A stretch of 64,000 bases of DNA from NCBI GenBank assembly GCA_027604185.1, contig JADGKB010000005.1, positions 124,001 through 188,000 on the forward strand, given 5' to 3'. This document shows positions 1 through 64,000 of this stretch, piece by piece. This stretch comes from Boothiomyces macroporosus. Lineage: Eukaryota > Chytridiomycota > Chytridiomycetes > Rhizophydiales > Terramycetaceae. Each line of letters starts with the position of its first letter. The first letter of the stretch is position 1. The translations under genes and the position numbers were made by a program. The notes under the pieces are model-generated. The model ran no database searches and was not told the DNA's origin. It was given only the letters and a program-made list of their open reading frames with translations.

Positions 1-250
1 TAACTATGGATTGAAGGGTTTTGGATTTATCTGGGAATTGATCATATCTTGTCTTGAGTTTGGTTACGTTTCCCTGAATATCAGACCTCACTGGGGAGAA
101 GGCTGATCCTAAAGAATCTTTGATTAACAAAAAGTACCGAGGAGCTTCACTAGAACTTCAACGCTATTGAGGAACGGAATGGTTTCTACTTCACCGTTGA
201 TTAGATTGGCATCTTTGAACGAGGCAGGATTCTGGTCGAAAAAAGTCATT
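1..250 (-). CDS. Glycolipid transfer protein (GLTP), 5' part, cut by window edge
   Basis: N-terminal part of a GLTP-fold protein that moves glycosphingolipids or ceramide-phosphate between membranes in the cytosol. The start ATG lies at 248-250. After removing one 20-nt intron (gtactttttgttaatcaaag) the reading frame continues to the window edge. The peptide has FLNSVEVLVKLLDSLG followed by FSPVRSDIQGNVTKL, which matches the GLTP pattern (F-x-DxLGS-x-F-x-P-x-xSDIxGNI) including the Asp and Asn that bind the sugar headgroup. The C-terminal half lies outside the window, so completeness cannot be judged. Family assignment rests on this motif; the exact lipid is not predictable. Confidence 0.8.
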
Positions 251-558
251 TTGATTTGCAAACTTGGACAAAGAATTTGCGCGTTCTGCAAGGGTGACTA
301 CAAATAATTCCAACTGATGATAAATCCTCCCTGATTGTTTAATTTTACAGGTTTATTTCAAGTTTGCAATTCCGTAAGAATCGGGACAGCTCATTAATAA
401 CCCAGAGACTATCCAGGAAAAGTTGGTTCTTATTTCCTTGTAAAGTCTATAATGATGAATCTTGGATGGTTCAATAGTTCCCCAACTGTCAAACTTGGTT
501 GTGACTGCTACGCCACCCTTTCTGTTTTGAAAAGTGAGAAATACTTTTTCACATTTAA
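251..558. other. Intergenic region between two divergent genes
   Basis: About 300 bp between the GLTP start codon and the zinc-finger protein start codon. A short open frame from 452 overlaps the zinc-finger gene in another frame and has no family features. It presumably carries both promoters; I see no recognisable element. Confidence 0.5.
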
Positions 559-1431
559 ATGGGCAAGTCGGTGGATATCAAAGATCCGAAATCCCAAACC
601 AAAGTCTGTCATTTATGTAGAACCAACCAAACCCAATTAACCAGGCACTTGGCAAAGAAATGCTTGCTCATCCCTGAAACCTGGAAATTTGATCCTGTAG
701 ATTCAACTGATTGCCAGTTTTGTAAATCAATATTCAACTTCGCTGATGCAAATGCATACGTCTCACATTTGGATATTTGTAATAGATACAATGTGTCTGT
801 AGAACGAATGAAAAACTCCGAGACCAGAATGACCTCAAAGTATGCTCGGTCGCCTGCTACTGGTGCCAGAAACAAATTCAAATCATCCTCAGCTGCAATA
901 TGCCCTGTTGTTGGCCTTGTTGAAGTTATTCATATGGGTGGAAAGAAATATTTCAAATGGAATGATAAATACTTTGAGCCTGGAATGTTCTCTTCCGGAA
1001 ATATGGGGGCTTTTTCAGCAGTAAATGTTAGTCAGGATGTACTAGAAGCTGGAGCTACACCATACGATACTCCGATGGCTCAATTTAATGATTTCTTGTC
1101 TCCTTACAGCCCTTATGCCAACCTCAGTCAAATACCAAATTCGAACCTCTCAACCGGCATGGAGTTTATTAACCAACTGAGAGCAACTTCGCTTAAAGAT
1201 CCACAAATAGTTCCCATCACCGACCCGCTTTTTATAAATGCAGATACCAACGGTCCAACCTATCCAGATGTACGTCAAATGCCATATTCTGCAAGCAATA
1301 CCAACCAATCTACAAATTATATCAATTCATTGTTCCCAATAGATGAACGCGACACTCTTAGCATGGACTATCTGTTCCAAGTGGATGAAAAGGATAAAAA
1401 TGACATGTTTTCAAATGTGGTCGAAAAATAG
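559..1431 (+). CDS. Hypothetical protein with two N-terminal C2HC-type zinc fingers
   Basis: Single-exon 290-residue protein. Residues about 17-35 read CHLC-x-H-x-C and residues about 52-74 read CQFC-x-H-x-C, two short C2HC zinc-binding motifs. The rest is polar and rich in Ser, Asn, Pro and Tyr, probably disordered, with one basic patch near residues 85-108. Such an architecture fits a nucleic-acid-binding or transcription-related protein, but I do not recognise a family. It is convergent with the coiled-coil gene that ends at 1471. An upstream short exon cannot be excluded, since introns in this window are tiny. Confidence 0.6.
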   Translation: MGKSVDIKDPKSQTKVCHLCRTNQTQLTRHLAKKCLLIPETWKFDPVDSTDCQFCKSIFNFADANAYVSHLDICNRYNVSVERMKNSETRMTSKYARSPATGARNKFKSSSAAICPVVGLVEVIHMGGKKYFKWNDKYFEPGMFSSGNMGAFSAVNVSQDVLEAGATPYDTPMAQFNDFLSPYSPYANLSQIPNSNLSTGMEFINQLRATSLKDPQIVPITDPLFINADTNGPTYPDVRQMPYSASNTNQSTNYINSLFPIDERDTLSMDYLFQVDEKDKNDMFSNVVEK

Positions 1432-1470
1432 CCTCCTTGTTAATAAACTGTTTCAAAAACCAAGATTTCT

Positions 1471-2745
1471 TTATTCCAAAAGAGGAAGCAATTCAGTAAC
1501 AGTCTTGATGTCCATTGCTCGAATCTTTTCGGTCCACACCAATTTCTCATCATCATACTCTTGAGGCTCAATACCAACTACTTTGACATGTTCCAACCCA
1601 GATAGTGGGTAATTTGGATCCAATTTCAAAACAAATGCTCTGCCAGATTCAGCTTGAACAAGTAATTCTAATAACTCATCATCGAATATTCCTATTGTTG
1701 GTATTGATTACCTCCATTTTCTACTATTACTTGCATTTCTGATTTTCTACTCAAATAATTTTTAACACGATTGTTCAACAGCGTAACTGCTGTTCCTATA
1801 GCTTCATTAAGTGGCATATCAGCAATAATTTCTAATACATCTTGATACTCAATATGATCCGCCTTTGTTAATCTAAAGTACTTGAATATCTAGTTTTTTG
1901 TCAATAATAAAAGTAATAGTAACGTCTTGAATGATTACTTGAAACTTTGTATCCGAAAGAGTATTGATTTTAGTCTGAGTAAATCTGTACAATAAATTCA
2001 ATTGCTCCTTGAACCATTTGCCTACAGTTACTAACAAGTACCCAATTCTTCGACTTTAGGATCTTTCATTTCAGAAATTCTCTTTGCTTCCAATTCTCGC
2101 TCAGCTGCTTCTTGTTGGGTTCTTTTCAATTCTTCATTATTAGTCAACAGCTCGTCCTTTCTTTTCTTTAATTTATCATTTTGCTCTTTTTGTTTTTTCA
2201 ATTCCATTTCCAATTGTTTCATTAATTCCAATTCTTGCTTTTCTGATTCCAATAGCTCATCATTGTTTTGGAATTCAATTTGTAAATCTAGTAATTCTTG
2301 TTCTTTTTCTTTAGCGATCGACAAGTCATTAAACAATTGCTGCTTATTTAATTGTATTTGGTCAATCAGATGTTGCAACTGGTTCGATAAGGAAATCATT
2401 TCTTCCTTTTTCTGTTCAATTTCCAAGCGGTATTCCTTTGTCTTTTGTTTCTCTTGCTGTACTCTTTGCGAAATCTCGTTTACTTGATCTGCTGATTTGT
2501 ACTGCGGAGTGAACCCTAGATTAATAGGAAATACCTATATTAACCCAATAATACCAGAGACCAGTTTATACCACTCTGCTTGATGGCCTTTTTCCAGAAA
2601 TAATTCTTTCAACTTTGTGAATAGTAATTTATGATTCTGAATTTGAGAATCGCTGAAATCATTAATATTGAGTTGTAGATTTGCTGATTCTTTTAATAAT
2701 CTGGTTATTCAAACATTACTGTTCAATAGACTGTACATCAATCAT
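1471..2745 (-). CDS. Coiled-coil protein, candidate Sos7/Kre28-type kinetochore protein
   Basis: Six exons joined by introns of 19, 27, 20, 19 and 20 nt give about 389 residues. The N-terminus has a conserved-looking block (SQIQNHKLLFTKLKELFLE) that resembles the Sos7/Kre28 kinetochore family. A long Glu/Lys/Gln-rich coiled coil follows (roughly residues 95-230). The C-terminus is a globular region, VLKLDPNYPLSGLEHVKV, reminiscent of RWD-like tails of kinetochore proteins. The join at the 27-nt intron (2535-2561) was chosen because shorter options leave a stop. The family call is tentative, from pattern memory. What is sure is the spliced coiled-coil architecture. Confidence 0.5.
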
Positions 2746-2835
2746 TTTTTTCAGATTTAGATTTCGGACGAGTTTTTAAACAATTTTCAAATCAGGTGAT
2801 TAAACTTTAAGGTTAAACTTCAAGATATTTAGACT

Positions 2836-4030
2836 TTATATTTCAGTAAAATCATAGAGATATTTGCTAATATCAAAAGATACACTCTTTGAGACAATCA
2901 AGATAAATTCATATCCTACATTACACTTGATCTTGTAATTCAAGTGATTATTCACCTTGATCAACAGTCTTAGATTCACCAGAGTAGAAATCTATATTAG
3001 CTAAAGGTACTTGAGAATACACATCAAAGCAGCCAGGGATTTCTTGATCCAAAATAGAATAGAATATCGCTAGCAGTCTCTCTATATCGAATGCCTTTGG
3101 TCCTAGTAGCTGCTGTCTCTTTGACTTGTGCTTTATGATCTTCTTTTCTCCTCCCTTAGTAAAGAACCTATATTAACTTTGGCTACCTGTTATCCAAACG
3201 CGATGGATTAAACGAACCTAAAAAGGAAGCAATCAAAAGGAACTTTGTATAGTAAGGCAACTCAATCTTTTTATCATTCATTGTCCTTAAGAATAGATTG
3301 TTGAATGCTACTTGCAAATGCCTTTGGAAGAGAGTAAACAGCTTGCTACTTTGATCCGCAGTTGCTGAATTAGTAATATTTACCTTTCCCTTCTTTGATT
3401 GGCTCAATGTATTTTGGATACAAAACGGAACAGAGATACCTCAGTTCATTCAAATTGGTAGTAACACTGCTAATAGAATCAATCACCAGTCCAACAAACT
3501 GCTCATATTTCATAAAGTCTTTTCCGTCCAACATCAAGATTTGAATTGTTTCATCTCTGCTGTACTTTTGGAAATTAACTGTCAGTGGTTGTGGATATAG
3601 AAAATATTTTTGGAGCAAGTTCCATTTCAAAAAGGAAATAAATATAATCTGAATCTGAGGCTGTATTTCATGCAATTTCATTAGGAATGGGAATACGTTT
3701 GGTTCAATGTCCAATTCCTCAATCTGATCAAACACCTGCATTAACTAGGGTTACAATTAATCTCTTTGATTGAATAGATTCAATAAAAAATACAAAGTCA
3801 TCAAAGTCATTGCATGTATGCGCTTCATTCCATTGCCTTAATATTGCTTCAAAGAGTTGTTTGAGGGAAAATATTTCCAGGCAATTTATCCATGAATGTA
3901 AAGCATTCTCCACTGCTTTCCTCGTGACAAACGTCTTTCCGGTAGATGGTAATCCAGTAATAAACAATATACTTTGATCTGAATCAATAAAGTTTTTAAT
4001 TTGCTTTGTTTGAATTTCTCTTGATTGCAT
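2836..4030 (-). CDS. ORC5: Origin recognition complex subunit 5
   Basis: AAA+ subunit of the replication-origin licensing complex. Residues about 25-32 carry the Walker A loop GLPSTGKT. Walker B is rebuilt only after splicing, LIVFDQIEEL. The C-terminal block contains LLGPKAFDIERLLAIF, ISTLVNLRLL and NYKIKCNV, all ORC5 hallmarks. Four 19-nt introns (3736-3754, 3365-3383, 3168-3186, 2992-3010) each restore ORC5 homology, so this gene is one of the best proofs of the intron rule. The first possible ATG in frame is at 4030, just upstream of the conserved domain. The gene is divergent from AHI1, with 39 bp between the start codons. Confidence 0.93.
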
Positions 4031-4069
4031 CTCCAATTTCGGACTAAATTTTCAACACGCTCTTGATTC

Positions 4070-6327
4070 ATGGACGAGACAGATACAAACAGACTTGGAA
4101 AGGAAGTAGAGAAACAAGTCCAGGAAGAAACTGATGGACTTGATGACCAAATGGAGGTCGATAAAGACAGACCAGAAACGGAAGTTAAAGACAGACCAGA
4201 AACGGAAGATAAAGACAGACCAGAAATGGAAGATAAAGACAGACCAGAAATGGAAGAACCAAAAGTAGAGCACCATGATAAACATAAAAAGAAAAGAAAA
4301 AAGAAAAAGAAAATAATAGATCCAAGATATGAAGCACTTGCAGATAAAATACTCGTGTTGAAAATATTAAAATCGGATCCGCTAGTTCCAGAGATGGATT
4401 TGAAGCATCCGATGGTAAAGATTCATATTGTAAATATTCACACTGGACAGTACTATCACAAATCATCAGATAGATTCGTCTCTTCTGTTTACGAGCAAAC
4501 CAATTTCATTCTACCTATACTTTCAGATAGCTTTGACTTGGTGTTAAATTCAACTAAAGCTCCTCATTGGAACCAATCCATTCTATTAAACGAATTGTAT
4601 TTACATTTGGTTAAACCAGATGTCCTAATATTATTCGAGATTTTAGATTATTTGGATTCGGTAAAGCACATGTCACGGTAATTTCCATTAATGAAGGTAT
4701 CCAGATGGCTGGAAAAGAGTTTGTTGGGCTTTTTTAAAAATCGTTGGGGAAGAAGCGAATACAGAAAAAGAATTACGGTTGCAGCTGTACAAATATCCTT
4801 TTTCTCTTTCTACAATACAAGACTTTCCTGTTCCATACGTATATCAATGCTACAAGAAACAGTGGCATAGATATCCTTCAACTTTTTATATTCAAATTGA
4901 TTACCATGATCCAATATATGAAAGGAAAACTACGAATCCAGAGTTGCCTCTTGATAGAGAAATTGGATCTGTTACTATACAAGAATTGCTAAAAACTGAT
5001 TCAGTCGTAAAGAAAGAATCTCCATACATGTCAATGATGGCCCTCAACGGAATATCTAAACAGTGGAAAAGGAATGAAAATGAAATTAATAGTTTACCAA
5101 ACAAGCTATTGTATAGAATCGAAACTGGTTCTAGAGGTAGTTTCTCTTGTGCTTTTTCTAATATGGGAATCTTTTTGGCGGTTGGATGTGTAAATACAAA
5201 CTCATTTCCTATAAAGATATATGAACTTGAAACTGGGAAGCGCATGGCTACGTTGGAAGGTCATTTAGATTTGGTGTATCAACTATGCTGGTCCCAAGAC
5301 GATTCTGAATTAATATCTGCAAGTAGTGATGGATCAGTCAGAGTTTGGAAATTTATGCTGGATGGATCTTGTGTATTATCTGGTCTCTATATCCATCCTA
5401 CCTTTGTTTATTCAGCAATATTCCATCCTACACTAACTGAGCCTCAATATATAGCTACAGCTTCATATGATGGTATAATTAGAATATGGGAGCATTCTAA
5501 AAAATCTGAACCTAGTAAAAAGCTAAGAGGACATACCGTCAATGTTAATACAATAGTATTCAGTCAAGATGGCAGAAGGATATATTCTGGTGATGGATCA
5601 GGAATACTAAAAATATGGAGTTCTGAAAAATTAGATGGAAAGAAAGACTCTTTAAATTACGAATGCATAAAAACTATAGATACATTAATGGGACATCCCA
5701 TTCAGCATTTACAGATGCACCCAAGTAATAGAAAGTTGTTGGTTCAAACAATTGGTCCGTTATCCCATATCTTGGACACGAGAATTCACAGGTTCTTGTC
5801 CCACTTCCAGGTGCCTTTAGATACTACTTCTTTACCTCCTACTTTGAAAGATAACCAGTTCAAAATCACCAATCAAGCAAATTCGTTTAGATTCATGAAA
5901 TCTACCTTTTCAGCGTGTGGTACATTTTTGCTATCTGGATCTTTAAAAGGCACAGTTCATATTTGGAAAACTGATACAGCTGGATATGTCGGCTCTTACT
6001 CCCACAAGTCCTTAAAGAGTTGGCAAAAGGATTCGTTGCCGATAGTTGACATCTCTTTCCATCCATTTGACAACTATGTCGCCTTTTCAATATGGGGAGA
6101 TAAAGAACCAATATCAATATACAGTTATGACGAATCTTTGCCAGATATGAAAACGGTAATAGATATTAATTCAGGTTGAATCTCCAGAAATCGTTAAAAC
6201 TAACCATTTGGATGTAGATACGATTGTGGCAAAGAGTATGGCCAATCTGTTTGTTGACGATAAGCGTAAATTAGAAAAGATCTCCTCAGCTAGAGCCGCA
6301 GATAGCTTCTTTGTTTCTCTAAAATAA
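4070..6327 (+). CDS. AHI1: Jouberin/AHI1-like WD40 protein (ciliary transition zone)
   Basis: About 739 residues after removing two 19-nt introns (4678-4696 and 6156-6174). An acidic N-terminus holds four tandem KDRPE(T/M)E units and a Lys-rich stretch. It is followed by the Jouberin-specific region: HPMVKIHIVNIHTGQYY, ILPIL, LILFEILDYLD, GWKRVCWAFLKIVG and LRLQLYKYP. About six WD40 repeats follow (ATLEGHLDLVYQLCWSQDD, SASSDGSVRVW, ATASYDGIIRIWE and others). Animal AHI1 sits at the ciliary transition zone and is longer, with a C-terminal SH3 domain that is absent here. The Jouberin-specific region separates it from generic WD40 proteins. Known AHI1 genes track with ciliated organisms, so this suggests a flagellated life stage. 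Confidence 0.88.
4152..4260 (+). repeat. Short tandem coding repeat (24-bp unit) in AHI1
   Basis: Four near-identical copies of a 24-bp unit (gataaagacagaccagaa-atggaa type) encode KDRPE(T/M)E(D/V). The copies differ by only a few bases, so the array is either recent or kept homogeneous. It lies in the disordered acidic N-terminus of the AHI1-like protein. Confidence 0.85.
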
Positions 6328-6402
6328 ACTGCTAATTCCTTAACATCACGTGACATAGTAAAAAAATGATTTTTTGCAAATCTAAATTCTTTCATCAAAC
6401 AA

Positions 6403-6687
6403 ATGGCACCATTCAGAACTTTTCTTGGAGCTCGTGTATGGCCTGGAAACTATTTGAAACTCTATTTCCCATTCATTATTTCCGGATCAACAATTTACTT
6501 TTTAGTAGCAGGCATTCACACCACGTTGATGGATGGTAAGTGATATTAATTGTAGCTCCTGATGACAAATGGGTTCGTATCTGGTATTTCGATATTTAAT
6601 TGTAGTGACAATGTTCGTGAATCTTCTGCTGCAACTGCAATGAAACAAGAAGCAGAAAAGTATTTGAGAGAACACCAGAAACACTAA
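6403..6687 (+). CDS. Small mitochondrial membrane protein, ATP synthase subunit j-like
   Basis: About 80 residues from three exons separated by introns of 20 nt (6536-6555) and 22 nt (6584-6605). The N-terminus reads ARVWPGNYLKLYFPFIISG, followed by one hydrophobic segment. That order resembles subunit j (Atp18) of the mitochondrial F1Fo ATP synthase, where a WP-K-x-WPF motif precedes the single membrane helix. The C-terminus is a charged helix ending in EKYLREHQKH. Fungal Atp18 is about 60 residues, so this one is slightly longer. The family call is plausible but not secure; another single-pass inner-membrane protein would look similar. Confidence 0.55.
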
Positions 6688-6834
6688 ATGGAATAAAAGG
6701 TTTAACAAGTATTGTTTTGGATTATTTTGCTGGATGTTTGAATGGATGCGGAAACTTGAGAGTAATTCCGCAAGTGAAAGAGTAATGAGATCTTGTGTTC
6801 AATTAGAAACTTGAATTTTATTGCGAATAACTAC

Positions 6835-8550
6835 TTACACTTTTGGTCCAGCGCCAAGAATTTCAGGACTAGCCTTGTCTGCATAAGTCTTGAAGTTATC
6901 GTTGAAGAGACCAGCAAGCTTCTTGACGGTGGCATTGTAAGATTCTTGGGTTCCTAACCAAGTTTTGGATGGGTGCAAAATTTCTGATGGGACACCAGTA
7001 ACAGTCTTTGGAATAGACAAGTTGAAGGTTGGATAGATTTCGTATTCAGCGCTAGCCAATTCACCACTGTGGATGGCATCAATAATAGCACGAGAGTATT
7101 TCAAGGAAATTCTCTTTCCAACACCATAAGCACCACCGTTCCATCCAGTGTTGATGAGCCATGCGTTTGCTTTGTGTTGCTTCATCTTTTCAGCCAACAT
7201 GGTAGCATATTTCACAGGGTGCCAGACCAAGAATGGAGAACCGAAGCAAGCACTAAGTTAGTTATAATTCTTACGAGAAGGTAGCTTGTGGTTCAGTGAC
7301 ACCATCTTCAGTACCGGCAACTTTAGCGGTATAACCACTGATAAAGTGGTACATGGCTTGAGCTGAAGAAAGCTTGGAAACTGGTGGGAGAACACCAAAG
7401 GCATCACAGGTCAAAAGGATAATGTTGGATGGGTGTCCACCAACACATGGGAGCTTAGCATTTGGAATGTATTCAATTGGATATGCACAACGGGTGTTTT
7501 CAGTGATGGAAACATCAGTGTAATCAACAACACGAGTTAATGGATCGTAGACAACGTTTTCCAAAATGGATCCGAATTTGATAGCATTGTAAATTTCTGG
7601 CTCCTTTTCTTGAGACAAGTCGATGGTCTTTGCATAGCATCCACCTTCAATGTTGAAGATACCATCATCAGACCAACAGTGTTCGTCATCACCAATGAGG
7701 AAACGGTGTGGGTCAGCAGAAAGAGTGGTTTTACCAGTACCAGAAAGACCAAAGAAGACAGAAACATCTCCGTTTGGACCTTCGTTGGCAGAGGAGTGGA
7801 GAGATAGCACACCACGCTTTGGCATCAAGTAATGCATGACAGTGAAAATACCCTTTTTCATTTCACCAGCATATTGAGTTCCAAGAATAACCATTTCTTT
7901 TCTTGCAAAGTTGAGAGAAACGGAAGTGGTAGAGGTCATACCAGTGGTGTATCTGTTTGCTGGGAAACCGCCGGCATTGAAGATTGTGAAGTCTGGTTCA
8001 CCAAAATCGGCTAATTCTTGGGCAGTTGGGCGGATCAACATGTTGTTCATGAAGAGAGCATGGTAAGCTCTTGCACAAACAATTCTGACTTTGATTTGGT
8101 ACTTTTTATCCCATCCGGCGAAACCATCGAATACATAGAGCTTTTCGCGAGTGTTCAAGTAGTCGATAGCACGTTCACGGTTGACCATGAAGGAGTTTTC
8201 AACCATTTTGAAGTTTACAGGTCCCCACTATCTATTAAAGATGATTTTTTACCCAAACATCGTTGGTAGTGGATGGTTCATCGACAACCCTCTTGTCTCT
8301 TGGAGATCTACCGGTTTTAGCACCAGAGCTAGTAACGAGGGCACCAGATGAAGTGAGAGCAGTACCCTTTTCATACTTTAGGGCTTCTTCGTACAAGACG
8401 GACGGACTGCCTGAAAGATTAACGAGAAATACCATTGCGAATAATAGGCTTGGTGAAATCGATACGTGCATCTCTGTTGAGTTGCTCATGGATCACATCG
8501 TGATATTCGACTTCACCGTCAGTATTAGTAGTAAATGCAGGCTTGGACAT
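6835..8550 (-). CDS. PCK1: Phosphoenolpyruvate carboxykinase (ATP)
   Basis: ATP-dependent PEPCK, the gluconeogenic step from oxaloacetate to phosphoenolpyruvate. Four exons (introns 8411-8432, 8228-8252 and 7253-7274, lengths 22, 25 and 22 nt) give about 548 residues, essentially the yeast length. Visible motifs are the P-loop (kinase-1a) [11 protein letters not shown], the metal-binding stretch [22 protein letters not shown], and the substrate-binding [11 protein letters not shown]. Splicing restores DVW-WGPVN and [16 protein letters not shown]. Base composition is less AT-rich than most neighbours, which suggests high expression. The long upstream region (8551-9325) fits a regulated promoter. 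Confidence 0.97.
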
Positions 8551-9325
8551 TCCGAAATAATTAATGAAAAATTTTCACTCTTGTTTCGTATTTATAATAT
8601 TTTCTACAGCTCGTGATTTTTCATACGCCACATTTCATCCTTTCCTCAGAAATGGTGATTATGAATATCAAGTGGTAATCATGAGCAAGAAATTTTGACT
8701 AAATTGGAAAGCCTGGGTCGGCAGTAATCAAATATTATTCAAAGCACCACTGCTTGAGCGATTACCCAGCGAATTCATTTTCTTTTGTTGTTCCCGCAGT
8801 TGGCCCCCAAAAAGGAAGGAAAGCCAAAAACTTCGACCTGCAGACCAACAAAACACATGACGGACGGCGATATATCATAGTGATTGATTAAAAAATTAGA
8901 GATTGAATGCATTATAGCATTCGTGTGAAATGGTTTATAGATTGCACAGGCCAGATTCTATTATGCGAATGATATGAGTAAGGATGAGCCAACTTGAACA
9001 AACTCACAGCTAATCCTGGTGATGACTACAATCTAATGGGCATGCAGACTGAGTTATTCTCAAAAATGAATTGCCACTGCTCTAGTATTAATCCTAGATG
9101 AACTTGACTTTTACTTTCAAGATACCAGCGGCGGCCATTATCATCACAATTCCCGAGTTTCATGAGCATAAAATGCAAGCGGGTTTTTTATTTTGCAAAA
9201 GCCTAATGATAGTGAAACAAAAAGACCGCCTTTGAATCGGCAAATCATGTCGCTATCGACTGTGCGATTATTAAAATTCAAGTTCTTGGATTTTAATTTT
9301 TGTCCAAGTTAAGAGACTAATCAAA
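8551..9325. promoter_or_regulatory. Long divergent intergenic region between PCK1 and the DUF1279 gene
   Basis: 775 bp without a supported gene, unusually long here, where most gene pairs are under 200 bp apart. It separates the divergent starts of PEPCK and a mitochondrial DUF1279 protein, so it most likely holds carbon-source control elements for PEPCK. I see AT-rich stretches but no motif I can name with confidence. Confidence 0.45.
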
Positions 9326-9733
9326 ATGAGCAAAACATTTGTGGAGCAAGTTGCAGAATTATCGCAGAAATACGGTGTTGCTTGGCTGATAGTAAATCAG
9401 GCACTGGGCTGGATTACTTATTTGATGATTTATGCGTTGTTGGTCTTTACGGAAATCGATATCCTCGCATTTTTCGCTCAGTATAGATTCACACAGAAGC
9501 TGATTGCAAATCTCAGCCCATCAGCAGGAAATTTGGCATTGGCGTTCGCAATAAATAGACTAGGAACACCTGTTAGATTGGTTGCGACCACTGCGTTGAT
9601 GCCATACTGCGCTCCAACGATCAACAGCTACGTCAACCCTTTGCTGATCAAGATGGGTCTCTATAGGCCCGCTCCGGTAGCTGTGAATGATCCAGATTAT
9701 CCAGGCGTAGAGGAGGTAAAGAAGAACCAGTAA
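9326..9733 (+). CDS. FAM210/DUF1279-family mitochondrial membrane protein
   Basis: 135-residue single-exon protein. It begins with FVEQVAELSQKYGVAWLIVNQALGWITYLMIYALLVFTEIDI, the DUF1279 pattern of an amphipathic KYG segment followed by a hydrophobic helix and a short acidic turn. A second hydrophobic stretch lies around residues 70-95 (LALAFAINRLGTPVRLVATT). Members are inner-mitochondrial-membrane proteins of poorly defined role (FAM210A/B in animals). Convergent with the cyclin gene, whose stop is 54 bp downstream. Confidence 0.7.
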   Translation: MSKTFVEQVAELSQKYGVAWLIVNQALGWITYLMIYALLVFTEIDILAFFAQYRFTQKLIANLSPSAGNLALAFAINRLGTPVRLVATTALMPYCAPTINSYVNPLLIKMGLYRPAPVAVNDPDYPGVEEVKKNQ

Positions 9734-9786
9734 ATAAAACCGATTTGAAATAATAAATCTTAAAAATACATACTATTTAAAGGATA

Positions 9787-10900
9787 TCACACTCTAGAAA
9801 TATATTTTTTCATGTCCTGATAGTCAATCTAAGTTAATGACAAGTTACCTTTTTGACATTTAACAGCATTAAAATCGAGTCAAAGTCAATGTTAAATACT
9901 GTCAAAAAGTTCCACTGATCAAGCGCATCTAAGCAAGCGGCGAGTACCAAAGAAGGCCGTTCGATGCAAAACTCTTTATGCAAAAGAATTGAATTGATTA
10001 GCGGGTGGATCTTGACCTCGATTGACGTACGACTTACATTGGATGCAGCGTAGGGCTTGACCCTAGGATCTGGCAAGCCTAAAGAGTTCAACAGCTCATG
10101 TAATAACGAATAGGGAGTTACACAACCGAGTTCCCAAGATAAGGCATTTGTTACTTTGCGCTCCATTCTCTTTATGTTAAATACATTTACCTTGATCTCT
10201 GCGGTAGTAAATTGAAATATAGACAATGAAATCATATCAGCTGTACTTGGATCTGCCAGTTCTTCAACCAACTTTCCAGAAATATAAACACAAGCGGTAG
10301 CCAATAAATACAGTTGCTTTCTAAGATTTACTTTAGTCTTTGAGAGATATCTATCAAAGATACTAATTGCCATGTATTTGGTTTCGGGTATAAACCTCAG
10401 TTTTTGACAGCTAGCGTGCATCCAAGTTAATATTTCTGGATTAGGGGAAAATTACCAATTCTTTGATCGTACTTTTTCGCTATATTCACCAAGTACTCTT
10501 TAGGCATCAACTTTTCACGTTCTTTGGCTAGTAAGGCGGAAAGCTGTTTGGTGGGTAAATGACACTTGATCTTCTTTTCGGCGGTAGGAGATGGCATTAA
10601 TAGTGGAGGATAGCAATCAACTGGTGTTCTAGGAGACATTTGACCATAATGGAAAGTAGAAGTAGGATGGTATTGATATGTTTGAAGCTGGGTGTCTTGT
10701 TTAAGGGGATAGGCTGGTTGTGCAATGAGCTGGCTGATATTGAAAGGTCTTTGTTCGTTCGTTTTGATCAGTTCTTCTGCTGTTAGGATATTGTCAATCG
10801 AAGGGATGTAGTCTGCTTGCGAAAGGGGAGAAGGCAACAAGTATTCTTGCAACCGAGGCTTTTTCGTCAACACTGCTATTTCATTCCTAGACCTTTTCAT
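9787..10900 (-). CDS. Mitotic-type cyclin (A/B-like)
   Basis: About 343 residues from five exons (introns 20, 21, 21 and 20 nt). A disordered N-terminus precedes a cyclin box: YDQRIEILTWMHASCQKLRF, ISIFDRYLSK, LYLLATACVYISGKLVEE and MERKVTNALSWELGCVTPYSLLHELL. This is the usual cyclin-N order with the Lys and Glu that contact the Cdk. The second cyclin fold is shorter and degenerate (ERPSLVLAACLDALDQWNF). The start ATG at 10900 (MKRSRNE) was chosen because the upstream frame has no ATG. The gene sits just downstream of CDC25 on the same strand, so two Cdk1 activators are neighbours. A- versus B-type cannot be decided. Confidence 0.82.
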
Positions 10901-11263
10901 GACGGTAGTATCGACTAGAGAAATTTTCCAACAGAGAAACCCGTGAGTTTTTGTTGTTGCTTCATTTTCTCGCCACTTGATCTTTTTGGCCCGTTTCAGA
11001 AGGTCAAAGAGTAATTGCAAATGAAAGAAATAAGCTCCCAACCAACTCTACTTGGAAAGTGAGACTGAAAACCATTCCGGCGAGCGAGTTATAAACAGTC
11101 TTCTGCCGTTGGGATGTCTTTGTTTCGATTTGGATTCACATCAATCGCAAGGCTGCGAGAGCTCCCAATTTGACTGTGAATAACAATTTGTGAAACCAAC
11201 AATAATTTAGTCAGAGATCTTGAACACTCAATCAAAAAATATAAATCATAAACTAATATTTCA
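10901..11263. other. Intergenic region between CDC25 and cyclin
   Basis: 363 bp between the CDC25 stop and the cyclin start on the same strand. The open frame reading into it is an out-of-frame extension of the CDC25 tail. I see no gene or RNA; it probably carries the cyclin promoter. Confidence 0.45.
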
Positions 11264-12794
11264 TTATCGAAGGAAGCCTTCTGAAAAGCACTTTCTAAAT
11301 TGTCTTTTCTGCAAGCACATTCCCTCCTTGCATTCCTGAGCGAAACGTGGATCATTCATTTCAATATAACTCATAGGTGTACAACGAATCTATGTTAATA
11401 AAATATACCTTATGTTGGCCAAAAAAGTCTCTATATCCGCCTTTAAGAATATAGATATCAGGATAGTTTAATTTAGGATAAAAGTCACGATTCAAGTTTC
11501 TATCTATACTTCTAAAATGAAGAGCCCTGGGCGTTAGTACTGTTGTTACATCTGTGGTGCCCTTTGGACAGAGTATTCGCAATGGAACACGATAGCCACC
11601 CTTTTGTTAGTGAGTTTGGAAAAGAATTTCCTCTCTATTTCATCTACCGTAGTGATGTTAATTGCTGACTCAATATGGCCGCCTTGGTATTCGTAGGGGT
11701 ATCGGCAGTCGATCAAATGAAACTCGTCCATCTTGTCAGAGTATTGGCCATTGATTATATTTACAAGCTAGGCTTAATAATCTATTACAGTATCGGCTGT
11801 TATCCTTCTGATCATATCCTTTCCATCTTCAATCATGCTAGGCAAAATTGGCACAGGTTGGGAAAATAAATCATCAGGAGGGGGATGCAATACATTTTGA
11901 TTCAAAGCTGCCAAGTTTTCTGCACCATTGAAAGTCATAGAACGTCGGATTTTACGAGGAGGAATGTTAGAATTAGAGTTTGATCTGCTGAGGCCTATTG
12001 CCACTCGTTCAACTTCAGGTTCATCTTCGCACTTTCTTCTAATTCCAATAGCCACCTTGCATCAGTTATCAGGGAAGCGATTTTGCAATTAAATACAAAA
12101 AAGCACGTTTGCCACTTACATCATTAACAGAACGCTGTTTTACAAGGCCAGACCCTTTCCTTTGATTCCAATGAGAAACCTTCAACCTACAGTAAGCGCA
12201 AATATTACTTGTTGAACTGGTTGAAATCCGATTTGCTTACTGGGCGAGGAGGTTTCATTTGATGCAGATTTTGGTCTTTGAACTTTAGGACAGACTTCTT
12301 CTTTGGTGAACAAAGCGGGGATTGGTTATATTCGCTACTGCTTTTGAAGGGATTTGGGGATTCTTTCGTGAGGGAGGTTTTCGAGTTTATATCCAAATCA
12401 AGCGAAAGATCTCTGAACTTAAAAGATGGGCTATATTCAGGCTTAGGATTTATTTTCTTTTCCTTGAATAACCTCGTCGCAACTTTGGGGGTATCTGGGA
12501 GAGGAGATCCAATGTTCGATGATGCCAGTGAATTCGCTGGAGAAACACTCAATATTGAAACGTCCGAAGGAGTGTCAACAGACTTTGAAAGGATGTCCAA
12601 TAAACATCTGCGAGGAGTCCTGGCATCCATACTAGGGTTAATACACGATAATACTCTTGAGCAACTAGGAGGTTTTCTTCTAATTCATGTGCCAGCATCG
12701 AAACCGGCGAATGGGAATGTAAATTATTCATCAAGTTCAATTCAGGTTTCATGGCTGCTGGGTCTGGGGTAACTGCAAAGCTTTTGTAGGACAT
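11264..12794 (-). CDS. CDC25: CDC25 dual-specificity phosphatase
   Basis: M-phase inducer phosphatase that dephosphorylates Cdk1, with a rhodanese-like catalytic domain. About 452 residues from seven exons. The N-terminus is Ser/Pro-rich and contains likely Cdk sites (SPLPDTP, SPKKK). The catalytic half has FHLIDCRYPYEYQGGHI and the active-site loop HCEYSVQRAPQMALHFRSIDR (CX5R, with Glu after Cys as in CDC25). It then has YPDIYILKGGYRDFF and, after the last intron, TPMSYIEMNDPRF. Introns are 23, 22, 64 (12056-12119), 21, 23 and 19 nt; the 64-nt one is among the longest in the window. The gene is divergent from the PINCH-like gene. Confidence 0.93.
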
Positions 12795-13004
12795 TTGATT
12801 TACTGTTATTTATCTATGTATTACTATGATCTTTTACCTTGTAATAGGTCTCACACCTAGTTGCGTTTGTGATGTAAAGAGATGAGTTTTTGTAGTAAAC
12901 AAACAATTTCTAGTTTCGGACACTGTTACTACTATTTTTCTTCGTTGTACGTGTAGTTACTTTGTGGCTTAGCATACGCGACTGAATATTTTGATATTTT
13001 TGAA

Positions 13005-14095
13005 ATGGAAACATGCAGTGTATGTAAAGAATCAATTGTTGGGACGCATATAGCTACTTTGACGGACAAGTACCACAGCGAATGTTTTCGATGTCACCAT
13101 TGCTTACAAGGTGAAATCGTGATAACAGTGAGAATTCAAAGACAATGTATTTTTCGAGGAAGAAGGGCATTTTTATTGTGAAGACGACCATGCGATGCTA
13201 TATTTGTATTTGATACTGATGTTAGAGCCAGGTGCGGAAAGTGTGCTGAAGTTATCCAAGGAAAGTGTATCAATGCATTGGACAATAAGTGGCATATTGA
13301 GCACTTTGTATGGTATAATGGCTTAATATAGTGAAAACTGCGGTAGATCGCTGGTTGGAACCAACTTTGTTCGAAAGGATGACAAACCATATTGCAAATT
13401 GTGCCCAACAGACAAGGAGCAAGCCAAACAGAAAAAGCTAGGTAATTAAAACTTATAAGAGAGGAATACACAGATTTTTGCGAGATGTGCAAACTCCCAA
13501 TTCAAGTCATACCTCTCCTCTACAAAGGGAAAAAGTACCACCCAAATCACTATCACTGTATCCAGTGCGAAGCACCGCTGGATTCCAAATCAAGGGAATT
13601 CAACGGCGATCTGTATTGTTTTACAGATTATGAAAAAATAATGTCCCAGGTCTGCCATAGCTGCAGACTGCCAATAATAGGGGTGACTGTTAGTGCATTA
13701 GGAAGGGTATATCACCCAGAGCATTTCGTATGTACTAAATGTGATAAACCATTTAACGGAACTCAATATTTTGAAGACGAAGGAAAGCCATACTGCGAAC
13801 TGCACTACAAAGAGGTAACAGGAGCACTGTGCCAGTTCTGCCGCAAGGCAGTCAAAGGAAAGAGTAAGTTGGTTTTGATTTAGTGATTTCTGCTCTTGGT
13901 TCAAAGTGGTGCGAAGCCCATTTCATGTGTATGGGTTGCTTTGCTCCATTGAATGACTTTGAGCGCAGCAAATTCATGGACTTTGACACAAAACCATTCT
14001 GCAGAAGATGCTATGACAAGTTGCCATCCGACACGAAAAGAAATACAAAGAAATATGCTGAATCTGAGAAAAAATATCTCCCAACTCCAGCGTAA
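13005..14095 (+). CDS. PINCH/LIMS-like protein with five LIM domains
   Basis: About 329 residues from six exons (introns 22, 20, 19, 20 and 20 nt), almost the same length as animal PINCH (about 325). Five consecutive LIM domains are visible, beginning CSVCKESIVG, CGKCAEVIQG, CEMCKLPIQV, CHSCRLPIIG and CQFCRKAVKG. Each has the usual second half, such as CENCGRSL, CTKCDKPF and CMGCFAPL. The tail CYDKLPSDTKRNTKKYAES resembles the PINCH C-terminal helix. PINCH forms the ILK-PINCH-parvin adhesion complex in animals; no ILK or parvin is seen here. The five-LIM layout without other domains argues against paxillin or Rho-GAP LIM proteins. Confidence 0.82.
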
Positions 14096-14121
14096 TAAAC
14101 AGATCTTGGAAAACACTCGAT

Positions 14122-15052
14122 TTATTTGTTTGCTAAATCATCGCCAACCTTGTCTAATTGTTAAAACGTAATTACAGGCCAATATTGCTTGCCATTCAAT
14201 CTTTGTTTTGGTAATTGGGAGGGCTTTTCTTAAAGCTTTAAAAGTAGCAACTGCGCTGTCAGCAAAGGCATTATTTATAGCTATCTGGAATTTAGCTTCG
14301 ACTTTTTGAATCTGCTTTACTATTTCTGATGGATCCTAGAGTTACTCAAGAACTACAACAGAAGGTAAATCGGTATCGCTTTCCTTGTGACTATTGAGCT
14401 GAACGTTTCCATCCTCGTAATAATGAATTTGTGCTTTGATTGACCCCTTCAAATTGGATTTTGAGAGTCTCCAGGAAGATCTTAATCTGCCAGCCCTTTG
14501 ATAAAATCAAAACTACCAGAAATTGTTTGGGTTGTACTTGTTTCCAACAATATGAATTACAATGTTATCTTCAGATACAAATACAGATGAGATTCCAGAA
14601 GGATAGTAGTTTGAAACATATTCCGCGACTGCTTCATCAATGGCGTTTCGAAGCTTTGTGAGTTTTTCATCAAACGTAGGTGCGTCTGCATCCGCTTTAG
14701 TAGCAGTCTAACTTAAATCGGGTGTACCTGGCGCATATGATCGACTGTGTAAGTTGAAGATGATCGAGGATCATAAACCAACGATTCACCAATGTGCGCT
14801 TCCGGAGCCACTATCAACTACTGATTAAACTATATAAACTTCATAGTCAGCATCAGGCAGTTTAATTGGGATTAACTGCACCTTGTTGTGCGCTTCAAAC
14901 GCCGGTACCAACTGCGCTATTTCCTCCTTATCGTCAACAATCCCACGGATATCTTTAGTTAAACCAATACTACCATTGTATACATCACTAACTTGCCCTG
15001 GCGGACTGTTCAACAGAAACTCTTGAATTATTTCCCCCTTGGCTGATTGCAT
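14122..15052 (-). CDS. CAP1: F-actin capping protein subunit alpha (CapZ-alpha)
   Basis: Caps barbed ends of actin filaments as a heterodimer with the beta subunit. About 274 residues from six exons (introns 22, 20, 21, 21 and 22 nt). Homology runs end to end: FLLNSPPGQVSDVYN at the N-terminus, VYDPRSSSTYTVDHMRQ in the middle, then PNNFWAGRLRSSW, the signature IHYYEDGNVQLNSHK, and the C-terminal ALRKALPITKTKIEWQAILAYKVG. The last intron (gtaattacgttttaacaattag) must be removed to obtain the conserved YKVG tail. Divergent from UBE2H, with 60 bp between the starts. Confidence 0.93.
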
Positions 15053-15112
15053 CTCTGGATTTTCCGTGACAAAAGGCGTGACTTGTAATTTTACAAACTA
15101 CCGCGAAATCTA

Positions 15113-15781
15113 ATGTCGTCCCCTAGAAGAAGAATTGAAACGGATGTAATGAAGCTGTAAGTTGCTTTTAAAACAGGTTAATGAGCGACTATGAAGTTAC
15201 GCTTGTCAATGATAATATGCAAGGTTCTTTATGATTTAATCTAGAATTCTATGTCAAATTCCAAGGGCCTGAAGACAGTAATTTACCGCTAACATTAGCT
15301 CCATTCAACGGAGGAGTCTGGAAAATACATGTAGAGCTTCCGGATCAGTATCCTTACAAATCTCCTTCAATCGGATTTATGAATAAAATATTCCACCCTA
15401 ATATCGATGAATTGTATGTATCATAGAGGTGAAGAAATGGAGCAGATTAACACTAGGAGTGGCTCTGTATGCCTGGATGTGATTAATCAGACCTGGAGTC
15501 CAATGTTTGGTAACTTACATTTTACAGTAGACATGGTAAATATATTTGGAGTTTTTCTGCCTCAGCTTTTACGCTACCCTAATCCTACAGATCCGTTAAA
15601 TGGAGAAGCCGCGGCACTGCTAATGAGAGAACCAAGCGCCTACGACACCAAGGTTCGTGAATACGTATCCAGGTACGCAACTAAAGAAGCCGCGGATGCA
15701 GCTACTCAAGAAAGTTCAGACGATGAAGTTAGCTCAATGGGGTCATTTTCAGATGATGAAACCCCAGGAATGGAATTGTAA
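15113..15781 (+). CDS. UBC8: Ubiquitin-conjugating enzyme E2 H (UBE2H/Ubc8)
   Basis: E2 enzyme of the CTLH/GID ubiquitin system; in yeast it targets gluconeogenic enzymes. About 188 residues from five exons. The sequence is close to UBE2[21 protein letters not shown], the active-site region [15 protein letters not shown] (catalytic Cys), [19 protein letters not shown], and the characteristic acidic Ser-rich tail ending in [10 protein letters not shown]. Introns are 20, 21, 43 (15414-15456) and 18 nt (15510-15527). Ubc8 works on PEPCK and FBPase in yeast, and PCK1 lies 7 kb away here, but nothing in the sequence links them. Confidence 0.95.
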
Positions 15782-15925
15782 ATCTCAAAATTACTGAATA
15801 AATTACTAACTTAAATCCATTTCCTTTACTGGAAATCTTACTCATGATTTGTGATGATTCATCAACTAGAAAATTCTAGTGGCTGTGATTGCATTAAATA
15901 GTCTAAATTTTCCTTTTCTTTGAAA

Positions 15926-16664
15926 ATGAATCTCGAAGATATTGTGACGAACCTCAGTTTCGATAGGCTGACCTCAAATCTATCACCATCTGTGAAATCG
16001 CATGTAGTTAAGGTATACTCCAACATGGCCGTAATGCTCGGGCTAGCCACTCTCGGCACTTATTTGGATATTCTCCTGGATAACTTTGCTGGTGGAATGG
16101 TCTCTACAATTGTTTCTATTGTATGTCTATGTAAGTATTCAACTAATCATAGTGGGCTTTTACTTTACCGATGAACGTATCAATCAACAACAAGCTCAGA
16201 TGTACCTGTACACTTATTCCCTGATGCAGGGGATGTCTCTTGCTCCTCTTATCTCATTCGTGGCCTATGTCGATCCTTCATTGATATTCATGGCTTTAGG
16301 TGCTACTTTTATTTTGTTTACATGCTTCTCTCTTTCAGCTCTGAACTCGTCAAGAAGAGATATGATTTATACTGCCGGATTGCTTTCAAGTTGGGTTTCA
16401 ATTTACTTGTGGATGAGCCTTATCAACTTTTTCGTTGGATCTCGAATGATGTACACTGGGGAGCTCTATCTCGGTCTGATGGTCTTTTCCCTGTTTGTGA
16501 TTTTCGATACTCAGATTATGATTGCCAAAGCAGAAGCCGGATCCAAACTGGTGTTGCGCCATTCGTTGGAATTGTTTATGGATTTCATTCAGTTGTTTGT
16601 AAAGTTAATTCAAATTTTGTTGGAGAAGAAGGAAAAGAAGAAGAGAAGAGAAAGAGACGAATAA
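15926..16664 (+). CDS. BXI1: Bax inhibitor-1 (TMBIM6-like) ER membrane protein
   Basis: About 238 residues from two exons joined over a 22-nt intron (16131-16152); human TMBIM6 has 237. Six to seven hydrophobic helices are visible, with the family features YVDPSLIFMALGATFILFTCFSL, GELYLGLMVFSLFVIFDTQIMIAKAE and the terminal FMDFIQLFVKLIQILLEKKEKKKRRERDE. The FDTQ motif with its conserved Asp is the proton/calcium-sensing signature of the family, and the Lys/Arg-rich tail is typical of BI-1. It acts as an ER calcium-leak and stress-survival factor. Confidence 0.92.
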
Positions 16665-16693
16665 ATCTGTAGTTTAATTTTTTTTGTTTTTTA

Positions 16694-17272
16694 ATGTCTG
16701 GCAGAGGAAATCCAAATCCCAACAGACCAACCAAACCATTATCAGCGGCAGATTTTCTGTCCAACCCAGCACTGCTGTCAGCTTACATTGCTGCCTATTC
16801 ATCTCTCAGCAATGCTAGACCTCCGAAACCCCCTCAAATGGCAGCTTCAACATACGATCAGATACTAGCAAAAACATTGGCTGCTTACAGTGCAAAGCCA
16901 AGACCAGTGAACACTCCTCAAATTAATAGACCTATAGTAACAGAGAAAAGATCACCAGAGGAACAGGAACATTCTCGTGTAGTAAAGCAAAGGATTGAAG
17001 AGGCTCTGACCGCAGATCATGAAAAAGTGCTCAATCCAAGTACGGAACCGTTTGTAAATAAGGAAGATATGATTAGTAGATTACTGGCATTTCATGTAGT
17101 GCAAATTCCAAGTCAGGAGAAAGAACAAGTAAAGCAGGATTATAAAGAGCTCGTCGATGGTGCTATTTCGAGGATTAATCTAATTGAACAGCTGGAACAG
17201 GCTGAAGCAAAAGATCAAAGTGAGCTGCTGGTGAAATTTGCAGAATTCTTGACCACAATGAATAAACAATAA
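16694..17272 (+). CDS. GLTSCR1/BICRA-domain protein, candidate chromatin-remodeller subunit
   Basis: 192-residue single-exon protein. A Pro/Ala/Ser-rich N-terminus is followed by a block that fits the GLTSCR domain: VLNPSTEPFVNKEDMISRLLAFHVVQIP. Animal GLTSCR1/BICRA uses this domain in the non-canonical BAF (GBAF) SWI/SNF complex, and the consensus there is PF-x-S-x-EDAxxRLLPYHVFQ. The C-terminus is a short acidic helical region. The domain match is from memory of the pattern and is good but short. Convergent with the PDH E2 gene, 48 bp apart. Confidence 0.6.
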   Translation: MSGRGNPNPNRPTKPLSAADFLSNPALLSAYIAAYSSLSNARPPKPPQMAASTYDQILAKTLAAYSAKPRPVNTPQINRPIVTEKRSPEEQEHSRVVKQRIEEALTADHEKVLNPSTEPFVNKEDMISRLLAFHVVQIPSQEKEQVKQDYKELVDGAISRINLIEQLEQAEAKDQSELLVKFAEFLTTMNKQ

Positions 17273-17320
17273 TTTAAATAGAAAGTGCGAGTTGTCATGA
17301 GGCGAAAAGCTTTTATTAAG

Positions 17321-18786
17321 TTAAAGCAACATTGTGAGTGGGTTTTCAAGGTAAGCCTTGAACTTTTGCAACCATTCAGCAGCAACAGCACCATCAACAA
17401 CACGATGATCTGGACTTAGAGTTACCTTTAGTACTTTGGTTGCTTTAAATCCTTTTTCGCTGGATGAATCTAATACAAGTTTATCTTCAATACCACCGAC
17501 TGCCAAAATAGCAGCGTGTGGAGGGTTAATTATAGCAGTAAAATGTTGAATTCCGTACATACCAAGGTTGGAGATGGTAAAAGTACCTCCTTGGTATTCT
17601 TGTGGGGCGAGTTTTCCAGCTCTGGCTCTTTCTGCCATAGATTTAACAGAGTTTGAAATAGCTGATAGTCCTTTAGTTTCTGCGCTTGCAACAATTGGGG
17701 TAATCAAGCCAGTGTCAGTAGCAACTGCAACAGCAATGTCTGCACTCTTATATCTACGATTAACAATTGTTACTCTCTGATAAAGGTTCCCTGCCATGAG
17801 CTGTTTACAGCTGGCACATCTAAAAGTGCCAAGCTGGATGCTTTGATGACAAAGTCATTGACAGATAGCTTATATTTACCGTTGGATTCTTTGTTCAATA
17901 CTTCTCGAAGCTTCAAAACCTTGTCTACATTAATTTCTTGCGTCATGTAATAGTGAGGGATTGTGGATTTAGATTCTGCGAGACGGTTAGCAATAACCTT
18001 TCTAATGTTTGATAGTGGTACATCTTCAAATGCGGCCTTTGCAGTTGGTGCTGCTGGAGTGGCAGATGCTGCTGGTTTAGGGGCAGCAGGAGCTAGAATT
18101 AACTACTATATTACCTTTGTAGTTTTCGATATCTTCCTTTACGATTCTTCCGTCAGGTCCAGTTCCTTTTACAGTGGCAAGATCGATTCCTCTTTCTGCT
18201 GCCAAGGTTTTTGCGAGTGGAGAAACAAAAATGCGTCCAGTAGATGCAGGTTGGGCTGGAGCAGGAGTTGCTGGAGTTGGTGCAGCAGTAGCAGCAGCTG
18301 GTGCTGGAGCAGCTTGTTCTTTGTTTTCAGCTGGAGCAGGGGCTGCAGCTCCAGCTGAAGGAGGTACGAAATTTTCAAATTTCGCAATATCAGCTTTATC
18401 TTCTACAAGAACACATATTGGAGTGTTGACATTAATGTCCTTTGCTCCTGCATCTACAAAGATCTTTGCGATAAAGCCTTCATCTTGGCATTCAAAGTCC
18501 ATTTGGGCTTTGTCGGTTTCGATTTCAACCAAAATATCACCAGGAGTTATTTCATCGCCAATCTTTTTGTGCCATTGCCCGATGTTACCTAAAGTCAGTC
18601 GTCGAATACCGTGGGTCATTGTAGGGGAAAGTGCAGGCATCTTGATGACGGTATGAGGAGGAAATGCTTGGTTACAAAAATGGTACCTTCAGATGAAAAC
18701 CTCTTGAAGAGATTCATTTGGTTCCTAGCCAACGGAAGTATAGCTTGAGAAAATTTGAATGCAGGCCTAACAGTCGAGATGAACAT
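17321..18786 (-). CDS. LAT1: Dihydrolipoamide acetyltransferase, E2 of pyruvate dehydrogenase
   Basis: Mitochondrial E2 core of the pyruvate dehydrogenase complex. About 460 residues from five exons (introns 20, 21, 22 and 20 nt). In order: a mitochondrial presequence (MFISTVRPAFKFSQAILP), a lipoyl domain with PPHTVIKMPALSPTM and the lipoylated Lys in EIETDKAQMDFE, and an Ala/Pro hinge. Then come the E3/E1-binding domain (VSPLAKTLAAERGIDLATVKGTGPDGRI) and the acetyltransferase domain ending in the catalytic DHRVVDGAVAAEWL. The 21-nt intron at 18589-18609 has no stop and keeps frame; removal restores MTHGNIGQW, as expected for the family. Confidence 0.96.
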
Positions 18787-18936
18787 TCTTAAAATGAGTA
18801 AAAATTAGTTGGGGCTTAGTTTTTTAATTTGTCTAAATGGGGAAAATGGAGATCCCACAACTGAAGCGATAAGAAAATCAATATAACAAAGCTAGTACCG
18901 CCTGTTAGTAGCGGATCGATTCATCTAAAAATCTTT

Positions 18937-19256
18937 TTATTTTGGAGTAGATGAAAGGAATTCATCCTTTGCCAGTCTTGAAGGAATTATATTTTGCTTG
19001 CGGACTGTCTTGGCGCTTTCCAGTAGTGACTGTGTCTTTGGACTCTGCATTCTCACTCCCCGATAAAGTCTTGATTTTGGTGTGATGGGAGTGTTTAGCG
19101 TCTTTGACTCCACCAAGATATCAGAGTCTGTCAACCTACGGTAAACAAGGCGTACTTTTTTGCATTGTCAAACGGATTAACATTTTCTTCATCTTCGATT
19201 GGGTTTGTGGACTCGTACCAGATCCCATTTGTTTCTTGCGCAGAGCTCTCAGACAT
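18937..19256 (-). CDS. Small hypothetical protein (about 99 aa)
   Basis: Two exons joined over a 20-nt intron (gtacgccttgtttaccgtag) give about 99 residues starting MSESSAQETNG. The protein is polar and contains NPFDNAKK, TPITPKSRLYRG and QSPKTQSLLESAK, with several TP/SP sites that could be proline-directed phosphorylation sites. I do not recognise a family. It starts 45 bp downstream of the SSX2IP-like gene on the same strand. It is kept as real because the frame opens exactly on a canonical short intron and both exons share the codon style of the neighbours. Confidence 0.55.
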
Positions 19257-19300
19257 TTGGTCCGATAGCAACAAATCAGATTTTCAACATTAATTCCATA

Positions 19301-20609
19301 TTACTTGAATAGCTCTTTCTTTAAACTACTGTTAGGAATGATTACCTTGGAGAGGAATAATTGGCTTGAGAATTCGCTTTTTCTGCTTTAAGCCATCTAT
19401 ATCAAGAATATTTACGTTGGTGTGGGTGGGAATGTATTCAACAAAGCCGCTGTTGCTTGTGCCCTTTTCTCTTCTTCCAGCATTGCCTTTTCTCTCTACC
19501 ATCAACTTAAATTACTAAAAGATTTGCTCTCTCCACACCCATTCTGATAGCGGCATCGGTAAAATCTTTTCGTTCTTTATCCAACTGTTCTTTCTCTCTC
19601 TTTAATTGCTCCCATTCCTCCTTTATTTCTTCGATATTTTCTTCAAAATCTGATTTGAAATCTGCTGTTGGTAGTTTAGAAGACAGAGCCATTTCCAATA
19701 ACTGTTTTTGCTCCTGAAGCTTTTGATTATTTTGATCTACATCAAACTGTGCTTACCTAATTCACTCCTCAATTGTTGGATTTCAGTGTCTGCTTTCAAC
19801 TGTTCAAAAGAGCGATCAATTAAAGCATTCAAAGTTCCGGAAACAATATCTTTGACATCTTGTGCAGGCATATGGAATAATCCTTCTGCTATTGATAAAT
19901 CAGGCGCTTTAGAAAGTAGCCTGGAGTATGAATCAAACACAATCTGTCGTAACACTGAATTTTCGTACATGATTTCCTTTTCATGCTCCTCGTAATTTGC
20001 AATCACTATATCATACATTGGTGGCTATCTTAGATTAACCTTACAATTTCTAAAGCCTGAGCTTGATATTCTCCGTTGATTACTACTGATTGGGTGGCTT
20101 TGGATCCAGATTTTTAACTTGAAAATACCTTTGGTTAGCTTGGCCAATTGTTCTCTCATTTTGATCTTTTCCGCATTGGATTTTTTCAAGTCGTGTTCAT
20201 AGTGCGTTTTACAGTATTGTAAATTCAGCTTTGATTTCTTGTTTTCCTCTTTCTGTAAAACAAGCTCCTTATTTAAAGTATTGATTTTCTTTTCCAATAA
20301 ACTTTTGATTAACAATAATTACTCATTCGCAAGGTTCAGTTGTTTGATTTCCCGTTGATTGGATGTTTGCTGCTGTTTTAATTTCCGCTAATATCAACTG
20401 ATATTTACAATCTCGTTTTCAAAAGCGGATTGCTCCTGCTCCAGAATCTTGATTCTTTCCGTTTGCTCATGGCGGTACAGTTGCTCTTTATGCTGAAGCT
20501 TCAAAAGTGAAAAAATAGTTCCTTGAATAGTTTGCTCATTTGATAAATCTAATTCCGGATATCCGATCGCTGCTAGTTCTCGATTGATGTAGTTTAAAAC
20601 TTCACTCAT
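19301..20609 (-). CDS. SSX2IP/Msd1 (ADIP-family) coiled-coil protein
   Basis: About 378 residues from nine exons (introns 21, 21, 31, 20, 20, 20, 19 and 20 nt). The N-terminal block VLNYINRELAAIGYPELDL matches the ADIP pattern (SxxYLNQELxxLGFPSL in human SSX2IP). Long coiled coils with Lys/Glu heptads follow, with a conserved-looking central part (MYDIVIANYEEHEKEIMYENSVLRQ). ADIP proteins anchor microtubules at centrosomes or spindle pole bodies (Msd1 in fission yeast, SSX2IP in animals). The C-terminus is short and polar. This gene has the highest intron density in the window. Confidence 0.7.
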
Positions 20610-20982
20610 TCAGATTAGTCCGAAACCAAGACAAAAATATTTCAAAGAATAATTTGAATTTATGCTGGTTAATAACCAGGAAATTAGCCGTCATTTATGT
20701 CATAGCACTACTTTAAATTGCTCACTGTATTCGAGATCTGTATTCCACTCGACCTCAAGATAAAATGAAATCAGTATTCAGGCAACATTAAGATGATATG
20801 AAATCAGTTTACCTCAAGATTATGCTTTATGTATGGCCCAGTTGATTAATTTAACAATCATGGAGAACGGATCAAAAACTGCATATGATTGCCAACTGCC
20901 GATCTCTAATGAGTCCTATTACCAAGTAAATTGGAGATCTATCAGAAATCATCTTTTTTTGAGGGAAAAATTTAAACTTAAA
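20610..20982. other. Divergent intergenic region with short direct repeats
   Basis: 373 bp between the SSX2IP-like and SERINC start codons. It contains the palindrome GGTTAATAACC near 20667 and, around 20751-20820, paired copies of CCTCAAGAT and ATGAAATCAGT. I cannot tie these to a known factor. No gene is supported here. Confidence 0.4.
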
Positions 20983-22370
20983 ATGGGCGGTGTGTTGTCA
21001 TCTCTTGTTACTTCCACAGCATGTTGTTTTGGAAATGCGGCTCTTTCTTGCTTTTGTAATATATGCGGCAGTAAAAGTTCGACAGCAACAAGAGTAGGTT
21101 ACGCCCTCCAATTTCTAGTTACTGCAATCTTGTCCTGGATAATGCTAACTGACTGGATGGGTAAAAAACTACGGGATATTAGCTACGGCTATCTGGATCT
21201 AAATTGCCCCAACGGACAGTGCTATGGTGTATTGGCTGTATATAGAATATGTTTTGCAACTTCAGTCTTTCATTTACTAATGTGTATCGGGATGTATGGA
21301 GTAAAATCCAGTCAGGATTGGAGATCTGGAATCCAAAATGGTTATTGGGCATTTAAATGGCTTGCCTGGGCAGGATTGATAGTGCTTGCCTTTTTCCTTC
21401 CAAATGGATTTATTATGGGATGGGGTCACTATGTTAACATGCCTGGTACTATTAGTTTAATTTAGGCGCCACTGTATTCATATTGATCCAATTAATTTTA
21501 CTTATCGACTTTGCATATTCAATCAGTGAGACTTTGTTGGGTAATAATTTCTAATGTAGCATGGTGGGAAGAGTCTGATGACCAGAGATATCTTGGACTA
21601 TTACTCGTATTAACTGGCATCAGTTATATTGCTACAATCACCATCACTGGTTTCATGTATGCTTGGTTTGGAAAAGCAGACTGTAAATTGAATCAATTCT
21701 TCATAACCTTTAATTTGATATTGATGTTACTTACCAGCGGGATTTCTATCGCCCCATTTGTGCAAGAAGTGAACCCTAAATCTGGACTGGCTCAAGCAAG
21801 TATGGTGGCTATCTATGCAACATATTTGATTGCTAGCGCATTGTCAAGTGAACCGTCTGATTCTGATGGAGGTGTGTGCAATCCAATGGTTGAGCAGGGT
21901 CAAACGCAAACGACTTCTGTGTTGATGGGTAACACTGCTTAATATTAGGCTCTCTATTTACATTCCTGGCTCTTTCCTACAGCGCTACAAGGGCTGCTGA
22001 AACTTTTACATACAGTACTGAGAGCGAACCATTGATGGGATCTCACTTGAATGCTGCTGTTGAATCTGGTGCCTTGCCAATGTCATCCCTTAATGCTCGC
22101 GAGGAAGGCAAGTACCCGCAAGATGATGAACAAGACGGAGTCCTCTACAACTACTCTTTCTTTCATTTTGTATTCCTTATTGCTGCAATGTACCTTGCGA
22201 TGCTAATTACAAATTGGGACTCTGTTGTTTTCACCAAAGATGATCTGGCAGTAGTTGGCAAAAGCATGGTAGCTGCTTGGGTTAAGGTGGTTTCATCTTG
22301 GCTAGTACTATTGATTTATTTGTGGACAGTCATTGCACCAGTCGTTTTACCAGACAGAAACTGGGATTGA
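20983..22370 (+). CDS. TMS1: SERINC/TMS1 family membrane protein
   Basis: About 442 residues from four exons (introns 20, 19 and 20 nt) with roughly ten membrane segments. Family marks are the Cys-rich N-terminus (STACCFGNAALSCFCNICGS), the early YALQFLVTAILSWIMLTDW segment, NGYWAFKWLAW, and the C-terminal YNYSFFHFVFLIAAMYLAMLITNW with AAWVKVVSSWLVLLIYLWTVIAP. SERINC proteins sit in the ER, Golgi, vacuole or plasma membrane and are linked to serine-derived lipid handling and scrambling. Convergent with eIF4E, only 24 bp apart. Alternative upstream start codons would add a short non-conserved leader. Confidence 0.94.
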
Positions 22371-22394
22371 ATATCAAATAAACCGTTTTTTATT

Positions 22395-23047
22395 TTAACA
22401 AGAGTATCGATCTTTAGCCTGACTTGCGTTTTTTACAGCAGTATCTGCATGAGCTTGGAAACCAATCTTGTCAGTTATCCCAAGATATTCTTTAAATTCA
22501 TTCCTATATTAATTCCAATTACCCTATTTGAAGAGTCTTTTCTTTGTCGTCGAACGTTTTAGTCCACAATGAAATTCTGTCAGCAGTCTTTCGCACAGAA
22601 ATTACTGCACCAGTGATTTCTTCGCTGTGTGTGAATTGTTCGCCAATGATGGCCAACATCTGAATTAATGAAATTTACAGTTTTTAACCAATATCCGTTG
22701 AGCTCTTGCCCTCTTTTACTTCGTGCTTGGGAGTAAGTCCATTTGCCTCCCTTTGCGTTTTCCTTGTCTTCCCACATCGGTTTAACACCTTCCTTGAACA
22801 AGTGATAGTTGGCTGATGCTGGAAGGTCAGATGGCGGTCTTAAACTGTGGATCAATCCCCAAAAATCCTCAACTGATTCAACTGTAAAAAGGCATTTCAA
22901 ATTTTCATCCCAGGTCAACTTTGGATTTTGCTTCATAAATGCGGCATCGTCGAACCACAGAGTCCATTTGAATTGCAATGGGTGTTTCAAGGTGAAATTC
23001 ACTGGATCCTGGAATATGGTAATTTGCTGTTCTGATTCTTCAGTCAT
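22395..23047 (-). CDS. eIF4E: Eukaryotic translation initiation factor 4E
   Basis: mRNA cap-binding protein. About 204 residues from three exons (two 19-nt introns). Cap-binding features are visible: HPLQFKWTLWFDD near the N-terminus, VEDFWGLIHSLRPPSDL (eIF4G/4E-BP contact), FKEGVKPMWEDKENAKGGKW (cap-stacking Trp and Glu) and ISLWTK. The C-terminus GNEFKEYLGITDKIGFQAHADTAVKN closely follows the eIF4E consensus and is reached only after splicing gtaattggaattaatatag. Confidence 0.95.
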
Positions 23048-23185
23048 TTCACTGAAAAAAAAATTAAGTGAATTTCAAAAAGTGCGAAATTTCCAATGAC
23101 CACGGCAAAGAGCAAGCCAGCAAACTGCAATTAAGGATAGATTTTCCCATCGTTTTAAAAGGCTGGAAAAGGTAATTTAAAAGTC

Positions 23186-24517
23186 TTATATTTTAGCCAA
23201 GTAAATATGAAGTTTTGAATCCTCACCTCCACTGATAATCAAGTCATTCTTCCAATCCAAGCCATAAATCTTTGACTCTCCATCACCTAACGAGTACAGG
23301 GGGATGCTTGAACGTATATCCCATACTTTCACCGAACCATCGTACGAACTGCTAGAGAAATGGAACCCAGAGGCTTCGGAATTCGCAAGGCTTGAAACCC
23401 AATTGTGGTGCGATGTGAATTTCATTTTCACAATCATTCCATCTAAATCAAATGTGGATTACCTTTAGTGCGCGGATCCCACAATCTAATACTTCCATCG
23501 ACATGGCCCGTCATAATTACTTTAGATTCAGGCAAGTATCCCATACATCCAATGACTTTTTCGCAATTCTAAAGAATTAAATAAAGTATTTACCATTGTA
23601 GTAGTGTTTAATTCTTCATTCAAATCCCACACTCTGACTGAATGATCCCAAGATCCAGAGTAGAGTGTATTTGCGTCATGAGGGTCAAATTTAATGCTGG
23701 AAACTGCACCGCTATGTCCTTCAAGACATATCTTGTGGTTCTAGAATAAGAAAGTATATACTTTGACGGTTTGGAAATTCGTTTTCTGTTTCTTTTTAGA
23801 TTTCTTTGCAACATTCACTGCTTCACCATCTTCCAAGTGACTCCATAATCTGATGGTTTTGTCCCAAGAAGCAGTTGCAAAATGATCCTTATTTGGGCTA
23901 TTTGCAATTGATTCAATGCCTCCTTCATGTCCAATACAGGTATAAGACAAGTTGAGAGATTCGCCATCCAAGTCATAAACATAAATCTCTCTTTGCAAAT
24001 TTCCAGCAACTACAGTTTCATCGTTGAGCCACTCTACGCATTTAATTGGAGAATCGCCGTCAGCAGTTGATGTTAATAGACTTCCAGATTGTGTCCAGAT
24101 TCTTACATAAGAGTCAAACGATCCTGTAAGAATATGAGTGTTTGATTTCTGGATTTTTACACTTGAAATCCAGTCATCTTGAATTATAGTGGAGGATTCT
24201 GATGGAGGCAAGCTCAATTCAACAAATTCTATTTTAAGTGTGTTTTCCTATCATTATGCGGTCGATTACTGTGGAAAGTGAATGGGCATTGAGGTAATTA
24301 TCCAAAGAAACCCGTAAAAATTTCCCATTGATGATGAAATCAAACGGAATAGGATCGTCTAACGTTAGAATTGGGTACCTAAACCCAACAAGTGATTGAT
24401 AATTTCAGATAATCCAAAGCGCTTCAACTTTGTAGGCACCAGGATAGGAGCATCCGTTACTGCGTATTTGCTTTGTCTTGAATAAAAGGAAACTTGGACT
24501 TTTCTCTCTTCTGTCAT
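23186..24517 (-). CDS. YTM1: Ribosome biogenesis protein YTM1/WDR12
   Basis: Nucleolar WD40 protein of the Nop7-Erb1-Ytm1 (PeBoW) complex in 60S subunit assembly. About 407 residues from six exons (introns 20, 22, 21, 25 and 20 nt). The N-terminal NLE domain is clear after splicing: LVPTKLKRFGLSEIINHLLG, PFDFIINGKFLRVSLD and STENTLKIEFVELSLPP. Seven WD40 repeats follow, for example GHEGGIESIANSPNKDHFATASWDKTIRLW and GHVDGSIRLWDPR, with a Lys-rich insert (AKKSKKKQK) typical of Ytm1. Confidence 0.95.
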
Positions 24518-24806
24518 TCTTTTGAAATGTGAAATTCAAAAAAAAATAATTTTCGTTTGTGAGTGAAAATATCGACAAGCTGTAGCAGAGCAATTAAATG
24601 AAAGCTATATTCGATAGCCGATAATATCAATAATGACTCTTAATGATTCAGCTTAAAGTTTATTTTTAATTTTGAGCTTTGGGTTGTATCCTAAATTTGA
24701 TAAAGCTAATTGGTTGTTGTTCATTGGTAGCATTAACAGAGGATGTAAAATTGGTTTGCTCATTCAATGGCTTGCTTCGTGGAGGAGCCACACCACTTTG
24801 CAAATC

Positions 24807-27383
24807 ATGACCACACTCGAAAAGCTTTTGGAAACAGTTGATTGGAGAATTGCTTTGGGAATAATGCCATTCGTATATTTAATGCCTTGGACGTTCTTTA
24901 CCGTACTACTAGTAATTAGTGCATTCCTTTTGGGAATTCTTTTTGAAGAAGCAAATGTCCAGGATGGTGGAGGAATCGCTTTGATTAGTCAACATTATCA
25001 AGCAAGGATTCAACCAATCAATGAAGAGGCGAATGCAAAGTTCAAGGAATCTATCGAAAACAGAGTTCTTTACCCCCGGCCAGAAGCTGTTTCCCCAGAG
25101 TTGGAAGCAGTATTAAACAAGTTCATTTCAAATATCGTCCGAGATTTTATCAATGGTTGGTACAATAACTTTAATGTTTCTAAAAAGACCGATTTTCCTG
25201 ATGCCATTCAATCCGCATTGTTTGACAGCTTTGTAACTTTAGGCAATTCTGCCAGAAAAATCAATCCCACCAATCTTATTTTGTCTACAATGGAGTCTGT
25301 TATCCAGCACGTGGTAATATTTAGTTAAATTTAGAAAGAATATCGAGAATTCGACATGTCTGGGCTGGATATGCAGGACTACCTGAAGATGAAACCTGAA
25401 TCTAGATTTAATCGCTTCAATTCACGAAAGGCTGTTGTAGACCATCTTTGTGAGCAATCCATGAAGCTCATTATCCATATTCTTCCAAGGGCAGATAGAA
25501 ATTCCCCTGCATTATTTGCAATTGTACAGGAAATCGTTGCGACCACAGTTTTGTTGCCTATAATCGATAAAATTACCAATCCTGATTTTATTAATGAATC
25601 TCTACTGAATGCATTGAAAAAGAAAACCGAACAGACGAAAACAGTACAATCCCAAGGGAAAACATCTTTGAATCAGATCATAGAAAACGAAGGGAATCTG
25701 TTTGACTTTCAATCATTTTTGAATGACGAAAACCTCTTTAAATTAAATCTCTTTATCGATATTCAAGAAGCGAGGAAGATGGACAAGCTGCAAGACATTG
25801 TGATAAAAATCAAGAATGACGAGTATGGAAAGCAGTTGCTAACGATACTTGTGCAATTGAATATTGAAGATTTAGGGTTGGAAGAATTAGCATTATTGGA
25901 AAAGAACATTGTCGCTACGTTGGACATTCAAGCTGATCTGTTTGTTGCTCAAAGATCTGTGAAAATGGATGTAGATATAACCAAAGAAAATAGTGAATAT
26001 TATCCTGGTTCAGTAGATAGGGCTCGATTTCTAAATGGCATTATCTCAAATTTAGAGTCAATACTATTGGACATTGGGAGTCAAATGGGTTCATCAGATG
26101 CTGAAGCTCTTTCCCAATTGGTGGAGTCAAAGTTATCCACTCAATCTCAACTAGAAGAATTCCGCGAACTGCTTGTCCAGGAACAGGAAAGTCCCTTACA
26201 AAAAAAGTTGTTTGATATTCATGGTGCCAAACTGTCAGTAACTCTGGAAGATATAACAAAGTCCAAAAAAGAAAGCAGCATAATGTCACTAGGTTTTATG
26301 AATACTATTTCACAAAATTTTGAAATCAATGTGGTCACAGACTTTAACAATTGGACTGTAGTGAAAAGTGAAGGTGATTTTGAGCAATTGTCAAAAACAT
26401 TAAACAATCATTTTGCTAGAATTCAGCCGTTGAAACCAGATGTCAAAGGGTTCATTTCCAAAACTTCAGAAGGCGAATATCAAGCAAAAGCCCAAGAATT
26501 CTCTACATTTTTACAGCAATTGAATGGCGATCCTGTTGTAAAGCACAGTATAGAGTTCATTTCATTTTTGCAGCCAGTCGAAGTCAAGAAATTAGCGATG
26601 AAAAAATCCAGCAGTTGGATCGACCCAAATATATCCATGAAGAAGGTTCTTAGCTCAGCCAGCATTGGGATTGGATCAGCTCTGAAAAGAGTTACAGAAG
26701 CAACCACAGTTACTGAAAGCCCAATTAGCATGGAAGGGAAGCCAGAAGTTGATGAGCAGCTTTCGGATAGTGTGGATAGACATTTAGGATCAAATGGCAG
26801 TAGTCAGACACCACTTGCACTGGAAGATTTTGATGAAGATGAAATCGTTTTTAATTCTTCTATTAGCAAAGAAGATTTGAATATTATACTGGACGTTACG
26901 TTCACTACCATCGAAGAACTGTTTTCGTTAAATCAGTCAAACCAATGGATGCGGCAACAATCCTTACATTTAATTAAGGTAGTACTGAAGAGAATGTTTG
27001 GGAAAAAATTATCTTCTGCTATTACTTCAAAATTGGATCAAGCTTCAACGGGATCATCAATCTGCACCACTATTGATTCTTTAACTGAAAATCTTTGGCC
27101 AGATGGACGACCTTGGGGATCTGGACCGCAGATTCCTCCAAAAACAACATATGAAACAGAACGAATCAAGCACCAGCTCTTTTGTCTGATTAATAAGCAA
27201 GAGGGGATGCAGAGGAGTGAAGAATTCGAAAAGGCGGTTGTGAGCATTCAAAATCTATTAGGGAATGTAAACACTACCAAAGGGCTACTTCGAGGGTTTT
27301 TCTTGGTTCAAAACCAGCATTTGAGTGCCGGTTTATGCTGTGAAATTATAGAGAGTATTGTGAACATGATTACTTCCAACTAA
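24807..27383 (+). CDS. MDM1: MDM1/SNX13-type sorting nexin (PXA-PX-Nexin_C)
   Basis: About 851 residues from two exons (21-nt intron at about 25314-25334). Two N-terminal hydrophobic segments (WRIALGIMPFVYLMPWTFFTVLLVISAFLLGILF) anchor it to the ER. A PXA domain follows (VLNKFISNIVRDFINGWYNNFN...HLCEQSMKLIIHILP). Then come a helical RGS-like middle part, a divergent PX domain around residues 480-580, and a C-terminal Nexin_C domain (LIKVVLKRMFGKKLSSAI...ENLWPDGRPW). Yeast Mdm1 and animal SNX13/14 tether ER to vacuole or lysosome and lipid droplets. The RGS domain is hard to see and may be degenerate. Confidence 0.87.
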
Positions 27384-27460
27384 TAAAGCAAAATTGCGTG
27401 ATTTATGGCGTTTCCAGGAATCCGTATTTGGTTGCTTGAATTTTTTCGCGAGTTCAGAAA

Positions 27461-28057
27461 ATGAAATTTGCAGTGATTCTCAGCTCAGTTAGACCAGGCA
27501 GAGTAGCCGATAGAGTAGGAAAGCTCGTTACTGAGGAAATCCGTCGAAGGGGACATTCCCCAATGCTAATTGATCCAAAGGTGTAGTTTTTCTAACATTA
27601 GGTCTATGATTTGCCCATGCTCTTAGGAAGATTTGCTTATATGGACAAGAACGAACCTTCATACAGCAAATTAAGTGAAATCTCTGATATCTTGCGGTCT
27701 TGCGATGCCTTTATCGTATGTTCAGCAGAGTATAACTTTAATATCCCTCCAGCATTGACGAACTTGATGAACTACTTTTTGGAAGAGTACAAATACAAGC
27801 CAAGTGCAATTTGTTGTTACTCTCCTGGTTCATTCGGAGGTATTAGAGCAGGGTCTGTGCTTCGAAGTTACTTGGATGGCCTTGGGTGCCCTTCAATTCC
27901 AAAGATGTTCCCTATCCCATCTGTTAATAATTCAGTAAAAGAAGATGGAACCACTGATAATGAGACTTTAAAGAAAAGTCTCGCTGGGTTTCTGCTTGAA
28001 CTGGAATGGTATGCTGAAGCACTGAGTGCACAACGCGCTAAAGGGTTGCCTCAATAA
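27461..28057 (+). CDS. NADPH-dependent FMN reductase-family flavoprotein
   Basis: About 191 residues from two exons (21-nt intron gtgtagtttttctaacattag). The flavodoxin-like fold is shown by an N-terminal strand with FMN loop (FAVILSSVRPGRVADRVG) and YDLPML. It is followed by the hallmark AFIVCSAEYNFNIPPALTNLMNYF and the SPGSFGGIRAGSVLRSYLDGLG loop. This matches the FMN_red family of cytosolic NAD(P)H:quinone/FMN oxidoreductases. The substrate is not predictable. Confidence 0.9.
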
Positions 28058-28399
28058 ATTAGCGTGAATAAACCGTCTTTTAACATGTTTATAACTCGCC
28101 GTTCCTTATTTAAACCGCTTCCAACAATCATTGCTGAGCCTCCTATGCATCGGAGCAGCAGCGGTGAAATACCGATATCTGTTATTAGCATATGATGTAA
28201 ATCACTAACCAAATTATTCTACCGTTACGCAGCTGTGCCGTACAATCAATTGGAATTACATTAGAGCCTTTGAGAAACTGAAGAATATCCCCTGTTTTTT
28301 GATTTACGCCACACCTTGGAAGGGGAACTGTTTTTTTAGGAAGCTTGTGCGATGTTGTCCGCAAAGTCGAGCGGCAGAAGAGAAATATAAAAAGCACAT
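28051..28399 (-). CDS. Possible small mitochondrial protein (uncertain strand)
   Basis: In the gap between the FMN reductase and the HMG-box gene, a minus-strand model with two introns (23 and 44 nt, the second ending gctaataacag) stays open for about 93 residues. It begins MCFLYFSSAARLCGQHRTSF, like a mitochondrial presequence, and contains FLKGSNVIPIDC. It overlaps the FMN reductase stop by 7 bp. A plus-strand alternative (28085-28466, starting MFITRRSLFKPLP) is also open but would run into the HMG-box exon in another frame, so I prefer the minus strand. I recognise no family for either. Confidence 0.3.
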
Positions 28400-28425
28400 G
28401 GATTCTTTAGTGGGTTTACACTATC

Positions 28426-29103
28426 ATGACCAAGCAGCAGTCCCCAAGAAGACCAATGAATGGTAAAAGATAAACTAACAAAGCATTTTTCATCTACCGG
28501 AAGGCTATGAGAGAAAAATTTATTGCTCTAGCTGGAACCTCACGTTCTCACAACGTCTCCAAGGTTGCTGGCGAGAGCTGGGCAAAGGAATCGCCAGAGG
28601 TAAAGGCGCACTATCAAAATTTAGCACTGGTTGCACACCAGGAGCACAAGGAAAAGTATCCAGATTTTGAATGGTGTCCCAAAAAGCCTAGGGATAGTGA
28701 CTCAACCAAAGTTGAACCTTCTATGAAGAGAAGATACTCAGAACCTGCTATTTCAACTAAACGACCTTACACCTTCAGGAAAACAAAATCCGAAGACTCT
28801 TTAAAATTCAACACTGTAAAGGAGATGCCAGAGTACAACAATTATGAACCAGTATCTGCCGACGTTTACTACTCCACACTATTAGAGAGTGATTATGCAA
28901 TTACTTCTGCTGATCTAAATGCGTATCCAAGTTATGACTATCAGGATTACGGTGCAGTAATTGAAAATTCTCCTTTTTCTTTTGTACAAACAGACTATCA
29001 AGCAGCTCCAGTAAAGAGTGAAATGGAAATCGATCCATTCGATGCTCTTTTCGCTCAGCTTACTATGGACTCGGTTAACAATCAATCTTCTGTACACTTC
29101 TAA
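28426..29103 (+). CDS. HMG-box (MATA_HMG/Sox-like) transcription factor
   Basis: About 218 residues from two exons (21-nt intron gtaaaagataaactaacaaag). The N-terminus is a complete sequence-specific HMG box: RRPMNAFFIYRKAMREKF, NVSKVAGESWAKESPEVKAHYQNLA, and HQEHKEKYPDFEWCPKK. The RPMNAF start and the intact hydrophobic core fit the MATA_HMG/Sox class that binds DNA in the minor groove. The rest is Ser/Tyr/Asp-rich and probably an activation region. Fungal relatives include mating-type genes (MAT1-2, sexM/sexP) and Ste11/Rox1-like regulators; a mating role is possible but not shown by the neighbours. Confidence 0.87.
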
Positions 29104-29193
29104 ATCCTGTTCATACTTTGTATGTAAATTGAACCTCATCGTAATAAACTCTGTACTTTTGATTGACTTACTTTTTCGTGAAAATTCGCGTCA

Positions 29194-32011
29194 ATGGAGA
29201 CACTTATGAAGCGAACTTCTGTGGAATCGCCCAAAATTCCGAGGCGATTTTTAAAAAATAAGAGTTTCACTGGATCAAGGGACAATTTGCTGGCCGAGCA
29301 GCAAGTATTTTCGCCGATTTTGGAAAAGAGCACGATTGGAATTACAGAATATCTAGAAAAATTAAAAGAAATCGATGCTGATGTTGTTGGAGATCCTACT
29401 AACTTGATAAAGCATCTTGGAGATATAAATTCCCTTATAGAAAAAGCCTGTTTATCAGCACCAGAGCAGTGCGGAGATATCTGGACAAATCTCAAGAGTG
29501 TATTAACTGCATTCACTGAAAAGTGCTTTGAATGTGATAAAAAACTAAAAGTGCCTCAATGCAAGCCAATTCCAAATAAATTCATTAATCCGCATGGCGA
29601 AGAATGGGAAGATAGCTTTTCGTGGCTAAATGACAGAAATAATCCAGAGGTCTTGAAATACATTGACGATGAGAATACTTACGCGAATCAAGTTATGGAA
29701 GATTCCAAGCCTTTGCAAAAGTTACTGTACAAAGAGTTTGTGTCAAGGTTGGATCAGGATGAGGAATCTCCAAAAATGAAATTAGATGACGGTTGGTACT
29801 ATTACTCAAAAAAGGTTGAAATTCACTAAGCGTTAGATTGCAGGAGAGGAATATCGCGCGCATTGTAAATTCAATCCAGAAACTGGGAAGGAGATAATTT
29901 ATTTGAATGAGAATGACCTGGCTTCTAATCAATATGCAGATGCATCTTATTTCAGTGTAGGTTACCTGAAAATCTCGCCTGATTGTTCAAAAATTGCTTA
30001 TGGAGTAGATGCTTCTGGACAAGAGCGATACACAATTTTGTTCAAAGATATTTTAAATGAAGTGGACATTTCGGACCAAATCGAAGGTGCGTACATAGAT
30101 CTAGAGTTTTCAGAAGATGGAAATTATGTGTATTACACAATTTTGGATGATACTGAACGGGCTTACCAATTAAAACGACATAAAATTGGAACTGATGCGT
30201 CATCGGACGTAGTGCTATATGAAGAGTCCGATGAAATGTTTTTCTTGACATTAAAAAAGTCCTGTGATGGCAAATACTTGATTCTTTCATCAGCAGCGCA
30301 AATTACATCAGAAATTCGTTACTTGAATACCACAACCCCTGAAAATGCACTACAATTACTTTTACCAAGGCAGGAAGGAGTCCAGTACTTGTGTGTGGAA
30401 CACCACGACGATTTCTTTTACATTCTCTCCAATGCAGGAGTTAAAAATAACTTTTTGTGCAGAGTTGCTGTATCTGCTGTTGCTGATACGATAAATTCCA
30501 CAACCCTTGAAGTTGTGGTGGAGCATAGAGATTTTGTACTAATTGAAGACTTTCAGTTTCGAAAAAATTACTTGATTGTATTGGAAAGATCCAATTGTCT
30601 TCAGAATGTCCGTATATTGAATACAAATGGCTTTGCTGATGGTGACTTTTCAAACTTTCACTATGTCAGCTTTTCTGAAAATGTTTACTCCCTCTGGCTG
30701 GGTACACCAAATGAAGATTCCACTTATTTGACAAAGTCCAGTCAGTATAATTCTAATATGTTGCGTCTAACTTATACTTCATTCATTCAACCAAAGCAAG
30801 TAATTGACTACAACATGAATGACCGAAGTATGACAATAATACACGAAGAAATTGTGAATGGAGTGTTTCCATACGACAAAACTCAGTACCATTCTCAAAG
30901 GCTGTACGCAACAAGCCACGATGGAACTTCTGTACCAGTGTCAATTGTGTACCGAAAAGATTTGTTGGGCAAGAATATGAGTCCAACTCAGTATAATCCC
31001 TGCCTATTGCATGCATATGGCGCATATGGTAGTTGTGTTAATCCAATATTTTCTGCTTCAAGATTGTCGTTATTGGATAGGGGATTTGTGTATGCCGTTG
31101 CACATACCAGAGGGGGTGCAGATATGGGAAATGGTTGGTATGAAGAAGGAAAATTAGCGAAAAAGCCCAATACTTTCTATGACTTTTGTGCAGTTGGTGA
31201 ATATTTGATAAAAGAGCAATTCACCACTCCTTCAAAGTTGGCAATCTATGGAAGGTCTGCAGGAGGACTTTTAATTGGAGCATCGATCAATCTAAGACCT
31301 GATCTATTCCAATCTGCTCTAACAGAAGTCCCTTTTGTGGATGTAATCAACACAATGTTTGATTCAACAATACCTTGGACCGCGTTTGAATACGAAGTAA
31401 GATAGATTTCTGACCATTAGGAATGGGGCAATCCAAATGATCTAGAAATATATGAAGTAATGAAAAGTTACTGCCCTTATACAAATATCGATGGCGAAAA
31501 ATTGGCCATGAATATGTACCCAAATATTTTAGTACTTGGGGGAATGAATGACCCAAGAGTAGCTTTCTTTGAACCTCTAAAACTTGTAGCGAAAATGAGA
31601 TATGAAAAAGCGAAAGTCCTAAAAAAACATGCCAGAATTAGCCAGGAATTACAGGACACAATTGAAGAAAAATTACTAATTCTAAAAATCGATAATGCTG
31701 GTCATGGTGGAAACTCTGGACAATACTCATTCCTAGAGGATTTAGCATTCGAGTATGCATTCCTAATTAAAACATTAAATGCTTTGGAAAAACCAATATA
31801 TACTGACTATGAATTGTTCGAAGAAAAGGCAACTAATTTAACCAGTTCTCAATTAGAGAGAGCCAAAATGTTTGACAAGAGCAAAATTAAAGAGCGATTT
31901 TCCTTCAAATGGGAAAAGAAAAAAGAAAGAAATGAAGAGAAAATTTACAGAAACAAAGCAAAGAAGGCCACAAGGTCGCAAGTATTCCAATGGTTGAACA
32001 ATTTCCTCTAG
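29194..32011 (+). CDS. Oligopeptidase B-like serine peptidase (S9A) with extra N-terminal region
   Basis: About 923 residues from three exons (introns 29815-29836, 22 nt, and 31397-31420, 24 nt). A beta-propeller domain starts with HGEEWEDSFSWLNDRNNPEVLKY. The alpha/beta hydrolase domain carries the catalytic Ser in YGRSAGGLLIGASINLRPDLF, Asp in GMNDPRV and His in DNAGHGGNSG. EEWGNPND and SYCPYTNI are typical oligopeptidase B strings. It cleaves short peptides after basic residues. The first 130 or so residues, before the family's usual start, are extra. The C-terminus adds about 70 Lys/Glu-rich residues. No signal peptide is evident. Confidence 0.92.
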
Positions 32012-34966
32012 TAAATAAATGGGTACACTTTTTGATTAGTTTATTTGATCTTTTTCGTGTTAAATCAAGTCGTTTTCAATGACTGAATATGTACGTAAGA
32101 TGCTGAAATTCTAAATTTCTGATGGGAATTTCATACTTTCCTATCAAACGCTTACAATTGATGAGTGATGTTTACCTCATTTAAAGAAGTTTAAAGAGAA
32201 TAGTACAATTTCTGAACCAGTGATACATACAAGTAACTTGAATGGAATGTATTCTCTAACACCACCATTTTTTTGTGGTTCAAACCAGTGAAATATTTCT
32301 AGAACCCTGTTTGCTTTCTTTGATAATACATTAAGAGTTTTTGTTCCTCATAATGGGCAAATAGATATGGAAATAGTTCAAAACTGTTAGTAGTATTTGA
32401 ATTAAAAAGGATTTGTTTTTACATCTTTAAAACCGATGTACATGTCCAACCATGAAAGGAGCTACATCTTTCATTTAAATGCCCAACCTGTCAGAATTTA
32501 GATTTGACCATCGCGTTCAGGAATCACTTGAAATAGAAAATATGGGAAATCCGCATTTAAGATTTACACTTTACTGTAAAATCTTAATGATATCAAATTA
32601 ACACTTAATTACAAAGTATTTGCACAATCATTGATCGCTGCAATCTGGGGAATGTATGTACAATGCTGAGGCCAACTAATTTATTCCCCCTAAGGATTGT
32701 CATGAATTGAAATATGTGGTTCTAACAAGTCTTCTCAGCCACATATGATTGACCTGGCTTCCCTCTTGATTTGGTTCAAATATTGAAAAGTATAAGTTAT
32801 TGAAATATGTGGTTCTAACAAGTCTTCTCAGCCACATATGATTGACCTGTTTTCCCTCTTGATTTGGTTCAAATATTGAAAAGTAAAGTCGATGGAGCCG
32901 TATTTCACACTTCAGAAAATTTAGAATGCTGGATGCCATCTAATTTAAAAATGTGGTAAAAGCATACTTTAATGAACTTCTTCGATACAATAGAAAGATC
33001 CTGTTAACTTCCACAGTTTCCACAGTAATTTTTTTATTATATTGTGGATCAAAACATCGTTATTGTTGAGAATAATTTTTCTCCAATATATGGTTTAATG
33101 TCTAAAAAGCGATTTAAGGCAAATCATCATTTTCTAGAAAGGTGCAAACTCTGCTTGTTTATTGACTCTGGACTTGCCCTTTAGGTTTTAGATATTAGGG
33201 AACTAGTTTTGGAGTTCGCGGAAATCCAAGAACTATAATTGTTATATGAGATATTCATGGGTAGTACTATGAACTATCTATTTTTGTAAGCCTGGACATG
33301 AAGTATATTATTGAAGGTAATGTCCTTGATTAAACTATTCTTACATTCTGATATTCTTTATGGGTAAAATGTGAATATTGATCATCGGTATACTTTGGAA
33401 ATTTCAAGTATTTTTAGTATTGAACAACAATGGCATTCACCATCTTACCATCTAACGTACTGCTAGTTTGTTAACACTCATTGTTGAACTTAAAAGCTGT
33501 ATAATGATTCTCTGGATACAAATCCATTTCTTCGCAACCAACACACTTTATTGAACTTTCAGGTATACAGAGTTTCATATATATGCATTATTCACAAATG
33601 TAAATGAGGCATCTGCTGGTTTGTTTCTTCGAGATTGCTTCTGAAGCATCAAATATAGTGGTAGTACAAGTATGCTCATCTTTTGCATTATTGGGAAAAC
33701 TAGCTTCTCACCAGAGATTGTATTTTAAGGTATATAAACTTTTTCTGTCAATTCAAAGTGTTCTTAGTTGAATTTAGAGATTAAAATTTATTAGGAGATG
33801 ATCAAACAGGTCAATCATAAGATCATGTAAAATTTGTATGTGAAAGTTATCAATCATTTATTAAAAACGGGAATCCAGTTAGACACTGTCAGCAATTTTT
33901 TTGGAAAGGTTGGGCACCAATTCACATTAAACATATAAACCTCATCACTCCAATGTAAATCAAATAATTTTCTTATATCTTCTTAAGGATTGAATCATTC
34001 CATTTGGAATCACTTGAGCAATTTATCCTTGCGTGAAATAATTGCATTCATTAGAAATAGAAAATAAAAGAGCCTGGAATCTAAAAATTGTAACAAACGA
34101 TAGATGACCAAACAGTAATTTTTCCCTTTCCTTAAAGAGTGCAAAACCATCATATATTTACTATAAAGTTTTTTAGAGTGTTCGGTTATGTGAATGAAAA
34201 GTAGATTAGGTTTTGTTACAAATAGCAATGAGAGGTGATTAAAAGGAATTGCTTAACTGCTGATGTTCCAGACACAATTTCAAGTTAGCTCTTTGAGCAA
34301 TTTTTGGTATTCTCTGTCGAACAGTTGAGTTTTGAATGTGGCATTTAAACATAATCAAATTCCCCAGAATTGTTCGACATAAATATTTCTTATCACGATA
34401 ATGTTTGTCTCAAATGGTCGTGTATAGCAGGGGGTTTTAATTTCTAGAGCCTATTTTTCTGCACAGGAACTTACGTTTGAATTCTCAGCTTAGGGATTTT
34501 ATTAACAATAATCAATTATATCCTTATTCAATTTTGAAACATAAATTTTATTGATGGATGTGTATCAAGTATCATTTGGATGGAAGTAGTCGATTTTCCA
34601 TTTGAATGTTGTCCCTTTGAGAAAGCCGTTGGAGATTCTTATCTCAGTTTGAAGGAATAATGACCATAGGAACTTTCACAAATAGAATGGGTTGCTTCTA
34701 ATCTTCAACCGCATATTCAATTTCTGTCCCAATATTGTAATAACATTCACAAATTCGAAGCATTCGCTCTCTTTGATAGTGTGTTTAGTGAACAAATCAG
34801 TTCAGATGTTTAAAAAGACTTTTTTTGGAGCTCAGATTCGAGTGAGCAGCCGAGTAGTCTATTTTTCTGATGAAGTAGTTCTGAGATCAACTTTCCTAGG
34901 TAGATAATTCGCCTGCTTAGATAAATTGAACATGACAGTTCACGAAAAATTTCAAAAATATTTCAA
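32012..34966. other. 2.9-kb gene-free AT-rich region
   Basis: The longest stretch without a supported gene. Both strands are full of stops; the few frames over 60 codons lack family features, spliceable partners or codon style. No tRNA, rRNA or snRNA fold is evident by eye. It contains the 93-bp tandem duplication described separately. It could be a decayed gene or element, a non-coding RNA locus, or an origin/centromere-like spacer. Confidence 0.6.
32708..32886. repeat. Tandem duplication, 93-bp period, each copy with a hairpin
   Basis: Copy 1 is 32708-32800 and copy 2 is 32801-32886. They match over about 86 bp with two substitutions (GGC versus TTT context near the middle). Each copy contains the inverted repeat ATATGTGG / CCACATAT (32712-32719 and 32739-32746 in copy 1) enclosing a 19-nt loop. 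The period is 31 codons, so a minus-strand frame runs through both copies, but nothing else supports coding. Confidence 0.9.
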
Positions 34967-37485
34967 ATGGGAGATCCTTCACAAAAACTGGTTGAACTCG
35001 ACAATAGAATAAGAGATGTGGATATGGATATTAAAATTGAAGCGGCTCTGAATCTCAATAAGTAGTTTGTTTTAATGTTAGAATTATGGTAAATGCTAAA
35101 GTAATTCAATCTGCATTAATGAAATTTGCAGATTACTGGATTCAGAGGTAACTGGACTTTAATGATTGTAATAATGAATTCAGAATCTATTTGCTACAAT
35201 TGTTGAAAGATTTAAAGTGTTTGACAATGGATTTTGAAAACTCCAGTCAAATTGTAATGAGAATCAGTACTGTGCTGGACAGCAATGATCCAGTTGCTAG
35301 GGGGTTGACTTATTCTGCGTTAGGAATTCTGTCTAATTATTCCAATACCGAGGAGTTGCAATTCAGGATATTATCTGCCTTGGAAGATTCAATTTTGGAC
35401 GAAGTTGAATTGTTCGCTGTGCTAGAAACAGCTTGCGCATTAGCCCTCATAGATCCGTCCTTTGCTATACAGTTTTATATTCTGCTATCGGTAAAAATGG
35501 AGGGTAAATTTCACTAATTAAGGTAAGAGCGGATTTAGCGAAATTGATGGTGTGTTTGAGAAATCCATTTACAACTTGGCATTAGCCTTAAAGGTATTAA
35601 CAGTTTAAGACTTTGGTTAAAAAGATTTGTCAGTTGATGATCTCGAAAGAAACGCACCCCGATCGTATAATTCAGTTATACAAGGTGAAATCAATAATTT
35701 CGGTCAATTGTGGAAACAAAATGAGTCAAGATGTAGCTATTGTTAATATTAGACTTTGGAAATTTTCGAAATCATGCGTTCAACTAGTTCAACTGTACTT
35801 GCTTTAGGACTTCTGGACAATCTGATTTTCCTGACTAATTCCTATCCTGGAGTATTTAGTCATAAAATGATAGATCAGATGCTGGAAAAATTAACTACAG
35901 AAAGTGATCTCAGAGTTAGATCGAGGCTTGTACAACTTTTATACTCGACACTTAATGATGTACCACTAGACTTCCTTCTTGAAAGATTCCCAACACTCAT
36001 AAATGATTGTGAATCTATGGTAGATCTTGCATTGAACAACTATTCGAACTATTGTATACCATACATCAAACTGGCGTTCTTGTTGCATGTACTTCAAAAT
36101 AATGGTACCTTTTCTAATCACTTGATCCAAAATTGGACGCTAAAATTAATGGAAATGAAGAAACCTGTATGCTATAAAGGTCTGTGGATATTATTCCCGT
36201 TGTTGGAGTCCAAAAACACAATTGACAAGTGCGTTGCTCTGTTTAGTGAAAATCATATTGCCTTCAAAATGCTAAATGTAGTCTATAGATTTAATTTACC
36301 AAATTACATAACCAAATTAGCGTCAGTTTTAGAAAATTACGATATCCCACTGGAATTTAAAGTATTTCCAACTAACACAGATCCTTGTTGACAGAATAGT
36401 CTTTCCAACACCATTAATTGCAGATAAGCTTGAACTTTCAAAAAATATAACTGGTAACGATTATTGGGACTACTACAAATTGGCGAGGGTTCAAGCTGCA
36501 AAAGGTAACTACTACAATTCGTTGCAGCTATTCAGCCATCTATTTCCAGTGATGAATTCAATTGAAAGTTCTTGCTGGATCGCTGGGCTTGAAAAAGTTA
36601 TGGAATTTGAGCTGTCTGTTGCCCAGAGTCTATTGGCGGATGAGCAATCCAAGGTTCTATTTAGGGCTATTACAGATTTTAAAGCAGTTGCATCCATAGT
36701 CGGCGGATGTGCATTTCAAATTGATTTCCTGAAATTACAGTCTACACTTTACAATGTAATCACTCTAATATCAAATCAAAACACATCACTGAAAGTTCAA
36801 AATACCTTATCCACTCTGGTATACGACTTTACCAATCTGGCGTATAGATATTTGGATATCGACGATCTCAGTTTATGCACTCTACTTCACTATGCATTCA
36901 TGTGCAATTCCTTGTTGTTTTTACTACAGTCCAAGATGACTGATTTAGATCAAAGAGATGCAGACAAGGATTTTCTCTTCTACAAAAAATTACAAATTAT
37001 CGATAATTTAAAGCAATGCCAATCTTTGCCTAACTGCAGCATCAATGAAGCTGCTTTAAGTATATACACCAAAAATAGGCACATTCCACGATACTTTTTT
37101 GTTCAAAATCCCAGATACACGATAGAGGTGTGGCAGATCTAATTTAGGTTGAAACAACTCCAAAGCTTTCAATGAATTCTCCAATTAGGATTAACAAGCA
37201 TCACAACTTTGTATTTGAACTTGATGGAATAATCAATTATTCAGGAAAGAGTAAACCAGCTTAACGCTAGAAAAGATAACCAAAGTAGTAGTACAGGTAG
37301 CAAATGCTAGTCAGATACTCTTTGAGAGCAAGCTCAACTATTCGCCAATATTCAATACCCGGTTAGCTGTGCCAACTGGGGAGATGCCAAATGGTTTGGT
37401 TTCCTTGTGCTTGAGGATAAATCTCATTGATTCCAGGTTCAACTGGTGGACTATCAAAAACCAAGAGTTTTCGCTTTCCATCTAA
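34967..37485 (+). CDS. INTS7: Integrator complex subunit 7-like protein
   Basis: About 782 residues from nine exons. It is a helical-repeat protein with the INTS7 signature SNDPVARGLTYSALGILS (SNDPVARAITLRMLGSLA in human), EVELFAVLETACALA, and a matching C-terminal IDSRFNWWT block. Introns are 20 (35062-35081), 36 (35148-35183), 19 (35504-35522), 16 (35594-35609), 20 (35733-35752), 19, 20 and 20 nt; the total is an exact multiple of three. Integrator processes snRNA 3' ends and terminates paused Pol II in animals. It is missing from most fungi, so its presence is notable. The middle of the protein is divergent. Confidence 0.8.
35594..35609 (+). other. 16-nt intron candidate in INTS7
   Basis: Sequence gtattaacagtttaag, between codon AAG and codon ACT. 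Reading through gives a stop (TAA) within six codons; removing exactly 16 nt restores an open frame into LVKKICQLM. It begins GTA, ends AG and has TTAAC inside, like its longer neighbours. Confidence 0.65.
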
Positions 37486-37541
37486 TATAATTTCCCACCT
37501 CACTTGTAAAAAAATTCTTTTTTTGATAATTTCATCTCCAG

Positions 37542-39750
37542 ATGTTGGCAACAAGGAACTTTAGAAAGGCTCATAAATTAATCAGTAATTGAATCATAGG
37601 TTAACAGTTAGGGGGATTTTCTTCAACTTCACGTATCAACGCAGAAGTAGAAATTTTCATCAACGACAAACCAGTAAAAATTGAAGCAGGATCCGCAATT
37701 ATTCAAGCTTGTGAGAAAGCTGGGGTTGACATTCCCAGATTTTGCTACCATGAAAGGCTTGGTATTGCTGGTAATTGCCGTATGTGTTTGGTTGAAATTG
37801 GTGGCCCTAAACCGGTTGCGTCTTGCGCTATGCCTGTTATGCCCGGCATGAAAGTGCAAACTGAAACTCCAAATGTGAAGAAAGCCAGAGAAGGTGTCAT
37901 GGAATTCTTGTTGGCTAACCATCCACTAGACTGTCCAATTTGTGACCAAGGAGGTGAATGTGATTTACAAGATCAAAGTGTGCGTTACGGTGCAGACAGA
38001 AGTCGTTTCAAAGAAATAGTAGGAAAAAGAGCTACAGAAAACAAGGATCTTGGTCCTCTTGTAAAGACTGTAATGACAAGATGCATTCATTGTACTCGTT
38101 GTGTTAGATTTGCCAATGAAATTGCGGGAGCCAGCGAATTAGGAACTTCAGGTAGAGGAAACAGCATGGAAATTGGCACTTATGTTTCAAAGGCAATCAA
38201 GTCGGAAATGTCAGGAAACCTTGTTGATTTATGTCCTGTTGGTGCATTAACTTCAAAACCATATGCATTCACAGCAAGACCTTGGGAACTAAAGCGAACA
38301 GAATCTATTGATGTCATGGATGGGTTAGGCAGCAACATTAAAGTGGATACAAGAGGAAACGAGGTAATGAGAATAGTACCTCGACTTAACGATGATATCA
38401 ACGAAGAATGGATTTCGGATAAAACAAGATTTGCTAGTGATGGACTGAAAAACCAAAGACTTACTACCCCACTGTTGAAAAAAGGCAACGACTTTGTCCC
38501 AGTATCTTGGCCAGATGCCTTGCAAGCTGTTTCAGAGGCGTTAAAGGGCACTGATCCAGAGCACGTAGCTGCAATTGCAGGACAACTGTCTGATGCCGAA
38601 AGTTTGGTTGCTCTCAAGGATCTCTTGAATAAGTTCAACTCTGACAATTTGTACGTAGAATCAAACTTGGACGTAGCTGACGGACTCACTGATATTCGTT
38701 CCAACTATACTTTAAACTCGTCTATTGCAGGTATTGAAGAGGCCGACGTTCTTCTTTTGGTTGGAACTAATCCAAGACACGAAGCACCAATCCTAAATAC
38801 CCGTATTAGAAAATCTTACCTACACAATGGACTTCAACTTGGGGTCGTGGGTGAAAAAGGTGAATTAAACTATGACGCCGAACATATTGGGTTAGATGCA
38901 TCCTCATTGGATAAATTACTGTCTGGGGAACATCCATTTTCTAAAACTCTAACCAATGCAAAGAAACCTATGCTTCTTTTGGGACAATCTGTGTTGGATG
39001 ATCCAGCTGTGTTGAAGAAGGCCTCGGAACTGGCACAAAAATTAGGTAAATCTGCATCTCCAGAGTGGCATTCGATTTTCAATGTCCTACAAAGAGTAAT
39101 TTTTTCATTAATTGTAGCATGCAAGTTCTACTGCTGCGTTTGATATTGGTTATTCAACTCAATCCCCTAAAGCAAACACCAAATTCTTGTATCTTTTGGG
39201 GGCAGATGAAATTGATCCAAATATTATTCCAAAGAACTCTTTTGTAGTTTACCAGGGACATCATGGTGACGTGGGTGCATACTATGCGGACGTTATCCTT
39301 CCTGGAGCTGCTTATACTGAAAAGTCTGCAACTTATGTCAACACTGAGGGAAGAGCACAATCAACGCGTGCCGCCGTTCCACCACCACCTGGTGCCAGAG
39401 AGGATTGGAAAATCATTCGTGCTCTGTCAGAAGTCGCTGGCAAGACATTGCCATATAATGAAGTTAACCAGTTACGTTCCAGAATGGTGCAAGTTTCTCC
39501 AACCTTTGCCGAATATGATCAATTTGAACAAACTTCTTCGCCACTTGTACAACTCGGACTTTCTCACATTAAATCATACGCTGCAGCGAATGCAAAACCA
39601 CTTCAGTTGGCATTCAAAGATTTCTATATGACTAATGCAGTTGCTCGTTCATCTTCTACCATGGCCAAATGCTCCCAAGTAAGTTTTGATTAATCTTAGG
39701 CATTCACCTATGGAAAGAAAATTGAAAACGAAATTCCTGAATTATGCTGA
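37542..39750 (+). CDS. NDUFS1: NADH dehydrogenase (complex I) 75-kDa subunit NDUFS1
   Basis: Largest iron-sulfur subunit of the mitochondrial respiratory complex I. About 712 residues from four exons (introns 27, 22 and 21 nt). A presequence ([21 protein letters not shown]) precedes the 2Fe-2S ferredoxin domain ([18 protein letters not shown]). Next are [20 protein letters not shown] and the 4Fe-4S site [15 protein letters not shown] with [16 protein letters not shown]. The molybdopterin-oxidoreductase-like part follows ([23 protein letters not shown] block). All cluster ligands are present, so complex I is probably functional, unlike in Rozella and microsporidia. Confidence 0.97.
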
Positions 39751-39790
39751 AAAATAAAACCACTAGTCTTTGATTTTTCAAAATTTTTTC

Positions 39791-40530
39791 ATGTCGTTCG
39801 ATATCAACTGGAGCCTATTGCAAGATGGGATCGAAGCGAATCAGCTGAAAGATTATCTAAATGAAAAGTTTGCTTCAATTGACAGACCCAACTTCCTAGG
39901 GCCAATTTCAGTATCAAAGTTTGATTTTGGGAGTATTCCACCACAAATCTCAGTAACCAACATTTGCGAACCGTTGGATGAATTCTATTATATCGATGAT
40001 AATACGTCGGAAGAATACCAAGAAGAGCAGGAGGACGGTTCATTTAACAGTAATTTTTCATCGTACTACAACAACAGTGACATGGACGACAGGACTATAC
40101 CCCGAAAGGAAACTGATGCCCAAGTAGAAATATCCGTCAATTACCAGGGTAATATGACAATGTCAATTACCACAGAACTAATTGTAAATCAACCAACCCC
40201 AGGATTTATGGTCCTACCACTTACTCTGACTTTGACGAAAACATCTCTGAAAGGTAAAATGCTTTCATATCCAGCTACTGCCATTATCGCCTATTTGGGA
40301 AATGTCATAAATATCTGTTTGAAGGAGCCCGAAAATCGCGAGAGTATTCTGCAAGACTTGTCAATTGAATCTGCAATTGGTGATGGGAACAAGCAAGGTA
40401 ACGCACTGCTGACACAGTTTTGAAAAACGTAGGTAAAATAGAAAAGTTTATAGTCCAACAGCTGCAGGTGTTTCTCAATGACTATGTCGTATTCCCCAAC
40501 TATCATTCGATCTTTCTCGACGATTCTTAG
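39791..40530 (+). CDS. MDM12: ERMES subunit Mdm12
   Basis: About 239 residues from two exons (20-nt intron gtaacgcactgctgacacag). It is the cytosolic SMP-domain subunit of the ER-mitochondria encounter structure. The Mdm12 start MSFDINWSLL is diagnostic, followed by LGPISVSKFDFGSIPPQISVTNICEPLDEFY and a short acidic loop. The lipid-binding core then ends KNVGKIEKFIVQQLQVFLNDYVVFPNYHSIFLDD. It is smaller than yeast Mdm12 (271) because the internal loop is short. Convergent with the coactosin gene, 47 bp apart. Confidence 0.95.
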
Positions 40531-40577
40531 CAATGTAATTATAAACGAAACAAATAGATTTATTCCGAGTATGTTCC

Positions 40578-41063
40578 TTAATATCCAGATGATTGTCTGT
40601 CATAGTTTGCACCCATTGCCTTTTGCAACAAAAGGGTGACTTTTTGTTCTTGCAAATCCTATTATTAAAAACGCAATTACTTCTAGAGATTCAGCTGAAA
40701 TTTCAACAGCGAATGACTTGATTACAGATTTGACATCAGCAATGTGGACAGAGAGTTTACCACGTCTCATTACTTTGACTTGAGCTCCACACCAACTGAC
40801 CAAGAGGAATTTCGAACGACGTGACTGAATTAAGCTATACTTACTAATTCATCGTTTCCAACGACCATGCGGACGTATCCAAAGTAAGCTTGATCTGCTT
40901 TTAAATTTTGTTTGAATTCTGCCAAACCACCAGAACCTGATTTTACGAGGGAGAGCACTTCACCCTTCTCGTCTTTGTATCCGACAATCAACCAATTGGT
41001 ACTGGTTTTGTCGTTACGAACATCTTCGTAGGCTTTTGAGATATCAGATTCTAATTGAGGCAT
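40578..41063 (-). CDS. Coactosin (ADF-H domain actin-binding protein)
   Basis: About 147 residues from three exons (introns 20 and 22 nt). It is a single ADF-homology domain of the coactosin class: DISKAYEDVRNDKTSTNWLIVGYKDEKG, GSGGLAEFKQNL, FGYVRMVVGNDELSRRSKF, SWCGAQVKVMRRGKLSVHIADVKSVIK and the tail MGANYD. Coactosin binds filamentous actin and counters capping protein, whose alpha subunit is also encoded in this window. It lacks the C-terminal severing features of cofilin. Confidence 0.94.
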
Positions 41064-41154
41064 TTTTTTGACGGTAAAGATTATACGTGGAGAACTTTTA
41101 TAAATCGACATCACCAATCAAAATGGAGAATTACCTCTCATTGTTCATTGTCAA

Positions 41155-42326
41155 TCATGTTTCTTTATTGAAGGTGGCGATTTCACTCCAGTCTAGACCC
41201 AACAGATACAAAATGTTGAGAAGATTAGGTTGATTTAATCTTACTTTGGCCTGTTGCTGGACCTTTGGTTTCGCGTTAAATGCAATTCCAACGCCTGCTT
41301 CTGCAAGCATAAGCAAATCATTTGCACCATCGCCAACGGCGAATATCTATATTACCGGAGAGTTACCTGCTGCTTCATAATTCCTTCAGCCTGGGCAATT
41401 ACTGTCAATAGTTCAGCCTTTCTCTCTCCATTCACTATAGGTCCATTGACTTTTCCTGTCAGTTTGGATTTGTCCTGAGTGTGCTCTAAATTGTTTGCAA
41501 AAGCATAATCTAGTTTCAAAGTGTTTTTGACGTGAATTGCTAATGGCATAAAACCACCCGAGATGAACTAAGTATTACCTGAAAGGACCGCCATTTTATA
41601 TCCAAGATGCTTCAAGATTCTGCACAATTCCACAGCACCATCAGTAAAGGATATTCTTCCCTTTACAGTATCAATAATCTGGCTTGGTTGATCCTTGAGC
41701 AACCCAACTCTTTGCCGAAGTGATTCATTGAAATCTATTTCCCCTCTCATTGCAGATTCAGTAATAGGTGCGATTTTATCGTATACTCCCGCTTCACGAG
41801 CCAGTTCGTCAATAACTTCTTGTCTTATCAGGGTTGAGTCCATATCAAAGACAATCAATCTCTTGTGCCTCCTATAAGGTTCATCCAACTGCAAAGCTAC
41901 ATCAATCAGCGTTTCTTGTCCAAATTGGAATAGTTTAGGGGTCAGTTGAGTATATTCAACTTCTGACAATGCAAGAGAAATCTCCAATGCTGTAACAGGC
42001 TCGTCCGGTACCGACAGTTGCCTAATTTTGTAAATATTTGGGAGAGTTGATACCAGTGCATACAGATGAATGAAAGGAATCCCCCTAGTGGAAATCACAG
42101 TAGCCACAAACCTTCGAAGGTTCGTAGTTACGAAGCAATTCTTTGAAACTGGTGGAAATTGATATTCAAAATGGTTCAGCACTTTGGCCATCGCAAAGAA
42201 CGAATGACGCAGAGTCTTTTCGCAGTATCCATATTCTAGGTTGGTTAAATATTGAATCTGAGCAGAGAATAGCGAAATCTGATCAAAAGTTTCCACCACA
42301 GACAAGTTGGAAATGAGGGGTTGCAT
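41155..42326 (-). CDS. SER2: Phosphoserine phosphatase (SerB/Ser2 type)
   Basis: Last step of serine synthesis from 3-phosphoglycerate. About 376 residues from three exons. The C-terminal HAD domain has the nucleophile motif VFDMDSTLIRQEVIDELA, ITESAMRGEIDFNESLRQRV, the SGGFMPLA loop, DYAFANNLE and motif IV GDGANDLLMLAEAGVGIAF. The N-terminal 120 residues are a regulatory, ACT-like extension. One intron (21 nt, gtcctttcaggtaatacttag) has the unusual donor GTCC and must be removed to obtain FISGGF; the other (20 nt) precedes the GDGAND motif. It supplies serine for cysteine synthesis, next to the sulfate-assimilation genes. Confidence 0.95.
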
Positions 42327-42437
42327 TTTAATTTACCAAAAAATTTTATGGAGATGATGCCCATCAGTTCAGTGGCTCTTTATCTTGCAATTTAGAGTGC
42401 TGGTTACCCTTAAAATATTCAACAATTTCAAAATAGT

Positions 42438-43226
42438 TTATTGGGCATTTAATGCTTTCCTTTTCTCAGCTTCCTTTGCAAGACGCTTGAGCTTGAAGTA
42501 ATCTTTATGTAAGCCGCACTCTGTCTTCTCTTGCCCTCTCCATCTTCCATCTCTTTCACTCTCGCCCTCTGCTGTAGGCGTTGTAGAGTGCGAATCGCCA
42601 ATGGATTTGTACCCGCGATCATGCAGCACATTATATGGGACATTATTTTCTTTGACGTAGCTCCATACCTGGTTGTAATCCCAAGCAGCCAAAGGGTTAA
42701 TTTTAAATAGTGGAGGAGAGTAAGAGTTATCCAACTCGATGATTGGGAGCTGGCTTCTTTCGGCTCCTTGAGATCTTCTTCTCCCAGTCAGTACAATCTT
42801 TGCCCCTAGTTCCAAGTTTGCTCTTCTGCCTGGCTCCGCTTTGACCAAGTAGTCGTATTTCGCAGAATCAGTCTTCCAAAGCGACTGCCCATACTTTTCG
42901 GTAAATTCTTCGACAGAGTTAGCCCCTTCTGGCTTATATATATGGAGGGTTGGGGAATATTTCGATTTAACATTTTCAATCAGCTCATAGGTTTCTTGGA
43001 AATCTGAATTAAAAACCAAATTACAATGCAAAGTATCAATAAATATAACTGGCAATAGCGAACCAGATTTAGCTAGCATATCCATTAATACCAATCCAGT
43101 CAATCCGAATGAAGTGGTCTGGTAAACCCCATCAAATTTGCTAACCCAGTCGAGGATTTCCTGCGGGGATTTCTCCTGTAGAGTAACATTCAGCTGTGCA
43201 ATATCAGAGATTTCAATCCTTGTCAT
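42438..43226 (-). CDS. MET16: Phosphoadenylyl-sulfate (PAPS) reductase
   Basis: Thioredoxin-dependent reduction of PAPS to sulfite. Single exon of 262 residues, the family length. Visible features are the PP-loop-like TTSFGLTGLVLMDML, the substrate region TGRRRSQGAERSQLP, INPLAAWDYNQVW, and the C-terminal catalytic KTECGLHKD with its redox Cys. There is no second CC pair, which fits a PAPS rather than an APS reductase. It is divergent from MET5 across 238 bp (43227-43464), a shared promoter for two consecutive steps of the pathway. Confidence 0.96.
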   Translation of the reverse strand: MTRIEISDIAQLNVTLQEKSPQEILDWVSKFDGVYQTTSFGLTGLVLMDMLAKSGSLLPVIFIDTLHCNLVFNSDFQETYELIENVKSKYSPTLHIYKPEGANSVEEFTEKYGQSLWKTDSAKYDYLVKAEPGRRANLELGAKIVLTGRRRSQGAERSQLPIIELDNSYSPPLFKINPLAAWDYNQVWSYVKENNVPYNVLHDRGYKSIGDSHSTTPTAEGESERDGRWRGQEKTECGLHKDYFKLKRLAKEAEKRKALNAQ

Positions 43227-43464
43227 TGGAGGATAATTTACTCTCTCACTTTAAATACCATAATCAATCTCCAAATAGCGCAACTATTGCGTGCTCTTGA
43301 GACAACTCAAGGGAAAAAATTCAAGAATGCAAATTTGATTCAATCCTGAATTCAACATGAAAATTATTCGGCGTCTAGGAATATGGAAAAATTTAAAGTC
43401 CAAGTCAGAATTTACTCTTTTTCTTTACACCCTCTGGCTGCAGTTTTAGCTGTGCAGAAAAGAC
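43227..43464. promoter_or_regulatory. Shared divergent promoter of MET16 and MET5
   Basis: 238 bp between the start codons of two consecutive sulfate-assimilation genes. It contains a GACATGTGGCGTGG string next to the MET5 start codon, partly coding, which is only loosely similar to the CACGTG/TGTGGC elements of yeast MET promoters. The regulatory role is inferred from gene order. Confidence 0.45.
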
Positions 43465-46400
43465 ATGTGGCGTGGTTGCCCAAAACCTATAAGAGATGAG
43501 CTACTGATTGAAAACCAGTTTGCAAAAAATGCTCCAAGACAAACAAACGTTGTTGAGCTACCTAAGGTAATACCTTGCTAATTCTGTTATGACCTTTCAT
43601 CTGCAACTTTTGTTGTTGATCATTCACTAGATACTAGTCTAATCAATGCTTGGATTGGACAGAAGCAAAATAATCTATTTGGCCATGTAGGAAAGTTGCA
43701 TAAGGCGCATGCGTTTAATTCCAGCTTGTTGGACCAAGATGATTTCCCGGTTACTGTCTTTACTAGTCAATCTGCCCTTGGAAACTTGCTTTCGTTCGTT
43801 AAAGGAAAAGGAATGGTATTTCATGTTCCATTCACTTCGAGCATCAACCAAAATGTTGCCATGGCCAAGCTAGAAGAATCCACTGTGTTGATTTCCAATT
43901 CAACAGATCAATTTTTCGCAAATGCACACCTTTCGTACCTGCTCTCGACAAAAGGAAATGTGATTCATTACTACTATCTCACTAAAGAAGAGAAAGCGAT
44001 CAATTTTAGAGACTTTGATTTGTCAATTATCGCGAAATACATATCCTCAAATGATAGCACCAGCCCTGAAGACTTTGCCAAAAAATCTGGAATAAATAGT
44101 GAAAAGTTTGTCGCAATAGGCCCAAAGGATGCTACAACTGTAATAGTTGGCTATGGCGGAGCACATCTAGCCGCAGAGGAATCAATTCTCAAAGCAAGCA
44201 GTACTCTATTCGTTCAAATTGTTCAATTTAACCCATTCGATGCTGCTCAATTCATTAAATTGCTTCCTCATTCAGTAAAAGATATGCATCTTGTTGAACC
44301 AACTGGCTTGCTTTATTCAGAAATTGTGCAAAGCTTACATTCTGAAGTTGCTTTAAAAAATGTGGTGATTGAAGAATTAGATACAAAATCACGTCTATAC
44401 TCTCATTTCCAAGGGGTAAACACTGTAGAAGTGCTTGAAAAGGAGCAAAATCTTCATTCTGATATTTTAAGCTCAGTATTTAAAGATCACCTGCAAGTAT
44501 TCAACAGTAAAGGGTCTCCTGAAGTAGCTTTTGGTTCACTAGTTTCAGACTTGCAAAAATACGAAACATTTGTACAGTCTGTTACTGAATTATCCGATTC
44601 CAATCTGTCTGCTGGTTTCAAAAGTAACCTTCAAAGTTGGTTGAAATCCAATGGAAAATCCTCTGACACTCTTTCAAAACAGCTTATTGAAGAAGCCTCA
44701 AATCTTGATCAATCAGAATTTGTCAGACATCATCAAGAGTACTTTAAGAGAAAATCACGCTGGATTGTAGATGTTGAAACATTGTTGGACCTCAGCAATA
44801 CCACAATCCACACTATACTTTCTTCAGGAGAAAACTTGAATTTGCTTATAATCGACCAGTGCTCTTATGATACAGACTTACCAGCTCCAAAGAACAGAAG
44901 AGATGCTGGGCTTTATGCCTTGAATTACAATATTGCCTATGTTGCCGCTATTTGTCCTCTGTACTCTTACACTCAAGCTGTTCAAGCCGTAAAGGAGGCA
45001 GATGCCTTCAACGGACCTTCGGTAATTATACTCCATGCTCCAAAAGGAAATACTGGAAACAAAACTAAAGGGAGTCTTCAGTCAATCAAGTTGGCCAAAA
45101 AAGCTATTGACAATGGTTTAATCACCTTGTATCGTTGGACTCCAAAAACCAATGATACTGAAGAATCCTTGCTGGTAGATTCATCGAAAACCAAAGCTAC
45201 TCTGCAAAAGTATTTGGATAAGGAGGCAAATCTATCCTTGTTGCTTGAAGAGGCAAAAATTAGTAAAGATACTGGTCTTGAAAGCCAAATTGAATCAAAA
45301 GTGCAACAAAAGGCTTTGGATAGCTACAAAAAATTATTTGGAGGAATGAACAAGAAGAAACTGCTTATACTATTTGGTTCTGATGGTGGAAATGCAGAAA
45401 GTCTTGCAAAGCGCATTGGAATGGAAGCAAAAGAAAAAGGATTGTTTGTTAAAACTTTGCCCATGGATGCGTTTGTTACAGAGGATTTGGCAAACGAAGA
45501 ACATGTTTTGTTTGTTATATCTACTGCTGGACAAGGTGAATTTCCCGGAAATGCTAGAGAAACTTGGAAATTCTTGTCGGCAAATGACCTAGATCTTTCA
45601 AAGGTCAACTTTAGTGTCTTTGCATTAGGCGATCGTCAGTACTGGCCTCGTCCTGAGGATTCTCATTACTTTGCCAAAGCTGGAAAGGACCTGGATATCC
45701 GATTGGCAAAGCTAAATGGTAAAAGACTTACTCCAATTGGTGTTGGAGATGACCGTGATCCTGATGGTTACTTTACAGGGTTCAACCAGTGGGTTCCAGA
45801 ATTTTGGACTGCATTAGGGGTAGAGGCGGAATCGCTTGCCACCCAAGCTGCCGTTCCAAGTGATGATGCCATTAAAGCTGCTAGTAATTATCTGAGAGGG
45901 ACCATCGCTGAAGGATTACTTGATACATCTACTGGCGCTTTATCCGAATTTGATACAAAGGTACACTGTTATTAATATAGCTCACCAAATTCCATGGCAT
46001 TTATCAGCAGGATGACAGAGATATCAGAGAGCTAAGAGCAAGGAAAGGGCTAGAAAAAGCATTTTCTTTCATGATTCGTGTAAGAGTTCCTGGTGGCATT
46101 GCTACTCCAGCGCAGTATATCGCCATGGATGATATTAGCGACAAATGGGCGAACGGAACAATCAAGTTAACTACCCGTCAAGCTTTCCAATTCCATGGCA
46201 TTGTGAAGAGCGTTCTCAAGAGATCTATGCAAGATATCAACAAATCGCTATTAGGTACATAAATACTTAAATAGATTCTATTGCAGCATGTGGTGATGTA
46301 AATAGAAATGTAATGTGTAATCCAGACATTGAAAATACTGAAATCCACAAAATTGTATTTGATTTTGCAAAGAGATTTAGTGAACATCTCTTACCTGCTA

Positions 46401-47533
46401 CCGCCGCATATCATGAAATCTGGCTTGACAAAAAGCTGGTTGCTGGGGGTGAAGAAGAACCATTATACGGAAAGACTTACCTTCCAAGAAAGTTCAAAAC
46501 TGCCATCGCCGTTCCTCCTTCAAATGATGTCGATGTTCTTGCCCATGATCTGGGATATATTGCGATCATTGAAGATGGCAAATTCATCGGCTTTAATGTT
46601 ACTGTTGGAGGCGGAATGGGAACCACTCATGGAAACAAGAAAACCTATCCTCTATTGGCCCAACCTCTTGGCTTCTGTACATTAGAGCAGGCTGTTGCTG
46701 TTGGTGAAAAGGTTATGCTAGTTCAAAGAGACTACGGTGATAGAACCAATAGAAAACACGCAAGACTCAAGTACACCATTGAAGATAGAGGCATTGAATG
46801 GTTCAGAAATGAAGTAGAAAGCAGATTAGGATTCAAACTTGAGAAATCAAAGCCGTACAAATTTACTTCGAACGGGGATCGTTATGGGTGGAAGAAGAAT
46901 AGTGATGGAACATGGTCTTACACCCTTTTCATTCAAAATGGACGCATTAAAGATACTCCTGATTACAAACTCAAAACCGGATTGAGAGAAATCGCTGCCG
47001 TACACCAAGGAGTCTTTGCCCTTTCTCCAAATCAGCATTTGGTGATTTCCAAAATCCCTGAAAACCAAAAGGCAACCATTTCAAATTTGCTCGCCAAATA
47101 TGGAATAGACAATAATGGGTTGTCTGGATTGCGTTTGAATTCCATGGCTTGTGTTGCTTTGCCGACTTGTGGTTTAGCCATGGCAGAAAGTGAACGCTAT
47201 CTTCCATCATTAGTTGGAAAGATTGAAAATATTTTGGAGGAGAATGGATTAAGAGAAGAATCAATTACAATAAGAATGACAGGGTGTCCAAACGGTTGTG
47301 CTAGACCTTCAATTGCAGAAATTGCGTTTGTTGGAAAGGCTCCTGGTATGTATAACATGTATCTGGGTGGTGGGTTTGCTGGCGAAAGATTAAACAAACT
47401 ATACAAAGAATCTGTTGGTGAAGAAGATATCCTATCAACCCTCGCGCCTATTATCAAAGACTATTCTCGTTTACGAAGAGATGGGGAGCACTTTGGAGAT
47501 TTTGTGATCAGACAAGGAATTGTTTCTGCTTGA
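43465..47533 (+). CDS. MET5: Sulfite reductase beta subunit (siroheme hemoprotein)
   Basis: Reduces sulfite to sulfide with siroheme and a 4Fe-4S cluster. About 1,310 residues: an N-terminal POR-like region, a flavodoxin domain near residue 598 ([20 protein letters not shown]), and the hemoprotein part from about residue 800. That part has [34 protein letters not shown], and cluster/siroheme ligands in [10 protein letters not shown] and TGCPNGC. Two clean 20-nt introns are at 45961-45980 and 46255-46274. The 5' junction is unresolved. The frame from ATG 43465 meets a TAA at 43579, and the first canonical acceptor in phase gives a 96-nt intron (43567-43662) that removes conserved-looking residues. 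Confidence 0.93.
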
Positions 47534-47569
47534 TATTTTTAATAAAGTATACAAGAAGCGTTTATTCGA

Positions 47570-48899
47570 CTAATAAGGGGGTTGCTGAGGAATATAGGAA
47601 GGATATTGTTGATGAGGAGGAGGATTCACAGGTTGAGGATACTCTGAAGAATACGACATACCTCTTGGAGCCATTTGAGGTTGATATTGAGGATCAACAA
47701 CTGATTGCGCTTGGTACGGAGTGAAATAGGAAGGTTCTAAATTAGTTTAAAAGTACGCATTTGTCTTTGAAAGTTGCTATGCGAGTTTACCAACTTTTGA
47801 TATGTATTGCATGCAGCTGTAAATCGGTCGTGAAGAGCAGCCAATTCATCTTTGTTATAATTTACTCTTACCTTGCTTTTTCCTTTGGTTTCCAGCACAT
47901 TTTATTACCTCTGGTACAAGCTCCAAAATTTTTTGATATTCTTCCTGAAATTAGAAATTCTTCACCTGCAATATTTGATTTTCCGAATAATTATGCCCAA
48001 GCGGGTCAGCCTTGGCAATATTGTGCTTTAAATTTTGAATGGAAGGTAGCTTTCCCAAGAGTAATTCACCCTGATCAACGTCAGTTGTGGAAGCGCTAAT
48101 TTTTTCAACATAATTTGCAGGAAATATACCGACATTGCATTTGTAGCTCCCTTTCCACCAATCATTGAATGTGGAGTTGTCAAATACGTCCACAATACTT
48201 CCTTTGACCAGCTGTAACTCTCCATCTTCTGTCGGATGGTAGTCATACAGAACCTTTACACTAAATAACACTTTTGATGTAGCTTTTTGCTCTTGTTTAA
48301 CAGGCTGCTGCTGCGATAGAGATAGCGCCAACTATATAAAATATTAATTACAGCTAGTTGCAATTCTTCCTCCTCTTTTTGTTTGTCAACATAAGACTTT
48401 TTTTTAGGAGATGGAGGTTGATCAGAAGGGAACGAATATCCTTCATTACGTAACTGATTGTAAACTTCTTGCATATAGTCCAGACTAGGGTTTCCTTTGA
48501 AATCCTTTGCCCAAGTTTGAATAAAGTCCAATATCCGGTTTCTGACTGTGATATGAGTCGAGCTGTTGTTCAACAGCTTTAGCAATGCTTGCAGGTATGG
48601 CCTAGAGCAAATCTCTTGCTTTAATGGTAAACCGCAATTCTGAACCAAGGCGTTTGACAGTGTTAAAGAGAATAAAATAACCTGACTATTAGTAATAGCT
48701 ACATTCACATTCCTGTGACCTAATTTCCGAATGATAATATTTACAGCGTCTCTTGCTTTGGAAGGATTGCTGGTTAATACAAAATTACCTTTCCACTATT
48801 TCGCAGATTTTGATGATTACACCCCAGTCTTCTCCAGTATTGGTTTCGCTAGTAGCGGCATCTAACTGTTACTCCAAGGCTACCAATGAGAGATTCCAT
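47570..48899 (-). CDS. HSE1: ESCRT-0 subunit Hse1/STAM (VHS-UIM-SH3-GAT)
   Basis: Sorts ubiquitinated cargo on endosomes with Vps27. About 394 residues from eight exons (introns 22, 19, 21, 20, 21, 22 and 20 nt). In order: a VHS domain (ATSETNTGEDWGVIIKICEIVE, LTLSNALVQNCG, WAKDFKGNPSLDYMQEVYNQLRNEGYSFP), a ubiquitin-interacting motif (EEEELQLALALSLS), and an SH3 domain (LYDYHPTEDGELQLVKG...WWKGSYKCNVGIFPANYVEKI). A coiled-coil GAT region (LQEEYQKILELV) and a Pro/Gln/Tyr-rich tail follow. The 21-nt intron at 48682-48702 has no stop and would be missed by simple ORF calling. A further in-frame 18-nt intron just before the SH3 is possible. Confidence 0.94.
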
Positions 48900-48914
48900 T
48901 TCTTTCAGATCTAA

Positions 48915-49588
48915 ATGGCAACAAATTTGGAGGTAGTAGCCACCTTATGCACAATGGGATTATTCCTCACCAATGCGTATGATGTTTATCAATTCTACAA
49001 GCTGCAATCTACCGGGAACTCCAGCGCACTTCCGCTGATATCTACCTTGGTTAATTGCGCTCTATGGTACAAATACGGTAACTGCTTCTTGATGTAGGTT
49101 CCTTACTAGACCAATCGACAATGACCACTGTTAATGGAGTAGGATTACTAGTCACACTGATTTGCATCTATACCTTTTTCATATACTCGCCAAATCAGCA
49201 TGTGATTGAACGACAGATTACATTTACACTATTATTTCTCATAGCAGTGTTGGGCTACGTACAGCTCAACCCTCCCACCATAGTAATGCAGTTGGGATAC
49301 ATGGTATCCGGGGTGAATATATTAATGTACGCTGCACCAGCAGTCAACTTGGTCCAAGTTTATAAATTTCAAACTACTCACGGGCTGATATCTCTTCCTC
49401 TGACTTTGATGACTATCCTCGTGTGTTTGCTTTGGACAATGCTTGGGTATCAGTTGAGCGACAACTTTGTAATAGTCCCAAATTTCATTGGACTGTTGTT
49501 TGGAGTCATTCAGCTTGGGTTTTACTTCAACTATTCAAATTCTGAACGGCTGCCTACAAGCCGAAGAAGCTCAAGAAAATCTTACTAA
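48915..49588 (+). CDS. SWEET-family sugar transporter
   Basis: About 217 residues from two exons (20-nt intron gtaactgcttcttgatgtag) with seven hydrophobic helices arranged as two MtN3/saliva triple-helix bundles. The first bundle has LPLISTLVNCALWYKYG. The second has YAAPAVNLVQVYKFQTTHGLISLPLTLMTILVCLLWTMLGY followed by VPNFIGLLFGVIQLGFYF, the conserved PN-x-x-G pattern. SWEETs are energy-independent sugar uniporters, common in plants and animals but rare in fungi. The gene lies between HSE1 and the Met8-Met10 fusion; the HSE1 and SWEET start codons are only 15 bp apart. Confidence 0.93.
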
Positions 49589-49736
49589 AATAAAGCAGCT
49601 CTGAACTTAATGTGTTGAATCAATGCGGAAAAAAGGTTTTGCCGAACTTAGCACGCAATTGAGAAAAATTTAGAGATTGTATGGTGCAATTGGAGATGAT
49701 AAAAAGTCAGGAAATTCCCATTTCATAAATTTTCTA

Positions 49737-52700
49737 ATGTTCCTTCACTTAGACACGTTCGAAAAGTAATAGTTTTCTAACGTAGAAATGTCCTCGTTCT
49801 TGGAGGGTCGATTCAAGCTTTCAATGCTGTCATGTCACTAAAGCAAAACTCTGATGTTACTCTTGTCGCCCACAAGACTGACTTGTGCTCTGAATTTCAA
49901 TCGCAGATCGGCTTGGGTGAATTTGGCTGGTACAACAGAGTCTATCGCCCTTTAGATTTGAAGGGAAAGGATATGGTTATTAATTTCGATCCTAGCATCA
50001 AAGGGTTATCCAAAGAGTGCAAAGAAAGAGGAATTACTTATCAAAATCTTAGTAAGAATGTTTCGCTAGAATTTGGTTCAACGTAAGTCTCGTTTAATGG
50101 TAGATTTAAGTTTGGAAAATTGGAGATTGGCACTAGCACTTCAGGAGCTGCACCACTACTTGAGCAGTCAATCAACGACTATATTTCTTCAATTATCCCA
50201 GGCTTTTTGCCGGTTGCTGTTGAAAAGATGGAAAAATTGACAGCCAGGCTATACGAAGAAACCTTGTCTTCCCCAACGCAAGTAGACTTTTTGAACTACA
50301 TTGCTCAGCATTGGTATCTCAATGCTATTGCGAGACTGACCGACTCTAGTATTTCAAAGTTGATTGAATTTTACAATAACGGAAATTTGACACCATCTTC
50401 TGACAGTGTCGGTTTGGTTTGGGAAAAGGAAGAAGATAAGCCGGCTGTAGTATCCAAGTCAGTTTCAGAAACATCTTCTCAGTCAACTGCCGCAGATTCA
50501 TTGGAGAAGGAACAACTATTGCGATCTGAATCGTTCTCAAACAGAAGTTCCAGGCCATTGGTGAACGAAATCAAAGAATCCCCAAAGAAAATCCCAAGTG
50601 TAAAAACCTCTGTCGAAATTATTGATGGTGCCAAAGCAGTTTCAACCGTTGCCTATCAATTTTCTGAAGTTTCTTATATTTATCCGGTTTACTCTGAAAA
50701 CTATCCTGGTGAAAATATGATTGAATGGTCAAAATCTAGAAAGCAAAATGTTTACAATTCCTCCACCAAGGTTATCAACACAACAGCTCATGTTGGTGCC
50801 GGACAAAGTATTGCGGGATCCTTGTCTAGTGGCTCTAAAACTAGTGCCGTTTTATCTTCTGCAGCTTTGGGATATTTGCTACCTGCAATGTACAATATTG
50901 TTCGTGACAAGCAATATCCAGTATTTCACGTTGCGTCCAATTTGATTAGTGACGAATTGGTTTTGGAACATAGCAACGCAGACATATACAAGGCTGTCCA
51001 CACTGGATTTTCCATTTTGTCCTCCTCAAACGCACAGGAAGCTTATGACATGGCAATAGTTGCCCATCTTGCTGCCGAAGCGTCACATAAACCAGTACTT
51101 CACTTCTTTGACGGTGTACGGGTCGCGTCCCAGGAAACCTCTTCGGTAGTTGCTAACTTGAGAGACGTCAAGCAGTACTCTCCTGACAAGACCTATGGCA
51201 CAACCTTTGAAGCTATCTCTGAAACGCTAGCAAATGTTTCAAAGTTATTGAACAGATCCTACAAGCCATTTGAATATCACGGCTCTGCAAATGCTAAGGT
51301 AGTGTTGATTTCAATGGGATCTACCGGTAGTGCGATCAAGCCTGCGGTTGACAGGCTAGCTTCCGTAGGCCACAATGTTGGATACGTTAATATCCGCGTT
51401 TTCCGTCCATGGTCCCCTGCTGCTTTCTTGTCAGTAATTCCAACTGCTACTGAGAAAATCATCGTAGTTGATCAAGCAAATACCTCCCCAGTTGCAATTG
51501 ACGTGGAAACAGCTTATTATGGACAAACCAATAGAAATGCACCATCTGTTGAAACAGTGTCATTCCAAAAGGGCTTGGAAAATATTCATCCTATTTTTGT
51601 TGAACAATATTTGGCAAACTATCTTGATGGGTCCTTGTCCCGTGAAATTATATTTGATGAACAAGCACTTTCCACCGAATTTCACTACAAAAATAGCACA
51701 TCGGCTTTATTTTGGGACAAAAAGTCTACCAAAACTAGCAAAACTATTGAGATTATTACTGGCGATTTTGATAAAAAGCATGTTCAAAAGTATTCGCAAC
51801 AAATGGCCACCTCTGTTGTTCCTGCTGAGCTCAATCACCTGCAATTCAGCGAAAATGCTTTTGAAGAGGGCAATATTGTTCTTCAAGCTGACTTGATTAT
51901 GGTAAACGACTTGGGCATTGCCACCGGGTACAACTTTGCACTACCTTTGGTTGCAAACGGCAAGATTTTCTTTAACACATCATTGTCCAAGGAAGATTTA
52001 TTGGAAAGTATTCCTGCTGACGTAAAGAAAGATTTAGCCAAAAAATCAGTTTCAATCTATACTTTAGACGCAAATCTGGTAGCTACAAACTATACTATTT
52101 TCTACGGCAACCCAACTCATTATCTGCAAGAAGTTTTGGCAGCTGTTTTCTACAGATTATCTCTGGGAGAAGGCGAATTCAATGCGACTTTGAACAAGCA
52201 AATCGCTAGAATTAACCAAACTGCTGAAAAAATCAATGTTCGTGAAACTCTAAAAGAATCCATTTACTACGCTTTGAAGCATTTACAGAACGTTGGAGTC
52301 GTCCCTTCTGAAAGTGCAGTAGTGGAAAATGCCACTCAAAAGTTTGTTCAAGGCACTGTCCCGTCGAAAAGTATCTTCAATGAAGAAGATCTTGAACACT
52401 CCACTGAAGTATCCTCAAGGATTGTACCTAACCACCGTGCATTACTCCCAGTAATTTTCCCAACCGCCTTCAAAACTACTCAAAAGCTACGTCCTGACAT
52501 TGAAGGTGCATTTACTGTCACTGTTACCGAAAACTACAGACTCACCCCAGATTCTTACGACAGAAATGTTTTCCATATGGAATTGGATATTACAGGGACT
52601 GGGTTAAAGTATGACATTGGTGATGCTCTGGGTGTGTACGCACAAAACGATGTTGAAGAAGTCCACAAATTCTTGAAATCTTATGGGCTTAATCCTCAAC

Positions 52701-53656
52701 AAGTGGTATATATCGATAGACCAGATGGAGAAGGAAATACTGTGACTGAATTAAGATCTATTGAGCAAATATTTATCCACACTCTGGATATCTTTGGTAA
52801 ACCAGGCAAGAAATTCTATCAACATTTGGCCGTTAAAGCTACCGAGGATTCAGAAAAGGAAGAAATTGCTGCAATCTTGGAAACAACTGAAGGGTTTGAA
52901 AAGTATGTCGAAGACTATACTCCAACTTTTGCAGACTTGCTTGCCATGTTCCCTTCAGCAAAACTGTCAATCGAAGAACTTTTGGTCCAAATTCCTTCAA
53001 TGAAACCAAGACATTATTCTATTGCTTCATCTCAAAAGAAGCATCCAAATAGCGTCCACTTGCTGATTGTAGTGGTGGACTGGGAATCTAAAGATGGCGT
53101 CAAGAGATTCGGTCAAGCAACCAGATTCCTGGTCAATGCTGCAATTGGAAGCACAATCTCAGTTTCAGTAAAACCATCTGTAATGAAATTGCCACCTTCA
53201 CTTGAAGCTCCAGTCATTATGGCCGGTCTAGGAACTGGTATGGCTCCATTCCGTGCGTTTATTGAAGAACGTATGTATTGGAAAGAAAAAGGCAAAAAGG
53301 TTGGCCCAATGGTTCTTTACTTTGGTTCAAGAAATCGTGCAAACGAATATTTGTATGGTGAAGAGCTGGAAGCGTATCATGATGATGGAATTTTGACCCA
53401 TCTCAGACTTGCATTCTCTAGAGATCAGAAGCAAAAAGTCTACATTCAACACAAAATCCAAGAAGACAAGGATTTATTGCATGATTTAATCATCAAGCAG
53501 AATGGTTCGTTCTATCTATGTGGTCCTACTTGGCCGGTTCCTGATGTCACCAATGCCCTGTTGGAATCATTTGTTACTTCAATGTCTCAGGAAGATGCTG
53601 ATCACATGCTAGAAGATTTAAAGCACTTGGAAAGATTTGTTTTGGAGGTTTACTAA
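49737..53656 (+). CDS. MET10: Fused siroheme synthase (Met8) - sulfite reductase alpha (Met10)
   Basis: About 1,292 residues from three exons (introns 49766-49785, 20 nt, and 50083-50103, 21 nt). Residues 1 to about 195 resemble Met8 (precorrin-2 dehydrogenase/ferrochelatase): a Rossmann start NVLVLGGSIQAFNAVMSLKQ,  LEFGSTFKFGKLEIGTSTSGAAPLL, and a helical C-terminal lobe. A Ser/Glu-rich linker (about 200-270) leads to the complete Met10 architecture. This is a POR-like region (SEVSYIYPVYSENYPGENMIEW, LPAMYNIV, HFFDGVR) followed by the FAD/NADPH reductase from about residue 905 (DIGDALGVYA, RHYSIASSQ, GLGTGMAPFRAFIEE, FYLCGPTWPVPDV, ending LEVY). The Met8 lobe and the Met10 part share one uninterrupted exon, so the fusion is not a splicing guess. 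Confidence 0.92.
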
Positions 53657-53705
53657 TTTACAGCAATACATTTTTTCTTTTTAATTTTTTCGTGTCACCG
53701 TTGCA

Positions 53706-55036
53706 ATGAGAAAGCTTATTTTGCTTACAGATTTGCTCCCCCATGTATTTGAATACTTGGATAGTTGCCCAAATACCTTGCTTCTCTGTGCGCAGGTTTG
53801 TAAGGTCTGGTCATATCCGGCAATCACTTTCATTTATACCTACCCCCAATTCAAATCGCTTTGGGCATTGCGGAAATTCTTGGACATTGTCTGCAATAAG
53901 CAGCCTGTGTGGAAGAAATGTATTAAGAGACTCGATTTATCAGAGATACGATCAACAATTTCAAAGGAAGATCTCACGCGGATAGTTAAAATGAATTGTC
54001 CAAACATGCTTGAAATCGATTTCAGAAACTGCAAAAACTTGACGGATTATCACCTTGAAATATTGAATATGCGACGGAAATCATTAGCATTTGCGAGTTG
54101 TAGAAATATAAGCGATTCTGGAATATTCCATTTGGTCCGAAATTGTGGTAAGTTATCGCTAACAAGGTTCATTCATCGAAAAACTATGCATCGAAAACTG
54201 CTGTCAACTAACCGATCAATCGTTAATTAGAATATCACAATACTGCGTAAACCTTCGATATCTGAAATTATCGCAATTAGGAAATAATGTTACTGACGAT
54301 GGATTATTAGCTATAGCTGGGATACATTTCGAAAAGACAGATAATCGCTTGAAGAGTAATGCATTACCACTTGAAGTGCTTCAGCTGTATGATTGCCCAA
54401 TGATATCCGACTATTCTCTGATAGAAATTGCCCAAAATTGTAACCATTTATTCTTCATTGACTTTTACCATCTGCCAATGGTAACCGATCAAGCGCTAAT
54501 TGCATTTGCAAGATATTCAAATTTGACCACCATCAGTCTATCCGAACTTAAAAGGATTACAGATCAATCTATTTGTGAAATTGGCCGCTGTTGCGATATA
54601 ACTTCACTTACAATTTGTCACAATGAACAAATCACTGACAGGGGAATGATTGAATTAGTCAGACTGTCACCAAACTTGCGGTAATATTTTTTAATGCAGA
54701 CTTATAGATATCAGTCTAGTAGGCGATATCACTCTGGTGTCTCTAATCGCTACGGTACAGTGTTGCAAACTGCTGAAACATGTCGTAGTATCCGGAAATT
54801 TAAGCCATGAATGTATACCCACAAGAGCTATTCTTGATGTAGTGAAGCATGTGTCATCACTGCAAACTTTGAGTGTGTTCCAATCACAGGATATGACTTT
54901 GGAAGACATAACTGACTTGGAGTCTGTTTGTCCCAAACTTCAGCACTTGTTTGTTCGTAACTGCGTTGAAATTACAATGTGCATGGCCCAAATATTTTCA
55001 AAGACTCACCGATTGCAACTAATAACTGAAGGATAA
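53706..55036 (+). CDS. F-box/leucine-rich-repeat protein (AMN1/FBXL-like)
   Basis: About 430 residues from three exons (two 19-nt introns). An N-terminal F-box (LLTDLLPHVFEYLDSCPNTLLLCAQVCKVWSYPA) is followed by about ten Cys-containing LRRs of the FBXL/AMN1 type (CPNMLEIDFRNCKNLTDYHLEIL, LCIENCCQLTDQSLIRISQYC, LQLYDCPMISDYSLIEIAQNC). It probably acts as the substrate receptor of an SCF ubiquitin ligase. Yeast Grr1 is the best-known relative, but it cannot be assigned as an ortholog from the repeats alone. Convergent with RPAP1, 18 bp apart. Confidence 0.87.
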
Positions 55037-55054
55037 TCTAATAAAAGTAATATA

Positions 55055-58000
55055 TTAATATTGCGAGGCGATTTTATAGAGGAAAGATTCTTTTCGTAAG
55101 CGGCCTCCAAGCATGGCTTTCTTGTATAGAATCTTCATATCCATGTTTGTATCTAAAGGCGACATGAATGGTGCGAGCGACTTTCCTGGTAATGCATCTT
55201 CTTCTAAATCAAAGAACTTGTAGTAGTCAAATAATTTCCCCCAAAAAGCAGCCCTAAAATCATGAGGGAATTTCATAGCGATCGGAACAAGAATGTATCT
55301 GGCAAATACTCTATCACCAAAAGAGGTGGCAATAAAATGATCAATAAAGTCCTGGTATAAATTGAAAAAGTTTGGAATCTTTTCCAAAAACCCTTCATCG
55401 TAGGATTCATAGATGCTGTCAGTCAGCAATTCCAAGAGCTTGGCTAGCAAATCATTCACTCGATCATTGCGATAGATTTCATGTCCAGATTCGTCAGAAA
55501 GGAAGAACAAATGCATTACAGAATAAATCCGATTAATTTCCCAAGACTGCTTAGAAATAATACTTTCAGAAATGCCGACTGTTACAAATTCCAACCAAAG
55601 TAACACATCATCTACAGAAGAGATTTGGTCGTTCTTAAATCCAGCTGGGAATTTAAATATCCAGTCTTTTTGGATAGGTAGCACCGTTTGATCAAACTGT
55701 TGGACTTGGATCATCAATGACTTTGGATGCTTTGATGGATTTAATACTGTAAAAGCATTTGAATTGGATAGCGATTTGATGTTGAATTGAGTATCAAAAC
55801 ATTGTTGCACACGGGTAAAGTCCTGTCCTATCCACTCCTTGGAAAGCAAAACAGTTGTAAGCAACCTGTGTGCGGTATAGTCCAATCCAGGTAACGCAAG
55901 TGTGCAATACCAATTTACACATTTAATTACCATTTCCTTGTTTACAATTTCCTTATTTCTGAGATATATTGCAGAATTGAAAGAAATCCATGATTCTAAA
56001 AATTTGAATACACCATGAGCAAATATTGATATCCAGTAGTCTGATGGAATATTTAAATCAGGGCCAACTATCTGATTTACAAACATTGAGAGCCTATCTA
56101 AATTTTCATACTGATGTGTAGTGCCGTACTTTTGGACTTCAAAACTCATCAAATTCAATTGTGAAGCTAAAGTGCAACAATCTCTTGAAAACTGGTGCAA
56201 TTTTTCAACTAATCCAAATACATCTTTACAAACTGAGGTAGCGACTCCTCCATCAAACAGCTGGAATGGTGCTTGTTCCATTTGAATAAGAGGTAAGGTT
56301 GAAATATTCAATGACAAGAGTTCCGCATAGTTATAAAATTCGGATTGTAATTCAACACAATTTTTGCTGGGTTGAAATTGAAAGGTGGTTGCTTGCTTGA
56401 AGTAGACATACAAAAAATCGAGCGCAGCACAGTAGAACGAATTGTAGACCTTTGATTCCTAGTATTAATCGATTATTACCTGGAATTTGATTCCAGAAGT
56501 TTTAAGAGTTCGTAAAACAAGCTCCACAAATGGCACGTAAGCATCGTTAATTCCGCCTGCGTCCAACTGTGCCCTAAATTTCTCTAATGATGTCTTGAGC
56601 ATTCTTAAAAATGTAGCAAATGATTCAATAACTGCAGAATTTTCACTGATATTCCCATCTGAATCCATTGGGAAAATTGTGCTAATTTTTTCAGCAAAAT
56701 CCAAAAATAGTGCTCTATAACTATCAATAATTGATGCAGATAAGCCATAAATAAACAGTGTGTCAAATATCGTAAACACAGCTTTAACAATGTCTAAATG
56801 AGCCTTTTCAAGGTGATAGATGGAAATAAATCGAACAATTCTAGATACAAGAGTTGATCTAGTGATTGCCACAGCAGATTCGTAGGACGAACGACACAGG
56901 ATTCCAATTAGATTGAGAGCATTGAAAATGATATCCAGGCGTAGTCCCTCAACTGCTGGCCAGGTTGGATTGAAAAGAATATCTGAAAGAGTATCGACCA
57001 AATCTTCTGTCGCAAGAATATCTTCTGCAGATGAAGGTGAATGTTGGGCAATACATGTCAAGATGTAAATCAATTGAAGCTTATGCTCATCACTTGAGAC
57101 AATACGTAGCAAATACCTTACTCTTGTGGTAATGTTACTAAGGAGCAATCCTAAAATGATGTCAGACTGTAATAGTTTTAGAATAGTCTCCATATCATTT
57201 TCCAACTCTATCGGTTCAACTTTTTCTCCATTTCTCTTCTTTTTAAATCCAATCTGAGAATCCAGCTCCATTGATATAGTGGTTTCTAAGTTTAAAACAG
57301 TTTTACTAGAATATAAAGACAACATTAGCAAATGTTCATTCATAGCTCTGCCATTGTTGTGATATCCTAGTATCGTCGCGAGTAAGTTGATCGCCATACA
57401 ATACACAGTTTCATGCTTGGCATCCATCCCTATTCTGCTAACCAAGGCTATATTTTCCTTTTTCAATTTTGCAGTAATATCTTTACAATTTTGGGGAGAG
57501 TAAGATTGTGAGTATATTTTCTCCACAATCAATGAAATGATTTGCAATGAAAAAGCTCTTTGGGATGGAAATGTACTTTTAGTCAAGTGGACTAATTCTT
57601 CTATAGTGTATCCTGCTCGGTCTGGCTGATCTCCATGATGATACAAGCCAGAGATTGAGCCATACTCGACTCCTGAATCTAGTATACAACCATGAAAATC
57701 AAGTCGCATTTGGTCCTGCACTGCCATAGGAATCTCTTTCGTCCATTCCAACTTTTTCTCTTCATCCATTTTCATTAATCCTTCATCCACTGGCTTTGAA
57801 ACATTATTCGTTTCTAATTCATCACCAGAAGATTCTTTTTCCTTGTTTCCATATTTTTTTGCTGCATTCTTTTTGATAATTTCAATTGTCTCTTTACTAA
57901 ATGTGGCATATATCTCTTCTTGCGCTTCTTTGATTTGTTCTGCTGACATTCCACCAAGATATTTCATATTTGCGTCATGAATTTCATTTCCAGTTTCCTG

Positions 58001-58285
58001 CCCTGAGTGCATTTTAAGAGGTTGAATTGATCTGTGCTGAGCGATAGGAAATCCAGAGGGATGTTTCAATACGGGTGCATTTGAATCATCAGCATGGCGC
58101 TCCTTGATATTTGACAGGACAGTTCCAAATAACTCTGTGTTTGAATCGATTTTTGAAGGTAAGGCGAAATTCTGTCTTTGGGCAAATATCGATTTCTTTT
58201 CCGATTTTTTAATTATCTTTACTGATGGCTTGCTCTTTTCAAACTCTCTTTGCAATTCTAATAGTTCTTCATCACCAGAGATCAT
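55055..58285 (-). CDS. RPAP1: RNA polymerase II-associated protein 1 (RPAP1)
   Basis: About 1,069 residues from two exons (21-nt intron gtaataatcgattaatactag). The RPAP1-N motif is present: NMKYLGGMSAEQIKEAQEEIYATFSKETIEIIKK. The RPAP1-C motif follows: LEWTKEIPMAVQDQMRLDFHGCILD. A long helical-repeat body makes up the rest, with the usual divergent C-terminus. RPAP1 helps assemble and import Pol II and link it to Mediator. The ATG at 58285 (MISGDEELLELQREF) fits the conserved start and leaves only 9 bp to the HIS6 start codon on the other strand. Confidence 0.9.
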
Positions 58286-58294
58286 TTTTTTTAA

Positions 58295-59120
58295 ATGACA
58301 AAATTCAGACCTTGCATTGACTTGCATAACGGACAAGTGAAGCAGATAGTGGGCGGGACTCTATCTGAAAGGGACGAATCCCTAAAGACCAATTTCATTT
58401 CAGAGAAGCCGCCGTCTTATTATGCGCAGTTGTACAAGGACAATAGCTTGACTGGCGCTCACGTTATTAAGCTTGGGAAAAATAATGACGAAGCGGCATT
58501 GGAGGCAATTAAAACTTGGCACAATGAATTGCAACTAGGAGGCGGGATCAACCTGGATAATGCGGATTATTGGTTAGAGCAAGGAGCAAGACAAGTCATT
58601 GTAACTAGCTGGCTATTTCCTGATGCTGAATTTGATGAGAATAGACTCAGAAAACTAGTGGAGAAAATCGGAAGAGACAAATTAGTCATTGACTTGAGGT
58701 AGCGAGAACTAATATAGCTGTCGATCTGTTGGCAATGATTGGTATGTCGCAATGGACAAATGGCAGACTATTACATCAATGCAATTAAATGAAGGTACTA
58801 TAATTTAACTCAGAATCAATCCATAGATTGTCTGAAAGTTGTGCAGAGTTTCTCGTTCATGCTGCCGACGTGGAGGGCTTATGTAGAGGGATAGATGAAA
58901 GACTGGTAACAAAGCTCGGGCAGTGGTGTAGTATACCAACTACGTATGCTGGAGGCGGTAAAGAACTGGCAGATTTGGACCTTGTAAAACAACTGTCAAA
59001 CAGCAGAATAGACCTGACTTTTGGAAGGTAGTTTTCAATTAACCTAGTGCCCTGGATATATTTGGAGGGAATCAAATCAAATTCATGGATGCAGTGGATT
59101 GGAATAACAAGAACCAATGA
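58295..59120 (+). CDS. HIS6: Histidine biosynthesis isomerase (ProFAR isomerase, HisA type)
   Basis: Fourth step of histidine synthesis, an Amadori-type isomerisation of ProFAR. About 255 residues from four exons (introns 19, 19 and 20 nt). The TIM-barrel starts with [17 protein letters not shown] (catalytic Asp). It continues with [65 protein letters not shown] (second catalytic Asp), [13 protein letters not shown] and GSALDIFGG. This is the eukaryotic His6 version. It indicates amino-acid prototrophy for histidine. Confidence 0.96.
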
Positions 59121-59199
59121 ATTTAGCTTTCTTTTAATAAAGTCATTCCGCTGAATTGTCTGCAATATCAAATGTTTGCTCTCTGTTTTCTTTCGCGTA

Positions 59200-61026
59200 A
59201 TGACAAATCTAAACAGCTATCTAAAGGCAAAACTAAATCAGCAAGAATTGGAAAAACCAGAGATTCATATGGACCCATTTCCAGCTGAATACAAAGCTTC
59301 TCGTCATTCAAGTCCAAAAAAGAAGTCTCAACCACCTCCAGAGGAAGATTATTCTAGCGGATCGAATTTCTGGAAAATAGCTCAGAATGAAGATACCAAA
59401 AATGATATTCCATTGAAATCAATGAAATCAAAAGTAGACACAGAGGAGGTATTTGTCACCAAAGCTAATTACGCGAAACCAGACTCTTCAGTTGCAAAGT
59501 TGCTTAAAAAGATTAAGCAGCATGAGATTGACGGAACACTCTTGGAAGAAAAGGTAATTTCTACTCATATAGACCTTGAAAGAAGGTGAAATTTGGTATT
59601 TTGACAATCTATCGCGTACAAGGATCTCAGCAAAGTTGATTTGCAATAGTCATGAACAATACCTTAAAGTCTACACTATTGATGGTTTAAATGTATTAGC
59701 AACAGTAAATCTATCCAATGTCTATCATGTTGGTTCTGAAATAGGAGTTGAGCCAAAGTTTATAGTTCAAACTATCGCCAAGTCTTATACCTTTGGAGTT
59801 GATTCGGTAACGCACCGAGATACTTGGATCAAGAACATTAAAAGATACGTAAAAGACAAGCAGGAGAAGGCTTATGAGGTTGCTGGGTCTACTGAAACCC
59901 TCACTGAAGAATCAGAGCCTTTTTCTAATGGCGAAGTGCTACGTATAAACGAATTATCCACCAGCATTGCTGCTCGAGTAGCGCAAATTGGAAAAATTGT
60001 ACAAATGCGCTTAAAGGGAAATAATGTTCAATTAGAAGACTCGGAAACTCTAGAGGACGACAGCAATATTGGCAAAGAGATTGAAATACTATCGCAAAAG
60101 ATGGATGTTAACAATGATAAATTATTAACCGAAATTGTAGAACTAAAACCTATTTTATCTGCGTCGATTTCACAAACAGATAAATTGGATTTAATTAAAA
60201 ACGAGTTGTCAGCAAACGAAAAAAGAATCAAAATTTTGATGGATAAGGTAGAGTCCTTTGAAAAGAATTTTGTAAAGTTTGCACAAGATGCGGAAGGTAG
60301 AGAACTTGATACTCCCGGAGCTTCCTCTTACATTCAAATAGACAGGCCGACAAAGAATATCATTGTCTCTATGAACGACAAATTAATTCAGTTGGCCAGG
60401 CTGCAAGAGCATACGACAGATTCACATTCCTCGAAATTAGCAAGTTTGGACAAGAAATTGTCCGTAGGTAAAAGTACAGATACAAAAGAAATGTTGGATC
60501 AACTATCGTCAATCCAAAAAACATTGGAATCTAGAATTACCAGGTTGGAGAAGCAAATCTACGAAAGTGCCGATAATCAAAAACACATTATATCTCTTTT
60601 ACAAAGCAAAACTACCGCTTCTTCAAATTCTTCTGATAGTGATGACGACCATGTTCAGAATCTAAAGGAAGAGTTTCAAGAATTCAAACAATTGTGGAGA
60701 AACGAGCAAAGGCTTTCAAAAGTAGCTCTGCCTAATCCTAGGATCGAATGTCTCAGTTAGTAAACATGTTTTCAATGTTACAAGACGCGCATTCGTCAAT
60801 ATTAACCCAATTTAAAGCCCTGGATTTGAATGAAATGGTAAAAGTCAAAGATAAGGTAGATGGAATTGAAAGCAAAGTATCGCAGTTATTGCAGCAGAGG
60901 GAAAATAGCGAGCAAATAATTTCACAAATCCACAAGAATATCGTCAGCTTTCTTCCCTTGAATTTGGAATCAAAATTGTTCAATATAGAGCAAACCTTGA
61001 ATTCAATGGTTGATAAAAAAGAATAA
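59200..61026 (+). CDS. PH-domain coiled-coil protein of unknown role
   Basis: About 595 residues from three exons (introns 19 and 20 nt). A disordered basic N-terminus is followed around residues 125-225 by a PH-like domain (LKEGEIWYFDNLSRTRISAKLIC...FIVQTIAKSYTFGVDSVTHRDTWIKNIKRYVKD, with the invariant Trp in the last helix). The C-terminal 350 residues are acidic and heptad-rich with an Asp/Ser-rich break (SSDSDDDH). The PH domain suggests phosphoinositide binding and the coiled coils suggest oligomerisation. I do not recognise a named family. Confidence 0.72.
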
Positions 61027-61193
61027 AGAGTTTTGATTAATTATTTTAGACTTGCCTTTCTACTAGAGAATCAGAGAATGTCTCATGTGCAAAAACGACA
61101 GTTTGTGTCACAACTAGATTTAGAGCATTCTAATTGATTACTGCAAACAATTAGTAAATAAAGATTTTTCTTTCATTGTCAACATTTTCATCT

Positions 61194-63944
61194 ATGGGTA
61201 TTTCAGGTAAACCAGCCCTTCCTCGCCTTAAAATTCCCGGTGACATGGGTGAATCCCAGAATATGATTAGTAGGAATGAAATTAAACATAGGAACTGGTG
61301 AAAGCGCGTACAAAACATCAAACCAAGTCAGGCAAGTAAAACAGCATTGATGATAGAAAACAGTAGGTTGGGTTAATGCAAACGTGCTCAATTCACCTTT
61401 GCCATCACCGTGTGTATCACTAAGTCAAATCGGAACACCTACTCCAGTTGAAATTGAATTCATACCTTTACCGCCAGGAACAACGATTATCTTTGCAAAA
61501 CTTATGAAGATCGTGACTGCATTTCCTTCGGCATTTCTTGCAATATTATTAACGTATTTGGATGCTGTATCATATGGGATCATTATTTTTCCACAACTGG
61601 ATAGTAACATTCCAAAAAGTGCACCACAGGCAGGAATTTCTATATTTCTATGCAGTACCATTATATCACAGATTGTTTTTTCTATTGGTTCACAGTTTAA
61701 TGGAGCTGTTGGCAGTATGGTAACAGGTTTCTAACTAGACCATTGAGCTTGTTCCGTTCTTGAATAATATTTGTGCAGTAATTGAAGCACAAATGCAAGG
61801 AATGCCAATTGCGAGCGTAATAGCGACTATTATGACCGCATTCGCGTGCAGCGCAATTCTTACGGGTATTACTTTTTTGGCCATTGGATATTTCAAACTG
61901 GGAAATATTATACACTTTTTCCCAAGACATATATTGGTCGGCTGTATAGGTGGAATAGGATTATTTCTTGTTTTGACAGCGATTGAAGTAACTGCACATG
62001 AAAAGTTTGACCTTACGGTGACTTACATTCAGGCAATATTTGAAAAAGAAAAACTGGTATTATGGGGCACCAGCTTATCGATGGCCGGAACATTGAAATT
62101 TTTGCAAAGGTATATTAGGAATGCATTGCTGATCCCTGCATTCTACTTGTTCTCTTTTGGGATGTTTTGGGCAGTTGCTGGAGGCTTGAATATATCCTCA
62201 GATGTTCTTCGAGCAAATGGCTGGTTATTAGATTTTGTAGATGGTGAAGACGTACCGTTTTATGAATTCTGGACGTATTATAACTTTGGTTTAGTAAATT
62301 GGAAAGCAGTGTTGGGTAACTAAATATTAAGCAAGCAACTGTTCCTACTCAGTTAGCAATGACATTTTTTGGAGTTTTACAGGTTCCAATCCATGTACCT
62401 GCGCTTTCGGTTACATTAAATCAAGATATTATATTTAGTAACGAACTAATCCTTCATGGAGTGAGTAATTTGGCTGCTGGTTTATCTGGAACACTTCAAA
62501 ACTATATGGATTATGCAAATTCGTTATTCTATATCAGATCAGGAGGAGCATCAAAAATCAGCAATGGAATACTCATAGCCGGAACGTTAATTTTATGGAT
62601 TGAAGGCAAGGGAATAATATCGGTTATACCATCTATAGTAGTTGGAGCGTAAGTATAATTTAACACAGTTTGATTTTCCACATTGGTATCGATTTGATTG
62701 TGGAGAGCTTGTTTGAAACTGTACATGACGGAATTGAACCTCTGGAATATGCAACTGTGCTAATCATTACATTTATAATGGGCTTTGTTGGGTTTCCCGA
62801 AGGAATCGGCGCTGGAGTGGTGCTATCATGCGTATTCTTTGTGTTCATGTATTCTCGGTCATCGGCAATAAGAGAGACATTCACTGGAAAGGATGTTAGT
62901 TCAACAATTAGTAGACCATTCAGACATCAGCTTTTTTTGGATAAAGTCGGTACTCAGACAAGAATCCTTAAACTCCAAGGATTCATGTTTTTTGGAACCG
63001 CGAATCAATGTACTTTTTCGTTTAACAGTAGTGGAAGAGCACATAAAAGACATGACATCCCGATCAGAGCCCATCCGTTTCATCATCCTAGATTTCGCGT
63101 TGATAACTGGAATAGGATACTCTGCACTAGAAACATTCAAACGAGTGAAACGCACTTTGAAGAAGAATAATATTCATTTGATAATGTGCAACCTGAACAA
63201 ATTCGCGGAAAAGATTCATTTATCAGGAATATTTGATTTAGAGGCAGAGGAAGACGATGAATTAGAAGAGCGATTCGTTCATATTTTGCCGACCCTTAAT
63301 GACAGCTTGGAATACACTGAAAGTTACTTTTTGGAAAGTCTCTACGATCAAGCGGGATTGCCGTCATCGATCAAAATAGAGAGCGAGGCTTCATGTGAGT
63401 CTCCAAGAGATAAACAATTGTCTTTTGCAGCAGTAACAGTGCTGGAAGGTAAACATAATCTAACAAAGACCATCCACTGATAAATTACACTTTTCCAGGT
63501 AACCAAAGGCCATTTAAATCCTTGTTCCAAGCAATTCTAGACTCTGAGAATATCGATGACAAGGTCCTTGAAATATTTGGCGCAGAATTTGTCAAAGTGG
63601 AATTCAAACTGGATCAAATAGTTTACAAAAAGATGACCACACCACAAGCCTTGTATATTCTAGAAGCTGGTGAATTGGCCCTGATGTCTGATAGCGATAC
63701 CATAATTGAAACTGTTTTACCAGGATGCATGGTTGGAGATATGGAGTTGATTTCAAACAGGCCTCGAATATGCACACTGAAATGTACTTCGCCTGCTATT
63801 ACGTGGATGCTATCTGAAGATTCCTTTACCAAATTGTCAAAGTTGCACCCTTACTTGGCAATCCAGTTTATCCGCCAAATTTCAATGCCATTTAATTCCG
63901 CAAGACTACATAACATGGTCCACCACTGGGCTCAATTACGCTGA
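61194..63944 (+). CDS. SulP-family anion transporter with STAS and cNMP-like domains
   Basis: About 868 residues from eight exons (introns 22, 21, 19, 20, 20, 22 and 20 nt; exact multiple of three). A cytosolic N-terminus precedes about ten membrane helices of the SulP/SLC26 fold: LAILLTYLDAVSYGIIIFP, FPRHILVGCIGGIGLFL, and a VPIHVPALSVTLNQD segment. Then come a STAS domain (LQGFMFFGTANQLEEHIKD...FIILDFALITGIGYSALETFKRV) and a C-terminal cyclic-nucleotide-binding-like fold (ALYILEAGELALM, LPGCMVGDMELISNRPRICTLKC). This layout matches yeast YGR125W/Vsb1, a vacuolar transporter, rather than the plasma-membrane sulfate permeases Sul1/Sul2. Sulfate transport is therefore not assured. Confidence 0.88.
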
Positions 63945-64000
63945 ATAAAGTCTCTCAAGAGTTTGATTTCCACCAATTTTTTTCCAAAATCAAATGACGG
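63945..64000. other. Window edge after the SulP gene
   Basis: 56 bp. An ATG at 63994 (ATGACGG) could be the start of the next gene, but only seven bases are visible. Confidence 0.2.

What the first reader, a model, noticed from the sequence alone, without database searches (positions are those of the whole stretch)
49737..53656. Siroheme synthase (Met8) domain fused to sulfite reductase alpha (Met10)
The gene starts with a Met8-like Rossmann domain and helical lobe, then a Ser-rich linker, then full-length Met10. The helical Met8 lobe, linker and Met10 sit in one uninterrupted exon (50104-53656), so the fusion is seen directly. Met8 finishes siroheme, the cofactor of the Met5 hemoprotein that Met10 feeds with electrons. 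Joining them could channel siroheme to the partner subunit, couple cofactor supply to enzyme dose, or both. I know of no described Met8-Met10 fusion; bacterial CysG instead fuses Met8 to the uroporphyrinogen methyltransferase.
Basis: partly seen in the sequence, partly recalled or inferred. Interest (0 to 1): 0.88.

Follow-up and report, generated by a model that had tools for sequence, protein, structure and literature searches.

The report
Degenerate Met8 domain fused to Met10
In some chytrid fungi, one subunit of the enzyme that makes sulfide carries on its front end an altered copy of the enzyme that makes its siroheme cofactor; the join is real and conserved, but the attached copy has probably lost its chemistry and may instead serve as a docking or regulatory piece.

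Summary
The fusion is real. The window is from Boothiomyces macroporosus (Chytridiomycota, Rhizophydiales). Removing a 20-nt and a 21-nt intron gives the public 1292-aa protein letter for letter. Residues 1-208 are a full-length Met8/CysG-type domain (hhalign probability 98.1%, 204 columns), then a Ser-rich linker and Met10. Boothiomyces sp. JEL0866, Terramyces and Kappamyces share it; one unnamed protein has part. Six other Met10 proteins scanned show no siroheme-family match.

The active-enzyme reading is weakened. The loop carrying the Asp that CysG needs for both reactions is shorter and has no Asp in the three Terramycetaceae; the second Rossmann Gly is Ser or Thr in 3 of 3 sequences covering it. 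The genome also encodes an intact Met8 fused to a methyltransferase. Yet between Boothiomyces strains the domain is 88% identical, above the POR_N, PFOR_II and middle parts of Met10, below the FAD/NAD half, which argues against decay.

Best reading: a conserved pseudo-Met8 used for docking or dimerisation, possibly with the intact siroheme synthase. That role is inferred. My paper searches listed no such fusion.

The parts
49737..49765 (+). exon 1 (codons 1-9 and two bases of codon 10)
   Evidence: spliced translation equals public protein P0001
49766..49785 (+). intron 1, 20 nt
   Evidence: needed for exact match to P0001
49786..50082 (+). exon 2, most of the Met8-like Rossmann half
50083..50103 (+). 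intron 2, 21 nt
   Evidence: needed for exact match to P0001
50104..53656 (+). exon 3: end of the Met8-like domain, linker and all of Met10 in one open frame
50114..50401 (+). Met8-like dimerisation segment and C-terminal helical lobe (residues 113-208)
   Evidence: hhalign to Met8 family; STSGAAP motif at residues 120-126
50402..50617 (+). Ser-rich linker (residues 209-280)
   Evidence: less conserved than the domain before it: 79% against 88%, P0001-P0002
50648..51142 (+). Met10 POR_N domain (residues 291-455)
   Evidence: Pfam PF01855 8e-20
51293..51541 (+). Met10 PFOR_II domain (residues 506-588)
   Evidence: Pfam PF17147 2.2e-11
52502..53128 (+). Met10 FAD-binding domain (residues 909-1117)
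   Evidence: Pfam PF00667 4.6e-60
53225..53527 (+). Met10 NAD(P)-binding domain (residues 1150-1250)
   Evidence: Pfam PF00175 1.9e-10
43696..47533 (+). MET5, sulfite reductase beta (approximate; the open frames 43696-45975 and 46313-47533 are in different frames, so an intron lies between)
   Evidence: Pfam Flavodoxin_1 and NIR_SIR; frames
42438..43226 (-). MET16, PAPS reductase
   Evidence: Pfam PF01507 2.7e-43

Best explanation
In Rhizophydiales chytrids the sulfite reductase alpha subunit Met10 gained, at its N-terminus, a full-length Met8-family (precorrin-2 dehydrogenase/ferrochelatase) domain that no longer has the usual siroheme-synthase active site but is conserved between close species. 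Shown: the fusion, the family relationship, the changed catalytic and dinucleotide motifs, an intact Met8-methyltransferase gene elsewhere in the genome, and conservation between close relatives. Inferred: the domain is a pseudoenzyme that works through the Met8 dimerisation surface, either pairing two Met10 chains or pairing with the intact siroheme synthase so that the cofactor is made next to the Met5/Met10 reductase.
For: Spliced product equals a public protein; same order of domains in P0001, P0002, P0003 and P0005, helical lobe in P0004. Profile match over 204 columns including dimerisation segment and C-lobe. The loop that carries CysG D104 is 2-3 residues shorter and holds no Asp in P0001-P0003 in three MAFFT modes; GGG becomes GGS, GGS, GGT in P0001, P0002, P0005. 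CysG D104A has no dehydrogenase or chelatase activity (PMC7018833, passages). Intact Met8 (with Asp, GGG and Pro) fused to TP_methylase on C131. Domain identity P0001-P0002 88%, against 74% POR_N, 67% PFOR_II region, 72% middle and 94% FAD/NAD half.
Against: No binding, structure or expression data; the docking partner is a guess. In Kappamyces the loop is ambiguous: MAFFT leaves a 10- or 11-residue gap, but the Asp of S-I-D-S-F-S could be placed at the catalytic position by hand; there the platform Pro is His. SirC works as a dehydrogenase with Ser at that position and CysG D104N keeps some activity (PMC7018833), so lack of Asp does not prove lack of all activity. Conservation to Kappamyces is lower in this domain (36%) than in POR_N (45%). 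No DNA of relatives was at hand, so no dN/dS.
Confidence: 0.5

Rival explanations
1. The domain is a tetrapyrrole- or nucleotide-binding sensor or chaperone: it holds sirohydrochlorin or siroheme (or senses NAD(H)) and gates or loads the reductase without doing chemistry.
For: The S-T-x-G-A-A-P segment with the platform Pro is kept in 3 of 3 Terramycetaceae; [quoted passage not shown]
Against: The capping loop is shortened; the Pro is His in Kappamyces; the second Rossmann Gly is replaced, which argues against NAD (the effect on NAD is recalled).
Confidence: 0.2
2. A working precorrin-2 dehydrogenase without chelatase activity, like bacterial SirC.
For: The best N-terminal NCBIfam match is NF005222, an NAD(P)-binding protein model; the better of two PDB matches at E <= 1 is 3dfz, precorrin-2 dehydrogenase, at E 0.05, not significant; SirC also lacks the Asp (PMC7018833).
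Against: GGS/GGT in place of GGG at the dinucleotide loop; an intact Met8 gene already exists.
Confidence: 0.12
3. One reading: a working bifunctional Met8 that makes siroheme and channels it to Met5.
For: Domain complete in length; fused to the partner subunit; MET5 and MET16 nearby.
Against: Catalytic loop and dinucleotide motif changed; intact Met8 elsewhere.
Confidence: 0.05
4. A neutral leftover of an old fusion.
For: Active-site residues are changed; the domain diverges strongly to Kappamyces (36%).
Against: 88% identity between Boothiomyces strains, above POR_N and the middle of Met10; domain length kept in two families.
Confidence: 0.1
5. Gene-model or assembly artefact joining two genes.
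For: The first two exons depend on 20- and 21-nt introns that I could not check in RNA.
Against: Half of the domain, the linker and Met10 are one open exon; same architecture in four named strains.
Confidence: 0.02

Closest known systems
Met8p (S. cerevisiae, PDB 1kyq)
   Same: same family; a 144-residue stretch of it is one of four rows in the profile comparison
   Different: separate from the methyltransferase in yeast (PMC7018833, PMC6240589, passages); has the catalytic Asp and a GGG motif that the fused domain lacks
CysG (PDB 1pjq)
   Same: Met8-type domain at the N-terminus of a multidomain protein
   Different: CysG is joined to the uroporphyrinogen methyltransferase and is catalytic; here the partner is Met10. 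The CysG-like protein of this genome is a different gene, on C131
SirC (PDB 3dfz)
   Same: no Asp in the loop; best of two PDB sequence matches, E 0.05
   Different: SirC has GGG, and its loop aligns to that of CysG with one residue missing before it; it is a stand-alone dehydrogenase (PMC7018833, passages)
Ordinary fungal Met10
   Same: POR_N, PFOR_II, FAD and NAD domains, as in Mucor P0006
   Different: no siroheme-family match in 6 of 6 other Met10 proteins scanned: P0006, P0008, P0009, P0010 and P0023 from named non-chytrid fungi and P0007, whose organism is not given

Membership tests
Met8/CysG-B siroheme synthase (bifunctional) | sequence homology over Rossmann, dimerisation and C-lobe segments | tested here: met
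   hhalign 204 columns, probability 98.1%; NCBIfam matches significant but below curated cut-offs; Pfam below cut-off or absent
Met8/CysG-B siroheme synthase (bifunctional) | catalytic Asp (CysG D104) in the capping loop | tested here: not met
   absent in P0001, P0002, P0003 in three MAFFT modes; P0005 ambiguous; P0004 does not cover it
Met8/CysG-B siroheme synthase (bifunctional) | GxGxxA dinucleotide motif | tested here: not met
   second Gly is Ser, Ser, Thr in P0001, P0002, P0005; the P0003 and P0004 models do not cover it
Met8/CysG-B siroheme synthase (bifunctional) | tetrapyrrole platform Pro (CysG P133) | tested here: inconclusive
   kept in P0001-P0003, His in P0005
Met8/CysG-B siroheme synthase (bifunctional) | dehydrogenase and ferrochelatase activity | not testable with these tools
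   no assay
Precorrin-2 dehydrogenase SirC | intact dinucleotide motif | tested here: not met
   motif changed in 3 of 3 sequences covering it
Precorrin-2 dehydrogenase SirC | NAD-dependent precorrin-2 dehydrogenase activity | not testable with these tools
   no assay
Sulfite reductase alpha Met10 | POR_N, PFOR_II, FAD_binding_1 and NAD_binding_1 domains in order | tested here: met
   all four above Pfam cut-offs in P0001

The most novel reading that the evidence does not exclude
A pseudo-siroheme-synthase domain on Met10 pairs with the active Met8-methyltransferase protein of the same cell, so that siroheme is made on the reductase that uses it: a built-in cofactor-delivery dock made from a dead paralogue of the cofactor's own enzyme.
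Probability: 0.25. Interest if true: 0.75.

Novelty: new variant of a known kind. Interest (0 to 1): 0.5.

Why it matters
How siroheme reaches sulfite reductase is, as far as I know (recalled), an open question. A fusion of a catalytically altered Met8 paralogue to the reductase, shared by two chytrid families, offers a concrete protein pair with which to test cofactor delivery by docking. It also looks like a new domain architecture for a textbook sulfur-assimilation enzyme.

Tried and rejected
AlphaFold2 on five fusion N-termini gave mean pLDDT 48.1, so I ran no fold search. One genome-contig scan with the intact Met8 matched 26 stretches by pattern but none encoded a relative; the second scan was not used. 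The region search with residues 1-260 found only the three Terramycetaceae among 5158 candidates and missed Kappamyces, so the true spread is not known. The whole-protein and profile searches scored only the 8000 and 7999 candidates sharing most words. One search had 273 hits, of which I saw the 120 listed; most of those carry pyruvate:ferredoxin oxidoreductase domains, so other chytrid Met10 proteins may have been cut off or lie among the 153 not listed. I less favour an origin from the Met1-like protein on C115: BLASTP E 0.13 against 1e-8 for the intact Met8, though for the Kappamyces domain the two are close (0.004 against 0.001). I first assumed the catalytic Asp is lost in all members; the Kappamyces loop is ambiguous, so I do not claim that. 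DNA search found one copy of the gene in the assembly, so no second allele to compare.

Papers, listings only: searches (siroheme, MET8, MET10, fusion: one paper, by its title and abstract unrelated; Boothiomyces genome), (no paper); for introns. Passages read: PMC7018833 (12 of 27 places), PMC2275785 (12 of 26; the fusions named there are of ATP sulfurylase), PMC6240589 (12 of 31), PMC5364385 and PMC13391722 (intron places). PMC125995 and PMC2857972 are not held. Recalled, not from a call: that a change of the second Rossmann Gly harms NAD binding; that delivery of siroheme to the reductase is unsettled.

Full report
What is there. The window is contig C5, 124001-188000, of a 15.2-Mb assembly in 216 contigs. 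The gene's protein is identical to HK103_005406 of Boothiomyces macroporosus, family Terramycetaceae, order Rhizophydiales. Exons 49737-49765, 49786-50082 and 50104-53656 spliced together give the 1292-aa protein exactly. Half of the Met8-like domain, the linker and all of Met10 lie in the single exon 50104-53656, so the fusion does not depend on the two small introns. MET16 (42438-43226, minus) and MET5 (about 43.7-47.5 kb, plus) lie upstream, with VHS and SH3 frames on the minus strand and an MtN3-type sugar transporter frame between MET5 and MET10: a loose sulfate-assimilation cluster.

Is the N-terminus Met8? Pfam sees it only below its cut-offs when scanned alone, and in the exact full-length P0001 and P0002 lists no Met8-type family at E <= 1. 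NCBIfam sees it better: NF005222 (an NAD(P)-binding protein model), TIGR01470 and CysG at 1.5e-9 to 1.5e-5 in P0001; NF005222 and CysG also in P0002, P0003 and P0005, the weakest being CysG in P0003 at 0.019; none in P0004. All are below the curated cut-offs. Scanned alone, the N-terminus matched only three families at E up to 1, NF005222 and the two siroheme-synthase models (query with one extra residue). Profile comparison with the intact Met8 of this genome and stretches of SirC, CysG and Met8p aligns 204 columns, from the first strand to the end of the C-lobe. BLASTP to this genome's own intact Met8 covers residues 10-207. I take homology over the full domain as established.

Spread. Five proteins carry all or part of it: P0001, P0002 (Boothiomyces sp. 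JEL0866), P0003 (Terramyces JEL0728; model starts 18 residues late), P0005 (Kappamyces JEL0829, family Kappamycetaceae) and P0004 (unnamed, helical lobe only). Six other Met10 proteins show no siroheme-family match: P0006; P0007-P0010 and P0023, where 25 of P0023's 28 matches are shown. Five of the six are from named non-chytrid fungi; P0007 is unnamed. The searches were capped, so wider spread is not excluded, and I have no Met10 from chytrids outside Rhizophydiales.

Is it active? In CysG, D104 sits on a loop (D-A-P-K) that flips over the tetrapyrrole; D104A has no dehydrogenase or chelatase activity, D104N keeps a little, and P133 forms the platform (PMC7018833, passages). In P0001-P0003 this loop is two or three residues shorter and has no Asp in any of three MAFFT modes: the column is a gap in two modes and Asn in one, and hhalign puts Ser there. 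In Kappamyces MAFFT leaves a gap of 10 or 11 residues; an Asp nearby could be aligned by hand; the Pro is His. The motif GGG is GGS, GGS and GGT in the three sequences that cover it. Contig C131 carries a 745-aa protein with all three Met8 Pfam domains and a TP_methylase domain above cut-offs, with Asp, GGG and Pro in place. A Met1-like protein with a Met8-type N-terminus (27.1 bits to NAD_binding_7) and a methyltransferase lies on C115, and again in part on C142. So siroheme synthesis should not need the fused domain.

Is it decaying? Identity P0001-P0002 by region: Met8-like 184/208 (88%), linker 57/72 (79%), POR_N 141/190 (74%), PFOR_II region 87/130 (67%), middle 219/304 (72%), FAD/NAD half 363/388 (94%). 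P0002-P0003 is similar: 87%, 71%, 76%, 65%, 65%, 91%. To Kappamyces the domain has 72/199 (36%) against 86/190 (45%) for POR_N. Close relatives thus hold the domain tightly, while the deeper split changed it a good deal.

Mechanism. A Met8-family domain that has changed its active site but keeps length, dimerisation segment and conservation is best read as a pairing or docking module. CysG is a homodimer (PMC7018833, passages) and Met8p too (recalled), so the domain could dimerise Met10 or pair with the C131 enzyme. Neither is shown.

Novelty. The searches listed no paper whose title or abstract describes a Met8-Met10 fusion; the library lacks most subscription papers. It is a new architecture of known families.

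Noticed in passing
window, both strands; examples 49766-49785, 50083-50103, 54148-54166: Ultra-short introns, about 20 nt: with five donor words and a TRAY branch word, GT..AG sites of exactly 20 nt occur 17 times against 2.95 expected (highest of 60 first-order random sequences 11), 19-22 nt 41 times against about 12.3, no clear excess at 23-40 nt (highest 6, at 37 nt). That pattern was set after a first one gave 29 sites, 12 of them 20 nt long, against about 19 expected in all. Two of the short introns splice exactly to a public protein and a third, 21 nt, splits the conserved Met8 motif of the C131 gene. No RNA checked. Not seen in the listings (25 of 103 papers listed).
   Followed up: partly
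L005 (C131:10500-17500), minus strand: A 745-aa Met8-methyltransferase fusion in the same order as bacterial CysG, in a fungus; yeast has these as two proteins.
   Followed up: partly
L002 and L003 (contigs C115 and C142): Near-identical stretches on two contigs carrying a Met1-like gene with a Met8-type N-terminus: perhaps an unmerged duplicate or allele in the assembly (by eye).
   Followed up: no
contig C60:65948-66436 of the same assembly: A third TP_methylase match (7.3e-19), not identified.
   Followed up: no
window 42438-53656: MET16, MET5 and MET10 lie within 11.2 kb, a loose sulfate-assimilation cluster.
   Followed up: partly
P0003 and P0004: Public gene models of relatives start late, perhaps because very short introns were missed.
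   Followed up: no
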